Shown here: piece after piece, positions 1 to 64,000 of the stretch
Layout: each line of letters begins with the position of its first letter
How positions within the stretch are numbered: position 1 is the first letter of the stretch
The notes under the pieces: generated by a model
What the model was told of the DNA's origin: nothing
Seen by the model: only the letters and a program-made list of their open reading frames with translations
Databases searched by the model: none
Program-made: the position numbers and the translations under genes
NCBI RefSeq assembly: GCF_001637325.1
Contig: NZ_LRXL01000037.1
Location: forward strand, 124,001-188,000
DNA length: 64,000 bases
Origin: Cochleicola gelatinilyticus
GTDB lineage: Bacteria > Bacteroidota > Bacteroidia > Flavobacteriales > Flavobacteriaceae
Direction: 5' to 3'

Positions 1-406
1 GTACTCTTATAAAACTTACTAGACCGACAACGAGATATACCAGTATGAGTACAAAAATATAATTTCGGCTCATTGGAGGTACGTTTGTCACCTTCAAATT
101 GGTTAAAAAAATGAAATTTCCAAAAATGGTAAGTAAAATTCCGTAGGTAGAAAAAACGATTGCGAAAATTCCGTAGATTATAAATAGTTTGTAGTTACTT
201 CGAAACACATACTTCGGAATTAAAAAATAAGCAAAAAAGTATGTCGTCCCCATAGTTATTGGCAATAAGAAACTTGAGAAATAAAAGACGTACGAGGAAT
301 TGGTGGAATTATAACTGAAGAAATACACAAAAAAGAACCACACGCCAACCCAGAAAAGTATGTGAAGTGGTACAAACTTAAAATTGCTGAATTGGAAATC
401 GTTCAT
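1..406 (-). CDS. sensor histidine kinase, LytS/YehU type, N-terminal part (cut by window edge)
   Basis: Reading the minus strand from the ATG at 404-406 gives an open frame of 135 codons to the window edge. It begins MNDFQFSNFKFVPLHILFW and is strongly hydrophobic, with about four membrane segments (near residues 13-33, 40-62, 72-98 and 116-135) separated by short polar turns such as FLIPKYVF. This is the usual layout of the membrane sensor part of Bacteroidota LytS/YehU-type kinases, in which a His_kinase and an ATPase domain follow and a LytTR response regulator is often the next gene. Neither the kinase domain nor a regulator lies in the window, so the call rests on the membrane segment alone. 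It could instead be another four-helix membrane protein. Confidence 0.6.
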   Translation of the reverse strand, partial: MNDFQFSNFKFVPLHILFWVGVWFFFVYFFSYNSTNSSYVFYFSSFLLPITMGTTYFFAYFLIPKYVFRSNYKLFIIYGIFAIVFSTYGILLTIFGNFIFLTNLKVTNVPPMSRNYIFVLILVYLVVGLVSFIRV

Positions 407-737
407 TTAACGAAGATGGTGATTTTTTTATGGAAATCGAATTTTTTGAGACGAGTAACCAATTTTTATAGGCGTTTAAATATTTAGTCTGTTACATTAT
501 ATATTTTTTCAACGTCTTAAATATCTTAGTCGTAGTTAGATTTGTCTAGGCTAGGTTGAGAATATTCGATTTCGTAATCGTCTATAAAAAAGAGGTTATG
601 CTATTTATTTAATGCTTTTTTTAGGTAATTGGTTTTGCTTTTCTAGAACATGAATTATGTTACAGAATTAATAATTTAAAGTCCGTTATTTAATACATCA
701 TCGCCATTTTTAAATTGCTTTAAATTTTTGAAAACAT
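407..737. other. intergenic, nothing recognised
   Basis: AT-rich 331-base spacer between the edge-cut kinase and the 3' end of the SMI1/KNR4 gene. I see only very short open frames, no stem followed by a T run, and no tRNA-like fold. Confidence 0.5.
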
Positions 738-1373
738 CTATCTTTTTATTGGTTGATCTACAATAAATTCCTTTCTCCAATCAGAGATGTCATCACTAAT
801 ATCAAAAAACTCATCAAATTCTTCGGCAGGTGTTTCGTCATAATATTGATTCATCTTTTTTATAAAACCCCTAAGACTTGGCGCAATTACGGGCCTGTCA
901 TCATATTCATTCCAATATGCTACCAGTTGCCCTTTTTCTCCGGTAAATACGCCTTCCAGATCATAGCAGATAGAACTGCCACCTCCGTTACCAAAAATGG
1001 GTAACCAGTTTTTGTTCCACCAATTTTCAATAGTAAAATCATGGCCTATCATATCCGTAAATTCTTTATTTGCTGATAAGACTTCTTCTAATGGCTCAAA
1101 TAATGAATTATTTACCAAGGCTTCATAACAGTTAGGTGCTTGGCCGTTTTTCCATAAATAAAGTTGCTTTAGGTCACTTGGCAACTTGATGTTAAATTCA
1201 ATTTCTAACTTTAAAATTTGCGCTTCAGACAAAGGTTCTTGAAGCTTAGTATAATAGTCTGGACGTTTTTCTCTTAAATGACTGTCAAGTTTTTCTAATT
1301 CAATTTTCATTCCTTCATTATGATAAGAATTTATAAAAAAACCTAAAGTTATAAATATAAGAAAGAATCTCAT
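738..1373 (-). CDS. SMI1/KNR4 family (SUKH superfamily) protein
   Basis: The 211-residue translation carries the SUKH signature: LPSDLKQLYLWKNG at residues 64-77, then WLPIFGNGGGSSICYDL at 123-139, then VAYWNEYDDRPVIAPSLRGF at 151-170. The C-terminus (180-205) is acidic. Family knowledge: SUKH domains are common as immunity proteins of polymorphic toxins, but many bacterial members stand alone with unknown roles. No toxin gene is adjacent here. The first 20 residues (MRFFLIFITLGFFINSY) look like a membrane anchor or signal peptide; the alternative start is Met22 (codon at 1308-1310), which would give a cytosolic protein of 190 residues. I kept the longer form because the ATG at 1373 follows an AT-rich stretch usual for this group, but either is possible. 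Confidence 0.8.
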   Translation of the reverse strand: MRFFLIFITLGFFINSYHNEGMKIELEKLDSHLREKRPDYYTKLQEPLSEAQILKLEIEFNIKLPSDLKQLYLWKNGQAPNCYEALVNNSLFEPLEEVLSANKEFTDMIGHDFTIENWWNKNWLPIFGNGGGSSICYDLEGVFTGEKGQLVAYWNEYDDRPVIAPSLRGFIKKMNQYYDETPAEEFDEFFDISDDISDWRKEFIVDQPIKR

Positions 1374-1694
1374 TTTAGTGTGTGATTACATAATTAGGAG
1401 ATGCGTGAATTTTGATGTAGTGTGTTCTTGTTCCATCTTTACAGGGAAATTTTATGTTTTAAAATCTATAGGGATAATTAAATTTTTTCTAAACAATTTA
1501 AATTAAAAGGGTAGTGGCTAATTCAAATATACTATAAATAACTCCTGTAGAAGGGTTCGCAATAATTACAAACAACTAGCATAAGTTATCTTGTTATCTA
1601 CCGCATTAAATAAGTTGCTCATCGCAAATAAATAATAAAACATACAAATTTACTTATGTTTGATAGCATTATTGAAATAGATTAAACAAACTGG
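1374..1694. other. divergent intergenic region, no gene seen
   Basis: This 321-base AT-rich spacer lies between the divergent SUKH gene and the serine hydrolase and must hold both promoters. I could not find a convincing TTG/TAnnTTTG pair, a small gene or a terminator in it. Confidence 0.5.
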
Positions 1695-2939
1695 ATGAAA
1701 AAATTAAAACGAATCTTTCTGCCAATAGTAGCAATTATACTTTGGACTGTTTTTGTAGCGGCAGGTTTTATAAATGGATTTCTTTTGAGACCAATTACCT
1801 CCGAAACTTCTTCGGAAGAATTTATCAAAGCATCAAAAGAGGAAATAAGTGCAGAATTCGTAGGGAATCTTGCTATGATACTAATAGAAAATGGGGTCCC
1901 TTCTGAAAGTTATTTCTATGGCATCGACAATGAAACTATAACCGAGAATACCGTATTTCAAGTGGCCTCTATAAGTAAATGGGTGACCTCTTGGGGAATT
2001 TTTAAACTTATAGAAGACGATAAATTGGCTTTAGATACGCCTATAGAACACTATTTAACGAGATGGCATCTCCCAGAAAGCGAATTTGACCACGATGAAG
2101 TGACGGTTCGATCTTTATTATCACACACCTCTGGACTTGTGGATGGATTAGGATACGATGGTTTCTATTCTCAAGAAAAAGTGCAGACGATAGAAGCCTC
2201 CTTAACGAGAGCCGCAGATGCCCCTTATTCTGAAGGAATAGCAAAAATAGGTAATGAACCCAACACGCAATATCAGTATTCTGGTGCAGGATATACCATT
2301 CTTCAGTTGCTAATAGAAGAAGTGAGTGGGCAATCGTTTCAGCAGTACATGACCGAAAATATTTTCGAACCATTACAAATGAACAATTCAACCTTTATAC
2401 TTTCAGAAAAGCCAAGTGTTCAAGTTGCAACTTGGTATAAAGATGATGGCAGTGTTTCAAAACCAGTATATTTTACAGCATTGGCAGCGGCGTCTTTATA
2501 CACGAGTGCTTCCGATTTATCGAAATTTGTAATAGCTAATAGTGCTAAAAATAATGTGCTATCTATAGAGACACTTGAACAAATGCATGCTCCAGAGGCA
2601 TTTCAACATTCGTATGCAGTTCATGCCGCCGGTCCAGCAATTTATGGAGGAACGGAAGGAAATGCTCCAGTAATTGGGCATGATGGAAGCAGTGATCGAC
2701 CTGTAATTAACACCGCAGCACGACTTATCCCAGAGACTAAAGACGGGATTGTAGTATTAGAAATGGGAAATCATGGCATGGCATCTAGGCTCGCGGATGA
2801 ATGGATGTTTTGGAAATTAGAAATTGCAGATTATGTAGTGATGCAACGAAACAAATCGTACCTCATCACTCTTTTAATTATAGGGTATTTAGTTATTATT
2901 TTTGGAGCGGTAGTTATTATTCGTAGAGCAAAGGCGTAA
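1695..2939 (+). CDS. membrane-anchored serine hydrolase, beta-lactamase/PBP4* family
   Basis: A 414-residue protein with a membrane segment at residues 8-30, a serine hydrolase domain at about 45-370 and a second membrane segment at about 384-408 (SYLITLLIIGYLVIIFG), so both ends are anchored with the domain outside the cytoplasm. The SxxK motif is S92-I-S-K95, the second motif is Y195-S-G, and an HDG motif (usual position of KTG/HxG) lies in GHDGSSDRP near 330. This matches class C beta-lactamase-like enzymes that act as peptidases or esterases rather than resistance enzymes. The substrate cannot be told. The next gene starts 37 bases downstream on the same strand, so the two are probably cotranscribed. 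Confidence 0.85.
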   Translation: MKKLKRIFLPIVAIILWTVFVAAGFINGFLLRPITSETSSEEFIKASKEEISAEFVGNLAMILIENGVPSESYFYGIDNETITENTVFQVASISKWVTSWGIFKLIEDDKLALDTPIEHYLTRWHLPESEFDHDEVTVRSLLSHTSGLVDGLGYDGFYSQEKVQTIEASLTRAADAPYSEGIAKIGNEPNTQYQYSGAGYTILQLLIEEVSGQSFQQYMTENIFEPLQMNNSTFILSEKPSVQVATWYKDDGSVSKPVYFTALAAASLYTSASDLSKFVIANSAKNNVLSIETLEQMHAPEAFQHSYAVHAAGPAIYGGTEGNAPVIGHDGSSDRPVINTAARLIPETKDGIVVLEMGNHGMASRLADEWMFWKLEIADYVVMQRNKSYLITLLIIGYLVIIFGAVVIIRRAKA

Positions 2940-2975
2940 CACTTATAACTATTAATATTCTTAAAAACACAAACG

Positions 2976-3323
2976 ATGTTTAATAGACTACAAGAAGGAG
3001 GACCAATTTTTATGTACCCTATTCTATTTTTATTTATTGTATTGGTAGTGCTATTTGTGAGAGCGCTTATGGTATCTAAGGTGCGTGTTGAAATGATAAC
3101 ATTATTAAGCTCAGTAGGTCTTTTAGCCCTTGTCTGGGGAGTATTGGGTCAAGTGCTTGGGTTGATTAATGCATTCGATGCTGTCGAGGGACACAATGAA
3201 GTTACTATTACTATTCTTGCTGAAGCATTAAAGCTTACATTTTTGCCCGTTTTATTTGGCTTAGTAACGTTTTTATTCGCAAGAATCGGTATTTTAATAT
3301 TACAGGTAAAAACAAAGAAATAA
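2976..3323 (+). CDS. small MotA/TolQ/ExbB-like membrane protein
   Basis: A 115-residue protein with three hydrophobic segments (about 10-30, 40-65 and 85-110). It opens with EGGPIFMYPILFLFI, and the stretch GQVLGLINAFDAVEG at about 58-72 resembles the conserved region of MotA/TolQ/ExbB proton-channel proteins, where a G-LG-I-AF signature precedes the last helices. It is about half the length of a normal ExbB and lacks the large cytoplasmic loop. No ExbD/TolR partner lies beside it, so whether it forms a proton channel is doubtful. It follows the serine hydrolase closely and ends 5 bases before the convergent lipoprotein gene. Confidence 0.65.
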   Translation: MFNRLQEGGPIFMYPILFLFIVLVVLFVRALMVSKVRVEMITLLSSVGLLALVWGVLGQVLGLINAFDAVEGHNEVTITILAEALKLTFLPVLFGLVTFLFARIGILILQVKTKK

Positions 3324-3328
3324 AATGG

Positions 3329-3709
3329 CTACTCTAGCTGTATGAAATAAAAATCAGATAGTTCTGATAAAAAGAGTTGTCCTTCAGAGTTTATCGAGAA
3401 ATTAGATGTTTCCATTTCTTCCCCGAAATTTAGAGTTAATGTATTTTCTTTAGTTCTCCAATTAAATTCCAAGGCGGAGGATGTTAGTGGTCCAGAACCA
3501 TCTAAAGGCCCGATTCGCTCAATTATCACACCTGTATTATCTGCGTTAAAAGTGATTTTATATTCAAATTCATCACTAAAATCACTTCTTTGCCATTCAC
3601 CAACTAAATCTAAATTTTGAGTCACCTCATTGTCATCATCGCTACAAGATAAAACTGAAAAAGCCACGATAAATATGAGTACTGATTTTAAAACTCCAAA
3701 GGTTTTCAT
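3329..3709 (-). CDS. lipocalin-like lipoprotein
   Basis: A 126-residue protein with a lipoprotein signal peptide. The lipobox is VLSC with Cys22, followed by the acidic SDDDNEV that often marks export to the surface in Bacteroidota. The mature part carries LVGEWQRSDFSDEFEYKITF, a GxW start followed by alternating strands, as in small lipocalin-like domains of this phylum. No catalytic residues are seen. It converges on the MotA-like gene with only a 5-base gap and no visible terminator between them. Confidence 0.7.
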   Translation of the reverse strand: MKTFGVLKSVLIFIVAFSVLSCSDDDNEVTQNLDLVGEWQRSDFSDEFEYKITFNADNTGVIIERIGPLDGSGPLTSSALEFNWRTKENTLTLNFGEEMETSNFSINSEGQLFLSELSDFYFIQLE

Positions 3710-3840
3710 AGATACTAAACGTTGTAAATAATTAATAAAGGTAAAGATATAAGTAAAAGGGGGTGAGAATAAATTTGGAGCTTTGTAAAGATATAAAAAA
3801 TTATGAAAGAACTATTACATAAACATAGTTACCCCAGTGG

Positions 3841-5946
3841 TTACGAAATGTAGTTCCAGATATTTTTGTATTTCGTTAATTGAGCAAAGGTGTTTTGTAT
3901 GGTTTTATTCTCAGGTTTTCTAAGTACTGGGTCGTCTTTGAGAACTTGAATGGCATAGCTTCTAGCTATTTTTAAAATTTCGGAATCTTTAATTATGTCT
4001 GCAATTCGTAAGTTTAATACACCACTTTGTTGAGTGCCCATAATATCTCCAGGACCTCTTAATTTAAGGTCAACTTCTGCAATTTCGAATCCGTCGCTTG
4101 TACGTGTCATGGTTTCAAGACGTGTTTTAGCATCTGCAGAAAGCTTATGGCTCGTCATTAAAATACAAAAACTTTGTTCGGCACCCCGACCTACACGACC
4201 CCTTAATTGATGCAGTTGAGATAATCCAAAACGCTCTGCACTTTCAATTATCATGACACTTGCATTGGGAACATTTACCCCAACTTCTATAACTGTAGTG
4301 GCGACCATAATTTGAGTTTCTCCTCTTACAAAGCGATCCATCTCAAACTCTTTATCGGCAGGTTTCATTTTTCCGTGCAAAATAGAAATTTGATATTCCG
4401 GTTGCGGAAATTCACGAACAACACTTTCGTATCCATCCATTAAATCTTTATAATCTAAAGCTTCACTTTCCTGTATTAATGGGTACACCATATAAACCTG
4501 TCTACCCTTTGAAATTTCGTCTCTAATAAAGCGAAAAACCTTCAGTCTATTAGCGTCAAAACGATGCACGGTATTAATGTCTTTTCTTCCCGGTGGAAGT
4601 TCGTCGATCACACTAATGTCTAAGTCGCCATACACGCTCATTGCAAGAGTTCTTGGAATTGGGGTAGCGGTCATTACCAATACATGTGGTGGGTATTCAT
4701 TTTTATGCCAAAGTTTGCTTCGTTGGGCAACACCAAAACGATGTTGCTCATCGATAATTGCAAGTCCTAAATTTGAAAATTTTACTTTATCTTCGAGCAA
4801 GGCATGCGTACCAATAAGCACATCTAAAGAGCCATTTTGTAATGACTCGTGAATTTTTCTCCGTTCTGAAGCTTTGGTTGAGCCAGTAAGAAGTTTAATA
4901 CTGGTGTTGAGTGGTTTACATAATTCAACTAAACCGTTATAATGTTGTACTGACAAAATTTCAGTCGGCGCCATTAAACAGGCTTGAAAGCCGTTGTCAA
5001 GTGCTATTAATATTGACAATAGCGCTACAATGGTCTTCCCGCTTCCTACATCACCTTGTAAAAGGCGATTCATTTGAGCGTTACTGCCAAGGTCATTTCG
5101 AATTTCTTTCACTACCCTCTTTTGAGCATTGGTTAATTCGAAGGGTAAATGTTTGGTATAAAAAGTATTAAAATTCTTTCCTATTTCTTTAAATGGATAC
5201 CCTTTAATTTTCGCTTTATGAACCAAATTTTTACGGATCAACTGTAGTTGAATATAGAACAATTCTTCAAATTTTAGGCGGTATTGAGAACGTGCCAATT
5301 TTTCCTGACTCGTAGGAAAGTGAATGTTGAATAAAGCCTCGCTTTTTGAGAGTAGCTTAAGCGAGTTGCGTATGCTTTCAGAAAGGGTCTCAGAGAAGCG
5401 ATTTTTCGAGGCCATAAACAACTCTTGCATAAGCGTATTTATCACTCGATTTGTAACTCCGCTATTGGCTAATTTCTCTGTAGAAGGATACACAGCTTGC
5501 ATGGCAGAACGCAAACTTTTTTCATGGTCTTTCTGTAATTCCATCTCGGGATGAGGCATCGAAAAGGTACCGTTATAAAAATTTGTTTTGCCAAAAATCA
5601 CATAAGGAACATTTAATTTTAATTGTTCCCGAATCCATTTTTGTCCACGAAACCAAACCAATTCCATGACCCCAGTATCATCTCTAAAAGTAGCCACTAA
5701 ACGCTTGCCTCTTTTTTGTTCTACCGTTTTAAAATGAGTAATTTTCCCTGTAATCTGTACTTCGGCATTGGTTCGTTGTAATTGTCCTATTTTATAAAAT
5801 TGTGTACGATCCAAATAACGGTTCGGAAACAAATTTAATAGATCTTGAAAGGTATGAATGCCCAGTTCCGATTTCAACAAATTAGCGCGATTTGGACCGA
5901 CGCCTTTGAGATATTCTATAGGTGTTTGCAGAAAATTAGCATTCAT
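3841..5946 (-). CDS. recG: ATP-dependent DNA helicase RecG
   Basis: RecG remodels stalled forks and Holliday junctions in the cytoplasm. The protein has the N-terminal wedge/OB region (FLQTPIEYLKGVGPNRA, then KRLVATFRDDTGVMELVWF), Walker A GDVGSGKT about 300 residues in, the DEQH box in IIDEQHRFG, TATPIPRTLA, and the helicase C-terminal motifs VIEVGVNVPNA and QLRGRVGRG. Length is about 701 residues, normal for the family. The open frame extends upstream to a GTG at 5985, but I chose the ATG at 5944-5946 because MNANFLQTPIEYLKGVG matches the usual RecG start. It is divergent from the M1 peptidase gene, with about 90 bases between the starts. Confidence 0.95.
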   Translation of the reverse strand: MNANFLQTPIEYLKGVGPNRANLLKSELGIHTFQDLLNLFPNRYLDRTQFYKIGQLQRTNAEVQITGKITHFKTVEQKRGKRLVATFRDDTGVMELVWFRGQKWIREQLKLNVPYVIFGKTNFYNGTFSMPHPEMELQKDHEKSLRSAMQAVYPSTEKLANSGVTNRVINTLMQELFMASKNRFSETLSESIRNSLKLLSKSEALFNIHFPTSQEKLARSQYRLKFEELFYIQLQLIRKNLVHKAKIKGYPFKEIGKNFNTFYTKHLPFELTNAQKRVVKEIRNDLGSNAQMNRLLQGDVGSGKTIVALLSILIALDNGFQACLMAPTEILSVQHYNGLVELCKPLNTSIKLLTGSTKASERRKIHESLQNGSLDVLIGTHALLEDKVKFSNLGLAIIDEQHRFGVAQRSKLWHKNEYPPHVLVMTATPIPRTLAMSVYGDLDISVIDELPPGRKDINTVHRFDANRLKVFRFIRDEISKGRQVYMVYPLIQESEALDYKDLMDGYESVVREFPQPEYQISILHGKMKPADKEFEMDRFVRGETQIMVATTVIEVGVNVPNASVMIIESAERFGLSQLHQLRGRVGRGAEQSFCILMTSHKLSADAKTRLETMTRTSDGFEIAEVDLKLRGPGDIMGTQQSGVLNLRIADIIKDSEILKIARSYAIQVLKDDPVLRKPENKTIQNTFAQLTKYKNIWNYIS

Positions 5947-6036
5947 AAAACGAAAATACCAATTTCTTTGGAAGGGTGAATCCACTTGCCTTAAAATTTG
6001 TAATTTGCAACAGAGAACCCCACTCCAAATAATTCC

Positions 6037-8103
6037 ATGATAAAATACATTTTTTTATTGTTCATCTGCAGCACTGTTGGTTTCGCACAACAAACCGATG
6101 TAGTAGATTTTATTACTATTGAAGCAATAGTACAACCCATTCCTTCTGAAGAAAAAATAAAAGGAACCATGCAAGTTTCATTTAAAATGCTTCAGTCGAC
6201 CGATTCTATTTATTTAGATGCACATGCTATGAAGCTTACCTATCACGATGATGTAGCAGGTATTCGCGAGATATCTTCATCTGCTTCCGAAGATAAGATT
6301 TGGTTAAAAGCTAACTTTAAAGCTGGGAAAGTTTATAAAACATTTATTTCTTTTGAAGCAATTCCGAAACAGACGTTGTATTTTACGAACGATCAAGTCT
6401 GGACGCAGGGACAGGGGAAGTATACTTCTCATTGGCTTCCCAGCATCGACGATATGAATGATAAAATAGAATTCGATCTCACCATTGTTGCTGCGCCCGA
6501 AAAAACAGTCATTGCGAACGGCAAACTGCGTTCAAAACGCACCGAAACAGAATTTTCTTATTGGAAGTACGACATGCAGAAGCCTATGTCGAGTTATTTG
6601 GTGGCATTTGCGATTGGTAATTTTGTAAAGAAGGATATAAAATCTGACTCTGGAATTCCTATCGAATTGTACCTATCTAAAATTGATAGTGCTCTTTTTG
6701 AACCAACCTATCGGTACACAAAAACCATATTCGATTTTTTTGAAAAAGAGATCGATGTTCCGTATCCGTGGCAAAATTATAAACAAGTTCCTGTACGTGA
6801 TTTTCTATATGCGGGGATGGAAAATACCACAGCCACTATTTTTTCTCAAGCCTTTGTCGTGGATAGCACCGCTTTTAAAGATCGAAACTATGTTACTGTG
6901 AACGCTCACGAATTGGCTCACCAGTGGTTTGGTGATTTGGTTACCGAAACCGAAGGAACACACCACTGGTTGCAAGAAGGCTTCGCAACATATTATGCGC
7001 TGTTAGCTGAAAAAGAAATTTTTGGAGACGACTATTATTATTGGAAATTGTTTCAGTCTGCCGAGCAATTACAAGCGTTGAGTGATGACGGAAAAGGAGA
7101 AGCTCTTTTAAATGCCAAAGCTAGTTCTCTTACGTTTTATGAAAAAGGGGCGTGGGCATTGCATTTACTTCGGGAGTTAATTGGTGAGGAATCTTTTAAA
7201 AGTGCCATAAAAAATTACCTTCAGAAATACGCCTATAAAAATGTAGAAACGTCCAATTTTATTGATGAAGTAAAAGCGGTTAGCAATGTGGACCTTGCGC
7301 AATGGGAAGCGGATTGGTTGCATCAAAGTGCTTTTAAAGCGGAACAAGCTTACCAATCTTTGAAACAATCTGAATTTATAAATAACTATTTTGAAGTTGC
7401 AGCCTTACGAGGCGTTCCGTTACAGGACAAGAAATCTCTACTAACTACAGCGCTTACCTTTCCAAATGATTTTATTGGGCAGGAAGCCATTTATCAATTA
7501 GTGGGAGAGCCGCTTACAGAAACACTTCCATTATATAAAAAGGCGTTTGAAAGTAACAATCTCTTTGTGCGACAAGCAATTGTTATTTCTACGGAAGAAA
7601 TTCCAGGACAATTAAAAACCAATTTCGAATCTTTACTGAAAGATGATTCGTATGTCACGAAAGAAGCTGCGTTATACGGTTTGTGGCTTCAATTCCCAAA
7701 AGACCGCACTGCGTATTTGAATGAATTGAAAGATGTAATAGGATTTCAAAATAAAAATATTCGTCAATTATGGCTAGCGCTTGCATTGGTTACCGAAGGA
7801 TACGAAACCGCTTTTAAAGAGAGCTTTTTAAACGAGTTAAAAGGCTATTCCTCATCCGATTTTAGTTTTGAAATTAGAGAAACTGCCTTTGGGTATATTC
7901 ATGAGCTTCAGTTGTACGATAAAGAAATATTGAAAAATCTTGTTTCTGCTTCTGTACATCATAATTGGCGTTTCAGAAATTATGCAAGAGGATTGCTTTC
8001 CGAAGTATTTAAAAACGAAGCGTATAAAGCAACTTTATCAGGATTAATGAAGGAACTTTCAGAAAAAGAAAAACGATATTTAAATTCAAAATTTTTAGAA
8101 TAA
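6037..8103 (+). CDS. M1 family zinc aminopeptidase
   Basis: A 688-residue secreted peptidase that removes N-terminal residues from peptides. The signal peptide is residues 1-17 (MIKYIFLLFICSTVGFA). The substrate-binding AGMEN motif is at 259-263 and the zinc site is H291-E-L-A-H295 with Glu314 in LQEGFATYY, so the active site is complete. The C-terminal part (about 450-688) is the helical repeat region of M1 enzymes. Length is somewhat shorter than PepN (about 870) and near that of other Bacteroidota M1 peptidases. Its stop codon is immediately followed by the ATG of the patatin gene, so the two are an operon with likely translational coupling. Confidence 0.93.
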   Translation: MIKYIFLLFICSTVGFAQQTDVVDFITIEAIVQPIPSEEKIKGTMQVSFKMLQSTDSIYLDAHAMKLTYHDDVAGIREISSSASEDKIWLKANFKAGKVYKTFISFEAIPKQTLYFTNDQVWTQGQGKYTSHWLPSIDDMNDKIEFDLTIVAAPEKTVIANGKLRSKRTETEFSYWKYDMQKPMSSYLVAFAIGNFVKKDIKSDSGIPIELYLSKIDSALFEPTYRYTKTIFDFFEKEIDVPYPWQNYKQVPVRDFLYAGMENTTATIFSQAFVVDSTAFKDRNYVTVNAHELAHQWFGDLVTETEGTHHWLQEGFATYYALLAEKEIFGDDYYYWKLFQSAEQLQALSDDGKGEALLNAKASSLTFYEKGAWALHLLRELIGEESFKSAIKNYLQKYAYKNVETSNFIDEVKAVSNVDLAQWEADWLHQSAFKAEQAYQSLKQSEFINNYFEVAALRGVPLQDKKSLLTTALTFPNDFIGQEAIYQLVGEPLTETLPLYKKAFESNNLFVRQAIVISTEEIPGQLKTNFESLLKDDSYVTKEAALYGLWLQFPKDRTAYLNELKDVIGFQNKNIRQLWLALALVTEGYETAFKESFLNELKGYSSSDFSFEIRETAFGYIHELQLYDKEILKNLVSASVHHNWRFRNYARGLLSEVFKNEAYKATLSGLMKELSEKEKRYLNSKFLE

Positions 8104-9018
8104 ATGCGAGCATTGGTAATTAGTGGTGGAGGTAGTAAAGGGGCATTTGCAGGTGGTGTTGCACAGTATCTCATGGAAGAATTGCACCATGATTACGATA
8201 TTTTCGTAGGTACTTCGACAGGAAGCTTGCTTATTTCTCATTTAGCTTTAGATAAGATCGAGAAAATGAAACAAGTGTATACATCTGTAAATCAGAACAG
8301 CATTTTTAGCAATCGTCCATTTTCAGTAAAGAAAACAAAATATGGCGGCAAGGAAATTGGGATCGATCATTTTAGTGTATTACGAAATTTTCTACGAGGT
8401 AGTAAGACTTTCGGAGAAAGCCACAATTTAAGAAAACTGATTAAAGAAAATTTTACGGAAGTAGAATTCAATCAATTAAAACAGAGTAATAAAGAAGTTG
8501 TGGTAACAGTTTCTAATTTGTCTTTAAATCAAGTTGAGTATAAGTCGATCAACGATTATGATTACGACGATTTTTGTGACTGGATCTGGATCTCTTGCAA
8601 TTATGTTCCGTTTATGAGTTTGGTTAAAAAAAATGGATGCGAATATGCTGATGGTGGCTTTGGAAGTATGGTCCCTATAGAAGAAGCTATCGATAGAGGA
8701 GCCACAACAGTAGATGTAATCATACTTGAAACCGAAGTTGCTTATTACAACCGCCTACCCTCAAGAAATGTTTTTTCGTTGCTCACCAACATGCATGCTT
8801 ATATGCTGGACAGGGTAGAAAAACAAAACATTCGCATTGGTAAATTTGTAGCAGTAAATAACAATGCGATCATTAATCTTTATTATACACCCACTGTACT
8901 TACAACGAACTCCTTGATTTTTGATAAAGTAAAAATGACCCAGTGGTGGGAGAGTGGTTTTAATTACGCAAAACAAAAAAATATAGAATTGAACGAAATC
9001 AAAGAGCAAGACCAATAA
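8104..9018 (+). CDS. patatin-like phospholipase
   Basis: A 304-residue protein of the patatin family, lipid acyl hydrolases with a Ser-Asp dyad. The oxyanion loop is GGGSKGAFAGG at residues 8-18, the nucleophile elbow is G36-T-S38-T-G40, and the aspartate is in A-D183-G-G, so the catalytic dyad is intact. There is no signal peptide and no outer-membrane barrel domain, so it probably acts in the cytoplasm or at the inner membrane. It starts on the base after the stop codon of the M1 aminopeptidase. Confidence 0.88.
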   Translation: MRALVISGGGSKGAFAGGVAQYLMEELHHDYDIFVGTSTGSLLISHLALDKIEKMKQVYTSVNQNSIFSNRPFSVKKTKYGGKEIGIDHFSVLRNFLRGSKTFGESHNLRKLIKENFTEVEFNQLKQSNKEVVVTVSNLSLNQVEYKSINDYDYDDFCDWIWISCNYVPFMSLVKKNGCEYADGGFGSMVPIEEAIDRGATTVDVIILETEVAYYNRLPSRNVFSLLTNMHAYMLDRVEKQNIRIGKFVAVNNNAIINLYYTPTVLTTNSLIFDKVKMTQWWESGFNYAKQKNIELNEIKEQDQ

Positions 9019-9076
9019 TTTATATTTTGTTAATTTTAACGTTATATTATATATTGTAACCCTAAAATCCCAAACG

Positions 9077-10840
9077 ATGTATAAAATTCTACTTATCTTC
9101 TTTACTACTACGCTATTTTCTTTTGCTGCTCCTATCGATTGTCCAGTAGACTTAGGACCCGATCAAGAAGCATGCGACGGCGAAACGTTACTATTATTTG
9201 CAGACACTGGCGGTGGTGATACGTATCAATGGTTTTTTAATGGTGAGTTTCTACCCGATGAAACTACTAGTACCTTGCAGGTTACACAAACAGGAACGTA
9301 CTCGGTTGAAGTGAATGATGGTGGAGGTATATGTATAGACGATGTAATGGTTTCATTTCTTCCATTGCCAAGCCCTATAACACCGACACCTTTAAAAGTG
9401 TGTGATGTAAATAGCGACGGATTTGCTTCTTTTAATTTGGCATCAAAAAATAGCGAGATAATTGGTGGTGAATCCGACATTACTATCACGTACTACGAAA
9501 CTGAAGCCGATGCCCAAGCTGGTGTGTTTGCGCTTCCAAACCCCTATGTAAATGTAACGCCGTTTACTCAACTTATTTATGCGCGTGCCACCAATAATAC
9601 TACTGGTTGCTTTACAATTGTAGAATTAGAACTAATTGTAAACCCCACCTTAGTAATTCCTGCACTAGACAGTATTTTACTTTGTGATGAAGATCAAGAC
9701 GGACAGGAAATATTCGACCTTACAATTCATGAAGCTGCTATTTTTGGTTCTAACCCTACCGGTGATTATGCGTTATCTTATCATGAAAGCGAAGCCGCGG
9801 CTGTAAACAATGAACTTCCTATTCTCAATCCCATCAATTATGTGAATAGTAGTAACCCACAACAAATTTATGTGCGATTAGAGGATGTTAATTCGGGATG
9901 CTTTGCTATTAATGTTTTTACGATTAAAGCGGTAGCACTTCCAGTGGCCGGAATCCCTAATGAAATAATTGAAGTAGATACGAACGATGACGGAATGGCG
10001 CTTTTCGATCTAACAGAAAATACACCTCTTATTCTTGGTTCACAGAATCCAGCAGATTATTCAATAGCGTATTTTACTTCGGAAGCCGATGCAAGTTCCA
10101 ATGAAAATCCTATCGCAACGCCTGAAGCATTTACGAGTGCTACCGCAGTGATTTTCGCACGAATAGAAATCGTAAATACATCTTGCTTCGCTACTACCAG
10201 TTTTTCTCTTATCGTTGAAGAAAATGCAGAAGATACCGATAATGATGGTATTGCCGATATGGACGAAGACCTTAACAATAACGGAAACTTAGAAGATGAC
10301 GATACCGATGGCGACGAAATTCCTAATTACTTAGACAGCGATGACGATGGAGATTTAGTAGAAACGATCGACGAGATTACTGGCATAGGCGCGGGATTTA
10401 GCAATACGTATGTTTTTATAGATACAGATGAAGATACTATCGAAAATTATTTAGATAATGACGATGATGGTGATATGACATTAACCATCGATGAAGATTA
10501 TAATGGTAATGGAGACCCGAGAGACGATGACATGAACCAAAATAACATTCCCGATTTCCTTGATGCCGATGTTACCTTAGAGGTTTCAGAAAACATAGTT
10601 ACCGACTTACAACTGTTTCCGAACCCCGCTTCAGAAATGGTAGTTATTAAATCGCAATTTTTCACTTTGGAAACTACCTTCGTTCTGTACGATCTTCAAG
10701 GGAAAGAAGTACAACCTATCGTAGTAGCTTCCGAAGAAAATAACTTTGTACTCAACGTAGCATCGCTTCAAAGTGGTGTGTACTTTCTTAAAGTTACTTC
10801 GGAAGCAGCCTCGATAACGAGAAAATTTATCAAAATGTAA
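9077..10840 (+). CDS. secreted protein with Ig-like part, Asp-rich calcium repeats and T9SS type A sorting domain
   Basis: A 587-residue extracellular protein. Residues 1-18 are a signal peptide. Residues 19-90 read as an Ig-like/PKD-type domain (GPDQEACDGETLLLFADTGG, then YQWFFNGEFL). Three similar modules follow, each opening with a CD-N-DG or DTNDDG motif and holding a TYYETEADAQAG-like segment. Residues about 395-505 are thrombospondin-type-3-like aspartate repeats (DTDNDGIADMDED, DTDGDEIPNYLDSDDDGD), expected to bind calcium. The last 75 residues (LQLFPNPASEMVVI to RKFIKM) are a type A C-terminal sorting domain, so export is by the type IX system. A cell-surface or released adhesive role is inference only. 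Confidence 0.88.
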   Translation: MYKILLIFFTTTLFSFAAPIDCPVDLGPDQEACDGETLLLFADTGGGDTYQWFFNGEFLPDETTSTLQVTQTGTYSVEVNDGGGICIDDVMVSFLPLPSPITPTPLKVCDVNSDGFASFNLASKNSEIIGGESDITITYYETEADAQAGVFALPNPYVNVTPFTQLIYARATNNTTGCFTIVELELIVNPTLVIPALDSILLCDEDQDGQEIFDLTIHEAAIFGSNPTGDYALSYHESEAAAVNNELPILNPINYVNSSNPQQIYVRLEDVNSGCFAINVFTIKAVALPVAGIPNEIIEVDTNDDGMALFDLTENTPLILGSQNPADYSIAYFTSEADASSNENPIATPEAFTSATAVIFARIEIVNTSCFATTSFSLIVEENAEDTDNDGIADMDEDLNNNGNLEDDDTDGDEIPNYLDSDDDGDLVETIDEITGIGAGFSNTYVFIDTDEDTIENYLDNDDDGDMTLTIDEDYNGNGDPRDDDMNQNNIPDFLDADVTLEVSENIVTDLQLFPNPASEMVVIKSQFFTLETTFVLYDLQGKEVQPIVVASEENNFVLNVASLQSGVYFLKVTSEAASITRKFIKM

Positions 10841-10863
10841 GGCGTAAAATCATAAAGGTTTCC

Positions 10864-10896
10864 AAAAAGCTTCCGTCACTTGCGGGAGCTTTTTAT
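10864..10896 (+). terminator. rho-independent terminator
   Basis: Stem AAAAAGCTTCCG pairs with CGGGAGCTTTTT (12 bp with one G-U pair) around a 7-base loop, with a T run in the right arm. It lies 24 bases after the type A secreted protein gene and just before the DUF6503-like lipoprotein. Confidence 0.85.
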
Positions 10897-10924
10897 CTTT
10901 ACAATTCACTTAAAACCAACCACC

Positions 10925-11734
10925 ATGAAGTATTTTTCAATATTTGCTTTTGCTGTATTCGCCCTTACTAGCTGTAAGAATGAAGTAAAAACCGATACCG
11001 AATCGGAAGCAAACAACGAAACTGTTGAAGTTTCAGAAACAAAAAAAGCTACCTATCCTAAAACCGTATCGGGCATTTTAACCGCGCATGGTGGGATCGA
11101 TACATGGAACAGTATGAACAATCTTTGTTTCGAACTGGATGGTAATAATGGTAAGGAGATTCATACCATTTCTTTGCGTGACCGAAAATCAAAAATCGAA
11201 CATGAAAAATGGACGATTGGGTACGACGGTAATGAAGTTTGGTTGTTAGAAAATGAACCCGGAGCGTATGAAGGAAATGCTCGATTTTATCACAATCTCA
11301 TGTTTTATTTTTATGCAATGCCTTTTGTACTGGCAGATGACGGAATAAATTACACTGCAATGGAACCTCAGGAACTCGATGGCAGTATGTACAACGCCAC
11401 TAAGATTTCGTATAATGCCGGAATAGGAGACGCTCCCGATGATGAATATATTCTGTATTCGGACCCTTCCACGAACCAGATGGTGTGGTTGGGGTACACT
11501 GTAACTTATAGAAGTGGTGAAAAGAGTGATCAATGGAGTTTTATTAAATACGATAAATGGCAAGAAGTAAACGGATTGAACTTACCAGAAAAACTAACTT
11601 GGTACCATGTAAAGGATGGAAAACCTACGGGAGAGAAAAAAGACAGACGTTTCGATAAAATAACAATGACCGAAACCATGCTAGATAATGATGTTTTTGC
11701 AAAACCTGAAGGAGCTGTGGTTGTTCCGAGATAA
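10925..11734 (+). CDS. lipoprotein, DUF6503-like
   Basis: A 269-residue lipoprotein starting MKYFSIFAFAVFALTSC (Cys17). The mature part contains SGILTAHGGIDTWNSMNNLCFEL, then WTIGYDGNEVWLL, YAMPFVLADDGINY and a final LPEKLTWYHVKDGKPTGEKK. This pattern resembles a Bacteroidota family I know as DUF6503, with a LolA-like concave sheet; that name is from memory. The open frame extends 15 codons upstream, but those codons overlap the terminator hairpin and lack signal character, so the ATG at 10925 is preferred. Confidence 0.75.
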   Translation: MKYFSIFAFAVFALTSCKNEVKTDTESEANNETVEVSETKKATYPKTVSGILTAHGGIDTWNSMNNLCFELDGNNGKEIHTISLRDRKSKIEHEKWTIGYDGNEVWLLENEPGAYEGNARFYHNLMFYFYAMPFVLADDGINYTAMEPQELDGSMYNATKISYNAGIGDAPDDEYILYSDPSTNQMVWLGYTVTYRSGEKSDQWSFIKYDKWQEVNGLNLPEKLTWYHVKDGKPTGEKKDRRFDKITMTETMLDNDVFAKPEGAVVVPR

Positions 11735-11768
11735 ATACAAAATTTAAAAAAATAGAGATTAAAATAAG

Positions 11769-11812
11769 AACCACGAATGCACTAATAATTGAGGCATTCG
11801 TGGTTTTTTAGT
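11769..11812. terminator. bidirectional rho-independent terminator
   Basis: A perfect 12-bp stem, AACCACGAATGC against GCATTCGTGGTT, with a 13-base loop and T runs on the right (plus strand) and an A-rich left flank. It sits between the convergent DUF6503-like gene and trmL and can serve both. Confidence 0.88.
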
Positions 11813-11829
11813 GCTTTAATAAAAAACTT

Positions 11830-12291
11830 TTAAGGAGTTTTGTTCATATTTCTAATGCCTTCGTACACGACAATAGCAACCGCATTAGCCAAATTTAAAC
11901 TGCGAATATGTTCACTGAAAATAGGAATCTTATACAGGGAATCGGCATGTTTTTCTGTTACTTCGGAAGGCAATCCAACCGACTCTTTTCCAAAAATTAG
12001 AAACAGTTCGTCTTCAAAATCAATTTCCCAATGGTTTTTAGTGCCATGGCTTGAAAAGAATGCCATTTTTTTATCAGAATGTTTTTTAAAAAATTCCTCC
12101 TTATTTTCATAAATCGTTACTGGAAGGTGTTGCCAGTAATCTAATCCAGCGCGTTTAAGACGTTTGTCGGTAAGTTCAAATCCAAAGGGTTGTATTAAAT
12201 GCAAATGCGATCCCGATGCCAGACTTAAGCGACCTATATTCCCAGTGTTGTTAGGTATTTCAGGTTCTAGTAATACAATATTATATGCCAT
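11830..12291 (-). CDS. trmL: tRNA (cytidine/uridine-34 2'-O)-methyltransferase TrmL
   Basis: TrmL methylates the wobble ribose of tRNA-Leu isoacceptors using S-adenosylmethionine. The 153-residue length is typical of this minimal SPOUT enzyme. Visible motifs are PEIPNNTGNIGRL near the N-terminus, FGKESVGLP in the middle, and IPIFSEHIRSLNLANAVAIV, which forms the trefoil knot that binds the cofactor. No signal peptide. The neighbouring DUF2132/VF530 gene on the same strand ends just upstream. Confidence 0.93.
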   Translation of the reverse strand: MAYNIVLLEPEIPNNTGNIGRLSLASGSHLHLIQPFGFELTDKRLKRAGLDYWQHLPVTIYENKEEFFKKHSDKKMAFFSSHGTKNHWEIDFEDELFLIFGKESVGLPSEVTEKHADSLYKIPIFSEHIRSLNLANAVAIVVYEGIRNMNKTP

Positions 12292-12383
12292 TATTTAAAG
12301 TGAAGTAAGGGTGAATGAGTAAGGAATAAAGAAAAATAGTAAAAACTAAGTTAGACCAATATAATAGCAAGATGAGTTAAGAG

Positions 12384-12641
12384 TTATCGAATCGATTTTA
12401 AATACAATCGCTCCACTTTTTCTCGTGCCCAGGGGGTTCTTCTTAAAAACTTAAGACTTGATTTTACAGAAGGGTCGTGTGTAAAACAGCGAATATTGAT
12501 CCTGCTACCTAATTCTTCCCAACCGTATTTATCTTCCAAGTACGTTACAATATCATCCAGTTTTACGCCATGCAATGGATTGTTAGGTTGAGAATTACTC
12601 TTGAGTTCTGATTTGGCATTATTGTTATCGGCGTCTGTCAT
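12384..12641 (-). CDS. VF530-like (DUF2132) small DNA-binding-type protein
   Basis: An 85-residue protein whose core [41 protein letters not shown] and EKVERLYL match the VF530/DUF2132 family, a small helical fold proposed to bind DNA. The N-terminal 20 residues are polar and rich in N, K and S. The function is not established. It lies about 90 bases upstream of trmL on the same strand. Confidence 0.85.
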
Positions 12642-12704
12642 GTTTTTCCTTAAGAGAAGTGCTACTTCAAAGATTTATTTAATTTTCAATACTCAATACT
12701 GTTT

Positions 12705-13994
12705 TTACTTTCTCGAATACTTTTCCATATATCGCTTCCATAATTCAGTTTGGTGAGTTTCTAAAGAAATTTCCCGACCGTCGATAAAAGCGTGTGTTAG
12801 CTGGTTGGTTCTCATGTCAAGTGCATCTCCTTCAGAAATAAATAGTGTAGCACTTTTACCCACTGCAAGAGTTCCGTAGTTGGCATCGATGCCAAGGATT
12901 TTAGCTGTATTTCCCGAAATTAATTGCAAGGCAGTTTCTTTGTCCATCCCTTGTCCAGCCACTTGTCCGGCATAGAAAGGAAGGTTTCTTACTTGAAAGT
13001 TAGACGTCCCTGAATTTTCTAATCCGACGAGCAATCCGCCATCTACTAGCAGTTTAGGAAGTTTATAAGGAAGATCGTAATTATCATCATCGCGGTCTGG
13101 AAGGTTATGCGTATGCTGCACTAAGACAGGAATATTATTTTGCTTTAAAAAAGGGATGATTTTATAGGCTTCGTAACCACCTACTATGACAACTTCCTTT
13201 ATACCGTTTTCTTTGGCTGTTGTAACAGCATCAATAATTTCTTTTTCAGAATTTACATGAACGTATAATTTTTTAGAACCGTCGAACAATCCTTTCATGG
13301 CTTTCATAGCTTCGTTCGTTTCGGTTGCATCATTTTGGTACACATTCGAATTTACAACAAACTGTTTGAGTTCATCGATCTGTTTGTTGTACTCTTTGTT
13401 TGGCTTATAGCCACGTTCTTCACCTTCCCACCAACGGCCCCTACGAAAGCTACTCGGCCAGTTGAGGTGAATCCCATCATCCACTTTAATGGCAGCATCT
13501 TCCCAGTTCCAGGCATCGAATTGCACAATAGAGGAACTTCCGCTAATGCGCCCTCCCTGTGGAGTGATCTGACCTAATAATACGCCATTTGGTCGCAGTG
13601 ATTCGACAACTTTACTTTCAGCATTATAAGCAATAAGGCTTCGAACCTGTGGAATCATGCTTCCCAATTCATCTTGATCGTCACTTGCACGAACGGCATT
13701 TATTTCAACCAGTCCCAGCGGTTTTGCGGGCGCAATAAAACCAGGATATATATGTTTCCCTTGTGCATTGATCACCCTTCCTTGAGTGGCTACCTCTGTT
13801 CCTCCCATTGCAGTTATGGTTCCGTTTTCGAAAACGATGACGCTGTTTTCTATCACGTTTCCGTCCCCTGTGTGTGCCGTAGCGCCAGTAATCGTAATAA
13901 CTTCTTTTTGAACTGGTGCTGGTGTTTGTTGCGCGAATGCAGTAATCCCTAAACTAAAGGCTGCTGCAAGTAGTATGTTTGTTGCTTTTTTCAT
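12705..13994 (-). CDS. secreted amidohydrolase-like protein lacking the HxH metal motif
   Basis: A 429-residue protein with a signal peptide (residues 1-21, ending AFA) and the composite beta-sandwich of amidohydrolases (ITGATAHTGDGNVIENSVIV, and LGIDANYGTLAVGKSATLFI at the C-terminus). Where active enzymes have GxIDxHxH, this one has YPGFIAPAKPLGL near residue 100, so both first-metal histidines are missing. The usual late Asp is also not seen around GLENSGTSNFQ. A histidine pair (QHTHNLP) is present in the second half. It is therefore probably catalytically inactive or uses an altered site. It starts 7 bases after the 986-residue homologue on the same strand, so they form an operon and may assemble together. 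Confidence 0.85.
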   Translation of the reverse strand: MKKATNILLAAAFSLGITAFAQQTPAPVQKEVITITGATAHTGDGNVIENSVIVFENGTITAMGGTEVATQGRVINAQGKHIYPGFIAPAKPLGLVEINAVRASDDQDELGSMIPQVRSLIAYNAESKVVESLRPNGVLLGQITPQGGRISGSSSIVQFDAWNWEDAAIKVDDGIHLNWPSSFRRGRWWEGEERGYKPNKEYNKQIDELKQFVVNSNVYQNDATETNEAMKAMKGLFDGSKKLYVHVNSEKEIIDAVTTAKENGIKEVVIVGGYEAYKIIPFLKQNNIPVLVQHTHNLPDRDDDNYDLPYKLPKLLVDGGLLVGLENSGTSNFQVRNLPFYAGQVAGQGMDKETALQLISGNTAKILGIDANYGTLAVGKSATLFISEGDALDMRTNQLTHAFIDGREISLETHQTELWKRYMEKYSRK

Positions 13995-14001
13995 CTTTCG
14001 T

Positions 14002-16962
14002 TTAGTTTATAGTTTCACATTCAAGATCACGACGTTCTTTTTTTGTAGGTGGTTTTGTTTTTCCACCTCCATTTTTTTCAGCAAGCATCATATTTATTAG
14101 TTGGGTGCGTTCTGCTTTTACCGCTTTTCTTTTTTGAAGATCTGTTTCTTTATCAAAATAAGGAATTCCTTCAATCAACGTTTTTTCAGCTTTAGCATAT
14201 ACCGAAAGAGGATGATCGCTCCACAATACCAAATCGGCATCTTTTCCTTCTTTTATACTTCCCACTCTGTTATCTATATGCAGTAATTTTGCAGGATTAA
14301 TAGTCACCATTTTCCAAGCTTCTTCTTCGGTCATTCCTCCATATTTTACACTTTTGGCGGCCTCTTGATTTAAACGGCGGGACATTTCACCATCATCACT
14401 GTTAATTGCTACGGTTACTCCTTGACTTGCCATGATCGCAGCATTATAGGGAATGGCGTCATTTACTTCAAATTTATACGCCCACCAATCACTAAAAGTG
14501 GATCCGCCGACACCGTGTTCTTTCATTTTATCGGCAACTTTATAGCCTTCTAGAATATGCGTAAAGGTGTTCACTCGGAAACCAAATTTTTCGGCTACTT
14601 TCATCAACATATTGATCTCACTTTGTACGTACGAATGGCAACTTATAAATCGTTCTCCATTTAAGATTTCAACAAGGACCTCCATTTCTTCGTCATAGCG
14701 AAAAGGTTGCCCGTTTTTCTTTTGTTCATCATAAGCTTTCGCACGGTTAAAATAATTTACATACAGTTGTTCTACCCCCATTCGTGTTTGAGGAAAGCGA
14801 TCGTAACTTTCCCAATTCGATTGTTTTACGTTTTCACCGAGAGCAAACTTTATAAATTTTGGTGCGTCTGGAAATTTTAATCCTTCGGCATCTTCCCCCC
14901 ATTTTAATTTGATGATTGCCGATCTTCCTCCAATCGGGTTTGCCGAACCGTGTAAAATTTGAATGGTGGTAACCCCTCCGGCAAGATTGCGGTAAATATT
15001 CATGTCTTCAGGATCGATCACATCTTCGATGGTTACTTCTGCCGAGGAGTTATGTCCGGCTTCGTTTATTGCCAACGCAGCAATGTGCGAATGTTCATCG
15101 ATAATTCCTGCCGTAAGATGCTTTCCTGTGGCATCCACTACTGTAGCTCCGCCTGCCGAAAGGTTTTTACCAATGCCAGTAATTTTTCCATTTTTTACAA
15201 GAACATCGGTTTCGGTTAAAATTCCTTGATCTTCACTGGTCCATACGGTTGCATTTTTAAAGAGTATGTTTTGAGCTTTAGGTTTGGTGATTGCTCCATA
15301 TCCTACATTCGGATACATAATAGGAAGGATTTTTGGTGGTGCATCGGTCTCTTTTTTGTTTTCTTCGGAAGACGCTTTGGAATCACTTTTTCGAACTGCA
15401 TTAAAACTACTTTCGCTACCGTCGGGTGCTACAAGTCTTCCTGAAAAGTTTCCTCCTTGCTTCGGAATGATCCCCGTAGTACGAAACACTTCTTTCGTTT
15501 CTTCATTAGAAAATGAGAGAGTAACCCAATTTTCTGAATATTCAAGTTTTGAAGGATATTCGGTTTCCCCAATAGCCACATTTGAAACAAGTTTTGAAGG
15601 TGTTCCAGTAACATTAAAATCGTACGTTTTTCCAGCGGCAGTAAGTGTATAGTTTCCGCGTATATCGGTCTGATCTTTCGTGTTAATTATGTTTTTGTTT
15701 CCCTGTACCCAGTTTTCATAAAGTGTGGTATCCTCTTCGAAAATAGGACCCGAGGTGATTAAAAAATTGGCATAACGTCCGGGTTGTAAACTTCCTATTT
15801 CGTCGCTTTTACCAAGTAATTCTGCTGGAACCGTTGTTAATGCCTCTAGTGCTTTGGTTTTATCGAAACCGTAAGCAAATGCTTTTTTTAGGTTGTCTTT
15901 AAATTCTGATACTTTTTTTAATTCGTGCGTTGTCAATGAAAAGATGATATTGTTTTCAGTGAGCTTTTTAGGATTCATCGGTGCCTGATTCCATTTACGC
16001 ATTTCCTGTAACGAAATATATTCAGCAGCATACGGATCGCTCACATCGTAAGCTTCTGGGAAATTTAGTGGGATGATATACCGTGCCTGTGTAGCTTTAA
16101 TTTGTTCTATGGCTTCATATTCATCTCCGCCACCAACTATTACATAGTTAATGTTAAACTGATCACCAATCTTGTCTGCACGCAGGTTGTTGGTTTTATT
16201 TCCTGCTTCAAAAAAGGAAACTTTATTTCGATTGGCGATAAGGGCTTCCAGCGAACGGTCTTTAGTTTTGACCTTACCTTTCTCGTACCAGTCGGCATCG
16301 TAATACACCTGACGTAACAATGCCATAGCTCCCATGAGTGAAGTGGGATAAGACTGACGGCTGGTGACACTTTTATTGAAAGAAAAGAATTGTCCTGAAG
16401 CATCCTCTATAATTCGTGCTGCATCACCGTCATCATCATTTAACGCAACCAAAACTCCGGTTCCACGGGCAATACCGTCCATGAGATGCGTGTTTACTAC
16501 TCCAAATCCGGCTTCTCTGAGTTCTTCTGCATTTTTTTTATCGTATTTAAACGTATCAATACCGTTGGTTTCGGGCATGATGTGATCGTTCCAGTAAAAG
16601 CCTTCCCGACTTGCTTCGTATTGTGGAGAGCGGCGGCCTCCTTCCGGTCTTTTTGGTTTTTCGATTCCAAATCCGGTATACGGATCTATAAAAGAAGGGT
16701 AGATGTATTTTTCCTTTAGATCGATCACTACTGCATTCTTTGGAATGGTGACCGATTTACCCGAAGCAATAACTTTTCCCTCATGAATAAGCAAGGTTCC
16801 CTTATTTATTTTCTGAGTGGGAGTAATGAAGAGGGTAGCGTTTGTAAAGGCCGTAAAATTTGAATTACTTTCTTTAACACCGTCGTTTTTTGGGAAATAA
16901 TCTTGTGCGTTTACAGAAATGGTTGCCGCACAAAGAAATAATAGGAGTAGATATTTTTTCAT
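14002..16962 (-). CDS. secreted double-domain amidohydrolase; N-terminal domain degenerate, C-terminal domain intact
   Basis: A 986-residue exported protein (signal peptide 1-19) with two amidohydrolase-like halves. The first half (about 30-440) has IYPSFIDPYTGFGIEKP where the metal HxH should be and so lacks it. The linker (about 440-560) looks like a beta-rich insert. The second half (about 570-930) has GIIDEHSHIAAL with an intact HxH, later CHSY, FTHILEG and NSDDGE, which supply the other metal ligands, and closes with VGSIKEGKDADLVLWSDHPL. Family knowledge: such imidazolonepropionase/dipeptidase-related enzymes cleave cyclic amides or dipeptides; the substrate here is unknown. The stop codon lies 7 bases before the ATG of the smaller homologue. 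Confidence 0.88.
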   Translation of the reverse strand: MKKYLLLLFLCAATISVNAQDYFPKNDGVKESNSNFTAFTNATLFITPTQKINKGTLLIHEGKVIASGKSVTIPKNAVVIDLKEKYIYPSFIDPYTGFGIEKPKRPEGGRRSPQYEASREGFYWNDHIMPETNGIDTFKYDKKNAEELREAGFGVVNTHLMDGIARGTGVLVALNDDDGDAARIIEDASGQFFSFNKSVTSRQSYPTSLMGAMALLRQVYYDADWYEKGKVKTKDRSLEALIANRNKVSFFEAGNKTNNLRADKIGDQFNINYVIVGGGDEYEAIEQIKATQARYIIPLNFPEAYDVSDPYAAEYISLQEMRKWNQAPMNPKKLTENNIIFSLTTHELKKVSEFKDNLKKAFAYGFDKTKALEALTTVPAELLGKSDEIGSLQPGRYANFLITSGPIFEEDTTLYENWVQGNKNIINTKDQTDIRGNYTLTAAGKTYDFNVTGTPSKLVSNVAIGETEYPSKLEYSENWVTLSFSNEETKEVFRTTGIIPKQGGNFSGRLVAPDGSESSFNAVRKSDSKASSEENKKETDAPPKILPIMYPNVGYGAITKPKAQNILFKNATVWTSEDQGILTETDVLVKNGKITGIGKNLSAGGATVVDATGKHLTAGIIDEHSHIAALAINEAGHNSSAEVTIEDVIDPEDMNIYRNLAGGVTTIQILHGSANPIGGRSAIIKLKWGEDAEGLKFPDAPKFIKFALGENVKQSNWESYDRFPQTRMGVEQLYVNYFNRAKAYDEQKKNGQPFRYDEEMEVLVEILNGERFISCHSYVQSEINMLMKVAEKFGFRVNTFTHILEGYKVADKMKEHGVGGSTFSDWWAYKFEVNDAIPYNAAIMASQGVTVAINSDDGEMSRRLNQEAAKSVKYGGMTEEEAWKMVTINPAKLLHIDNRVGSIKEGKDADLVLWSDHPLSVYAKAEKTLIEGIPYFDKETDLQKRKAVKAERTQLINMMLAEKNGGGKTKPPTKKERRDLECETIN

Positions 16963-17058
16963 GTATAAATAGTTATTAATCGAAATCTAAAGATAGAAAT
17001 GTTAGGATGTTTCACATTGTTTTTGGAATTCTTTAACATCTTGTTGTGATTTTAGCTA

Positions 17059-17519
17059 GCGCTTCGACAGGCTCAGCGTGACCCAGTTACTTTGATTTGT
17101 GTTTTTGGTAGTTGTTTCTTTTTAGAAGTCAATCATGAAATGCTATAGTTTGTTTGAGCTTTTCGAAGAGAGATGGTGCGCACTTCGACAGGCTCAGCGT
17201 GACCCGGTTACTTTGATTTGTATTTTTTGGTCGTTGTTTCTTTTTAGAAGTCAACTATGAAATGTTATAGTTTGTTTGAGCTTGTAGAAGACTGGTTGTG
17301 TGCGCTTCGACAGGCTCAGCGTGACCCGGTTACTTTTATTTGGGTTTAGTATTTTTTCTTTAGAATTCAACTATTATATGCTATAGTTAGTTTGAGCTTT
17401 TTGAAGATGGATTGTGCGCACTTCGACAGGCTCAGCGTGACCCGGTTACTTTGATTTGTGTTTTTTGGTAGTTGTTTCTCTTTAGAAGTCAACTATGAAA
17501 TGTTTTAGATGGTCGAAGA
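17059..17519. repeat. tandem repeat array, four units of 116-122 bp with palindromic core
   Basis: Four copies of the core CTTCGACAGGCTCAGCGTGA begin at 17062, 17183, 17305 and 17421. Each is followed by a shared tail containing GTTACTTTGATTTG, AGAAGTCAACTATGAAATG and TAGTTTGTTTGAGC. The end of each unit (TTTGAGCTTTTCGAAG or a variant) is a diverged inverse of the next core, so adjacent units can fold an imperfect hairpin. The core recurs in the array at 60.5-61.2 kb. No coding function is apparent; the array occupies the spacer between the 986-residue amidohydrolase and the DUF3810 gene. Confidence 0.9.
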
Positions 17520-17539
17520 TTGCAAGAGGGATAGAAGCT

Positions 17540-17602
17540 GGCTACCGTGTAGCGCGGATAGCCCGACCCTCGTAGCGAAGCGAAGAGGGACTTGCCCAAA
17601 GT
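17540..17602. repeat. GC-rich intergenic element with short hairpin
   Basis: A stretch much richer in GC than its surroundings, holding GTAGCGCGGATAGCCCGACC and CGAAGAGGGACTTGCCC. CCCTC and GAGGG form a short stem around GTAGCGAAGCGAA. It resembles dispersed intergenic elements I recall from Flavobacteriia, but I cannot prove that from one copy. No tRNA-like cloverleaf is seen. Confidence 0.4.
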
Positions 17603-17632
17603 ATTGCTATACGAGATGTGTTTAAATGAATT

Positions 17633-18700
17633 TTAGAACGGCTTGTCTTCGAAGTAATTCACAACCAAGGCTACCATATAACTATAACTCATTAAGCCTT
17701 TAGATTGATTATTTGCTTTTAAAAATATGTTGTAGAATCCTTTAGAAAACTCTTCGAACGGGTTGTCGTAACTGTCCCAAAAATCTCGCATTTCTTTATA
17801 ACTGGCAAGGATTCCAGGGTTTACGGTTTCGAGTAATTCGTTGTAGGTTTCCATATCACGTCGGGCGATCTCATTGATGCAATATCGTAAGGCGAAAATA
17901 TAACCTGAGTATTGTATATAGGTGTCGTCGTTATTAATGGTGGCTAGGGTCGCAATAAAATTGGCTTCATTTTCTGCGGCATACCCTATTTGGTGAGCTT
18001 GTTCGTGACAACTTACTACGGCAAATTTGTAAGTTTTAATTAAATTGTTAACCTGTGCTTCTCCAGAAAACGGATTAAGATATCCACTATATCCCATGTA
18101 GGTTAACCCGAGACTCCATCCACTTTTTTTTATGCTTCTTGGGGAATAAGCTAGGGTGGGAAATTCCTGTTCGAGGTTTTTATAACCGTTTATCGATTTC
18201 TGAAAGATTTCTTTTTGGGAGTAGGGAAGATCGATCTTTATACTATCGGCAAATCCTAGTTCGCGATGCATTGTATTCGATTTTTGAATGAGCCTTTTTG
18301 TGGTAGCGACTAATTCTTCGGTCGTGTAATCACTATCTAAATCTAACGAAGTGTGTAGCGGAAGACGGTAATAATTAAACCCCCAAAGCATGTGAAACAT
18401 AAAATATACTACCGAAACTGTAGCGGCTATATCTACAATAAATCGAACGGGTTCGTACCGAAGGCGGTGAAAATTTTTATAAATCCACCGAAGCGCATAT
18501 AGGCCTATTAAAATATAAAAGACATCCCCTATAGAGAAAGGCATCCAACCAAACAGAGTGCGTGAAATTTTAGAAATTACGGGGTAGATTCCGAGGCTGT
18601 AATACGTTTCTACGAATTGAGGAAATTGCTTTAAAACCTGAAGTAAAATAATCTGTACTAATAACAGCAGGGTAAGAATTAGGGGTGTTTTTTTCCGCAT
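17633..18700 (-). CDS. DUF3810 membrane protein with HExxH motif
   Basis: A 355-residue protein with membrane segments at about 7-25, 55-73 and 92-108 and a large soluble C-terminal part. The motif C-H232-E-Q-A-H236-QIGY followed by E243 and E245 (AAENEANF) has the form of a zinc metallopeptidase site (HExxH with a downstream Glu). This matches DUF3810, a Bacteroidota family that appears to be a membrane metallopeptidase; that activity is inferred from the motif. Gene orientation is divergent from pepD, with about 160 bases between the start codons. Confidence 0.85.
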   Translation of the reverse strand: MRKKTPLILTLLLLVQIILLQVLKQFPQFVETYYSLGIYPVISKISRTLFGWMPFSIGDVFYILIGLYALRWIYKNFHRLRYEPVRFIVDIAATVSVVYFMFHMLWGFNYYRLPLHTSLDLDSDYTTEELVATTKRLIQKSNTMHRELGFADSIKIDLPYSQKEIFQKSINGYKNLEQEFPTLAYSPRSIKKSGWSLGLTYMGYSGYLNPFSGEAQVNNLIKTYKFAVVSCHEQAHQIGYAAENEANFIATLATINNDDTYIQYSGYIFALRYCINEIARRDMETYNELLETVNPGILASYKEMRDFWDSYDNPFEEFSKGFYNIFLKANNQSKGLMSYSYMVALVVNYFEDKPF

Positions 18701-18758
18701 ATGTCAAACATACGAAGAATTCTTTTACGTCTTAGTTTTTATAGCGAATCGAAAACCG

Positions 18759-18766
18759 TAATTTTG
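18759..18766 (+). promoter_or_regulatory. possible -7 promoter box upstream of pepD
   Basis: TAATTTTG fits the Bacteroidota TAnnTTTG box. No clear TTG element is seen at the usual distance upstream, and the pepD start codon lies about 97 bases away, so this is tentative. Confidence 0.3.
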
Positions 18767-18862
18767 TAAGGAAGGGTACCGAGTTCAACTATATTGAGTG
18801 TGTAGCCTTACCTATTAAACGCTATTCTATAACTAATACGATCCCGTTTTCGGGAATACACT

Positions 18863-20320
18863 ATGAACGAAGCCATAAGAAATCTAAAACCCAAAGCCCT
18901 CTGGAATAAATTTGCCGATTTAAATGCGGTTCCACGACCTTCGAAAAAAGAAGAGCGGGTGATTGCTTTTATGAAAGATTTTGGAGAAAATCTGGGCTTA
19001 GAAACCATCGAAGATGAGGTGGGAAATGTGATTATTAGAAAACCTGCAACCAAAGGAATGGAAGACAGGAAGCCTATTGTTATGCAATCGCATTTAGATA
19101 TGGTGCATCAAAAAAATAATGATACCCAATTCGATTTCGATACACAAGGAATCGAAATGAAGGTCGATGGTGACTGGGTACGTGCCAATGGTACTACACT
19201 AGGAGCCGATAATGGTCTTGGGGTTGCAACAATTATGGCGATATTAGAAAGTGATACCATTGCACATCCTGCGATGGAAGCACTCTTTACAATCGATGAG
19301 GAAACTGGGATGACAGGTGCAATGGGTTTAAAAGGTGGAATTCTTCAGGGAGAAATTCTTCTTAATCTAGATACTGAAGAAGATGATGAGATTGGTGTGG
19401 GTTGCGCAGGAGGTGTCGATGTTACCGCAGAAAAAAAATACAAACAAGTAGAAGCGCCCGAACACACGAAATCCCACATTATTACCGTGAAAGGATTGCA
19501 GGGTGGTCACAGTGGAATGGACATTATTAAGGGGCTTGGAAATGCGAACAAACTCATGAATCGTTTGCTTTACGCTGTAAACGATATAGTACATCTTGTA
19601 GAATTGAAAGGAGGGAGTCTTCGCAATGCGATCCCACGAGAAAGTGAAGCCATTGTTTTAGTTTCTGAAACTAATGAGAATGCTTTTTTGTCTGAAATTC
19701 GAAAACTGAAAGCAGAAATTACGGAAGAATTCAAGTCACTAGAACCAGAACTTTCTATAACTACTGAAAGAGTTAATAAAGAGTCAACAAAAGTACTTTC
19801 TAAGAAAGAGCAAAACCTTTTTGTGCGATCCATTTATGCCGCTCATAACGGTGTGTATAGAATGAGTCCTGAGATCGAGGATCTTGTAGAAACTTCTAAT
19901 AATATTGCTAAAATTACTGTAGAGAATGGTAAGATCGAAGTATTGTGTTTAACCCGTTCTTCGGTTGCTTCTTCTAAAGAGGACCTAGCAAATGCATTAC
20001 AATCTGTTTTCGAGCTGGCCGATTTTAAAGTTTCTTTTTCGGGAGAATATCCGGGATGGGCACCTAATATGAATAGCTCCATTTTAAAGGTTTTAGATGA
20101 ATTGTATGAGAAAATTAATGGGCAAAAGGCACATGTTGCAGCGTGTCACGCCGGACTAGAATGCGGAATTCTTGGTCAGAACTATCCGAACATGGAAATG
20201 ATCTCTTTTGGTCCCACAATTAAAGGAGCACATTCTCCCGATGAGCGTGCAAGTATTTCATCTGCGCAGAAGTACTGGGAATTTGTTATAGAGATTTTAA
20301 AAAATATACCGAAGAAATAA
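18863..20320 (+). CDS. pepD: aminoacyl-histidine dipeptidase (PepD/carnosinase type)
   Basis: PepD is a cytosolic dizinc M20 peptidase that splits Xaa-His and other dipeptides. The 485-residue protein has normal family length. Metal and catalytic motifs are QS-H77-L-D79-MV, LGA-D116-NGLG, the catalytic pair IDEE at about 144-147, and HSPDERASI near the C-terminus. A dimerisation domain lies between about 205 and 390. No signal peptide is seen. The start at 18863 is the first ATG in frame, and a weak TAnnTTTG box lies upstream. Confidence 0.93.
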   Translation: MNEAIRNLKPKALWNKFADLNAVPRPSKKEERVIAFMKDFGENLGLETIEDEVGNVIIRKPATKGMEDRKPIVMQSHLDMVHQKNNDTQFDFDTQGIEMKVDGDWVRANGTTLGADNGLGVATIMAILESDTIAHPAMEALFTIDEETGMTGAMGLKGGILQGEILLNLDTEEDDEIGVGCAGGVDVTAEKKYKQVEAPEHTKSHIITVKGLQGGHSGMDIIKGLGNANKLMNRLLYAVNDIVHLVELKGGSLRNAIPRESEAIVLVSETNENAFLSEIRKLKAEITEEFKSLEPELSITTERVNKESTKVLSKKEQNLFVRSIYAAHNGVYRMSPEIEDLVETSNNIAKITVENGKIEVLCLTRSSVASSKEDLANALQSVFELADFKVSFSGEYPGWAPNMNSSILKVLDELYEKINGQKAHVAACHAGLECGILGQNYPNMEMISFGPTIKGAHSPDERASISSAQKYWEFVIEILKNIPKK

Positions 20321-20416
20321 TTATTTATTTTAACAACATATTACCACTTATTACAAACGAGACTTTGGGATTAATTGTAATTTAGAGACTTAATACCTAA
20401 CATAAAACTAAAAACA

Positions 20417-20914
20417 ATGGGATTATTTACATTTATTAAAGACGCCGGAGCTAAAATTTTCGGAATTGGAAAAACATCTGCAGAAAAGAAGGCGGAAGCA
20501 ACTGCCGCTGCAAATGCTAAAGAGGCAAACGAAGACCGACAAGCTGAACAACATTTGCGTGAAGTGGTTTCAGACCTAGGTCTTGAAGTAGAAAATTTAA
20601 ACATTTCTATTAAAGATGATATGGCCACAGTTACTGGAAAAGCTGCGAATCAGGCTACTCGCGAGAAGATTGTATTGGTCGTTGGTAACTCTGCAGGAAT
20701 TGCAAGTGTTCAAGACAATATGGAAGTTGAAGTACAGGAGCCTGAGGCTACTTTTCATACTGTTGAAAAAGGGGATACGCTTAGTAAAATTGCAAAGAAT
20801 GTGTATGGAGATGCTATGAAGTACCCAGTAATTTTTGAAGCTAATAAGCCAATGTTGAAACACCCAGACAAAATTTATCCGGGACAAGTACTTCGAATTC
20901 CAAACCTGGATTAA
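20417..20914 (+). CDS. kbp: BON-LysM protein, Kbp/YgaU homologue
   Basis: A 165-residue cytosolic-type protein. The N-terminus MGLFTFIKDAGAKIFG and the C-terminus FEANKPMLKHPDKIYPG closely match E. coli Kbp (YgaU), a potassium-binding protein with a BON domain followed by LysM. Here the BON domain is at about 48-108 (NISIKDDMATVTGKA, then VGNSAGIASVQDN) and the LysM domain at about 115-163 (FHTVEKGDTLSKIAKNVYGD). It differs from Kbp by an alanine/lysine-rich insert at 20-42. There is no signal peptide, so the LysM domain probably does not bind peptidoglycan outside the cell. Potassium binding is inferred from the homologue. A strong terminator follows. Confidence 0.9.
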   Translation: MGLFTFIKDAGAKIFGIGKTSAEKKAEATAAANAKEANEDRQAEQHLREVVSDLGLEVENLNISIKDDMATVTGKAANQATREKIVLVVGNSAGIASVQDNMEVEVQEPEATFHTVEKGDTLSKIAKNVYGDAMKYPVIFEANKPMLKHPDKIYPGQVLRIPNLD

Positions 20915-20936
20915 GTATTTTACGATAGATATTATT

Positions 20937-20972
20937 AAAAAACCCGCTTACAAATAGTAAGCGGGTTTTTTT
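20937..20972 (+). terminator. rho-independent terminator
   Basis: AACCCGCTTAC pairs perfectly with GTAAGCGGGTT around a 5-base loop, followed by nine T. It ends the kbp transcript; A runs on the left also allow use from the opposite strand by the FCBP gene. Confidence 0.92.
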
Positions 20973-20989
20973 TTGAAAGTTGATTTATG

Positions 20990-22096
20990 TTATTCTACAA
21001 CTTCTACAAGTTCTAGTTCAAAAATAAGATCTGCATTTGCTGGAATTACAGGTGGATAACCACGTTCTCCATATGCTAGATGAGCAGGAATAAAGAGCAT
21101 CGCTTTATCACCTACATTAAGATTTAATAGTCCTTCTCTAAATCCTGGAATTAGGCGAGCATCTTTACTATAAGACGTAGGGACAGGAGCGTATTGATTG
21201 GCTGCTTTGCGTGCTTCGTTAACTGCTTCAAATTTTTCTGCAACATCAATATAATTGGTGTCGAATAAGGTACCATCTGTTAAATATCCTGCATAACTCA
21301 TAAGTACTTTGCTTCCTTCAGCTGGTTTAACACCATCTCCTTTATTAGTATAAAAGATCTTTAAACCTGAAGGCAACTCTGTTGCTTTCTCTTTTAGTGG
21401 TTCAAACTCAGATATAGTAGATTCTTTAATTTTTAAAAGTCGATCTTCTTTCTCTTTTTTCTCTTTTTCGATAGACTCCATTTCTTCTGTGAAGTAAGGT
21501 ACTTTAACGTCTCCCTTGGTAATAATAGCTACTTTTTCAATAGTTATGGGGTTAACAGGCTTATCTCCTGGCTTGGTTGTTTCAACAGCACCAATAGAAT
21601 CTACGATTTCTTGTCCTTCGACAATCTCTCCAAAAATTGTATGCTTTCCGTCTAACCAAGGGGTCTCTTTAAGTGTAATAAAGAACTGACTTCCATTAGT
21701 TGCTGGGCCCGAGTTTGCCATAGATAACAGCCCTTTTTGTCTGTGTTTTAATGAGTCTACAATTTCGTCAGGGAATCTATATCCAGGATTTCCGCTTCCA
21801 TCACCTTTAGGATCTCCACCTTGAATCATAAAATCTTTAATGATCCGGTGAAAGACCAATCCGTCGTAAAATCTTTTACCTTTGTATACAGAGTCTACCA
21901 TTTTGTTGGTTCCTTCTGCAAGTGACACAAAATTAGATACTGTTAGTGGTGTTGCCTCATTATATAATTTAGCTACAAAGGTTCCTTTATTCGTGGTAAA
22001 CTCTGCATACACACCTTCTTTTAAATCGGGATATTTTTCTTGGCAAGAAGTAAAACTTAGCGTTAGGAGTAATACTAAAATTGATAAATTTTTCAT
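20990..22096 (-). CDS. dual cyclophilin-FKBP peptidyl-prolyl isomerase lipoprotein
   Basis: A 368-residue lipoprotein (lipobox FTSC, Cys18) that carries both main classes of prolyl isomerase. Residues about 28-195 are a cyclophilin domain with FHRIIKDFMIQGGDPKGDG, NGSQFFITL and WLDGKHTIFGEI. A charged helical linker rich in K and E spans about 200-240. Residues about 245-368 are an FKBP domain (VLMSYAGYLTDGTLFDTN, then LIPGFREGLLNLNVGDKAML, then YPPVIPANADLIFELELVEV). This is the arrangement known as FCBP, dual-family immunophilin. It ends the gldI-nrnA group, starting 10 bases after gldI, and probably helps fold exported or outer membrane proteins. Confidence 0.92.
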   Translation of the reverse strand: MKNLSILVLLLTLSFTSCQEKYPDLKEGVYAEFTTNKGTFVAKLYNEATPLTVSNFVSLAEGTNKMVDSVYKGKRFYDGLVFHRIIKDFMIQGGDPKGDGSGNPGYRFPDEIVDSLKHRQKGLLSMANSGPATNGSQFFITLKETPWLDGKHTIFGEIVEGQEIVDSIGAVETTKPGDKPVNPITIEKVAIITKGDVKVPYFTEEMESIEKEKKEKEDRLLKIKESTISEFEPLKEKATELPSGLKIFYTNKGDGVKPAEGSKVLMSYAGYLTDGTLFDTNYIDVAEKFEAVNEARKAANQYAPVPTSYSKDARLIPGFREGLLNLNVGDKAMLFIPAHLAYGERGYPPVIPANADLIFELELVEVVE

Positions 22097-22106
22097 AGGT
22101 TTTTAC

Positions 22107-22667
22107 TTAATTTTCTTGTGATTGTTTTATTGATTTGAGTGTTACGGTGCTTTGAACTGGAGTATTCGCACCTAATTTATTTTGAATGCCATAATAACCA
22201 AATGCTTTGTAAGAAGGAAATAAGAAGGTTACTGTTTCCCCTTCCTTCATAAGTTTTAAGCCATCTCGTATCCCCGATATTAATTCTTGGTTGGTTTGAT
22301 CTATTTTGTAATTCTGTAGTCCATTTTCAGTTTCAGAAACAACCGTCTCACCATTTAATTTTCGTACATTATAAGTAAAGGTAACTACATCACCAAATAC
22401 TGGTTTTTGAGTTGAAATAGAATCTTTCTCATTGTAAAAATACCAGAATCCGCTATCTGAAGATACATAGGAATTTAGGTCATCATTCTGAATGATATTT
22501 TGAATCTGTTTCTTTTCTTTTTCGTAGAGTTTTTTATTTCTATCTGCAGAAGCTTCAATAAAAGTTCCGGAGGTTTGTTGTACAGGTTGCCGTGCTTCCG
22601 GACTTTTACAAGCGGTGTAAAAAGTGCTAGTAATTAAAATAAAAATTAGAAGATTACGCGTCATCAT
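22107..22667 (-). CDS. gldI: gliding motility lipoprotein GldI (FKBP-type isomerase)
   Basis: A 186-residue lipoprotein with lipobox FYTAC (Cys20) and a C-terminal FKBP domain (FGDVVTFTYNVRKLNGETVV, then LISGIRDGLKLMKEGETVTF, then YYGIQNKLGANTPVQSTV). GldI is a periplasmic folding protein linked to gliding and the type IX system in Flavobacterium. The longest open frame runs further upstream, but that part lies inside nrnA and lacks signal character; the ATG pair at 22662-22667 gives a clean lipoprotein start. It overlaps the end of nrnA by 14 bases, so the two are translationally coupled. Confidence 0.9.
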   Translation of the reverse strand: MMTRNLLIFILITSTFYTACKSPEARQPVQQTSGTFIEASADRNKKLYEKEKKQIQNIIQNDDLNSYVSSDSGFWYFYNEKDSISTQKPVFGDVVTFTYNVRKLNGETVVSETENGLQNYKIDQTNQELISGIRDGLKLMKEGETVTFLFPSYKAFGYYGIQNKLGANTPVQSTVTLKSIKQSQEN

Positions 22668-23676
22668 TAAGTTCCTCTGTATAATCTGGCAATATACTAA
22701 TAAAATGGGTAATGGTTTTGTTAAGGGATTGCAAACTTCTTCCGCCAGCAGCATTGGTATGACCCCCACCATTGTAATGTTTTCTTGAAAATTCATTAAC
22801 CGAAAAATCTCCTTTACTTCGAAGTGATATTTTTACAATAGATTCCTGTTTGTTTTCAATAAAAATAACGGCAAAACGAACTCCTTTTACCGATAACGCA
22901 TAGTTTACAAATCCTTCGGTATCTCCCTTTTTAAAATTATGAGTGTCGAGTTCTTTCTGTGATAAAGTGATAAAAGCTGTTTTGTATTCTGGAAAGATCT
23001 GTAAATTTTTTAGTGCAACACCCAATAGCCGCATGCGATCTGGACTGTTGGTATCGTACACATTTTGATGAATCGCTGCGTTGTTAGCACCTGCTTCCAG
23101 TAAATGAGCAATTACTTTGTGGGTGACAGGTGTTGTAGATGAAAAACGAAACGAACCTGTATCGGTCATTATTCCCGTATATAACAATGTAGCAATCGCT
23201 TTCGAAATTTGCTGATTACCCCCCAGAGCATCGATAAAATGATACACCATTTCGCAGGTAGAACTCATGCGAACATCACTATAGGTTGCAACGGCGTAGG
23301 CATCGGGTTGCTGGTGGTGATCGATCATAATGAATTTAGCAGTGCTTTTTTCTAGCAAAGGCTGTAGGTCACCCACTCGATTTAGGGCATTAAAATCTAA
23401 CGTAAAAATAAGATCGGCGTTTTCAATACGTTCTGTACTTTTTTCTACTTCTTTTTCATGAATTATTAGGGTGTCAATTCCAGGCAGCCATTTTAGAAAA
23501 TCTGGAAAATCGTTTGGCATAATTACCTGCGCGTCATGCCCATTGGCTTTCAGAAAAAAATAGAGTCCTAAACAAGATCCAATAGCATCTCCATCGGGGT
23601 TCTTGTGTCCAGTAATAACGATTTTTTTTGGGGTACTTAAAAGCGTTTGTACCGTAGCTGTAGTTTCCAAATTCAT
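22654..23676 (-). CDS. nrnA: bifunctional oligoribonuclease / PAP phosphatase NrnA
   Basis: A 340-residue DHH-DHHA1 phosphoesterase that degrades nano-RNAs and dephosphorylates pAp in the cytoplasm. The motifs are GHKNPDGDAIGSCLGL near residue 23, FTLDFNALNR (Asp motif II), MIDHHQQPD (the DHH motif) and the DHHA1 motif GGGHTNAAGG near 308. The length is typical for the family. It heads a group with gldI and the FCBP gene; the placement of nrnA just before gldI is a recurrent order in Flavobacteriaceae as far as I recall. Confidence 0.92.
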   Translation of the reverse strand: MNLETTATVQTLLSTPKKIVITGHKNPDGDAIGSCLGLYFFLKANGHDAQVIMPNDFPDFLKWLPGIDTLIIHEKEVEKSTERIENADLIFTLDFNALNRVGDLQPLLEKSTAKFIMIDHHQQPDAYAVATYSDVRMSSTCEMVYHFIDALGGNQQISKAIATLLYTGIMTDTGSFRFSSTTPVTHKVIAHLLEAGANNAAIHQNVYDTNSPDRMRLLGVALKNLQIFPEYKTAFITLSQKELDTHNFKKGDTEGFVNYALSVKGVRFAVIFIENKQESIVKISLRSKGDFSVNEFSRKHYNGGGHTNAAGGRSLQSLNKTITHFISILPDYTEELNDDA

Positions 23677-23722
23677 AGCTGCGAAGATACAATTTCTTAA
23701 CAGTTCGTATAAAATAGATTCG

Positions 23723-23730
23723 TATTTTTG
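23723..23730 (+). promoter_or_regulatory. possible -7 promoter box of the PhoD-like gene
   Basis: TATTTTTG fits TAnnTTTG and lies 21 bases before the chosen ATG. No clear TTG partner is visible at the standard distance. Confidence 0.4.
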
Positions 23731-23751
23731 AAATTCCTAAAACAAAATGAG

Positions 23752-24804
23752 ATGCGCGTTATTTTTCTATTAGTTTCAATAGCTTTTATTTTTTCTTGTA
23801 AACCCAAAGCATCAGTTTCTTCGGAAGAGATGAATTCTTCGGAAACTGTTTCCGAAGCAATTACAGATTTTACCATTGTTTTTGCGAGTTGTAACGACCA
23901 AGACCGACCGCAACCTTTGTGGAAACCTATTCTGAAGCATGCTCCCGATGTTTTTATATGGGGTGGCGATAATATTTATGCCGATACAGCCGACATGGAA
24001 AAAATGCAAAAGGATTATAATAAAGTAAAATCGAACCCAGAATATGTTGCGTTAGCCAATACTACAGAAATTATTGGAACGTGGGATGATCATGACTACG
24101 GAAAGAACGATGCAGGGAAAGAGTGGGAAATGAAAGCACCTGCGCAACAATTATTTTTAGATTTTATAGAGGTTCCAAAAAATGATCCGCTACGAAAACA
24201 AGAAGGAATTTATTATTCAAAAAAGTACACAATGGCAGAGGGAAGCGTTAAAGTAATTCTTCTCGATACTCGCACATTTCGCGATGCACTTAATCGAAGT
24301 CCAATAAAAGGAAGACGCTACGATCCCTGGCCAATGGGGGAGGGTGGAACAGTTTTAGGAGCGACTCAATGGAAGTGGTTACAAAACGAATTGAACGATA
24401 ACACCACAGATTTTACGATGATTGTAAGTAGTATTCAATTTCTTGCAGATGAACATGGTTGGGAGAAGTGGGGCAATCATCCGTCTGAAGTTGAAAAAAT
24501 GAAAACATTGCTCCAAAATGCCAAAGCGAATAATATCTTTATTGTAAGTGGAGATCGACACTTAGCTGAAATTTCACGTACAGAGGTTCCGGGCTTATCG
24601 TATCCATTAATCGATTTTACGACCAGCGGATTAACACATACATTTCCCGATTCGGCCGCACCTGCAAATAGCTATCGGGTAGGGAAAGTGATACAGGACC
24701 TAAATTTTGGTGTACTACAATTTAATTTTAAGAAGGAAACGGTTACATTCGAAATACGAGGGGAGAACGATGTAGAATTTGTAACCTATGTGCAACAATT
24801 TTAG
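23752..24804 (+). CDS. PhoD-like alkaline phosphatase family lipoprotein
   Basis: A 350-residue lipoprotein (lipobox FIFSC) of the PhoD-like metallophosphatase family. Metal-site motifs are FASCNDQDRPQPLW, WGGDNIYADTADM, GTWDDHDYGKNDAG, ILLDTRTFRD and SGDRHLAEISR, so all family ligand regions are present. Substrates of related proteins include phosphomonoesters and phospholipids; the substrate here is unknown. The frame extends 8 codons upstream only to a TTG that sits in the likely -7 box, so the ATG at 23752 is preferred. It is divergent from nrnA. Confidence 0.88.
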   Translation: MRVIFLLVSIAFIFSCKPKASVSSEEMNSSETVSEAITDFTIVFASCNDQDRPQPLWKPILKHAPDVFIWGGDNIYADTADMEKMQKDYNKVKSNPEYVALANTTEIIGTWDDHDYGKNDAGKEWEMKAPAQQLFLDFIEVPKNDPLRKQEGIYYSKKYTMAEGSVKVILLDTRTFRDALNRSPIKGRRYDPWPMGEGGTVLGATQWKWLQNELNDNTTDFTMIVSSIQFLADEHGWEKWGNHPSEVEKMKTLLQNAKANNIFIVSGDRHLAEISRTEVPGLSYPLIDFTTSGLTHTFPDSAAPANSYRVGKVIQDLNFGVLQFNFKKETVTFEIRGENDVEFVTYVQQF

Positions 24805-24853
24805 AGAAAGTTCTTTATAGCATTGCAATTAAACATAGAAGTTTTAGTCTTAC

Positions 24854-25003
24854 TCAAAGGATAGTACAGTAGCCTTCAATACACTCAAGCTGACCATCGT
24901 TTTTGTGACTGATAATTGATCCTATCACTACTGCTTTATTTAACTCAAACATTAATGTGTGTCCCGCTGAGTCTGTCCAAGCATGTAGGATTAAAGTCTT
25001 CAA
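24854..25003 (-). CDS. possible small protein of 49 residues with a TTG start
   Basis: In the 349-base gap between the PhoD-like gene and ndk, the minus strand is open for about 70 codons. From the TTG at 25001-25003 it reads MKTLILHAWTDSAGHTLMFE and ends QLECIEGYCTIL. The composition looks protein-like, with a Cys-x5-Cys near the end and no AT-rich filler (few N, K, I runs). There is no ATG in the frame and a run of A precedes the start. It could be a real small gene, the remnant of a larger gene, or chance. I do not recognise the family. Confidence 0.3.
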   Translation of the reverse strand: MKTLILHAWTDSAGHTLMFELNKAVVIGSIISHKNDGQLECIEGYCTIL

Positions 25004-25104
25004 TAAAAAAAAAATCCTAATTAAATAAAGGTAGTTTATTAATTGCTTGTCATTTGTTTTTATTCAGAAATACGGATTGAATTAAAAACAGCTTAAATTT
25101 CCAC

Positions 25105-25134
25105 TTGTTATTGAAAAGTAAATACCTACTTTTG
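25105..25134 (+). promoter_or_regulatory. promoter of ndk (Bacteroidota consensus)
   Basis: TTG at 25105-25107, a 19-base spacer, then TACTTTTG at 25127-25134, matching the TTG/TAnnTTTG form. The ndk ATG lies 19 bases downstream, so the leader would be very short. Confidence 0.7.
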
Positions 25135-25153
25135 CACAAAATTTTAAAAAATT

Positions 25154-25573
25154 ATGAGAACAGATAGAACGTTTACCATGTTAAAGCCTGATAGTGTTGA
25201 AAAAGGACATATTGGTGCTATTCTTGAAAAAATTACAGCTTCAGGTTTTAGAATCGTGGCGATGAAATTGACGCAAATGACAAAAGCAGATGCGGAAGAG
25301 TTTTACGCGATTCATAACGAGCGTCCGTTCTTCGGAGAGTTAGTGGAGTACATGACACGCGGACCAATCGTTGCAGCAATTCTTGAGAAAGAGAATGCAG
25401 TTGAAGATTTTCGTACGTTAATTGGTGCTACCAACCCGGCAGATGCTGCTGAAGGAACAATCCGTAAATTATATGCAGCTTCTATAGGAGAAAATGCAGT
25501 ACATGGAAGTGATAGCGATGAGAACGCTGCAATTGAAGGTGCTTTTCATTTCTCAGGAAGAGAGATGTTCTAA
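25154..25573 (+). CDS. ndk: nucleoside diphosphate kinase
   Basis: Ndk transfers the gamma phosphate between nucleoside triphosphates and diphosphates through a phosphohistidine. The 139-residue length is normal. It starts [17 protein letters not shown], and the catalytic histidine is H117 in the NAVHGSDS motif, with the Kpn loop region [19 protein letters not shown] before it. It is a single-gene transcription unit: its own promoter is upstream and a terminator follows 27 bases after the stop. Confidence 0.97.
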
Positions 25574-25599
25574 AACAACATACATTTTGTATTAATTGC

Positions 25600-25637
25600 A
25601 AAAAACGTCTTTCAAATTTTTGAAGGGCGTTTTTTTA
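25600..25637 (+). terminator. rho-independent terminator
   Basis: AAAAAACGTCTTTCAAA pairs with TTTGAAGGGCGTTTTTT with G-U pairs and a short loop, ending in a T run. It follows ndk, and its left A run can also serve the convergent DUF721 gene. Confidence 0.8.
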
Positions 25638-25654
25638 TGTGTGTCATTCAAAGA

Positions 25655-25951
25655 TTAGCGTAACACCAATTTCGAAATAAGTGGCTTCCCTAGCTCATTA
25701 TTTAAAAGCGCTATGATCTTCTCTTTTCCGTAACTTAATTCCTCTCGCAATACCGAAGAACTTAGCTGCACATGTAGTGTATCTCGATCCAGTTTTAAAT
25801 CGGTTGTGTATTTTGAAATGGCAGTTCCCATCACATTATGCCACACTTCCTTTACTTCAATTTTATCCAGTCCTTTTTCGAGTCGGTTGGTAGCAATAAA
25901 ATCTTTTAATACGTCACCTATTGTGCTTTCTTCTCTTTTTCTTTTTTTCAA
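25655..25951 (-). CDS. DUF721 (DciA-like) protein
   Basis: A 98-residue basic protein (KKRKREESTIGDVLKDFI, then VWHNVMGTAISKYTTDLKLD, then SSSVLREELSYGKEKIIALLN), matching DUF721, the family that includes the replicative-helicase loader DciA. Bacteroidota members are short like this one; a helicase-loading role is inferred from the family only. The start is TTG at 25949-25951: an in-frame stop lies just upstream and the next ATG is too far inside the domain. It lies downstream of the lipoprotein gene on the same strand. Confidence 0.85.
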   Translation of the reverse strand: MKKRKREESTIGDVLKDFIATNRLEKGLDKIEVKEVWHNVMGTAISKYTTDLKLDRDTLHVQLSSSVLREELSYGKEKIIALLNNELGKPLISKLVLR

Positions 25952-26039
25952 ATTTTATATTTTAAATGTTTTTATCTACTAAAAAATCCATAAACCGGAC
26001 AGTTTAAATTTTGTCTAAAAATTACTTTCGAAATTAATA

Positions 26040-26471
26040 TCATTTAAATTCCTCAAAATTAGTGAACGGCGTAAATTTTTTATAGGTATATCGTTTATTA
26101 TCTCGGTTCAAGATTTGTAAGGTACTGTCTTTTGCTATTAATACAGTTTCTTTCCAACTATCGAACGGAGTTGTATAGTATATTCTAAGACTGTCTTCTT
26201 CAATGCGAAGTGTGAAAGGCTCAACGGTGCCATTATTTGTAAATGTTCCATCTAATTTTGGATTTACTTTGGTACGCATCCCTGTCATTTCATTAACTTC
26301 TATAAAATCTACAATAGCACTTATACTAAATTCTTTTTTTGTTCCATCTGGCAATGTGACCGACTCAATTTCCCAATAGCCGTCGAGATGTTCAACCTGC
26401 TCTAAAGGATCTTGTTTGTGACAAGAAATACAGACTAAGAATAGTATGATAGAATAAATTTCTTTTTTCAT
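26040..26471 (-). CDS. lipocalin-like lipoprotein
   Basis: A 143-residue lipoprotein with lipobox VCISC (Cys17). The mature part starts LDGYWEIESVTLPDGTKKEF, the GxW opening of lipocalin-like domains, and continues with alternating strands (TFTNNGTVEPFTLRIEEDSL). It is not close in sequence to the lipoprotein at 3.3 kb. It probably shares a transcript with the DUF721 gene, which starts about 90 bases downstream. No ligand can be assigned. Confidence 0.75.
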   Translation of the reverse strand: MKKEIYSIILFLVCISCHKQDPLEQVEHLDGYWEIESVTLPDGTKKEFSISAIVDFIEVNEMTGMRTKVNPKLDGTFTNNGTVEPFTLRIEEDSLRIYYTTPFDSWKETVLIAKDSTLQILNRDNKRYTYKKFTPFTNFEEFK

Positions 26472-26949
26472 TTAATAATATGTTGTTGAGGTTGAATACG
26501 CTTGTTTGTTTAAATATGGTATAACGTTAAGCAAATTCAAATAAAATTTAATCAATTTTTCAGACTAAAAAGACTCATTTAATTGAATGTTTTTTTGCTA
26601 TAATCAAAGATACTATAAATGACACTTAGAGAATTCTGGGAGCGGTAAAATTATAAGTAGTTTCTGTTTGAGTATGATTCTCATGTCTACTGTATACGTA
26701 TGTTTTATGTTTATTCTATATCAATTTACTAATTTTCATTTTCCTTTTTATCCATTATAGAGATCCTACAGGAAAAACCCTTTTTTTGAATTTATAATTA
26801 ACCCTTCTGTAAAAGTATTTTACCCTATTATAATACTGAGTGTTTTTTTACTGAATCTAAACCACTACCTTAGTTCTTTAAACGTTTAATATCGAAGTTG
26901 TTACCTTGTTTCGGCTTCAGTAAAATAGTTATAACTAAAACCAACTTTT
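26472..26949. other. long divergent intergenic region with a small inverted repeat
   Basis: A 478-base AT-rich spacer between the lipocalin-like lipoprotein and the signalling operon. I see no gene. At 26809-26823 GTAAAA and TTTTAC flank GTA, a 15-base inverted repeat about 130 bases before the operon start that could be a regulator site. Confidence 0.4.
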
Positions 26950-27705
26950 ATGAAAACCTCTCAAAAATCACTTTTATTAGTACTCCCGCTATTGTTTCTT
27001 TTTTTAAGCCTATCTTCCTGTGAAAGCTGTGAAAATCAAGATCCTCAGGATGATGATACATCACAAAATGATGATGACGGACAGAACACCGACGATGAAC
27101 CCGATTACGAAGGGGCGCCAGATAATATAATCTCACTTGAGCAAGCCAAATCTATTTACGACAGTTATACGGAGCGCCGTATTGGACTAATTCAGCAAAC
27201 AGAATCACCTAACGACGATGGCTCTCCATTTAATCCGTCACGTTACGGAGAATGGGATTTCGAAACTATTAAACATTGGATTGCCTATGTAAAGCAAGAA
27301 GCCGAAGATGTTGAAGTTGAGGTCTCTGGCATGCGTTTCTACTTCGCCAATTATCCCGATAATTCCAATGGTGATTTAGAGCGGCATAACACCATATTTC
27401 TATTGCCTACAACCAATATTAACGGACAAGACCAAGGTTTTTTAACCCAAACTAATGAGAATGGGCAAAAAGAATTAGTACTTATCGCAGATATTCTTGA
27501 AGGCTTTGGAAAAGGCCAGCAATTACAATCTTCTCCTACAGGAATGAATACGAATAAAAATGGAGGACATCCTAAAATGTTGATGTTGCCATTAACTACG
27601 GTAACGCCTCCTACATCCTCGAATGTACAGCAAATTAATAGTCTAATTTTAAATGAAGCGCATATGATTCCTCCTCCAAATCAAGCTACCGAATTTGATA
27701 ACTAA
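26950..27705 (+). CDS. lipoprotein of unknown function heading a two-component operon
   Basis: A 251-residue lipoprotein: signal to residue 23, lipobox LSSC with Cys24, then an acidic low-complexity stretch at about 30-55 (QDPQDDDTSQNDDD) of the kind seen in surface lipoproteins. The rest (EQAKSIYDSYTERRIGLIQ, then WDFETIKHWIAYVKQEAEDV, then MRFYFANYPDN) is predicted helix plus sheet and I do not recognise the fold. It is followed 11 bases later by the membrane protein, then a kinase and a regulator. A sensing or accessory role is inferred from context only. Confidence 0.75.
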   Translation: MKTSQKSLLLVLPLLFLFLSLSSCESCENQDPQDDDTSQNDDDGQNTDDEPDYEGAPDNIISLEQAKSIYDSYTERRIGLIQQTESPNDDGSPFNPSRYGEWDFETIKHWIAYVKQEAEDVEVEVSGMRFYFANYPDNSNGDLERHNTIFLLPTTNINGQDQGFLTQTNENGQKELVLIADILEGFGKGQQLQSSPTGMNTNKNGGHPKMLMLPLTTVTPPTSSNVQQINSLILNEAHMIPPPNQATEFDN

Positions 27706-27716
27706 CAAGAAGAGAG

Positions 27717-28373
27717 GTGAAAATAGATGTTTTAAATGCATTCTTATCGCACGTTGTAACCTTTGTTGAGGGACTTTCAGCGTTATTAGCAATTGTTTTT
27801 TATTTAAAATATAAAAGCACGCCCTTAAAATACTTTCCCATTCTATTAGTATATGTTTTTATAACAGGACTTTTAGGAGTGTACATTAGTAGAAACATGG
27901 GACCTAATAATGTGGTGATCTATAATGTGTTTAATGTCATCTATTTTCTCTTTTTTTATTACGTATTCTATAATGTAATTCGTAAAATTCGCTATAGAAA
28001 CTGGATTGTAATTGGAATATGCCTTTTTCTGCTCTCGTCTATTATAAATCTCTTCTATGAAAATTTTTTATTTGAATCACAATTGTTATCGTATGCTATT
28101 GGTGCGGTCGTGCTTCTTTTCTGTATTATTTTATACTTTATCGAAGTACTTACAACTTCACGTATCTTGTTAGTAAATCAAGAAATAGTATTTTGGATTA
28201 GTATTGGATTACTACTTTTTTATGTAGGCTATTTACCCATTAAGTTTACTAGAAACGTTTACGCATTTGAATCGGCAAATACATATTCGACCTTGCGAAT
28301 GGTACATCTTATATTAGTTATCCTTATGAATACCTGCTTTATAATTGGATTTTTATGGACGAAAAAGAAGTAG
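27717..28373 (+). CDS. polytopic membrane protein of the signalling operon
   Basis: A 218-residue protein with about seven membrane helices (roughly 7-27, 36-56, 66-90, 97-115, 123-145, 157-177 and 193-213). There is no soluble domain or motif I recognise. It begins at a GTG preceded by the purine-rich AGAAGAGAG, a good ribosome site; the nearby ATG is out of frame. It overlaps the kinase gene by 19 bases, so it may be the sensory membrane part for that kinase, which has only one helix of its own. Confidence 0.75.
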   Translation: MKIDVLNAFLSHVVTFVEGLSALLAIVFYLKYKSTPLKYFPILLVYVFITGLLGVYISRNMGPNNVVIYNVFNVIYFLFFYYVFYNVIRKIRYRNWIVIGICLFLLSSIINLFYENFLFESQLLSYAIGAVVLLFCIILYFIEVLTTSRILLVNQEIVFWISIGLLLFYVGYLPIKFTRNVYAFESANTYSTLRMVHLILVILMNTCFIIGFLWTKKK

Positions 28374-29104
28374 TTACACTCATAACAGTGCTAGTACTTT
28401 TAGTGTTGGTTGCTGTAATCATCACCCTTTTTTCGGTATTTGTAAAACGAAAGAACAAATTATTAGAAGAGCAAAATCAAGCGAAAGAAGCTTTTAATAA
28501 AGAACTTTCTGAAATACAAATTGAAATTCGGGAAGAAACTCTTCGGAATATTAGCTGGGAATTACATGACAATATCGGGCAGTTAATGACCCTTGCGAAG
28601 ATACAGGCGCAAATGGCGGTCGATGCTCCAGAAAATTTTGAAGAAGTCGCGGGTACAATCGGAAATGCGATTCAAGAACTACGTGCGTTATCGAAACTTA
28701 TCAATCCGGAAGCACTTAAAAGTTTAAGTCTGAAGGAAGCGCTGCAATTGGAGATCGAACGCTTTAATCGGCTCAATTTTATTAAAGCGACTTTGAAGGT
28801 TGAAGGTGTTCCTAAGCGATTAGCTTCAGATAATGAGATTATTTTGTTCCGAATATTACAGGAGTTTTTCACCAATACCATCAAACATTCGAAAGCTTCA
28901 AATTTAATGGTCACGTTAAAATACCTGAATGATTCTTTGCATATTGAAGCCAAGGATGACGGAGTTGGTTTTAACGCTACTTCAAATTTTGCGGGAATTG
29001 GGATGAAGAACATGAAGAATCGGGCTAAAGTAGTTAAAGCAAAATTGAAAATTCATTCAGAAAAAGGAAAAGGAACAATGCTTCAGTTAAGCTATGATTT
29101 TTAA
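28355..29104 (+). CDS. sensor histidine kinase, NarX/DegS-like (HisKA_3 type)
   Basis: A 249-residue kinase: a short N-terminus, one membrane helix at about 9-30, a coiled segment at 33-62, then the phosphoacceptor motif WEL-H71-DNIGQ and a HATPase domain (FRILQEFFTNTIKHSKA, DDGVGFNATS, FAGIGMKNMKNRA). There is no extracellular sensor loop, so input probably comes from a partner. The cytoplasmic core is complete. It is encoded between the membrane protein (overlapping) and the NarL-type regulator, which is its likely partner. Confidence 0.9.
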   Translation: MDEKEVVTLITVLVLLVLVAVIITLFSVFVKRKNKLLEEQNQAKEAFNKELSEIQIEIREETLRNISWELHDNIGQLMTLAKIQAQMAVDAPENFEEVAGTIGNAIQELRALSKLINPEALKSLSLKEALQLEIERFNRLNFIKATLKVEGVPKRLASDNEIILFRILQEFFTNTIKHSKASNLMVTLKYLNDSLHIEAKDDGVGFNATSNFAGIGMKNMKNRAKVVKAKLKIHSEKGKGTMLQLSYDF

Positions 29105-29157
29105 TAAAATAAATACCTCATAGTTTTTATTATCAGTTATTTACGTAAATTTATAAG

Positions 29158-29796
29158 ATGCAATATTCAGTAGTAGTAGTAGACGATCATAATTTGCTTT
29201 CAGAAGCGATCGGGAATCTTGTGAACGATTTCGATCATTTCAATTTACTGTATACTTGCAAGAACGGACAAGATCTATTAGAAAAACTTAAATTTCCCGA
29301 TAAAATTCCGAATATCGTTCTAATGGATATAAACATGCCTATCTTGAATGGCATCGAAACTACAAAAATCCTCACTGAAAAATATCCCGATATCAATGTT
29401 TTAGCACTTTCTATTGAAGAAAATGAAAATACCATTCTGAAAATGCTTCGTGCTGGAGCAAAAGGGTATTTAATGAAAGATACTAAAAAAGAAGTACTGA
29501 GAGAGGCATTAGAACAAACGATGGAAAAAGGATATTACCACACCAATACCATTGCACAAATCCTTGTGGGGTCACTCACCAAAAAACCATCTGAAGTACA
29601 ACTGAAGGAGCGTGAATTAGAATTCATGAAACACGCCTGTACTGAAAAAACATACAAGGAAATTGCAGACATTATGTGTTTAAGCACGAAGACCATCGAA
29701 GGTTATCGGGATTCCATTTATGAAAAGCTCGAAATTAAAAATAGAATTGGCTTGGTGCTCTACGCAATTCGCAACCGTATTTGTGTGCCAGAATAA
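29158..29796 (+). CDS. NarL/FixJ-family response regulator
   Basis: A 212-residue regulator with a receiver domain (D9, D10, phosphoacceptor D57 in VLMDINMP, S85, K107) and a LuxR-type HTH at about 148-207 (KERELEFMKHACTEKTYKEI, then CLSTKTIEGYRDSIYEKLEI). All receiver catalytic residues are present. It lies 53 bases after the kinase gene and ends the operon. Targets are unknown; the inverted repeat upstream of the operon is a possible autoregulatory site. Confidence 0.92.
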   Translation: MQYSVVVVDDHNLLSEAIGNLVNDFDHFNLLYTCKNGQDLLEKLKFPDKIPNIVLMDINMPILNGIETTKILTEKYPDINVLALSIEENENTILKMLRAGAKGYLMKDTKKEVLREALEQTMEKGYYHTNTIAQILVGSLTKKPSEVQLKERELEFMKHACTEKTYKEIADIMCLSTKTIEGYRDSIYEKLEIKNRIGLVLYAIRNRICVPE

Positions 29797-29810
29797 TTAA
29801 ATATAAGCGA

Positions 29811-31106
29811 TTACTTAATAGGATTGTATAACTTTCCTTTATTGACAACCAAAAAAACGTCGTTTATATTATTAATATCTTGGGTTGGATTTTCATTAAC
29901 TATAAGCAAATTAGCTCTTTTACCGACTTCTATACTACCTTCAGAATGAGATGCCCCAATAGCAGAAGCACTATTTTCTGTGGCAGCAATTATTGCTTCG
30001 AGAGGGGTAAAGTCACAAAGATTCACCATTAGATCCATTTCGTGTTGTACAAATGTTTTTTGATCAGTGTCGCTTCCAGCCGCTATTCGAACACCATATT
30101 TATTTGCATTCTTTACTATTCTTATGCCGAGTTCATATTTCCAACGATTCTTAGGCTTGTCCTTGTAATTTTCGAGCACACTAATTGTGGCGTCTAAAAT
30201 CACATTATTTTGAATCATTAGATTGTATAATGGCTTAAAGTCTAATTGGTCGAACTGCTGGTCCCAAAAAGCATTATCATTTTCTGAGTTTTGATGTTTC
30301 TCCCATAAAGGAATTAGATCCGTGTTAGTATTTGTAAATTCATCGAGAAGCATATTTACATGCGATATAGATAAAATCCCTGCAGGTATTATACTAGAGG
30401 GTTTAACGGGATACAATGAAGCGTGGGCCCATACTGGAATGCTTTGTTGCTTCGCTTCCTTACTAATTGCAATTATTTGATCTTCCGATAATTTGGCGTA
30501 TAGTTTAATTCCAGATGCTCCAGAACCTTTTGCCTCGGCAATTTCTAAAGGAATGTTCGAGTCGTCATCTATAGCTTTCATGTAGGACATTTGCCCACTA
30601 ACGCCTCCTTGTGCTGTAGCGATAGTTCTTGGATCAGAAAAAAAATCTGTTCCAGCCATTAAAGCCGCGTAATATATAGTTGGGGCTTCTATGTCACCTA
30701 CTAAAGCATTTCTTGACAATCCTGATAAAGCTCTTGCATCTCCCGCCATATCTCGTACTGAGGTGATACCACTTAAAAGCATTTGTTTAAGAACCATCTC
30801 AGCGTTGTCTCTTCTCTCTAGGGAAGGATTAGTAGCGAAATGTACATGAGCATCAATTAGTCCTGGAACTACATATTTATTTTTTAGTAATATCGATTGT
30901 ATACTGTCATTTTGAATGTATTCGTTAGTAGGTACAATTTCCTTAATATAACCTTCATGAATAATTATTGTATAATTACGAAAGATATTTTTAGTCTTTA
31001 CATCTACGATATTGAGATGATGCAAGGCATAATCTGTAAAATTGAATTGGGCAGAACTCTTTAAAGTAACTAAAATGAGAAGGATAAAAAATACTTTTTT
31101 TTTCAT
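29811..31106 (-). CDS. secreted metal-dependent amidohydrolase
   Basis: A 431-residue exported protein (signal peptide 1-19, ending SSA) of the amidohydrolase superfamily. The metal motif is intact: GLIDA-H87-V-H89-F, then a possible bridging lysine in GIKLYAKLSE, then HASLY, SHVN and AAGSDTD. The last strand motif is GSIEVGKRANLLIVNENP. It is related to prolidase/imidazolonepropionase-like enzymes. Unlike the pair at 12.7-17.0 kb it keeps all expected ligands. It converges on the response regulator with a 14-base gap. Confidence 0.88.
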   Translation of the reverse strand: MKKKVFFILLILVTLKSSAQFNFTDYALHHLNIVDVKTKNIFRNYTIIIHEGYIKEIVPTNEYIQNDSIQSILLKNKYVVPGLIDAHVHFATNPSLERRDNAEMVLKQMLLSGITSVRDMAGDARALSGLSRNALVGDIEAPTIYYAALMAGTDFFSDPRTIATAQGGVSGQMSYMKAIDDDSNIPLEIAEAKGSGASGIKLYAKLSEDQIIAISKEAKQQSIPVWAHASLYPVKPSSIIPAGILSISHVNMLLDEFTNTNTDLIPLWEKHQNSENDNAFWDQQFDQLDFKPLYNLMIQNNVILDATISVLENYKDKPKNRWKYELGIRIVKNANKYGVRIAAGSDTDQKTFVQHEMDLMVNLCDFTPLEAIIAATENSASAIGASHSEGSIEVGKRANLLIVNENPTQDINNINDVFLVVNKGKLYNPIK

Positions 31107-31373
31107 AGCATTAGAAGAATATTAGTTTTTTTAGAAGTAGTTCTTTTGGTATGTTAAAAACCCTCAATAGGGTCTAAATTAACTCACCTTTACCAAAAGT
31201 TGAGTTGCTAAGTACGCTATTAAACAAACGATTTATAAATGATCTGAGTAGTAAGACTAATTAGATAATACTTTAATCTCGCTGCGAGAATTTTTATTTG
31301 TTAATTTATTTAATAGATACCAGATTAAATAACTTTAGAGTAACTACAGCTATAGTCTCAATTTAGCACTTTT

Positions 31374-31895
31374 CTAAAACAATTCAGCTACCTCTTTTCG
31401 AACGTATGTAAGTGCTTTTTGGGAAGGAGTAATTTCTTCCATAAAATTACGTAATAACCACTCTCTCATTTTATCGGATGCCCCTTGTTTTTCATGCATA
31501 GCCGCCTGTCTAATAACGTGAATAGTTGCATTCTTAGCTGCATTTACAAGATTCCAACATTCTTGAGAAACGTAAATTTGCTGCGTAAGATTGTGTTCGT
31601 ATTCTTGTTCAATGTTTTTAATTAAAAGATTCTCATAATCCTCCACCGATTCAGAATAAGGCTTTACTCGAACCAATAATTTATTTGGGTCCATACGTTC
31701 TAAAAATAATGTGATGCGTTCATACGACTGCAAGCGTAACGGAAGAACTTGCCCTTGCGCCTCTTTTTGAATTAAATACCGACGTCTTCCTTCTTCATTA
31801 GCGGTATGTCCCTTGAAAAAATAATATGCTACAACACCTACAACAATCGCAGGCAACAAATAAGCAAAATAGTTAATTATCTGAGTTATTTCCAT
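31374..31895 (-). CDS. membrane-anchored protein of unknown function (DUF7935-like)
   Basis: A 173-residue protein with one N-terminal membrane helix (about 6-27, IINYFAYLLPAIVVGVVAYYF) and a charged helical remainder (LQSYERITLFLERMDPNKLL, then EECITP-like end with TYVRKEVAEL). I recall a Flavobacteriaceae family of this shape named DUF7935, but cannot confirm that. It follows the glutamate-synthase-like gene by 7 bases on the same strand, so they are one operon. Confidence 0.7.
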   Translation of the reverse strand: MEITQIINYFAYLLPAIVVGVVAYYFFKGHTANEEGRRRYLIQKEAQGQVLPLRLQSYERITLFLERMDPNKLLVRVKPYSESVEDYENLLIKNIEQEYEHNLTQQIYVSQECWNLVNAAKNATIHVIRQAAMHEKQGASDKMREWLLRNFMEEITPSQKALTYVRKEVAELF

Positions 31896-31902
31896 AAATT
31901 AA

Positions 31903-33519
31903 TTAATATCGGACTTTGTCCTTTTGTTTCATTTTATTGACTTCCTTTTTCTCTTCCTTTTTACTGTAGTTTCCTCCCAAATAGGGGCAGTTCTGTAAAG
32001 CTTTAACGCTTTTAAAGGGAACAGCTACTTTATGATAGGCGAAAGAATCCGCTAAATTTTTGATCAGGTTTTTATCACCCAAACTAATTTCAACATCATC
32101 CATCGTAAATTGTGATGGATGCTCATATCCACAGGCATGTGTCATTTCAAGCAGTTCTTTTCTAAAGTTCTTAAAGTAAAAATGAGTACGGACCGCTTTA
32201 TCTTCAATATTAATACCTCGCTGTAACCACTTATTCTGTGTAGCCACTCCCGACGGACATGTATTGTTGTGACAAACCTTAGCTTGAATACATCCCACTG
32301 CCAACATTGCTTCACGAGCCACATTAATACAATCTACACCCATAGAGAACGCCATGGCAGCTCGTGCTGGAAATCCTAGTTTACCACTTCCAATGAATAC
32401 AACTCGTTCACATAAGTTGTGTTTTTTAAAAATTTTATAAAATTCGGTAAAACCAAATACCCAGGGGAGTGCCACGTGATCTGCAAAACTGGGAGGTGCG
32501 GCACCAGTACCTCCCTCACCACCATCGATGGTAATAAAGTCGGGACCTTTACCAGTTTCTTCCATTATACCTGCAAGTTTATTCCAGTCTTCTAATTTTC
32601 CGATTGCAGACTTTATTCCTACAGGCAAGCCAGTAGCTTCGGCAATGTCTTCTACAAATTGAAGTAACCCCTCAACGCCATCGAATGCTGAGTGTGTGGG
32701 CGGACTTAAAACATCTTTGCCCATAGGGACGTGCCGTATGCTCGCGATTTCTTCGGTTATTTTTGAAGCTGGTAAAACACCGCCTTTTCCAGGTTTGGCA
32801 CCTTGTGATAATTTTATTTCAATAGCGCGAATCTGTGGATTGTCATTTACTAATTGAATCATTTTTTCCATGGAAAAACCACCATCATCATCTCGCACTC
32901 CAAAGTATCCTGTTCCGAAGTGAAAAACGATATCGCCGCCTTTTTTATGGTAGGGTGAAAGTCCGCCTTCACCTGTATTATGATAGGCATGTGCTTGGGC
33001 ACATCCTTTATTTAAAGATTCTATAGCCCTTGCTGAAAGAGAGCCAAAACTCATGGCAGAAACATTGATTATTGAAGCAGGTCGAAATGGTCTTCGTCGC
33101 TTATTGTATTCCCCTATAATTTTCGCACAAGGTAAAAAATATGGATCTTTTGCATTTGGGTGATCTTCGGTTACTTTAAACGGAAGCATTGCATTATTAA
33201 TAAAAATATAATTCGCTTCATAAATATCACGATCGGTACCAAAACCTTCGTAATTATTTTCGTTTTTAGCAGATGCATAAATCCAACCGCGTTCAATACG
33301 GTTAAAGGGAAGCTCTTCTCTATTATTTGCGACGATATATTGTCGTAATTCGGGACCTATACTTTCGAGCATGTATCTTATATGCCCTACCAAAGGGAAA
33401 TTATGAAGTATGGTGTGGCGCTTGTTAAAAAAAATATCTCTAATTGCGATGAAGGCTAATACGAGAAGTATCCAAGCCCACCATGGGATTTGTCCTAAAA
33501 AATCGAATACAGGTTGCAT
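31903..33519 (-). CDS. FMN-binding glutamate synthase family protein
   Basis: A 538-residue protein with one N-terminal membrane helix (about 10-27) and a glutamate synthase central/FMN domain (INVSAMSFGSLSARAIESLN, GEGGLSPYHKKGGD, IEIKLSQGAKPGKGG, TIDGGEGGTGAAP). The segment C-IQAKV-C-HNNT-C-PSG supplies the cysteines of an Fe-S cluster. It lacks the glutaminase domain of full GltB, so it is a standalone member whose electron donor and true substrate are unknown. The M20 peptidase gene stops on the base before its start region, giving a tight operon. Confidence 0.9.
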   Translation of the reverse strand: MQPVFDFLGQIPWWAWILLVLAFIAIRDIFFNKRHTILHNFPLVGHIRYMLESIGPELRQYIVANNREELPFNRIERGWIYASAKNENNYEGFGTDRDIYEANYIFINNAMLPFKVTEDHPNAKDPYFLPCAKIIGEYNKRRRPFRPASIINVSAMSFGSLSARAIESLNKGCAQAHAYHNTGEGGLSPYHKKGGDIVFHFGTGYFGVRDDDGGFSMEKMIQLVNDNPQIRAIEIKLSQGAKPGKGGVLPASKITEEIASIRHVPMGKDVLSPPTHSAFDGVEGLLQFVEDIAEATGLPVGIKSAIGKLEDWNKLAGIMEETGKGPDFITIDGGEGGTGAAPPSFADHVALPWVFGFTEFYKIFKKHNLCERVVFIGSGKLGFPARAAMAFSMGVDCINVAREAMLAVGCIQAKVCHNNTCPSGVATQNKWLQRGINIEDKAVRTHFYFKNFRKELLEMTHACGYEHPSQFTMDDVEISLGDKNLIKNLADSFAYHKVAVPFKSVKALQNCPYLGGNYSKKEEKKEVNKMKQKDKVRY

Positions 33520-34803
33520 TTAGTTTGCGTTTAAATAGTCTATAGAAAGTTGTATCATTGTTTGTACTCCCAAAAGCATTCCTGCATTATCTATTAAAAA
33601 ATCGGGCGTATGATGTGGATAGGGAGTCGTGTTTCCAGGTGTCATACCGCCGAGGAAAAAATAAAACCCAGGCACTTTCTCTTGAAAATAAGAAAAATCT
33701 TCCCCTCCAGTAGTGGCTTTTACAAGTTCGACATTATCGGCACCAGCTACGTTTTGAAGTGTGGGAAGCATTTGTTCTGTTAATGCAAGATCATTGTAGG
33801 TAATCGAGGTGTTGTTTTGAAATTCAATGGTTGCACTTCCGCCATACGCTTTTGCAATGGTTTCAGTCATTTCGGTCATACGTCTAATGATCATTTCTTT
33901 CATTTGTGGATCAAGTGTTCTAACAGTACCAATGAGTTCTGCAGTTTCAGGAATAATATTAAAGCGAACCCCACTCGTAATTTTTCCAACAGTAATCACA
34001 GCAGCTTCTTGCACTAAGGGAGCTTCTCGGCTAATTATAGTTTGGAGGCCGTCGATTATTTTAGCTGAAATAAGTATAGGGTCCACTCCAGTCCAAGGTG
34101 CAGAACCATGAGTTGATTTTCCTTGTACATTTATTACAAAGCGCTCTACAGCTGCCATAGTTCCTCCAGGTTTATACCGAATAGTTCCCACCGGAGTTGC
34201 CGAGTTTATGTGGAGCCCAAAGATTGCATCCACGTCTGGATTTTTTAAAACGCCCTCTTTAATCATTAATTTCGCACCTCCTTCTTCACCAGGTGGTGGA
34301 CCTTCTTCGGCCGGTTGAAAAATAAATTTTACTGTGCCATTAATTTTATCTTTGTGTTTACTTAATACTTCGGCAACTCCCATTAAAATGGCAATATGTG
34401 TGTCGTGTCCACAGGCATGCATTACGCCTGTTTCAGTATCAAGGAATTTGGATTTCACTTCGCTTTTAAATGCGAGATTATTTCTTTCTGTAACGGGAAG
34501 TGCATCGATATCGGCACGAAGAGCTACTACTTTTCCAGAGTTATGTCCTTTTAAGATGCCTACTACACCTGTCTTAGCAACTTCTGTTTGTACCTCAATA
34601 CCTAAAGAACTGAGATGTTCAGCGATTTTTTCGGCCGTTTTAAATTCCCGATTAGAAAGTTCGGGATGTTGGTGAAAATACTCCCTCCATGCAATTACTT
34701 GACGTTCAATTTCGTTAATATCATCTTGTAATTTGTTGTCGCTCTGCGCAAAAGTAGTTACACTTACAAATAGTAATAGCGACAAGAGTTTGAAGGGATT
34801 CAT
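33520..34803 (-). CDS. secreted M20 family amidohydrolase/carboxypeptidase
   Basis: A 427-residue exported enzyme (signal peptide ending TTFA) of the M20 N-acyl-amino-acid amidohydrolase group. Motifs are REYFHQHPELSNREF, ADIDALPVTE, HACGHDTHIA with metal-binding residues, EEGGAKLMI, GLHINSA and the dimerisation domain with STHGSAPWTGVDP. The C-terminal HHTPDFLID supplies the last ligand. The frame begins at a TTG (34809), but the ATG at 34801-34803 gives the better signal peptide. It abuts the glutamate-synthase-like gene. Confidence 0.92.
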   Translation of the reverse strand: MNPFKLLSLLLFVSVTTFAQSDNKLQDDINEIERQVIAWREYFHQHPELSNREFKTAEKIAEHLSSLGIEVQTEVAKTGVVGILKGHNSGKVVALRADIDALPVTERNNLAFKSEVKSKFLDTETGVMHACGHDTHIAILMGVAEVLSKHKDKINGTVKFIFQPAEEGPPPGEEGGAKLMIKEGVLKNPDVDAIFGLHINSATPVGTIRYKPGGTMAAVERFVINVQGKSTHGSAPWTGVDPILISAKIIDGLQTIISREAPLVQEAAVITVGKITSGVRFNIIPETAELIGTVRTLDPQMKEMIIRRMTEMTETIAKAYGGSATIEFQNNTSITYNDLALTEQMLPTLQNVAGADNVELVKATTGGEDFSYFQEKVPGFYFFLGGMTPGNTTPYPHHTPDFLIDNAGMLLGVQTMIQLSIDYLNAN

Positions 34804-34993
34804 AGGCAATTTGTTGTTTGCGCTAAGATATTCATTTTTTAAGCAAACTTAAAACCATTTCCTTGTTTATAAATTCTGAAAAATCTCCCTTTTATTGTTC
34901 ATCATTTTCAGTAATTTCACGCTTTAGATCTTTTCAGAAAAAAATCTATGAAGCTTTCAGATCAATCTGAAGCCGAACTCAAAACTCAAAACT

Positions 34994-37312
34994 TTGCAGA
35001 ATTATTTAGAACAATTAAACGATGCCCAGCGCGCACCTGTATTACAGAAAGACGGTGCTATGATTGTAATTGCCGGTGCTGGTTCTGGTAAAACTCGTGT
35101 GCTTACGTTTAGAATTGCATACCTCATGTCACAAGGGGTAGATCCTTTCAATATTCTTTCCTTAACCTTCACAAATAAGGCGGCAAGAGAAATGAAAAAA
35201 AGAATTTCTGAAATTGTAGGAAGCAGCGAAGCAAAAAATTTATGGATGGGTACATTTCATAGTATTTTTGCCAAAATTCTTCGTTTTGAAGCAGATAAAT
35301 TGGGCTATCCTTCTAATTTTACCATCTATGACACTCAAGATTCGCAAAGTGTAATTCGTGCGGTCATTAAAGAAATGAACCTCGATAAAGATGTTTACAA
35401 ATACAAGCAAGTTTATTCAAGGATCTCATCCTATAAAAACAGTCTCGTAACGGTAAAAGCCTATTTTAATAATCCCGAATTAATGGAAGCCGATGCTATG
35501 GCGAAGATGCCAAGGCTTGGAGATATTTATAAAAGTTATGTCGATAAATGTTTTAAGGCAGGTGCGATGGATTTCGACGATCTGCTTCTTAAAACAAACG
35601 AGTTGTTAACCCGTTTTCCGCAAGTATTGGCTAAGTATCAAAACCGTTTTCGTTACATTCTGGTCGATGAGTATCAAGATACCAACCACAGTCAATACCT
35701 AATTGTTCGTGCTCTTTCCGATAAGTTTCAGAACATCTGTGTAGTAGGAGATGACGCCCAGAGTATATACGCTTTCCGGGGAGCAAATATTAATAACATT
35801 TTAAATTTTCAGAAAGATTACGACGATGTAAAATTATATCGTCTGGAACAAAATTACCGATCTACAAAAAACATTGTCCACGCTGCTAATAGCATTATTG
35901 AAAAAAATAAAACCAGATTAGAGAAAGTTGTTTGGACCGCGAATGATGAAGGAGCAAAAATAAAAGTGAACCGAACCATGACCGATGGGGATGAAGGACG
36001 CTTTGTGGCAGGTAATATTTTTGAAACCAAAATGAATGAGCAAGCACAAAATGGTGATTTTGCAATTTTATACCGAACCAATGCCCAATCTAGGGCTATG
36101 GAGGATGCCCTTAGAAAGAAAGACATTCCTTATCGAATTTATGGGGGATTGAGTTTCTACCAACGAAAAGAGATTAAAGATGTATTGTCTTATCTACGAC
36201 TTGTTTTAAACCCGAAAGATGAAGAAGCGTTAAAACGCGTTATAAATTATCCAGCTCGAGGAATTGGACAAACTACTATTGAGCGAGTTACAGTTGCGGC
36301 AAATCACTACGAACGTTCTATGTTCGAGGTGATGCAAAATATAGATAAGATTGACCTTAAGATTAATAAAGGAACCAAAGGAAAGCTTCAAGATTTTACG
36401 ACGATGATCGAAAGTTTTCAGGTGCTTAATAAAAGCTATGATGCTTTTCAAATGGCAGAGCATGTTTCTAAGAAAACTGGATTGGTTCAAGAACTTAAAA
36501 AAGATGGTACTCCAGAGGGGATTGCTCGTATAGAGAATATTGAGGAATTATTAAACGGAATGCGTGACTTTGTGGAAGAGCAAAAAGAGCTTGCTGATAC
36601 CACGGGGTCACTGTCAGAATTTTTGGAAGATGTAGCTCTAGCAACCGATTTAGATAACGACAAGGGAGACGAAGATCGTGTCGCCTTAATGACGGTACAT
36701 TTAGCAAAAGGGTTAGAATTTCCATATGTGTACATTGTAGGAATGGAAGAAGAACTTTTTCCAAGTGGAATGAGCATGAATACTCGTGCTGAACTTGAAG
36801 AAGAACGTCGCTTATTTTATGTGGCACTTACCCGAGCAGAAAAACAGGCGTACCTTACCTATACACAATCGAGATATCGTTGGGGAAAATTAATAGATGC
36901 AGAGCCGAGTAGGTTCATTGAAGAGATTGATGCTGGGTATTTAGAATATCTTACCCCAATTACAGAACACAGGTATCGCCCATTATTAGACGCTGATATT
37001 TTTGAAGATGTTGATAAAAGCAAATTACGTCTTCGGAAACCACAAGGAGGAACACCGCCAAAAGGACCCACAGAAGATCAACTGCGAAAGTTACGTCGGC
37101 TACGACCTGTTGCTAGTGATACCGATAAGAATTTTAATGCAAAAGACGCCAATCTTCAAATTGGAACGGTGGTAGAGCATGTACGCTTCGGAAAAGGAAA
37201 GATCCTTAAAATTGAAGGCGTAGGAGCCGATACTAAAGCCGAAATCAAATTTGAAAATGGCGGTCTTAAAAAATTATTACTTCGTTTTGCGAAACTGAAT
37301 GTTATATCGTAA
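34994..37312 (+). CDS. UvrD/PcrA family DNA helicase
   Basis: A 772-residue superfamily 1A helicase for repair and replication restart. Motifs are Walker A GAGSGKTR at 28-35, FTNKAAREMKKRI, Walker B VDEYQDTNHSQY, GDDAQSIYAFRGA, YRSTKNI, MTVHLAKGLEFP and YVALTRAEK. The C-terminal segment (about 725-772, TVVEHVRFGKGKILKIEG) is the Tudor-like domain of PcrA. The only in-frame start before the domain is TTG at 34994; a stop precedes it, and the ATG at 34948 is in another frame. The 3' end overlaps the convergent hydrolase gene by 11 bases. Confidence 0.93.
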   Translation: MQNYLEQLNDAQRAPVLQKDGAMIVIAGAGSGKTRVLTFRIAYLMSQGVDPFNILSLTFTNKAAREMKKRISEIVGSSEAKNLWMGTFHSIFAKILRFEADKLGYPSNFTIYDTQDSQSVIRAVIKEMNLDKDVYKYKQVYSRISSYKNSLVTVKAYFNNPELMEADAMAKMPRLGDIYKSYVDKCFKAGAMDFDDLLLKTNELLTRFPQVLAKYQNRFRYILVDEYQDTNHSQYLIVRALSDKFQNICVVGDDAQSIYAFRGANINNILNFQKDYDDVKLYRLEQNYRSTKNIVHAANSIIEKNKTRLEKVVWTANDEGAKIKVNRTMTDGDEGRFVAGNIFETKMNEQAQNGDFAILYRTNAQSRAMEDALRKKDIPYRIYGGLSFYQRKEIKDVLSYLRLVLNPKDEEALKRVINYPARGIGQTTIERVTVAANHYERSMFEVMQNIDKIDLKINKGTKGKLQDFTTMIESFQVLNKSYDAFQMAEHVSKKTGLVQELKKDGTPEGIARIENIEELLNGMRDFVEEQKELADTTGSLSEFLEDVALATDLDNDKGDEDRVALMTVHLAKGLEFPYVYIVGMEEELFPSGMSMNTRAELEEERRLFYVALTRAEKQAYLTYTQSRYRWGKLIDAEPSRFIEEIDAGYLEYLTPITEHRYRPLLDADIFEDVDKSKLRLRKPQGGTPPKGPTEDQLRKLRRLRPVASDTDKNFNAKDANLQIGTVVEHVRFGKGKILKIEGVGADTKAEIKFENGGLKKLLLRFAKLNVIS

Positions 37313-38228
37313 AATGTTCTTTTAAGAATCCAGTTAGTGTATTAGAAACATGTTCGTTAGTTTCTGTATTCCAATCATTATGTCCTCCTTCGAAAACATT
37401 TAATAGAACGGGTACTCCTAGGAAGTTTAATTTTTCTTCTAAATCGTATGCATTCTTCACAGGAACGGTAGTATCGTTTTTCCCATAAAAAAGTAGGGTA
37501 GGACTACTGTTTACGCTTGCTTGATATAACGGACTTAGAATTTTAATTACATTAGGTTTTAAATTCATGGCTCCTATCGAGCTTGCGAAATATGCGTTTG
37601 AGTCGACGAGAATATTTAGTAAGTGTGTATAATTTGGATTTTCAGAATAATAAGGATGAGTAAAGTCTGTAGGACCCACAATACTTGTCACAGATTTTAC
37701 ACGATCTTCTAAATCGTACATATAATCATATTGTAATGCAAGATGTGCTCCAGCACTTTTGCCAATGAGAGCAAATTCTGGAAGGATTTGCAAAGATTCA
37801 CTTTCGGAAGTTAGATGATCTAACATTAATCCAATGTCATGAAATTGGTTTGGAAAAGCTGGTGTTGAAGGGGCTGCTGCTAATACATAATTCATATTAA
37901 CAATAGCATAATCTGGATTTGATTCAGAAATGCTTTGCACGTAATTATTCATTCCTGCTTTGTCTCCATTCATCCAACCACCACCGTGAAGAAGAATGAT
38001 AACCTTCGTTGTTTGTGTTGAACGATTAGCAGGCAAGTAAACATCGAAAATTTGTTGTTCGTGATCTCCATAATCAAGATCCGTGAAGACTGCAGATTCT
38101 AATTCTGTACTTACTTTATATACGAGATCGGTATCGTTTATTGTAGAATCGATAGATTCTTTTGAACATGCTGTCGATAAAAGACAAGCTACAGCCAAAG
38201 CTGCCATTTTAATGTGATTGGTTTTCAT
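37302..38228 (-). CDS. secreted alpha/beta hydrolase, BD-FAE-like esterase (paralogue 1)
   Basis: A 308-residue lipoprotein-like exported esterase (lipobox LSTAC after MKTNHIKMAALAVACL). The alpha/beta hydrolase core has HGGGWMNGDK (oxyanion), nucleophile motif G-K-S-A-G, DTTVPV and EGGHNDWN, so a Ser-Asp-His triad is present. The frame extends seven codons upstream to a TTG, but the ATG at 38226-38228 fits the signal better. It is a clear paralogue of the gene at 38.7-39.6 kb. The 3' end overlaps uvrD. Confidence 0.85.
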   Translation of the reverse strand: MKTNHIKMAALAVACLLSTACSKESIDSTINDTDLVYKVSTELESAVFTDLDYGDHEQQIFDVYLPANRSTQTTKVIILLHGGGWMNGDKAGMNNYVQSISESNPDYAIVNMNYVLAAAPSTPAFPNQFHDIGLMLDHLTSESESLQILPEFALIGKSAGAHLALQYDYMYDLEDRVKSVTSIVGPTDFTHPYYSENPNYTHLLNILVDSNAYFASSIGAMNLKPNVIKILSPLYQASVNSSPTLLFYGKNDTTVPVKNAYDLEEKLNFLGVPVLLNVFEGGHNDWNTETNEHVSNTLTGFLKEHFTI

Positions 38229-38377
38229 AAGTAGGTTATTTAGGGGCAATACAAATGTATATAATATCTTACATTCTACGACACTTAATCTGTAAAAATA
38301 TACACTTAAACGGAAAATTTAACATTTTTTAGGTTCTGAACGCTAACCAAATACGTTTTTTTTGATAGATTTTAGCC

Positions 38378-38409
38378 TAAATAGAAACGTTAGCTAACGT
38401 TTCTATTTA
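38378..38409. repeat. 32-bp perfect palindrome
   Basis: TAAATAGAAACGTTAG is followed directly by its exact reverse complement CTAACGTTTCTATTTA. It lies 150 bases before the start of paralogue 1 in the 519-base spacer between the two hydrolase genes. The inner AGCTAACGTT recurs 15 bases before paralogue 2 (39645-39654). With no spacer between arms it suits a dimeric regulator site or a cruciform rather than a classic terminator. The rest of the spacer has no gene I can see. Confidence 0.85.
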
Positions 38410-38747
38410 TGTTATAGAATAGAGAATATGTATAGGGGAGTATCTACATCATATTATACCAAGCTAGTGTCAGGTATTAAATACCCCCGATTTCCGTCGA
38501 TTGTAGGTATTTGGCGATAGTAACGCAATGAGTTTAAATTTTCAATGTAAATCAAACACAGCGTGCGACACTTCTAATCGGAATTTAGATTTAATAATCT
38601 GGAATTCTTCACACTCGGAGCATCTAGCTACTATGAGAAGTATTTAGTAGGCTTTTTATTCTAATGAACTAACGAGATATGCCTAATAATAATGTAGCGT
38701 GCTTTAATAATAAAAAAAATGGTAGTTTTTATTTTTGTAAAGGTTAA

Positions 38748-39629
38748 TTAATTTGAAATTGGTAAATGTAGATTTATAAATTGTTTTAACTGAAATTGAA
38801 GGTCTGTGAGACTCGTAAGGTCCCAATTTCCATGTCCTCCCTCATAAACGGTGAAATTATGAGTAACATTCGATTCTGAAAGGGCATTGGCTAAGAAAGT
38901 TCCATTAGATAGCGGAACCAACGGATCTTGATCACCATAAAATAATATTGATGGACTACTCCTCTGCGATACTTGAAGTGCAGGAGAAACTGCCGTAGCA
39001 AGATCTGTATTCTCTGGATACGCAGCCGCATCGGTTAAAAAGTTTAATAAAATTTCAAAATTTGGATTTTCGGTATAAAAAGGGTCATTAAAGTTGGTAG
39101 GACCTACAATGTCACACACAAATTTTACTTGGTCATTTATATCGTATACATAATCATACATTAATGAAATATGCGCTCCTGCACTAACACCAATTAGTCC
39201 GAAATCATCTTTTATTTGAAGGGTTTCTTTTTCTTCGGAAAGTTTTCGAATTACCTTCTGAAGGTCTAAAAACTGGTTGGGAAATGCAGGTGTTGAAGGA
39301 GGTGCTGCCAACACATAATTTATATTAACAATAGCATGATCGGGATGAGATTCTTGCAGCAGCGTTACATATCCATCCATATCGGTCTTATCACCTTCGG
39401 TCCATCCGCCACCATGCACGAGAACAAGAACTTTTGTTTTTTGTGTATTGCGCCCTTCAGGAAGATAGAGGTCATACTTTTGTTGTGCATGCGTACCGTA
39501 AGAAATATCTTTAAATACCTCGGCTGCTACATTGGAAGAAGCTTCAGTAGGGGGTGTATCATCAGATGTGCAACTGCTAAAAGAAAGGCAGTAAAAAAGT
39601 GTAAAAATGGACAGCTTCAGAAATTGCAT
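38748..39629 (-). CDS. secreted alpha/beta hydrolase, BD-FAE-like esterase (paralogue 2)
   Basis: A 293-residue lipoprotein (lipobox SFSSC) with the same fold as its neighbour: HGGGWTEGDKTDMDGY, nucleophile G-V-S-A-G, DQDPLVP and EGGHGNWDL. Long stretches match paralogue 1 (NYVLAAPPSTPAFPNQF against NYVLAAAPSTPAFPNQF), so the pair is a tandem duplication that has since diverged. Members act on esters such as feruloylated sugars or short acyl chains; the substrate here is unknown. Confidence 0.87.
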   Translation of the reverse strand: MQFLKLSIFTLFYCLSFSSCTSDDTPPTEASSNVAAEVFKDISYGTHAQQKYDLYLPEGRNTQKTKVLVLVHGGGWTEGDKTDMDGYVTLLQESHPDHAIVNINYVLAAPPSTPAFPNQFLDLQKVIRKLSEEKETLQIKDDFGLIGVSAGAHISLMYDYVYDINDQVKFVCDIVGPTNFNDPFYTENPNFEILLNFLTDAAAYPENTDLATAVSPALQVSQRSSPSILFYGDQDPLVPLSNGTFLANALSESNVTHNFTVYEGGHGNWDLTSLTDLQFQLKQFINLHLPISN

Positions 39630-39737
39630 ATAAATTGTTTTTAGAGCTAACGTTATAATTTCATTTTTATGTTAAGAATTAGTTACAAATTAAATAGTTC
39701 CGAAGAAATCGCTTAACTTTCAGTAAAAACAAAATCG

Positions 39738-39950
39738 ATGATTAAAGAAGGTACAGAAGTCCAATGGAAATGGGGCACTGGTTTAGCAACTGGAAAAGTA
39801 GAGGAAACGTTTACTAGAAAAGTAACACGTACTATTAAAGGTAATGAGGTTACTAGAGAGGGCGAAGAAGGGAATAAGGCTTTATATATTATACAAGAGG
39901 ATGGGGACGCTGTTCTCAAACTAGAAAGTGAAGTTGAACGAATACAATAA
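39738..39950 (+). CDS. HVA1-family Tudor-like protein (DUF2945)
   Basis: A 70-residue protein, KEGTEVQWKWGTGLATGKVEE to LKLESEVERI, with the KxGxxVxWxWGxGxAxGxV signature of the DUF2945/HVA1 Tudor-like family. It is a single small beta-barrel of unknown function. It lies 6 bases before the Sua5/YciO/YrdC gene, so both are on one transcript. Confidence 0.85.
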   Translation: MIKEGTEVQWKWGTGLATGKVEETFTRKVTRTIKGNEVTREGEEGNKALYIIQEDGDAVLKLESEVERIQ

Positions 39951-39956
39951 AAAAAG

Positions 39957-40574
39957 ATGGCAGAATTAATACGCATTTACGAAGAAAATCCGAATCCAAA
40001 AGATATAAAACGGGTTGTTGATATTATTAAAAAGGGAGGGTTGGTAATTTATCCTAGTGATACAGTTTACGCACTGGGGTGTGATATTACTAATAACCGT
40101 GCATTAGAGCGCGTTGCACAATTAAAGGGAGTGAAACTCGAAAAAGCGAATTTCTCTTTTGTTTGTGAAGATCTTAGTAATCTTTCAGATTATGTAAAAC
40201 AAATTGATAGTAGTACGTTTAAACTACTAAAACGCGCCTTACCAGGTCCTTATACTTTTATACTTCCGGGAAATAATAATCTTCCAACCGTATTTAAAAA
40301 GAAAAAAGAAGTGGGGATTCGTGTTCCCGATAATGCGATTGTTCGCGCAATCGTAAATATGCTCGGTAATCCTATAATCTCTACGTCTATTAAGGATGAG
40401 GACGAAGTAATAGAGTATACCACAGACCCAGAACTAATTTTTGAAAAATGGGAAAAATTAGTTGATGTTGTAGTCGATGGTGGATACGGTGATAATATTG
40501 CATCTACTGTAATAGACCTTACTGGAAATGAGCCTGTTCTTATTAGAGAAGGTAAAGGGAGTTTAGAAATTTAA
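39957..40574 (+). CDS. Sua5/YciO/YrdC family protein (threonylcarbamoyl-AMP synthase type)
   Basis: A 205-residue protein with the YrdC fold: GGLVIYPSDTVYALGCDI near 26-45, then the KLEKANFSFVCEDLSNL nucleotide region, LPGPYTFIL, GIRVPDNAIV and NPIISTSI. YrdC/TsaC makes threonylcarbamoyl-AMP for the t6A modification of tRNA. The sequence looks closer to YciO than to TsaC in its length and loops, so its role in t6A is uncertain. It is downstream of the DUF2945 gene by 6 bases. Confidence 0.88.
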   Translation: MAELIRIYEENPNPKDIKRVVDIIKKGGLVIYPSDTVYALGCDITNNRALERVAQLKGVKLEKANFSFVCEDLSNLSDYVKQIDSSTFKLLKRALPGPYTFILPGNNNLPTVFKKKKEVGIRVPDNAIVRAIVNMLGNPIISTSIKDEDEVIEYTTDPELIFEKWEKLVDVVVDGGYGDNIASTVIDLTGNEPVLIREGKGSLEI

Positions 40575-40667
40575 TAACCGATTAACACACTGCGTTAAAA
40601 ATTAATTAAACAGGTTCTAAAATTTTTTCTACTGTAGCCTTCATCGTACTTTAAATAAAAAATTATT

Positions 40668-41504
40668 ATGAGCTATATTAAAACCACATCAAAAGAAAAA
40701 TCGAATCCTATTCATTTATATTATGAAGACTATGGCGAAGGACAGCCAGTAGTTTTAGTTCATGGATGGCCACTTAGTGGTGCGATGTTCGAATATCAAA
40801 AAGAAGCTATTGTTAATGCGGGTTTCCGTTGTATTACGTACGATAGAAGAGGTTTTGGTAAAAGTGATCAACCTTGGAATGGTTACGATTATGATACCAT
40901 GGCAACAGATCTTAATGATCTTATAAATTCATTGTCATTAAAAGACGTTATTCTTGTAGGTTTTTCCATGGGTGGAGGTGAATTAGGTAGATATGTTAGA
41001 AACTTCGGAACAGCGCATCTTTCAAAAATTGTTTTTTTAAGTTCGATTGCACCATTTATGCTTAAGACTGATGATAATCCAGATGGTGTATCTTCGGAAA
41101 CATTTGAAGAATTTAAAGAAGCAATTAGAAAAGATCGAGCTGGATTTATGGACGACTTCGGAAAGAACTTCGTTAATTATGAAGATAATAAAGATAAGGT
41201 AAGCGCAAAACAACTGCATTTTTGCTGGAGTATAGCAATGGGAGCTTTACCTAAAGGAACGTTAGATTGTATCGATGCTTTCGGAAAAACAGATTTACGT
41301 GAGGATCTAAAAAAAATAGATATTCCGTGCTTGTTTATTCACGGAGACAAAGATGAAGTAGTGCCAATAGCCCCTACAGCCAAACAAGGTCATAAGATTG
41401 TGAAAAACAGTTTGCTTAAAGTTATTAAAGGCGCTCCACATGGTTGTGTATTTACACATACAGAAGAAGTTAATTCTATCTTATTAGACTTTTTCAACTC
41501 CTAA
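40668..41504 (+). CDS. alpha/beta hydrolase, non-haem chloroperoxidase-like
   Basis: A 278-residue cytosolic hydrolase with oxyanion HGWPLSG, RRGFGKSDQPWNGYDYDTMA, nucleophile VGFSMGGGELGRYV, aspartate HGDKDEVVP and histidine GAPHG. The triad is complete. This is the usual form of bacterial cofactor-free chloroperoxidase/arylesterase relatives, which in practice are esterases. No signal peptide. A perfect terminator follows. Confidence 0.9.
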   Translation: MSYIKTTSKEKSNPIHLYYEDYGEGQPVVLVHGWPLSGAMFEYQKEAIVNAGFRCITYDRRGFGKSDQPWNGYDYDTMATDLNDLINSLSLKDVILVGFSMGGGELGRYVRNFGTAHLSKIVFLSSIAPFMLKTDDNPDGVSSETFEEFKEAIRKDRAGFMDDFGKNFVNYEDNKDKVSAKQLHFCWSIAMGALPKGTLDCIDAFGKTDLREDLKKIDIPCLFIHGDKDEVVPIAPTAKQGHKIVKNSLLKVIKGAPHGCVFTHTEEVNSILLDFFNS

Positions 41505-41525
41505 TAATTTTATAAATATTTGAAC

Positions 41526-41560
41526 AAATAATCCACTCGAAAGAGTGGATTATTTCTTTT
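41526..41560 (+). terminator. rho-independent terminator with GAAA tetraloop
   Basis: AAATAATCCACTC and GAGTGGATTATTT form a perfect 13-bp stem closed by GAAA, followed by CTTTTT. It is 22 bases after the chloroperoxidase-like gene. Confidence 0.92.
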
Positions 41561-42083
41561 TAATCTAAAAATCAATCATTTGTAAGATTTTTCTTTCTAT
41601 TTATCGATTTTATATTCAATATGTATTTTATTGTTTTTCAGTTATATAGTCTGAATGAGTTAAAAGAAAGTTGCATTAACGTTTCTGTAACATAAGTTTA
41701 ACATATTCAGTTTTTAAACGAATTTATGTATTTGAACTTCACTTAATTACGTAAAATCGTTGAATTAAAAATTTGTTGTCAGTTAAATCCTACACGATTT
41801 TAATAATCTTATTTCAATTCAAAACTCCTATTGTATACGTAGTTTAAATTTCTCACTTTTAAAGTAGTTAAAAATGTGATCACATTGTTGACGAACTAAC
41901 TCAAACTCAAAAAACTGCTTTCTAGTTTTATAGAATAACAATTCTATTTTTAGATTTTTCCAATTTTTTCATATCCCCTCAATTTTAAAAATGATTTTGT
42001 ATAGCACTTTTATACATGCTTTAGCGTGCAATAAATACTGCTTACGAAATGACAATTACTAACAGTTAAAAATTAAATCATTT
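41561..42083. other. long AT-rich leader of the curlin-repeat gene
   Basis: A 523-base spacer without any gene I can see. Close to the curlin gene it holds two small inverted repeats: GTATAGCACTTTTATAC at 41999-42015 and CATGCTTTAGCGTG at 42015-42028, 56-85 bases before the ATG. They may be in the leader of the transcript or near the promoter. A regulated promoter is inference only. Confidence 0.35.
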
Positions 42084-44360
42084 ATGAAAAAAGTATTATT
42101 TAGTGCAGTTTTATTATTCGGGGCGACCGTATTCGCTCAGCAGAATAATAGTAATGTTGATCAATTAGGAAACGACAACGTATCAACAACAGATCAAACC
42201 GGAATCACAAACGACTCTAATACCATTCAAGACGGGTTTTCGAACGTTTCGAGCGTAACTCAGTCTGGTACTACCAATGTTTCAGAAGTTTCTCAAACTG
42301 GAGAAGTTGATGGGGATGGAGAAAATGCAAATCACGAAGCTACCGTTAATCAGAATGGAACTCTAAATACTTCCGAAGTAATTCAGTTAGATGACGATAA
42401 TATTGCAAATGTTACACAAAGAGGAGATTTAAACGAAGCTTCTGTAAATCAAGATGGTTCTTCTCAACTTTCAGATATTAACCAACGAGGAGATGAAAAC
42501 ATGGCGGTAACTACTCAAGATGGAGATGCTGGAGACAGTGAACCAAACAATAGTAGTGCTATTAATCAAGTAGGTAATAATAACGTAGCTACTACCACTC
42601 AATCTGGTGAATTAAACGATGCTTCAACCAGACAAAATGGAAATAGTAATGAAACTATAACCAATCAAACAGGTACAGGAAACATGGCATCAACGTCACA
42701 ATTTGGTGGAGACGACGGTGAGAACAGAAATCATGAGGCAACCATTACCCAAAATGGAATGGAGAATGCATCAACCGCAACACAACGGGGTGACGATCAG
42801 ATCTTAGTGGTAGATCAAGATGGAACTTTAAATAGTTCGGATGCTTCACAAAGAGGATCTTCTAATCTAGCAACTATTACTCAAGATGGTATGGGTAACG
42901 AATCTGTGTCGGTTCAAAACGGAGATGCTGGTACAGCAGAACCTAATAATAATTTAGATGTAAATCAATTTGGTAACGGAAATAGTTCAGATGCAACTCA
43001 GTCTGGAAGTCTTAATACAGCGACTGTTGCACAAGGAAATCCTGCGAGCTCATCAGCTAGATCAAATGATAATGGAGCTGTAGTTTTTCAATCGGGTAAT
43101 GAAAATAATGCAGTTGTTAATACTATTGGTAATGACAATACAGTAATGCAGTCACAAAGAGGTGATGGTAACGATGCGAATGCTAAGCAAGGGAATTCAA
43201 GAGAGCTATTTCCTGGTTTCTTTCAAAATACAAGAAGTAATAATAATGACATTGTTCAAGATCAAAGAGGAACTGGGAACGATGCTGATGCTATTCAAGG
43301 CGGATTAGGTGCAGGTGGAAATCTTATCGATCAAGGTCAACGTGGAACAGAGAACGAAGCAATCGCTAATCAAAATGCGGGAGCAAGCAACAATGTGATT
43401 ACACAACGTCAACAAGGAACTTCGAACCTTGCGGATGCTATGCAGGGATCTGGTGGAGGAATTAGTACGTTCTCTAATGAAATCACTCAAACACAGACTG
43501 GAAACGGAAATAATGCAAAAGCAAGACAATTAATTACCACGAAGAACTCTACAGCTACTCAAACGCAGACAGGAAGAGATAACGTAGCAGATTCTAAGCA
43601 GCAAGGTGATAACAATACGACTACTCAAACTCAGAATGGAAGAGAGAACAATGCGGTAGTAGTTCAAGAAGGAACATTTGCAGGAACAAGCTTTGATAAT
43701 GTGGCAACACAAACACAAGGTGGTTTCATGAACGTAGCAGATCTTAATCAGAAAGGTGCTACGAATACTGGAACACAAACTCAAGATGGAACGATGAACA
43801 ATGCTACTGCAATGCAACGTGGTGATGGTCATACTGCATCTCAAACACAATCTGGACGTGAGAATTTAGCGGATGTAATCCAGAATACAGAAGTGAACGA
43901 TGCTTCTCAGCCAGGTGCAAATACAGCAACACAGTCACAAACAGGTCGTGAAAATGAAGCGTATTCAATTCAGACGTCACCTTTCGGAAACGGAACAAAT
44001 AATTCTTTAGTTTCTCAAACACAAATTGGACAAATGAACTTTGTAAGAACAGAGCAACAAGGTAACAACCATACTGCTACTATCTCTCAACAAGGAACAG
44101 GGAACGAGGCGTATGACCTTCAAAAAGGAGCAACTGAAACTTCTACAGTTACACAAAGAGGAACAGAAAACCTTAGTGAAGTAGTTCAAAACGGATTTGG
44201 ACATACGTCTACCGTAGATCAAGTTGGAACTGAAAACATGAGTGATGTTTTTCAAACAGGTGGACAAAATAGTTCTATGGTAAGCCAAAATGGACTTATG
44301 AATATGAGTACTGTAAGTCAGAACGGTAATGGAAATAACGCGTCTGTTAATCAGAACTAA
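42084..44360 (+). CDS. curlin-repeat amyloid-type secreted protein
   Basis: A 758-residue protein: a signal peptide (MKKVLFSAVLLFGATVFAQ), then almost nothing but curlin-like repeats of about 11 residues per strand (QxGxxNxxxxxQ, for example NQNGTLNTSEVIQ and TQRGDLNEASVNQ), roughly sixty strands. CsgA has five repeats, so this is about six times longer in repeat content. The C-terminal half shifts to a TQTQxGRxNxA type. A 133-residue super-repeat occurs twice (DNA offset exactly 399). It lacks a type IX sorting domain, so a Csg-type or other route is needed; no csgB, csgE, csgF or csgG is in the window. Fibre formation is inferred from the repeats. Confidence 0.9.
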   Translation: MKKVLFSAVLLFGATVFAQQNNSNVDQLGNDNVSTTDQTGITNDSNTIQDGFSNVSSVTQSGTTNVSEVSQTGEVDGDGENANHEATVNQNGTLNTSEVIQLDDDNIANVTQRGDLNEASVNQDGSSQLSDINQRGDENMAVTTQDGDAGDSEPNNSSAINQVGNNNVATTTQSGELNDASTRQNGNSNETITNQTGTGNMASTSQFGGDDGENRNHEATITQNGMENASTATQRGDDQILVVDQDGTLNSSDASQRGSSNLATITQDGMGNESVSVQNGDAGTAEPNNNLDVNQFGNGNSSDATQSGSLNTATVAQGNPASSSARSNDNGAVVFQSGNENNAVVNTIGNDNTVMQSQRGDGNDANAKQGNSRELFPGFFQNTRSNNNDIVQDQRGTGNDADAIQGGLGAGGNLIDQGQRGTENEAIANQNAGASNNVITQRQQGTSNLADAMQGSGGGISTFSNEITQTQTGNGNNAKARQLITTKNSTATQTQTGRDNVADSKQQGDNNTTTQTQNGRENNAVVVQEGTFAGTSFDNVATQTQGGFMNVADLNQKGATNTGTQTQDGTMNNATAMQRGDGHTASQTQSGRENLADVIQNTEVNDASQPGANTATQSQTGRENEAYSIQTSPFGNGTNNSLVSQTQIGQMNFVRTEQQGNNHTATISQQGTGNEAYDLQKGATETSTVTQRGTENLSEVVQNGFGHTSTVDQVGTENMSDVFQTGGQNSSMVSQNGLMNMSTVSQNGNGNNASVNQN

Positions 44361-44389
44361 TTTTCTATTGCTAATTTGATATAATGCAT

Positions 44390-44426
44390 AAAACTGCCAC
44401 TTATTACGAGTGGCAGTTTTTTTATT
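44390..44426. terminator. bidirectional rho-independent terminator
   Basis: AAAACTGCCACT pairs perfectly with AGTGGCAGTTTT around a 7-base loop, with T runs on both strands. It separates the convergent curlin-repeat and PD40/OmpA genes. Confidence 0.92.
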
Positions 44427-44441
44427 TAGTAGTGTGGCGAG

Positions 44442-46484
44442 TTAAAGACTTTTAATAACAAACTCACAACGTCTGTTGGTTTCGTGTTGTTCTTCGTCGC
44501 AGGCATCTTCGGTAGCACATTCTTGAATGGGTTGAGCTTCTCCGTAGCCTATGGCGGTAATTCTATTGGCTTCAATACCTTCTTCAATAAAGTATGCTAA
44601 TACAGAGTTTGCTCTTTTTTGCGATAATTCTTGATTGTATTTTGCCGTTCCGCGAATATCGGTGTGAGTACCAATTTCTAATACCATCTCAGGGTATTTT
44701 TTCATCATGTCTATTACCTTTTGAGAAATCTTTTTAGAATCTCGACGCATGTACCAAAGGTTGTAATCGAAACGCATATTCTCAACGCGAATCATGAGTT
44801 TATCATCGCGCTTAACAATGTCTTTTTCTTTTTGGATGATATTTTTCACTCGGTCTTTTTCTTCCTTTACTTTCATTTTTTCAGCAGCAACACGTTTGGC
44901 TTCTTCTTGCTTTCGAATACTTTCTAAAGAGACCAATGCCATGGAAGCATCGTTTGTCTGATTTCGTCTTTTTCCGAGGAAAATTTTCTTCTCATTATTT
45001 TGATAGCCTGCTTTAGAAGCATTTATTACAATAGATAATTCGCAACCTGCGGGAAGTTTAAATGTTCCATTTTCGTCGGTTGTAATTTTTCCTGCGATGG
45101 CGTTTCCGTCTGTTTCATTACTAATTTGTAAGGTTACGTTTTTAAGAACTTCATTAGTAGCCGCATCGGTAATAGTTCCAGCTATAAACTGTCCGCAATC
45201 TTCAATGTTAAGATCTTTAGTTTCAGTAAGAGAATAGATGTCGTCTTTTCCTTTTCCACCAGGTCGATTCGATGCAAAATAGCCTTGTTTTGTAGCCTGA
45301 TTAATATTGAATGAAAAATCATCGAACCCACTATTTACAGGAGTTCCTACATTGTCGGGTTTCTGAAAGGTGCCTTTTTTAGTTTCAGAAATAAAAACAT
45401 CTAATGCTCCAAATCCGGGATGTCCATTCGAAGAGAAATAAAGACTTCCATCTGAAGCCACAAAAGGAAATTGTTCGCGTTGTGGGGTGTTGATAGTGCT
45501 TCCCAAATTCACAGGTTCACCATACATCCCATCTTTTTTTATTGCTACGGAAAAAATATCGAAAGACCCATTTGTTCCCGGCATATCTGAAGCAAAGTAC
45601 AAGGTTTTCTCGTCTGGGCTCAATGCAGGATGTTCAATCGAAAAATTTTCACCATTAAAGGGGAGTACCGTGATATTTGTCCAAGTATCGTTCTCCCATG
45701 TCGCTTTGAACAGTTCGATATGTACTACATCATTTTCGTCGGTTTTTTTCTTTCCGTCAACATAGAAATTACGTGTAAAGTACATGGTCTTGCCGTCTTT
45801 AGTAAATACAGCGTTGGCTTCGTGTAGTTTTGTATTAATTTTTTCTGAAAATGGTTTTGCAACACTATCTCCAAACTTCATCCTATCTTTTTCTGCTGAA
45901 TAAAGGTCTAGGTACGCTTCACCATTCCATCCGTATGTAAAAGTTAGCAGTCCATTCTGTTTTTTAGGTGCAGCAAAAACTACTTCACTACCGTGTTCGA
46001 TCATTCCAAATTCTGAAAACTCGGTATTAATTTTTAAATTTTCTAATGCATAGCGATCACCGATGGCTCTTACATTTTCAAGGTATTCAAGGTCTTTTTC
46101 GAAGGCAGCAAGAGCTTCGAGGTCGTTGATCGATTTTAAATAATTCCGTTCTATCTTATTGGCGTCAGCATAATTGTTGTTAGCCTTTAAAGTTTGTACG
46201 TATTTAAAACGATAGTCGGCTTCGAGATCGTTTCCATATTTATTTGCCAAATAGCGATACCATCGAGATGCCGATGTAAAATCACCAATATTATAATAGC
46301 TATCCGCAAGATTTTTTATGACTTCAGTGTTGCTGTTTTTCTTTGTAATTTCTTTATATAATGGAATGGCTTGAGCGTAATAGGCATTTTCGAAATACCG
46401 ATTTGCGCGCTTTAGATCTGATTGTCCGTAGGTTATGGCAACACATCCAAGAAGGATTATTATAAGGGAGCTAAGTTTTTTCAT
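44442..46484 (-). CDS. PD40/OmpA family outer membrane protein
   Basis: A 680-residue exported protein (signal peptide 1-20). Residues about 22-125 are TPR-like helices (LKRANRYFENAYYAQAIPLY), 150-400 are PD40/WD40-like beta-propeller blades (HPALSPDEKTLYFASDMPG, FPFVASDGSLYFSSNGHPG), 425-500 a carboxypeptidase regulatory-like domain (GTITDAATNEVLKNVTL), and 560-680 an OmpA peptidoglycan-binding domain (LEIGTHTDIRGTAKYNQELS, RRCEFVI). This set is typical of the partner of PorP/SprF in type IX adhesin loci. It is the last gene of the operon with the SprF and adhesin genes, 10 bases after the former. Confidence 0.9.
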   Translation of the reverse strand: MKKLSSLIIILLGCVAITYGQSDLKRANRYFENAYYAQAIPLYKEITKKNSNTEVIKNLADSYYNIGDFTSASRWYRYLANKYGNDLEADYRFKYVQTLKANNNYADANKIERNYLKSINDLEALAAFEKDLEYLENVRAIGDRYALENLKINTEFSEFGMIEHGSEVVFAAPKKQNGLLTFTYGWNGEAYLDLYSAEKDRMKFGDSVAKPFSEKINTKLHEANAVFTKDGKTMYFTRNFYVDGKKKTDENDVVHIELFKATWENDTWTNITVLPFNGENFSIEHPALSPDEKTLYFASDMPGTNGSFDIFSVAIKKDGMYGEPVNLGSTINTPQREQFPFVASDGSLYFSSNGHPGFGALDVFISETKKGTFQKPDNVGTPVNSGFDDFSFNINQATKQGYFASNRPGGKGKDDIYSLTETKDLNIEDCGQFIAGTITDAATNEVLKNVTLQISNETDGNAIAGKITTDENGTFKLPAGCELSIVINASKAGYQNNEKKIFLGKRRNQTNDASMALVSLESIRKQEEAKRVAAEKMKVKEEKDRVKNIIQKEKDIVKRDDKLMIRVENMRFDYNLWYMRRDSKKISQKVIDMMKKYPEMVLEIGTHTDIRGTAKYNQELSQKRANSVLAYFIEEGIEANRITAIGYGEAQPIQECATEDACDEEQHETNRRCEFVIKSL

Positions 46485-46494
46485 AGTAGGTATT

Positions 46495-47460
46495 TTAGAA
46501 GAATCTTGGGGATTTATTGAAGCCTTTATTTAGTTTCATTAAATCAAGATCGTAAAGAAGAAAGATCTCATGCGATCCAGAGTTGTAGTTTCCGAAATTA
46601 GTCACGGTATAATCGTATGCATATCCTACTCGTAGCTCTGGGGTTATTTTAAAATTTACCATTGCACTCACGGCATCATCAATGCGATATGAAAGTCCTA
46701 GTTCAAAACGATCGTATAAAAGGGCATTCATAGAAACATCTACCATAAAAGGTGCATTTGCTACACCTCGTAAAAGAATACTTGGCTTTAGTAAGACAGT
46801 TTCATTGAGTTGATAAACATATCCACCAGTTAAGAAAATGTGTATTTCTTCAGAGCCTAATCTTTCGATGCCATCACTACTTTCAAGATGTTTTGTACTT
46901 AGTACATTTGGAGTTGAAAGTCCGACATAGTAAGTGTCTGTGTAATAAAATGCACCTACTCCAATATTTGGAAATGTTCTACTCTCTCCTGGACCGAAAG
47001 CTACATCGGTTCCTGCACCACCAGATTCTAATTGAAATCCTTCAAAATTAGTGTCAAACAAAGTTACTCCTGCTTTTAATCCTAAAGAAAGATGATGGCC
47101 TGTATTATTTAGTTGGAGTTTATAGGCAAAATCTCCATAGATATTATTTTCGCGAAGTGCTCCATCACCAATATCATCGGCAACAAATGAGAGTCCTAAC
47201 TCTACTTTTGTGTTAAATGGAACATGAGCAAATGCGGAGAATGTAGTGGGGCCACCAACAGCACCTACCCATTGGGAGCGATGAAAGCCACCAAAATTTA
47301 TAACTCCTAGATCATCTGTTGCATAGGCGGGGTTTACAAGACTCATATTATACATGTACTGTGTATATTGTGGGTCTTGTTGAGAAAAACCTGTACAGCC
47401 AATAGCGAATATTGAAACTAATAACAGATTTTTTATAGTACGTAGGTATTTATTCATCAT
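46495..47460 (-). CDS. PorP/SprF family outer membrane protein
   Basis: A 321-residue protein with a signal peptide (1-27) and an outer-membrane barrel of the PorP/SprF type: QQDPQYTQYMYNMSLVNPAY at the mature N-terminus, GFHRSQWVGAVGGPTTFSAF, and a final ELRVGYAYDYTV. In Flavobacterium, SprF is needed for export of the adhesin SprB; type B adhesins often have a dedicated SprF-like protein next to them. Here it lies 17 bases after the type B adhesin gene, supporting the same pairing. Confidence 0.93.
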   Translation of the reverse strand: MMNKYLRTIKNLLLVSIFAIGCTGFSQQDPQYTQYMYNMSLVNPAYATDDLGVINFGGFHRSQWVGAVGGPTTFSAFAHVPFNTKVELGLSFVADDIGDGALRENNIYGDFAYKLQLNNTGHHLSLGLKAGVTLFDTNFEGFQLESGGAGTDVAFGPGESRTFPNIGVGAFYYTDTYYVGLSTPNVLSTKHLESSDGIERLGSEEIHIFLTGGYVYQLNETVLLKPSILLRGVANAPFMVDVSMNALLYDRFELGLSYRIDDAVSAMVNFKITPELRVGYAYDYTVTNFGNYNSGSHEIFLLYDLDLMKLNKGFNKSPRFF

Positions 47461-47477
47461 TAAGTGTTATTCGGGGG

Positions 47478-50384
47478 TTAACGGCTTAAGTATAATCTTC
47501 CTTGCTTTGGGGCGAGGTTGTCTCGGTTAAAATTCACGACATAGAAGTAAACTCCAGCGGGTACGATATCGCTTCCTAAGCCACCAGAACTACTTGTTCC
47601 GTCCCAAGGGCCTGTAGCGGAATTTCCTTTAAAGAGTATTTTTCCGTAGCGATTATAAATTTCTAATGTGTAATCTGGAAATATAAATTGAAAGTTTACT
47701 AAGTTGTAAGTATCATTAACGTTGTCTCCATTAGGAGAAAAACCATCCGGGATAAGCGAATCGTAATTTGTAGGATCGCAATTATCTAGCATAACAATTA
47801 TTGGAATTCTAGCGCTATTACAACCAAATGTTGGATCTGTAGCTCCTACATAATAAGTTCCTTCTTCTAAGAGGTCATCGGTATCTAACGAGGCAGTGCC
47901 TGTAGCTGAGGCGAACCAAACGAGGTTGTAAGAAGCGTTTATTGTTATGTTTTCTTCAAGCTCTGCAATAGTAGGAAGATCGATAACACAAAGTTCAGGG
48001 TCACTTGACAAAACAGGAGCAGGAACGGTTATAACTGTGGCCGTAACAGCTAATCTATTAGGGTGCTCACAAACCCCTACTTGTTCAGTAGCGTAATAAG
48101 TTGTTCCATCCACAAGGAGAGTTGAAGCAGGAAGTCCAACACCTGCCGAAGCATCTGTGTACCAGATAATAGTGCCACCATTTTGAGAAGAAGCATTTAA
48201 ATCTGCTACGGTAGGCATATCTTCAGCACAAAATACTGGATTTGCATTGTTTGTTATTGGTGTTTCAGTTTCAATTAAAGAAACTACTACCACACTTCTG
48301 TTAGAACTATTACAGTCATTTTCTGGATTTGTCGCAGTTACGTAATAATCTTCTCCGTCGATAAGCGGAGAGTTTACAGCTAATTCTTCTGTTGAGTCTG
48401 CCGTATCATACCATTGTAGACCTTGCCCACTAATTACTGTTATGTCTGATATTCTTGGAACATCGGGTTCATAATCTCCTAAACAAAACGACTGAGAGGC
48501 ATCTAGGTTTGGAACATCAGGGATTCCATCAATTGAGAATGTTTCCGATTCTATAAAATCAAATTGCTCTCGGCATAAGGTGGTATCATTTTGAGTACTT
48601 TCAACAGTTACAATGTAATTGCCAGCAGGGAGTGTATTAATATTGATATCGTAGTTGGCAGTTCCTCCCGAAAATACGATTGTGTTTTGGGTTAAAACAA
48701 CAGAACTTCCTACTTCCATAACTTTATATGAAACCGTATACTGTCCATTATTTAGTTGAGGAGCATTAATAGTCACCATAACACTAGCAGCATCACAGGA
48801 ATTATCGATAATAAGATCCAATTCAATATTATCGGGTCTTGGGGTGACTTCGAAAGTTGTATCTATTGGTGCTATGGGACAAGGAGGAGCAAAATTTAAT
48901 GGCTCATTAATGACAATCGTATAAGTTCCTGTTTCAGTGATAAAAGCAGCGTCAATAATAAAACTACCGTCTCCATTAGTAAAAGTAATTTCTTCTGAAG
49001 TTAGCACTTGCATGGTTCCTGAAGGAGCCGTAAGTTCGTAATTTAGTGTATATTCTTCATTAGACTGTTGTATAAGTGAACTGTCAACCACATTCGAAAG
49101 ATATGCAGTAGTAGCTTCTCCAAAGCATATATCATCTGCAGTAAGTGTAGGTTGTTCAACCTCTAATATTGTAAAACTGTCTGTGGGAACATCTATAAAA
49201 CTTTCGCAGAGTGAGGCTGGTCCCATATCTGTAATTTCTACTACGATCTCTACATTAGTAGGTAGGGGTTCATTTAAAGTAAAAGACGTATTACCATTCG
49301 AAAACTGTATTCCTGGAATTGAATATGTTTGTGATACACCACCCGAAAGTTGGACAGTTACCTCATAAATGCTATCAACTAACAAGGAATCATCGTACAC
49401 GACATTTACAAGAGGGGGACCATTCCCTTCACAGTAATCATCTATTGATATAGTACCAACAAGGCTGAGTTGTTTTTCGATAGTTATTAAAACGGTAGTA
49501 AATTGATCTGGACACACCCCTTGTGTGGAGGAGACTTTATAAAGAAAGTTGAACATTCCTGGACCAAAAGTATCGTATATTTCTTGGAGGTTTATTATTG
49601 TATCGGCTGGAAAAGTTAGTTGTCCAGTTTCATCCATGTCGATCCAAACCCCATCTTCATCTTCATCTTCAAGTAAATCATGAAGGTTTAGATTGGTATA
49701 GTCTGAAAAATCATCTGTTTCACAAAACTCAAGATTTTCTGGCGTACCCGGATTGGGGAGTCGGTGAACTTCTAAAATTACCATAGATGTTCTTTCTGGA
49801 CAATTTCCAACGGCAGGAGTCGTGTACTGAAAAGTATAAAACCCAGGCTCTAATCCACCAGTTGTAAACATTTCGCCCGATAAATTTCCAGTAGCGTTAT
49901 TAGGAACTTCTTCCCAAACTCCATTAACATCTGTGTTTAAGTTATCTGAACTACTATCTAAAAAAGAAAATAAATTTACAGTATCTCCTTGACATGCATT
50001 GGCACCACCACTAGTATTACTTTCGCCAGGATATCCTCCTAAATTAATCGTGACGGTTGCGGTAGAGTTATCGCATGACGAAAACGAATATGTGAAAATA
50101 TGAATGTTCGCTCTATTTATTGCCCATAGATTTACAATTCCACTAGCCTCATCAAGGGCATTGTTGTTTAAAGGATTCTCAGCGATCCAAATACCACCGG
50201 GTTGTGGCGTACCACCTAGTTCGTCAAAAAGATTGAAAGTTTGGTTGGCTGAGTCAAGATCTTTTTCGCACACCTCCACAATTGAAGAAGTACCCGTACA
50301 TTGGGCGTTCGTTTGGAAGTTGAAGAATAAGAAACTAAATAATACTATGCTAAATACATAGTGTTTACCATAAAAGTTTAACAT
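47478..50384 (-). CDS. large secreted adhesin with T9SS type B sorting domain
   Basis: A 968-residue protein with a signal peptide (about 1-28) and many Ig-like/HYR-type modules, each with pairs of cysteines and segments such as GEDYYVTATNPENDC, GTTYYATEQVGVCEHPN and EGTYYVGATDPTFGC near 655-865. The last 92 residues (DGFSPNGDNVNDTYNL, then LEIYNRYGKILFKG, then VPAGVYFYVVNF) are the type B (gliding-associated) C-terminal domain, so export is by type IX with an SprF partner. It is the first gene of a three-gene operon with that SprF-like protein and the PD40/OmpA protein. A surface adhesin role is inferred from this arrangement. Confidence 0.9.
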   Translation of the reverse strand: MLNFYGKHYVFSIVLFSFLFFNFQTNAQCTGTSSIVEVCEKDLDSANQTFNLFDELGGTPQPGGIWIAENPLNNNALDEASGIVNLWAINRANIHIFTYSFSSCDNSTATVTINLGGYPGESNTSGGANACQGDTVNLFSFLDSSSDNLNTDVNGVWEEVPNNATGNLSGEMFTTGGLEPGFYTFQYTTPAVGNCPERTSMVILEVHRLPNPGTPENLEFCETDDFSDYTNLNLHDLLEDEDEDGVWIDMDETGQLTFPADTIINLQEIYDTFGPGMFNFLYKVSSTQGVCPDQFTTVLITIEKQLSLVGTISIDDYCEGNGPPLVNVVYDDSLLVDSIYEVTVQLSGGVSQTYSIPGIQFSNGNTSFTLNEPLPTNVEIVVEITDMGPASLCESFIDVPTDSFTILEVEQPTLTADDICFGEATTAYLSNVVDSSLIQQSNEEYTLNYELTAPSGTMQVLTSEEITFTNGDGSFIIDAAFITETGTYTIVINEPLNFAPPCPIAPIDTTFEVTPRPDNIELDLIIDNSCDAASVMVTINAPQLNNGQYTVSYKVMEVGSSVVLTQNTIVFSGGTANYDININTLPAGNYIVTVESTQNDTTLCREQFDFIESETFSIDGIPDVPNLDASQSFCLGDYEPDVPRISDITVISGQGLQWYDTADSTEELAVNSPLIDGEDYYVTATNPENDCNSSNRSVVVVSLIETETPITNNANPVFCAEDMPTVADLNASSQNGGTIIWYTDASAGVGLPASTLLVDGTTYYATEQVGVCEHPNRLAVTATVITVPAPVLSSDPELCVIDLPTIAELEENITINASYNLVWFASATGTASLDTDDLLEEGTYYVGATDPTFGCNSARIPIIVMLDNCDPTNYDSLIPDGFSPNGDNVNDTYNLVNFQFIFPDYTLEIYNRYGKILFKGNSATGPWDGTSSSGGLGSDIVPAGVYFYVVNFNRDNLAPKQGRLYLSR

Positions 50385-50556
50385 AATCGATTCGGGGGTT
50401 AAATTAAGTTTTCTTTAGGATTTGGACTACAAATATATATTTTAATATAATTAAAACAACGTTTTAGCGTAAAAATACGTGTTTTATCGATGTTGAGCTA
50501 TTTTTTTTCGTGTAATTCTTACAATTATTAATGTTTACATTAATTATTGGGTATAA

Positions 50557-50584
50557 AAAAAGCCGATCCTTTTAGGATCGGCTT
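50557..50584 (-). terminator. rho-independent terminator (minus strand)
   Basis: AGCCGATCCT pairs with AGGATCGGCT around a 3-base loop; on the minus strand a run of T follows. It ends the OmpA lipoprotein gene that starts at 51466. Confidence 0.9.
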
Positions 50585-50605
50585 TAAAGCTAGGCTTTAT
50601 AAAAT

Positions 50606-51466
50606 TTAATTGATCTTAGGATCTTTTAATCCGTCTTCGATCATATTATAGAATTGATCAATTTTTGGTAGTACTACAATTCTCGTTCTTCTGTTTTTAG
50701 ATCTTCCATCAGAATCAGCATTAGAAGCTACAGGAACATATTCTCCACGTCCACCAGCAGTCATACGAGCAGGAGCCACGCCAAATTCATTTTGTAAGAT
50801 TCGAACTACTGAAGTAGCACGTAGTACACTTAAATCCCAGTTATCTTTAATTCCTGAAGTCTTAATTGGCACATCATCTGTATGTCCTTCAACTAAAAAT
50901 TCAAAATCTGGTTTGTTATTTACTACTTTAGCTACTTTACCTAATACTTCACGTGCTCTCGAAGTTACCTGGTAACTACCACTGTTAAATAAAAGCTTAT
51001 CACTTATGTTTACATAAACAACACCTTTTTCCACGCTAATTTCAATATCTTGGTCATCTAAGTTCCCAATAGCTCCTTTTAAACTTTGAACTAAAGCAAG
51101 GTTTACAGAATCACGACGTGTAACCGCATCTTGTAACTTACGAATAGTGAGATCTTTTTCTTTTAAGCTTTCTAACGACTTTTCAAGATTATCAGCTCCT
51201 TTTCTAGTAAGGTCTGTAAAGTTTCCGATCTGTTTAATAAGATCCCCATTGGTCGCGTTTAAAGAAGCCACTTGACTCTTTAATGAATTATTTTCACTCT
51301 CAAGCCCCGACTTATCACTTAAACAATCATTTAATTTAACGGTTGCAGTGTTTAAAAGGTCTTTTGTTTGTTTTTGTTGTGCTTCTAATTCTGTGAATTT
51401 CTTCTTTGAAACACATGAAGTAAGCGCTAAGCTGGAACATACAGCTAATATCAAAAGTTTTTTCAT
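50606..51466 (-). CDS. OmpA family peptidoglycan-associated lipoprotein
   Basis: A 286-residue lipoprotein (lipobox LTSC, Cys18) with a coiled-coil region at about 22-130 (FTELEAQQKQTKDLLNTATV, EKSLESLKEKDLTIRKLQDA) and an OmpA/MotB domain at about 140-275 (VYVNISDKLLFNSGSYQVTS, VEGHTDDVPI, GGRGEYVPVASN, NRRTRIVVLP). It should tether the outer membrane to peptidoglycan. It is a monocistronic unit ended by its own terminator. Confidence 0.92.
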   Translation of the reverse strand: MKKLLILAVCSSLALTSCVSKKKFTELEAQQKQTKDLLNTATVKLNDCLSDKSGLESENNSLKSQVASLNATNGDLIKQIGNFTDLTRKGADNLEKSLESLKEKDLTIRKLQDAVTRRDSVNLALVQSLKGAIGNLDDQDIEISVEKGVVYVNISDKLLFNSGSYQVTSRAREVLGKVAKVVNNKPDFEFLVEGHTDDVPIKTSGIKDNWDLSVLRATSVVRILQNEFGVAPARMTAGGRGEYVPVASNADSDGRSKNRRTRIVVLPKIDQFYNMIEDGLKDPKIN

Positions 51467-51555
51467 AATTGTGTTTAAGGTTTAAATTGTCATCCAAAAT
51501 TATTAAAAGGATGATTACTTACAGAAGGATTAACAATACTTTAAGCAAAAAAAAA

Positions 51556-52548
51556 TCACAGGCTATTAAAATGACGTTTTTTGTTTATAAAGTATTGATA
51601 GACAATAGATTTTAAATTGAAATAGGAAAAGGATGTAGCTTCTGTTTTTCTCTTCTTTAAGAATTTTGGCAACAAGCTATAAAAACTTAAGTGCGCCTTA
51701 AAAACAGCTAAGAAATGCATAGGTTTACCTTGAAAAATAAACTGAACTGCCGCGACTCCATCTAAGATCATTCTAATAAAAAGGAGCAACCAAACTTTAT
51801 TTCCAGCAACATTTTTAATTAAAGCAAGTAGTGTGTTTCTGAAATTATAAAATGTTTTTTTAGGATTTGCGGCGCCAAGGGTCGCTCCTCCAACATGAAA
51901 TACTTGCGAAGCTCCAACATATTTTATACTGCCTCCTTGAGCATTTAAACGCCAACAAAGATCGATTTCCTCTTGATGTGCGAAAAAATCTTCATCGAAT
52001 CCCCCAATAGTTTTAAATGCTTTTTTAGTAACAAACAAACAAGCGCCTGTCGCCCAAAAAATAGGAATTGTATCATCATACTGCCCAATATCTTCTTCAA
52101 TTGTATTAAAAATACGACCGCGACAATAGGGATACCCAAGAGCATCTATAAACCCTCCAGCAGCCCCTGCGTACTCAAAATAGGAGTTGTTTTTAAAGTC
52201 TAATATTTTAGGCTGTGCAGCTACAAGTGACGAGTCATTTTTAAATTCAAATACGATAGGTTGTAGCCAATTTTCGGTTACTTCAACATCACTATTAAGG
52301 AGTACAAAAAGATCTTCGGAAAGAGTAGAAAGGGCATCATTATATCCTTTGGCATACCCTCCGTTGATTGAATTTTTAAGGATGGTTACCTTCGGAAAAT
52401 TTTCAGTGACAAACGCTATCGAATCATCGGTGGAAGCATTATCGGCTACGTAAATAGTAGCACCTTTAGAATAGCGCATTACTGAAGGTAAGAATTGGGT
52501 TAACAATGCTTTTCCGTTCCAGTTAAGTATGACTACTGCTACATTCAC
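51556..52548 (-). CDS. glycosyltransferase family 2
   Basis: A 330-residue inverting GT-A enzyme: VAVVILNWNGKALLTQFLP, YVADNASTDDSIAFV, GGYAKGYNDALS, the DxD-type LLNSDVEV, FWATGACLFVTKKAF and FAHQEEIDLCWRLNAQG. Such enzymes build surface polysaccharide. The frame extends 13 codons upstream to GTG 52587, but the GTG at 52546-52548 gives the standard start MNVAVVILNWNG; neither is an ATG. A weak hydrophobic segment near 230-250 may sit at the membrane. Confidence 0.88.
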   Translation of the reverse strand: MNVAVVILNWNGKALLTQFLPSVMRYSKGATIYVADNASTDDSIAFVTENFPKVTILKNSINGGYAKGYNDALSTLSEDLFVLLNSDVEVTENWLQPIVFEFKNDSSLVAAQPKILDFKNNSYFEYAGAAGGFIDALGYPYCRGRIFNTIEEDIGQYDDTIPIFWATGACLFVTKKAFKTIGGFDEDFFAHQEEIDLCWRLNAQGGSIKYVGASQVFHVGGATLGAANPKKTFYNFRNTLLALIKNVAGNKVWLLLFIRMILDGVAAVQFIFQGKPMHFLAVFKAHLSFYSLLPKFLKKRKTEATSFSYFNLKSIVYQYFINKKRHFNSL

Positions 52549-52704
52549 GAATGCAAAGAAACAGTTTTTTAACCAATCCAATTGCACGAATCTTTCTTAA
52601 AAAATAAAGAACTTGAAGTTTGATTCGTATGGTAAAAAACTTCAGAAGCAATCCGTTTATTAAAAGGTTACTTTATTTTCAGAAAAAAGGAAGGAGCGAG
52701 ATAC

Positions 52705-53151
52705 TTAACGCTCTTTAGCAGGTAATTCTTTCAGAAATATATAACGTTCTGCCTCCATATCCATTTGGCAATAATAATGTTCTATTCCATTCGTAACCAT
52801 GAGGTAAGTGGCGTCAAGTGTGAGATTGTAACGAGCAATCTGATCGAAAGTATGTTGTGTAATTGAAACTTTGGGACGTTTGCATTCTACAATGAGATGA
52901 ATGCTTCCGTCGTTATTATAAACTACAATATCGTACCTTTTTATAGTGTTGTGAAGTTGCAACTGCTTTTCTACATTAATGAGAGAAGCGGGATATTTTT
53001 TTTCTGAAAGTAAAAATTGGAGCGTATGTTGACGTACCCATTCTTCTGGGGTAAGTACCACGAATTTTTTTCTAATCACATCAAAAATCAACGGTTTGTT
53101 TTCGTTACTTTTGAAGCGAAATTGATATTCAGGGAAGTTTAATTTCAACAT
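52705..53151 (-). CDS. HsdR N-terminal-like nuclease-fold protein
   Basis: A 148-residue protein matching the HSDR_N (type I restriction enzyme R N-terminal) domain: QHTLQFLLSEKKYPASLINV, RYDIVVYN and IHLIVECKRPKVSI, where D and E-x-K form the PD-(D/E)xK nuclease core. It is standalone: no HsdM or HsdS is near, so it is probably not part of a restriction system. It sits divergent to holA, an arrangement I recall from other Flavobacteriaceae. Confidence 0.85.
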   Translation of the reverse strand: MLKLNFPEYQFRFKSNENKPLIFDVIRKKFVVLTPEEWVRQHTLQFLLSEKKYPASLINVEKQLQLHNTIKRYDIVVYNNDGSIHLIVECKRPKVSITQHTFDQIARYNLTLDATYLMVTNGIEHYYCQMDMEAERYIFLKELPAKER

Positions 53152-53240
53152 ACAGCAAAGAAACTGTTTCCTTCAATGAATACAAAATGCAGAATTCAGA
53201 ATTTAATTCGATACATGCGCTATCGTAATCGCAACTTACA

Positions 53241-54248
53241 ATGCCTCTAGATAAAGCTAAAACCATTATAAACGATATAAAATCCGGAAATCTGAAACCC
53301 GTCTATTTTTTAATGGGTGAAGAGGCATATTATATCGATGGGATCGCTAAATATATTGAAGATAATGTGCTTAGTGAAGAGGAGAAGGGGTTTAACCAAA
53401 TGATTTTGTACGGTCGTGATGTAAGTATCGACGATATTATAAGTCAGTCGAAACGCTATCCTATGATGGCAGAACGACAAGTGGTGATCGTTAAAGAGGC
53501 GCAGGACCTTTCCCGAACTATTGAAAATTTAGTCCCCTATGTTGCAAATCCCCAACCCACTACTGTTTTAGTGATCTGTTACAAATACAAATCGCTAGAC
53601 AAACGAAAGAAACTCGCAAAAACAATCACCAAAGAGGGGGGGGTTGTGTTCGAGAGTAAAAAACTTTATGAAAATCAGGTGCCAGATTGGATTCGCAGGG
53701 TTCTTGCTGGAAAAGGTTATACCATTACTCCAAAAGCAGCACAAATGCTGGTCGAATTTTTAGGGAACGATCTAGGAAAAGTGAATAACGAATTAGAGAA
53801 GCTACAGCTTATAATTAATCCTGGAGAACAAATTACGCCTCACCTCATAGAAGCTAATATTGGAATAAGTAAAGACTTTAATAATTTTGAACTTCAAAAT
53901 GCAATAGGAGAACGCAATATTAAAAAAGCATACGCAATTGTGCAGTATTTTGGTCAAAATTCAAAAAATCATCCTATTGTAATGACGGTGGCCTTGTTGT
54001 ATAGTTTCTTTTCGAAGCTCTTAAAATACCATGCCCTTACCAATAAAGGTGATGCCGCTAGAGCTCTTGGTGTGAGTCCGTACTTTATAAAAGATTACGA
54101 AAAAGCTGCTCGTAATTATCCCATGAAAAAAGTAAGTGCGATCATTGCTACCATTCGTGATACCGATATGAAAAGCAAAGGAGTGGGGGCCGCAAATATT
54201 TCTCAAGGAGATCTTCTAAAAGAGCTCTTAGTTCATATTTTTAATTAA
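53241..54248 (+). CDS. holA: DNA polymerase III delta subunit
   Basis: The delta subunit opens the sliding clamp in the clamp loader. The 335-residue protein starts with KPVYFLMGEEAYYIDGIAKY and continues with VVIVKEAQDLSRTIENL, WIRRVLAGKGYTITPKAAQ, VEFLGNDLGKVNNELEKLQL and a C-terminal helical collar domain (HPIVMTVALLYSFFSKLLKY). Length and order match HolA. It is preceded by the divergent HSDR_N gene with about 90 bases between starts. Confidence 0.93.
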   Translation: MPLDKAKTIINDIKSGNLKPVYFLMGEEAYYIDGIAKYIEDNVLSEEEKGFNQMILYGRDVSIDDIISQSKRYPMMAERQVVIVKEAQDLSRTIENLVPYVANPQPTTVLVICYKYKSLDKRKKLAKTITKEGGVVFESKKLYENQVPDWIRRVLAGKGYTITPKAAQMLVEFLGNDLGKVNNELEKLQLIINPGEQITPHLIEANIGISKDFNNFELQNAIGERNIKKAYAIVQYFGQNSKNHPIVMTVALLYSFFSKLLKYHALTNKGDAARALGVSPYFIKDYEKAARNYPMKKVSAIIATIRDTDMKSKGVGAANISQGDLLKELLVHIFN

Positions 54249-54291
54249 TCAAAAAATTAGCTGAGACGGAAATTTAATTTTCTACCGAATT

Positions 54292-54663
54292 TTATCTTCT
54301 ACTCACCGAATACCTTCCAGCACCAAGCAGCGCAATAGCTACAAAGGCAAATAAGTATAATAGAGCCAATTCTTTTCTTGCCAAAGGATCATTTCCGTGT
54401 ACTACAAAAGCAGCAACTCCCATTACAATAATTGAAGGAATTGCACTAAGGCGTACTCGAAATCCTATAATTAAAAGTAGCGGACAAATAACTTCTCCAA
54501 TCACTGTGAGTATTAAAGACACCGTCGAACCAATGCCAAGCGGATCACCAAAATCCAAATTTCCTTGAACAAGATTCATAAGTTTAGGGATACCATGCGT
54601 AAGCATCATGGCTGAAAAAGTAACACGTAGAAAAAGAAGACCGAAGTGATAAGTAGGATTCAT
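54292..54663 (-). CDS. DoxX family membrane protein
   Basis: A 123-residue protein with four membrane helices (about 8-27, 40-62, 67-86 and 95-113). The pattern FLRVTFSAMMLTHGIPKLMN, then EVICPLLLIIGFRVRLSAIP, matches DoxX. The function of the family is broad and uncertain (some members act with thiosulfate or quinones). The frame extends 12 codons upstream to a TTG; the ATG at 54661-54663 was chosen because it gives the usual DoxX start. Confidence 0.85.
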   Translation of the reverse strand: MNPTYHFGLLFLRVTFSAMMLTHGIPKLMNLVQGNLDFGDPLGIGSTVSLILTVIGEVICPLLLIIGFRVRLSAIPSIIVMGVAAFVVHGNDPLARKELALLYLFAFVAIALLGAGRYSVSRR

Positions 54664-54866
54664 AATAGTAGTTTTGGTTTGGACTTCGAAAATAAGCAAA
54701 GAAATCTAATTGAAAAGTGTCGAATAACATTTTCGTTACATTTTCTTAAAATCTACTATCAAATTGAAGCATTTCGTAAGAATTGTTCATACTAATTTAA
54801 AATTTAGATAAAAGTAAGGGTGCATCGAGAGGCTACTTTTATACGAAACTAAACAACTAAATTATT

Positions 54867-57800
54867 ATGACAAGAATTACCTTACTAATTACATTACTTT
54901 TTAGTAGTGTCCTTTTTTCACAAATTGAAACCATAAGCCTTACAAGTTTCGAATCGCCAGAAGTGATTTCTGGACAATATACAGATCTGGGAGATCCTGC
55001 GGTAGCTCATGAGCTTTTAAGTAATGCAGACGAACCGATAATAAACTTCACAGCAAATAATGAAGAGATGGGATTTTCGGCAAGTTATTTTCCCTACGAT
55101 AGTCCTTCCAACGGACTTACAGATGGAGATTTTGTTGGCGTTACCAATTTTACTTCTACTGTAGGTATGTACACAGACGGTGCGAACGGCTACCAAATAT
55201 CAGACACCGACGGAACAATGGTTGTAGAGTTCGATGTTGTTGATTTTGCAGGATTTACCAACACCAATATTTCGATAGATTACTTTATTGCAGCAACAGG
55301 GTACGAAGGTGATGGGACTGAAAATACCGAAGAAAGCGACCGAATGCGAATGTATGTTAGGGACCTAACCAACATGACCGAAATAGATATTTTTAATTCT
55401 GAAGGCACCGATATCAACGATCTTATGGTAGAGGGTGCTTGGGTAACGGGAACAGCTTTACTTCCCGATGGAATTGAAGCACAACTCGTTGTTGAAGTAC
55501 GTGTGAATTCAGGAAGTGAAGCACTATACCTTGATAACATCCTAGCAGAAGGAGAACCTGCAACTACCGAAACTTCAGAACTCGTAATTACTGAAATATT
55601 TGCAGGGCAAGAAGGTGCCGATCTTACCGCAGATTGGTTCGAAATTACCAATAATGGAGATACTGCATGGGTTTCCGGAGTAGATGGAGATTTGTATTAC
55701 GACGATGAATCTGCTTCCGGATCTGAAGCTGATATTATTACAGGCATTACTGAAATTGCTCCCGGTGCTTCAGCCATCGTTTTAGTGACAGGGACAACCG
55801 ATGATATAGCAACCTTCACCAATGTATGGGGAACCGTAATCGATTTAACAGATGTTCAAATTGGCACAACCGATGGTGCAGGACTTGGTGGTGGAGGAGA
55901 CACCGTAACCCTTTGGGTGGGTGATCCACTTACAACTACTCCCGTGAATAGCGGAACCTATCCTGATACAGAATTAAATGATGGACAATCATACGACGTG
56001 GAACTGGCTGCTTTTAGCGTAGTAGGAAATGCAAATGGAGCTGTTGAGACTGTTCAAGGAGGTGGAGACACTTCAGACGTTAAAAACATTGGTTCACCCG
56101 GAAATGGTATGGCAATCCCCCTTACTTCCGATTTAGTTATCACTGAAATATTTGCAGGACAAGAAGGTGCCGATCTTACCGCAGATTGGTTCGAAATTAC
56201 CAATAATGGAGATACTGCATGGGTTTCCGGAGTAGATGGAGATTTGTATTATGATGATGAATCTGCTTCCGGATCTGAAGCTGATATTATTACAGGCATT
56301 ACTGAAATTGCTCCCGGTACTTCAGCCATTGTTTTAGTAACAGGGACAACCGATGATATAGCAACCTTCACCAATGTATGGGGAACCGTAATCGATTTAA
56401 CAGACGTCCAAATTGGAACAACTGATGGTGCAGGACTTGGTGGTGGAGGAGACACCGTAACCCTTTGGGTGGGTGATCCACTTACAACTACTCCCGTGAA
56501 TAGCGGAACCTATCCTGATACAGAATTAAATGATGGACAATCGTACGACGTGGAACTGGCAGCCTTTAGTGTGGTAGGTAATGCAAATGGAGCTGTTGAG
56601 ACTATTGAAGCCGGAGGAGATAACGCGGATGTAACCAACATAGGTTCGCCCGGAAATGGACTTGAAGTGAATACAGTTGCCATTGGATTTGACGGGGCTT
56701 TTACTTCTGTAGTAGAAAATGAAGGAAGTGTAACAGTTACTGTTCAAATTTCAGCAGCACCTACAACCGATGTAATGGTAGACGTAGCATTACTTTCAGG
56801 AGGTTCGGCGATCGAAGGAACAGATTTCGATTATACCACTTCCACAGTGATTTTTCCTCAAGGAAGCACCACACCACAGACGGTTACAATCCCTATAGCC
56901 GATACTGCCGATGACAATAGTGATGTGTTCTTTGTAGTGCAGCTTCAGAATTTGGCAGATGCACAACTTACTGGAACTGGAATGTACTCGGTCTATATTT
57001 TAGATGACGATACTGTTGTACCCGAAGCAAATGCTTCAGAATTAGATGTAAATTTCTTAAGCAGTTATTTAGTAGATGCCAATGGTACAGCAGAAATTAC
57101 CGCATACGATGCTAGTACGCAACGCCTATATGTAACCAATGCAACAAGTGTTGAGGTACTCGATTTTTCAGATCCACAGAATATAACTTCATTAGCATCG
57201 GTAGATCTTCCTCCGGGAACTTCAGGAGTACAAAGCATTGCTGTTAATAACGGAATAGTTGCTGCTGCTGTAGCTGCTGATCCTCCAACAAATAACGGAT
57301 TTGTAGTATTTACCGATTTGGATGGAATTAACACAACCATTGTTGAAGTAGGGTCGTTACCCGATATGCTTACGTTCACACCAGATGGCTCAAAAGTGTT
57401 AGTTGCAAATGAAGGGCAACCTAGTAACGATTACACAATCGATCCGGAAGGAAGCGTTTCTGTGATCGATGTGTCTGGCGGATTAAGTACCATTTCTCAG
57501 GCAAGTGTAACATCCTTAAATTTTAATGCATTCGATGCTTCTGACGCTTCTCTAAAAGCAGCTGGAGTTCGTATCTATGGTCCCAATGCATCCGTGTCGC
57601 AAGACATGGAACCAGAATACATCGCTGTGTCTGATGATTCATCAATGGCATACGTAACGTTACAAGAAAACAATGCCTACGCAATTGTGGATATTTCGGC
57701 AATGGAGGTTACCAACATACTCCCTTTCGGACTAAAGGATCACAGCCTGCCAGAAAATTCGTTAGACCTTAACGATGAAACCGATTTTATCTTTAATGCG

Positions 57801-58766
57801 TCTTGGCCAGTTAAAGGAATGTTTATGCCCGACGCGATCGCTTATTATGAAACTAACGGAACCGCCTACATTCTTACCGCAAACGAAGGAGATGCACGTG
57901 AGTACGATGCGTTCGAAGAAGAGGTAAATATTGGTGATGATGGATATGTGTTAGATCCTTCTGTGTTTAATAACGAAGACATTTTATCGCTAGGAACCAA
58001 TCTTGCGAGAATAAAAATAAGTAGTGCTTCTGGAGACAGCGATGGGGATGGTATGTACGAAGAGATTCATATTTTCGGCGGAAGGTCTTTTAGTATTTTT
58101 GAAGCTGAAACAGCAACTTTAGTGTATGATAGTGGAAACGATTTTGAAGTAATTACAGCTGCAGATCCTGTATATGGATCAATTTTTAATGCAAGCAATG
58201 AAAACAATAATTATAAGAACCGAAGCGACAACAAAGGTCCCGAGCCAGAAGGGATTCTCGTACAAACACTAGGTAGCAATACCTATGCTTTTATTATTTT
58301 AGAGCGAATAGGAGGGATGATGATTTATAACATCACCGATCCAATTAATCCCGTGTTCCTTCAATACGTAAACAATCGTGATGCTATAGAAGGAGGAGAA
58401 GAAGGTGGAGATCTAGGACCAGAAGGAATTCTATTTGTAACGGCAGAAGAAAGTCCGACAGGAAGTCCACTGCTTGTAGTGTCTAATGAGGTAAGTGCAA
58501 CAGTAAGTGTGTATTCGATCGATGCTGAAATTCTAGGCGTAAACGAGTTTAATGAAATGGCTTCGGAAACATTTAGTTTGTATCCAAATCCAACACAAGG
58601 AATGGTGTTTATGAATAAGCCAGGTGACTATAAAATTTACGATAGCTTAGGAAGATTATTACAAGATCTTAAAAATGTAGCCTCTATTTCTGTTTCAGGA
58701 TTAGCCTCTGGAACTTATATCGTTCAAGATAAAAACGGAGTTTCTAAAAAATTACTTGTGGAGTAA
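54867..58766 (+). CDS. secreted choice-of-anchor I protein with duplicated lamin-tail domain and T9SS type A domain
   Basis: A 1299-residue exported protein. After the signal peptide (1-18) comes a beta-rich domain to about 235. Two almost identical 184-residue modules follow (about 239-422 and 423-606), each with ELVITEIFAGQEGADLTADW or a variant and resembling a lamin-tail domain. A Calx-beta domain (about 608-715, ending YILDDD), a beta-propeller-like choice-of-anchor I domain (about 725-1220, with LPDMLTFTPDGSKVLVANEG) and a type A sorting domain (last 75 residues, FSLYPNPTQGMVFM) complete it. Related proteins include putative phosphatases/nucleases; no catalytic assignment is made here. 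Confidence 0.88.
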   Translation: MTRITLLITLLFSSVLFSQIETISLTSFESPEVISGQYTDLGDPAVAHELLSNADEPIINFTANNEEMGFSASYFPYDSPSNGLTDGDFVGVTNFTSTVGMYTDGANGYQISDTDGTMVVEFDVVDFAGFTNTNISIDYFIAATGYEGDGTENTEESDRMRMYVRDLTNMTEIDIFNSEGTDINDLMVEGAWVTGTALLPDGIEAQLVVEVRVNSGSEALYLDNILAEGEPATTETSELVITEIFAGQEGADLTADWFEITNNGDTAWVSGVDGDLYYDDESASGSEADIITGITEIAPGASAIVLVTGTTDDIATFTNVWGTVIDLTDVQIGTTDGAGLGGGGDTVTLWVGDPLTTTPVNSGTYPDTELNDGQSYDVELAAFSVVGNANGAVETVQGGGDTSDVKNIGSPGNGMAIPLTSDLVITEIFAGQEGADLTADWFEITNNGDTAWVSGVDGDLYYDDESASGSEADIITGITEIAPGTSAIVLVTGTTDDIATFTNVWGTVIDLTDVQIGTTDGAGLGGGGDTVTLWVGDPLTTTPVNSGTYPDTELNDGQSYDVELAAFSVVGNANGAVETIEAGGDNADVTNIGSPGNGLEVNTVAIGFDGAFTSVVENEGSVTVTVQISAAPTTDVMVDVALLSGGSAIEGTDFDYTTSTVIFPQGSTTPQTVTIPIADTADDNSDVFFVVQLQNLADAQLTGTGMYSVYILDDDTVVPEANASELDVNFLSSYLVDANGTAEITAYDASTQRLYVTNATSVEVLDFSDPQNITSLASVDLPPGTSGVQSIAVNNGIVAAAVAADPPTNNGFVVFTDLDGINTTIVEVGSLPDMLTFTPDGSKVLVANEGQPSNDYTIDPEGSVSVIDVSGGLSTISQASVTSLNFNAFDASDASLKAAGVRIYGPNASVSQDMEPEYIAVSDDSSMAYVTLQENNAYAIVDISAMEVTNILPFGLKDHSLPENSLDLNDETDFIFNASWPVKGMFMPDAIAYYETNGTAYILTANEGDAREYDAFEEEVNIGDDGYVLDPSVFNNEDILSLGTNLARIKISSASGDSDGDGMYEEIHIFGGRSFSIFEAETATLVYDSGNDFEVITAADPVYGSIFNASNENNNYKNRSDNKGPEPEGILVQTLGSNTYAFIILERIGGMMIYNITDPINPVFLQYVNNRDAIEGGEEGGDLGPEGILFVTAEESPTGSPLLVVSNEVSATVSVYSIDAEILGVNEFNEMASETFSLYPNPTQGMVFMNKPGDYKIYDSLGRLLQDLKNVASISVSGLASGTYIVQDKNGVSKKLLVE
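55583..56682 (+). repeat. tandem in-frame duplication, two units of 552 bp
   Basis: The DNA from CTGAAATATTTGCAGG at 55591 recurs from 56143, an offset of exactly 552. Over about 500 bases I count only some twenty differences, most at third codon positions, so the copies are very similar and the duplication is recent or homogenised. Confidence 0.93.
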
Positions 58767-58785
58767 GTTTGTTTAGTTTTTCAAG

Positions 58786-58818
58786 AAAAGCCGCTTCTAT
58801 CATAGAGGCGGCTTTTTA
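58786..58818 (+). terminator. rho-independent terminator
   Basis: AAAAGCCGCTTCTAT pairs with ATAGAGGCGGCTTTT (one G-U pair), followed by TTAATTTT. It ends the choice-of-anchor I gene, 20 bases after its stop. Confidence 0.88.
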
Positions 58819-58827
58819 ATTTTAATG

Positions 58828-58835
58828 TATTTTTG
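58828..58835 (+). promoter_or_regulatory. possible -7 box of menA
   Basis: TATTTTTG fits TAnnTTTG 18 bases before the menA ATG. No TTG element is seen at the usual distance. Confidence 0.4.
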
Positions 58836-58853
58836 CCGAAGTAAAAGTACGAT

Positions 58854-59756
58854 ATGATCAAAATAAAAGCTTGGATTTCTGCGGCTCGTCTGCGAACATT
58901 GCCTTTGTCACTTTCTGGAATTATTACTGCGGCAGCAGCAGCTTTAGCGGAAGGTGTTTTCTCAAAACTTATTTTTATTCTGGCGATCCTAACGACGCTG
59001 GGTTTTCAAATCCTATCTAATTTTGCGAACGATTACGGTGACGGAGTAAAAGGAACCGACAATGCAGATAGAGTGGGGCCGGCTCGTGCGATGCAAAGTG
59101 GATTACTAAACGCTAAAGAATTAAAAACTGGAATGATTATTACAGCTGCGATCACGTTATTGATCGCAAGCATGCTTATTTTTGCTGCCTTCGGAAATGA
59201 AAATTTTGTCCTTTCTGTCATCTTTTTTAACTTAGGAATAGCTGCCGTAATTGCCGCTATTACGTATACGGTTGGTAAGAATGCCTACGGTTACCGTGCT
59301 ATGGGAGACGTGTTTGTATTTATATTTTTTGGTCTGGTCGGAGTGGTTGGATGCTATTATCTATTCGCTCAACAAATAGCAGATTTTATCTTACTTCCAG
59401 CCATTACTATCGGACTTTTAAGTGCAGCGGTACTTAATTTAAACAATATGCGAGATCGCCTAGCAGATCAAAAAGTGAATAAGAATACATTAGCGGTAGT
59501 GCTTGGAGAGCCGAAAGTAAAACACTATCATACAGCTTTGGTGCTGGGAGCTTTTATTTGCGCTCTTGTTTATTTTCTTCTAAAGGCGACACATTGGACA
59601 CATTTTTTTCCTTTACTAGCATTTCTTCCATTATTTGTGCACTTGGTAACTGTATACAAAACCACATCACCTCCCTTGTTAGATCCCGAATTAAAAAAAG
59701 TAGCATTAAGTACTTTCTTATTTTCCTTACTGTTCTTTATTTCGATGTGCTTTTAA
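58854..59756 (+). CDS. menA: 1,4-dihydroxy-2-naphthoate prenyltransferase
   Basis: MenA attaches the prenyl chain in menaquinone synthesis at the inner membrane. The 300-residue protein has about eight to nine membrane helices and the UbiA-type motifs NFANDYGDGVKGTDNADR (first Asp-rich site) and NLNNMRDRLADQKVNKNTLA (second Asp site). The N-terminus AWISAARLRTLPLSLSGII is typical of MenA. Menaquinone genes menC and menE lie downstream in the same orientation. Confidence 0.95.
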   Translation: MIKIKAWISAARLRTLPLSLSGIITAAAAALAEGVFSKLIFILAILTTLGFQILSNFANDYGDGVKGTDNADRVGPARAMQSGLLNAKELKTGMIITAAITLLIASMLIFAAFGNENFVLSVIFFNLGIAAVIAAITYTVGKNAYGYRAMGDVFVFIFFGLVGVVGCYYLFAQQIADFILLPAITIGLLSAAVLNLNNMRDRLADQKVNKNTLAVVLGEPKVKHYHTALVLGAFICALVYFLLKATHWTHFFPLLAFLPLFVHLVTVYKTTSPPLLDPELKKVALSTFLFSLLFFISMCF

Positions 59757-59827
59757 AGTGAAGTTTTAGAATTTCTTAACGCATTACCTGCCACCTCTAC
59801 ATTATCTTTAAGGCAAAACCAAAAGAT

Positions 59828-60508
59828 ATGAAAGTTACTTTTTACGGGCAGAATAGTCTGTCATTAGAAATAGGAAATAAACACATTATTGTCGACCCCT
59901 TTATTACAGGAAACGATTTAGCAAAAGATAAGGTAGATATTATGGCCCTTAAAGCAGATTACATCTTATTAACACATGCCCATCAAGATCATATTCTAGA
60001 TGCAGAAGCTATTGCAAAAAATACGGGAGCAACGATTGTAAGTAATTTTGAAATTGCAAATCATTACGAAGAAAAAGGATTTGAAGTACACCCAATGAAT
60101 CACGGGGGAAATTGGCAATTTGATTTCGGAAATGTAAAATATGTTAACGCTATTCATACCAGCTCTTTCCCTGACGGAAGCTATGGTGGACAACCGGGAG
60201 GTTTTGTTATTGAAGGAGAGCATAAGAATATTTACATCGCTGGTGACACTGCATTAACAATGGATATGAAATTAATTCCTTTACACACCAAACTCGATCT
60301 TGCAATATTACCTATTGGCGACAATTTTACAATGGGTGTGGATGATGCAATCATTGCAAGCGATTTTGTACAGTGCGATAAAATATTAGGCGTGCATTAC
60401 GATACATTCGGGTACATTGAAATTGACCACGAAGAAGCCAAGAAAAAATTCTACGATGTGAATAAAGATCTCATGTTGTTGGACATTGGAGAAAGTATTG
60501 AGTTGTAA
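59828..60508 (+). CDS. UPF0173 metal-dependent hydrolase
   Basis: A 226-residue metallo-beta-lactamase-fold protein: VDPFITGND, THAHQDHILDAEAI (metal site), AIHTSSFPDG, YIAGDTALTMDM and GVHYDTFGYIEID. This is the YtkL/UPF0173 family; substrate unknown. It lies 71 bases after menA, followed by the 171-bp repeat array. Its presence between menA and menC suggests, but does not prove, a link to quinone metabolism. Confidence 0.92.
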   Translation: MKVTFYGQNSLSLEIGNKHIIVDPFITGNDLAKDKVDIMALKADYILLTHAHQDHILDAEAIAKNTGATIVSNFEIANHYEEKGFEVHPMNHGGNWQFDFGNVKYVNAIHTSSFPDGSYGGQPGGFVIEGEHKNIYIAGDTALTMDMKLIPLHTKLDLAILPIGDNFTMGVDDAIIASDFVQCDKILGVHYDTFGYIEIDHEEAKKKFYDVNKDLMLLDIGESIEL

Positions 60509-60520
60509 TGTTCTAATAAA

Positions 60521-61245
60521 TACAATTATGAAAATAAAGGTCCGTCTGAGCGTGTCGAAGACTTTTTTAGTTGAAGCGAAATTCCAACGCGCTTCGACAG
60601 GCTCAGCGTGATTTTAAGGCGATAAATTGGCATTATAGTACAATGAGAAGTATGTTCCGTAATTGGAAGAATTTATTTCTTATTTAGAAAATACAACTAT
60701 GAAAACAACGGTCCGTCTGAGCCTGTCGAAGACCTTTTTAATTGAAGAGAAGTTCGAATGCGCTTCGACAGGCTCAGCGTAACTTTAAGGCGATAAATTG
60801 ACATTATAGTACAATGAGAAGTATATTCCATAATTGGAAAAATTTATTTCTTATTCAGTAAACACAACTATGAAAACAACAGTCTGTCTGAGCCTGTCGA
60901 AGACCTTTTTAGTTGAAGAGAAGTTCGAATGCGCTTCGACTGGCTCAGCGTGACTTTAAGGTAGTGAATTGGCTTTTCAGTAAAACGAGAAGTTTGTCCC
61001 GTAATTGGAAAAATTTATTTCTTATTTAGAAAATACAACTATGAAAACAACGGTCCTTCTGAGCCTGTCGAAGACCTTTTTAATTGAAGCGAAGTTCGAA
61101 TGCGCTTCGACAGACTCAGCGTGACTTTAAGGCGGTGAATTGACTTTTCAGTACAATGAGAAGTATGTTCTGTAATTGGGAAATTTATTTCTTCTTCAGA
61201 AAATGCAACTATGAAAACAACGGTCCGTCTCAGCGTGATATTAGA
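60521..61245. repeat. tandem array of 171-bp units with palindromic arms
   Basis: Core CTTCGACAGGCTCAG begins at 60592, 60763, 60934 and 61105, an exact 171-base period. Each intact unit has the inverse arm CTGAGCCTGTCGAAG about 40 bases earlier, so a 15-bp hairpin can form. A fifth copy at 61204-61245 lacks the hairpin. Minor differences (for example CTTCGACTGGCTCAG in unit 3) occur. The core is shared with the array at 17 kb. The array separates the UPF0173 gene from menC. Confidence 0.93.
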
Positions 61246-61286
61246 GGTTTCATGTACTATTAATAGATACCATATTACCGAATCCG

Positions 61287-61294
61287 TATCTTTG
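61287..61294 (+). promoter_or_regulatory. possible -7 box of menC
   Basis: TATCTTTG fits TAnnTTTG and ends five bases before the menC ATG. If used, the transcript would be nearly leaderless. No clear TTG element upstream. Confidence 0.4.
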
Positions 61295-61299
61295 CCGTA

Positions 61300-62343
61300 A
61301 TGAAAGCGACCTACAAAAAACACATCCTCGAATTTAAACGTCCCGGCGGTACCTCCCGCGGAATCTTAAAAACGAAGGAAACTTGGTTTCTCATTTTGAA
61401 AGAGGGAACACGTCTGGGAATAGGAGAGTGTGGCATTTTACGCGGATTAAGTGTCGACGACCGTCCCGATTATGAAGCGAAACTACAATGGGTATGTGAT
61501 AATATTCAGCTGGGATTTCAACAATTATACGAAGCATTAAGTGAATTTCCGTCGCTTCAGTTTGGGGTAGAGATGGCGTTTCGCTCGTTGGCATCAGATT
61601 CACCTTTTAATTTATTTCCTTCAGCATTTACAGAGCACAAAGCAGCAATTCCCATTAATGGATTGGTTTGGATGGGGGAAGCCGATTTTATGAAACAACA
61701 GATTTCAGAAAAAATTGCAGCCGGATTTACCTGTATTAAAATGAAAATTGGCGCGATCGATTTCGAGACGGAGCTTCAGTTATTGAAAATGATTCGTAGG
61801 GAGTATTCGCCCACAGATATCGAATTACGTGTGGATGCCAATGGAGCTTTTTCCCCTTCCGAAGCAATAGAAAAACTGAAGGTACTTTCAGAGCTACACT
61901 TGCATTCTATAGAACAACCCATTCAACCGGGACAATGGTCTAAAATGGCTTTGCTTTGTGAAAATACTCCACTTCCTATTGCGCTCGATGAAGAACTTAT
62001 CGGGGTTTTTTCCGAAGAAAAAAAACAAGCCTTACTTACAGAAATTCAACCTCAGTATATTATTTTAAAACCTAGCTTAATTGGTGGTTTTCAAGGAGCT
62101 GACCAATGGATCCGTTTGGCCGAACAAAGCGGTATTGGATGGTGGATTACATCGGCACTTGAAAGCAATATAGGATTAAATGCAATTTCACAATACACCT
62201 TCACAAAAAATAGTATATTGCCGCAAGGATTGGGAACCGGAAGTTTGTTTACTAACAACATTCCATCCCCTTTAGCGGTTCGAAACGGAACTCTGGAGTA
62301 TCATAAAAATAACGAGTGGGATATCAATTTGATTACCAGCTAA
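61300..62343 (+). CDS. menC: o-succinylbenzoate synthase
   Basis: MenC dehydrates SHCHC to o-succinylbenzoate in menaquinone synthesis. The 347-residue enolase-superfamily protein has the KxK motif in FTCIKMKIGAIDF, metal ligands in RVDANGAF, SIEQPI and LDEE, and the lysine in ILKPSLIGGF, so the active site is complete. It is in the group menA, UPF0173, menC, CPBP, menE, all on the plus strand. The ATG is the first in-frame start after the array. Confidence 0.93.
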   Translation: MKATYKKHILEFKRPGGTSRGILKTKETWFLILKEGTRLGIGECGILRGLSVDDRPDYEAKLQWVCDNIQLGFQQLYEALSEFPSLQFGVEMAFRSLASDSPFNLFPSAFTEHKAAIPINGLVWMGEADFMKQQISEKIAAGFTCIKMKIGAIDFETELQLLKMIRREYSPTDIELRVDANGAFSPSEAIEKLKVLSELHLHSIEQPIQPGQWSKMALLCENTPLPIALDEELIGVFSEEKKQALLTEIQPQYIILKPSLIGGFQGADQWIRLAEQSGIGWWITSALESNIGLNAISQYTFTKNSILPQGLGTGSLFTNNIPSPLAVRNGTLEYHKNNEWDINLITS

Positions 62344-62372
62344 CGATCGGCCACTCTTAACATTTTTTTGTA

Positions 62373-63284
62373 ATGTATATAGCACAAGCATTTAGATATA
62401 AACACGATTGGTGGCGATACGCACTACCTTTTTTAGGTTTTTTAGGATTAATTGGGGCTAATTACTTTGTAATTGAACTACTTAATCTCGATGTAAATGA
62501 AATAATGAAAAGTGAATTGGAAAGAAAGGGCTCAAACCAATTCTTTTTAGAAAATTTAATCCCATTTGCTATTTTTCTAGCTCTATTGTTTTTGTGGATT
62601 TACTTTGTACACAAACAACCTATTAAAACAGTTACAACATCACGTAAGAAGATAGATTGGGGACGTTTTTGGTTTGGTTTTGGACTTATAGCAACCTTTA
62701 CTATCTTAATTACAGCAATAGATTATTATTCTAACCCTCAAGATTATGTGCTTCAATTTGATTTAGAACCTTTTCTTATTCTTGCTCTTATTGTCGTAAT
62801 TTTTATTCCACTTCAAACTAGTTTTGAAGAGTATTTATTTCGAGGCTATTTAATGCAGGGCATAGGAGTCCTTTTTAGAAACAGATGGATTCCTTTAATT
62901 TTTACTTCTGTAGTATTTGGAGGAATGCATTTCTTTAATCCTGAAGTTGATAAAATTGGACCAACTATTATGGTGTATTACATAGGTACCGGGTTCTTTT
63001 TAGGGATTATGACCTTAATGGACGAAGGCATGGAACTGGCACTTGGCTTTCATGCGGGAAACAATTTAGTGACCGCATTACTAGTTACTGCAGACTGGAC
63101 GGTGTTTCAAACCAATTCGGTTTTAAAAGATATTTCAGATCCTTCTGCAGGCATCGATATATTGGCGCCAGTGCTCATTATTTATCCGATCTTTCTCGGT
63201 ATCATGGCGTGGCGTTATAAATGGAAAGGCTGGGGAGATAAGCTCTTCGGAAAAGTGACACCTCCAATAGAAACGATTCAATAA
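62373..63284 (+). CDS. CPBP family intramembrane glutamic protease
   Basis: A 303-residue membrane protein with about eight helices. The CPBP (Abi/Rce1-like) motifs are SFEEYLFRGYLMQG (EExxxR), GGMHFFNPE and FHAGNNLVTALL, so the catalytic residues are present. Family members cleave in the membrane and some process prenylated substrates. It is set between menC (29 bases upstream) and menE (23 bases downstream), an arrangement I recall in other Flavobacteriaceae. Confidence 0.9.
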   Translation: MYIAQAFRYKHDWWRYALPFLGFLGLIGANYFVIELLNLDVNEIMKSELERKGSNQFFLENLIPFAIFLALLFLWIYFVHKQPIKTVTTSRKKIDWGRFWFGFGLIATFTILITAIDYYSNPQDYVLQFDLEPFLILALIVVIFIPLQTSFEEYLFRGYLMQGIGVLFRNRWIPLIFTSVVFGGMHFFNPEVDKIGPTIMVYYIGTGFFLGIMTLMDEGMELALGFHAGNNLVTALLVTADWTVFQTNSVLKDISDPSAGIDILAPVLIIYPIFLGIMAWRYKWKGWGDKLFGKVTPPIETIQ

Positions 63285-63307
63285 AACCTTGTAGCTTCCC
63301 CATATAG

Positions 63308-64000
63308 TTGAATGTAACCTCATACATACTTCATCCTTCTTTTACGCTCAACGGATTGCAATTTGAGACGGAACAAGAGCTATTACAATTTGCTGAAAAA
63401 CTTACTACTGAAGGTGACGATTATGAAATTGAGATCGGAGTTTTTATTCGACAATGGTTGCAAGAAGAAACAACGATTACAGTTAAAACGTCTGGCTCTA
63501 CGGGAAGTCCGAAGAAGATAAAAATTGCGAAAAAGCACATGATAAACAGTGCGAAGGCAACAGGTACTTATTTAGAATTACCCAAAGGAACTGAAGCCTT
63601 GTTATGCTTGCCAGCCAATTATATTGCCGGAAAAATGATGTTGGTTCGAGCCATGGTGTTAGGATGGAACCTTCATGTGGTCGCTCCCGAAAAAGACGCG
63701 CTTTCTCAATACGATAACGACTATGATTTTGTAGCTATGGTTCCGTACCAAGCCTTTCATTCGTTAGATGTGCTACATAAAGTAAAAAAGCTAATTATTG
63801 GAGGAGGCGCAGTTTCTGAAGATCTTGAAAATGCACTGCAAGCGCTGCCTACCGAAGCGTATTCTACCTACGGAATGACCGAAACCATTTCGCACATTGC
63901 GATGCGTCGTCTCAACGGAAAAGATCGCTCCAAAGCATATCACGCACTTCCAAATGTCACTTTTTCTGAAGACGATCGAGGCTGTCTTGTCATTAAGGCG
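63308..64000 (+). CDS. menE: o-succinylbenzoate-CoA ligase, N-terminal part (cut by window edge)
   Basis: An open frame of 231 codons runs to the window edge and belongs to the adenylate-forming family: the P-loop TVKTSGSTGSPKKIKI, then LLCLPANYIAGKMMLVRAMV, GGGAVSEDLENAL, STYGMTETISHIAM and DDRGCLVIKA. The set matches MenE, which activates o-succinylbenzoate. A TAG stop precedes the first usable codon, TTG at 63308-63310; the ATG two bases later is out of frame. The C-terminal subdomain lies outside the window. Confidence 0.92.
   Translation, partial: MNVTSYILHPSFTLNGLQFETEQELLQFAEKLTTEGDDYEIEIGVFIRQWLQEETTITVKTSGSTGSPKKIKIAKKHMINSAKATGTYLELPKGTEALLCLPANYIAGKMMLVRAMVLGWNLHVVAPEKDALSQYDNDYDFVAMVPYQAFHSLDVLHKVKKLIIGGGAVSEDLENALQALPTEAYSTYGMTETISHIAMRRLNGKDRSKAYHALPNVTFSEDDRGCLVIKA

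Follow-up and report, generated by a model that had tools for sequence, protein, structure and literature searches.

Does a very long curlin-repeat protein whose gene has no csg neighbours form a fibre system without the usual machinery, or is it a curli subunit encoded away from its partners? This question is raised by an open reading frame of Cochleicola gelatinilyticus that lies in a stretch of 64,000 nucleotides (hereafter the window; C36:124001-188000, in a genome of 53 contigs that is 99.98 percent complete) and that the first-pass annotation had described as solitary and without Csg partners. A curlin gene without csg neighbours says little until the whole genome is considered. On that scale, the 758-aa protein is best read as a long ordinary curli subunit whose gene stands apart from its partners, and not as a fibre system without machinery. 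The features on which the argument draws, in window coordinates, are the following.

42084..44360, plus strand: curlin-repeat protein of the CsgA type, 758 aa, 60 strands making 30 repeats (ORF, Pfam and profiles).
42084..42137, plus strand: predicted signal peptide, residues 1-18, with cleavage after VFA judged by eye.
42144..43136, plus strand: N-terminal zone, strands 1-27, with V, T or I on most strands at the second core position (profile parse).
43137..44003, plus strand: central zone, strands 28-49, with Gln at the second core position alternately over strands 28-48 and Ala at the first core position of the ten intervening strands (profile parse).
44004..44357, plus strand: C-terminal zone, strands 50-60, mostly ordinary (profile parse and fragment model).
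43104..43826, plus strand: conserved module, residues 341-581, with common long arcs, present at full length in 5 of 397 family genomes (alignment and profile search).
41526..41555, plus strand: terminator-like hairpin 3' of the upstream gene (hairpin scan).
44390..44420, plus strand: terminator-like hairpin 3' of the curlin gene (hairpin scan).

The gene is a single frame on the plus strand, with its ATG at 42084 and its stop at 44360, and the first estimate of about sixty curlin strands of 11 residues in 758 residues proved accurate. Indeed, a trained nine-position profile delineated 60 strands, that is 30 repeats, spaced by exactly 11 residues in 45 of the 59 gaps, the other 14 gaps being longer. 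N occupies strand position 1 in 51 of the 60 strands, Q position 7 in 59 and G position 9 in 50; the motif N.....Q.G occurs 40 times, whereas 2000 residue shuffles averaged 1.4 occurrences and never exceeded 7. A preceding profile, built from the 758-aa protein alone, gave 61 sites; the one at residue 603 breaks the strand alternation and is probably an arc. Curlin_rpt was the sole match in a Pfam scan with E up to 0.01 (E 3e-48, ten stretches), and its score of 161.9 bits is above the curated cut-off of 20.7. The N-terminus of the protein aligns with the N-termini of other curlins, and its C-terminus is the last strand, without a tail. The reported lack of a type IX sorting domain was confirmed: neither a Pfam scan (E up to 0.01) nor an NCBIfam scan (E up to 0.1) reported one, the sorting domains considered for a type IX substrate being type A, type B and CHU_C, and TIGR04131 was found in the neighbour at 47478-50384 and not in the 758-aa protein. 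An N22-like segment was also sought in the protein and not found, the strands beginning at residue 21.

The two terminator-like hairpins, one 3' of the upstream gene and one 3' of the curlin gene, suggest a one-gene transcript. Two pattern scans gave no usable promoter for the curlin gene: the sole sigma-70-type match (44587-44560) is on the minus strand, and the sole TAnnTTTG match in L001 (5242-5249) is downstream of the gene. As regards base composition, no signal of transfer was found, the GC3 of the curlin gene (0.224) being within the 0.209-0.330 of the 13 other window ORFs measured.

The observation that the window holds no Csg partner stands, the only CsgG and CsgF matches being on contig C52 and not on the window contig C36. 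The conclusion that the protein is solitary does not hold. A genome-wide search for CsgG and CsgF gave one match each (E 3.4e-65 and E 2.9e-29), both on C52, and CsgE (E 7.4e-15) and a CsgB-like gene were identified at this same csg locus. The genome thus has csgE, csgF, csgG, a csgB-like gene and at least five further csgA-type genes, and the 758-aa curlin gene, on C36, is outside the csg locus. The first-pass annotation had itself named a csg locus elsewhere in the genome as the finding that would speak against its reading, and what the search of the rest of the genome returned on C52 is largely that outcome.

The minus-strand genes of C52 are csgA-type genes, the CsgB-like gene (177 aa), CsgE, CsgF, CsgG, a 508-aa protein and, beyond the latter, a gene that we take to be PurM-like. 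The 177-aa CsgB-like gene has no Pfam match and an NCBIfam match only below the cut-off; it was named by its position and by BLAST, which matched it in 27 of the 30 csg stretches, the one of C. gelatinilyticus among them. The 758-aa protein scores above the cut-off of the NCBIfam CsgB model (NF007506; 209.9 versus 165 bits), yet we distrust and reject this label, because the score accumulates over nine repeat stretches and because the csg locus has its own, separate CsgB-like gene. The csgA-type genes extend past the end of C52, occupy C37 (3471 bases) and stand at the start of C51, with ORFs of 570, 348 (cut), 566, 514 (cut), 565 and 232 (cut) residues on C52, C37 and C51. These six ORFs or pieces represent at least five distinct genes, as the cut 232 and 348 could be one. 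The assembly breaks inside the csgA-type repeats, and the contigs would be adjacent in the order C51-C37-C52. The complete paralogues (565-570 aa) on C52, C37 and C51 (loci L034, L035 and L036, respectively) carry a C-terminal tail ending CADC, and Cys-bearing tails like these occur in seven other genomes of the 30. The 508-aa protein encoded after csgG (L034:3590-5113) has a carboxypeptidase-regulatory-like domain and BLAST matches in 29 of the 30 csg stretches; judged from this occurrence, it is a putative conserved accessory gene.

We consider it very likely that the 758-aa protein is a dispersed CsgA-type curlin subunit, exported via the CsgG, CsgE and CsgF of the csg locus and folding outside the cell as a solenoid. 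The basis of this reading is sequence, namely the repeats, the signal-like N-terminus, the presence of a csg locus, the co-occurrence within the family and the relatives located in csg loci. Export that depends on CsgG is the default expectation, because the genome holds csgE, csgF, csgG, a csgB-like gene and csgA-type genes. The export route, fibre formation, co-assembly and separate expression that we infer would be as follows. The protein would be made with a Sec signal peptide and held unfolded in the periplasm, and would then pass through the single CsgG/CsgE/CsgF machine provided by the csg locus. Outside the cell, it would form a two-sheet solenoid of 30 repeats, which would stack end to end, either with further copies of itself or with the tailed CsgA paralogues. 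Its gene, with hairpins on both sides, might be transcribed apart from the csg operon, the product serving as an alternative or modifying subunit.

The distribution of curlins in the family is consistent with this proposal. We surveyed 149 genomes of the family, each from a different genus. The 758-aa protein (by tblastn), a CsgF profile and a curlin profile each matched 30 genomes; the three lists are identical, and none of the 149 genomes has curlin repeats without CsgF, a co-occurrence that is partly automatic because the majority of curlins are encoded in csg loci. At least four genomes have curlin genes at a distance from csgF: C. gelatinilyticus, G073 with one such place, G072 with three, and G033 with three genes together at a single place. 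Three curlins of other genomes share a nearly gapless module with residues 341-581 of the 758-aa protein. Of these 241 residues, 140 are identical in a 1041-aa protein encoded at the G073 csg locus, 133 in a dispersed G072 curlin (558 aa) and 141 in a member of the G278 csg array (533 aa). A profile of this module gave full-length matches of 352 bits or more in five of 397 family genomes, the next best match reaching 81.2 bits. The fifth module-bearing genome is G284, of the same genus as G073. The module-bearing relatives are thus inside csg loci in G073, G278 and G284 and dispersed in G072. The invariant columns, counted over four modules (the one of G284, missed by the string search and found by the profile search, is outside this count), comprise 61 of 76 core positions, 27 of 57 long-arc, 17 of 51 short-arc and 7 of 57 outward strand positions. 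The long arcs are therefore conserved beyond the exposed strand faces. A genus-level search returned no relative besides the C. gelatinilyticus genome itself, and a wider genome scan returned one distant relative, Hymenobacter metallicola. In G278 (L117-L118), at least ten consecutive curlin genes lie upstream of csgB-E-F-G.

The N22 targeting segment is known from E. coli, and location of the gene inside the csg locus is usual for CsgA-type curlins; neither is taken to define the family. With the CsgA or curlin-repeat family (PF07012; 8c50, 8enq), the 758-aa protein shares the repeat motif N-x-psi-x-psi-x-Q-x-G-x-x, a signal-like N-terminus and a predicted solenoid; it differs from PF07012 members in its 30 repeats, a gene off the csg locus and a one-sheet Gln zone. 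In the relevant passages of a 2023 curli survey, curlins have 4-62 repeats and up to 30 copies per genome, an N22-like segment is exceptional, and about 2 percent of the genomes with CsgA are without CsgG (PMC10192328). Similarly, passages of Dueholm et al. 2012 describe up to six dissimilar csgA/B copies in some genera, Spirosoma included, with homologues of up to 529 aa and up to 22 repeat motifs; the extra copies, often in additional curli operons, were proposed to alter fibre properties and are perhaps regulated apart from the main operon (PMC3521004). Compared with the copies in those passages, the present protein has 758 aa and is encoded by a single stand-alone gene. Great length, multiple copies and the lack of N22 are thus curlin features already published, at least in the passages cited (PMC10192328, PMC3521004). 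Our analysis adds a case in which a curlin subunit is encoded apart from its exporter.

By sequence, the solved chain closest to the 758-aa protein is 8c50 (E 3e-22), followed by E. coli CsgA 8enq (E 0.0021). The first-pass annotation had asked for structure models and had named the lack of a stacked beta solenoid as a refuting outcome; a fragment model did not give that outcome, and the full-length model spoke for neither side. The full-length AlphaFold model (12 rows; pLDDT 62.7, pTM 0.45, residues 372-462 below 50) gave weak PDB matches, none under E 0.001 and none a curlin, and we rejected it as support on account of this low confidence and these weak matches. A model of fragment 465-758, made from 20 aligned curlins, reached pLDDT 74.3 and pTM 0.75. 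Its best PDB match, and the sole one under E 0.001, was 8c50 (P. korlensis CsgA; E 6.5e-8, prob 1.00), but with a TM of 0.37 and an rmsd of 14.6; E. coli CsgA 8enq came third (E 0.28). In this fragment, 102 residues have a pLDDT of 90 or more, mostly among the last 120, and the first 70 average below 50. The well-modelled part is thus mainly the C-terminal zone, the block means of the Gln zone ranging from 45 to 89.

The repeats themselves had been suggested to form two core zones, one in each half of the protein. Zones of different core chemistry are indeed present at the sequence level; they number three and do not correspond to two halves. In the central zone, Gln is at the second core position of strands 28, 30 and so on to 48, with Ala on all ten strands between, and strand 50 can be parsed two ways, which gives 12 or 11 Gln strands. 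We compared this pattern across 64 curlin ORFs from 30 genomes; cut pieces at contig ends were kept, and a few short or degenerate curlin genes with fewer than 5 motif matches were left out, as were the CsgB-like genes. In 26 of the 64, three or more strands have Gln at this position. All 64 curlins together give 181 pairs of successive Gln, with a spacing of exactly two strands in 171 of them and with neighbouring strands in 1. Within the 26 Gln curlins, which are related and hence not independent tests, 170 pairs are two strands apart (mean 33.7 and maximum 49 in 1000 shuffles) and 1 is on adjacent strands (mean 48.2 and minimum 31 in 1000 shuffles). Moreover, Ala is at the first core position of 81 percent of the strands between Gln strands, compared with 30 percent of the remaining strands, and this enrichment has the same direction within 25 of the 26 single proteins. 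The same Gln pattern was seen in the Hymenobacter metallicola curlin.

Since successive strands of the curlin fold alternate between two sheets (PMC10192328), Gln at every second strand would lie on one sheet. The 2023 survey reports a core of Ser/Thr and, at position 7, a ladder of Gln; Gln at the second core position is not described in its section 7 and the other passages cited here (PMC10192328). Our search of the open-licence PMC literature found no description of a one-sheet glutamine column, which does not establish its absence from print. It is possible, though we hold it to be somewhat doubtful, that a second type of amyloid core exists among flavobacterial curlins. In it, a continuous Gln column would lie buried in one sheet only, at the second core position, would pack against the alanines of the other sheet, and would be switched on and off along the subunit. 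Here, the column would span 11-12 strands between two ordinary zones and largely coincide with the conserved module; the long arcs of this module would be exposed at set positions along the fibre, giving built-in segments of different stability or binding. If structures agree, the one-sheet Gln column would be a simple, testable sequence rule for reading and designing curli cores.

The 64 curlins fall into two types. In the untailed type, which comprises most of them, the strands start at about residue 20-30 and the protein ends at or just after the last strand. In the tailed type, they start at residue 42-43 in C. gelatinilyticus and at 42-59 elsewhere (one row with a doubtful first site excepted), and a tail of about 40 residues contains cysteine. 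The CsgAs of the C. gelatinilyticus csg locus are of the tailed type and the 758-aa protein is of the untailed type, the former having about 22 extra N-terminal residues and the Cys-bearing tail. In a CsgG tree of 29 rows (G145, whose cut CsgG was under the 250-residue filter, is omitted), C. gelatinilyticus, G143 and the seven other tailed genomes make up a branch of nine rows (92/98), and 12 genomes, G072 and G073 among them, are across a branch supported 97/91. In a UvrD tree, which omits G033 and G145 (no locus returned), the 8 tailed genomes and these same 12 need at least four changes on well-supported branches, and C. gelatinilyticus is in an unresolved 14-row cluster that holds both csg types. 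A PurM tree, omitting G062, G073, G118, G137 and G145 (no PurM in the stretch fetched), was set aside as too weak, with 2 of 22 inner branches starred. The csg operons have probably either passed from one lineage to another or been sorted out of ancient duplicates, two histories that one gene tree cannot separate.

The chromosomal setting also bears on this history. A 9.1-kb block (window 41505-50605), made up of the curlin gene and an opposite-strand, type IX-linked OmpA/PD40, PorP/SprF and CHU_C operon, is missing between the same flanking genes in G072 and G073, where the orthologues of the hydrolase (40668-41504) and of the OmpA gene (50606-51466) are about 70 bases apart. In G100, these orthologues are separated by two small genes and a duplicate of OmpA. 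Among 148 genomes, the hydrolase is closest to those of G073, G072 and G100 (75, 73 and 71 percent), the next being at 49-50 percent. The curlin gene might be a relic, decaying or unexpressed, of a csg system that the lineage had before its csg operon was exchanged for the tailed type; the CsgG tree, which places C. gelatinilyticus with tailed genomes whereas the 758-aa protein is untailed, would fit this, as would a neighbouring hydrolase closest to genomes of the other csg type. We find such a relic quite unlikely, since the frame is intact across 30 repeats, the module is conserved in its core positions and its long arcs, and the terminators are in place. Moreover, the UvrD cluster of 14 rows holds both csg types, so that exchange is not proved, and a block missing from two relatives also fits acquisition.

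A curlin-like surface protein that takes another export route (e.g. type IX secretion) and stays outside curli fibres might be suspected from the lack of an N22-like segment and from the adjoining CHU_C/PorP-SprF/OmpA operon inside the same extra block, and is very improbable given that the protein has no reported type IX sorting domain, that this operon is read from the other strand and a terminator-like hairpin separates it from the curlin gene, and that curlin repeats were never found without CsgF in the family survey. The dispersed curli subunit served by the csg locus is thus the reading that we retain. Elsewhere in the window, the genes 31374-31895 and 31903-33519 are about 8 bases apart without a curlin between them; between their orthologues lies a different curlin, of 358 aa in G072 and 379 aa in G073.
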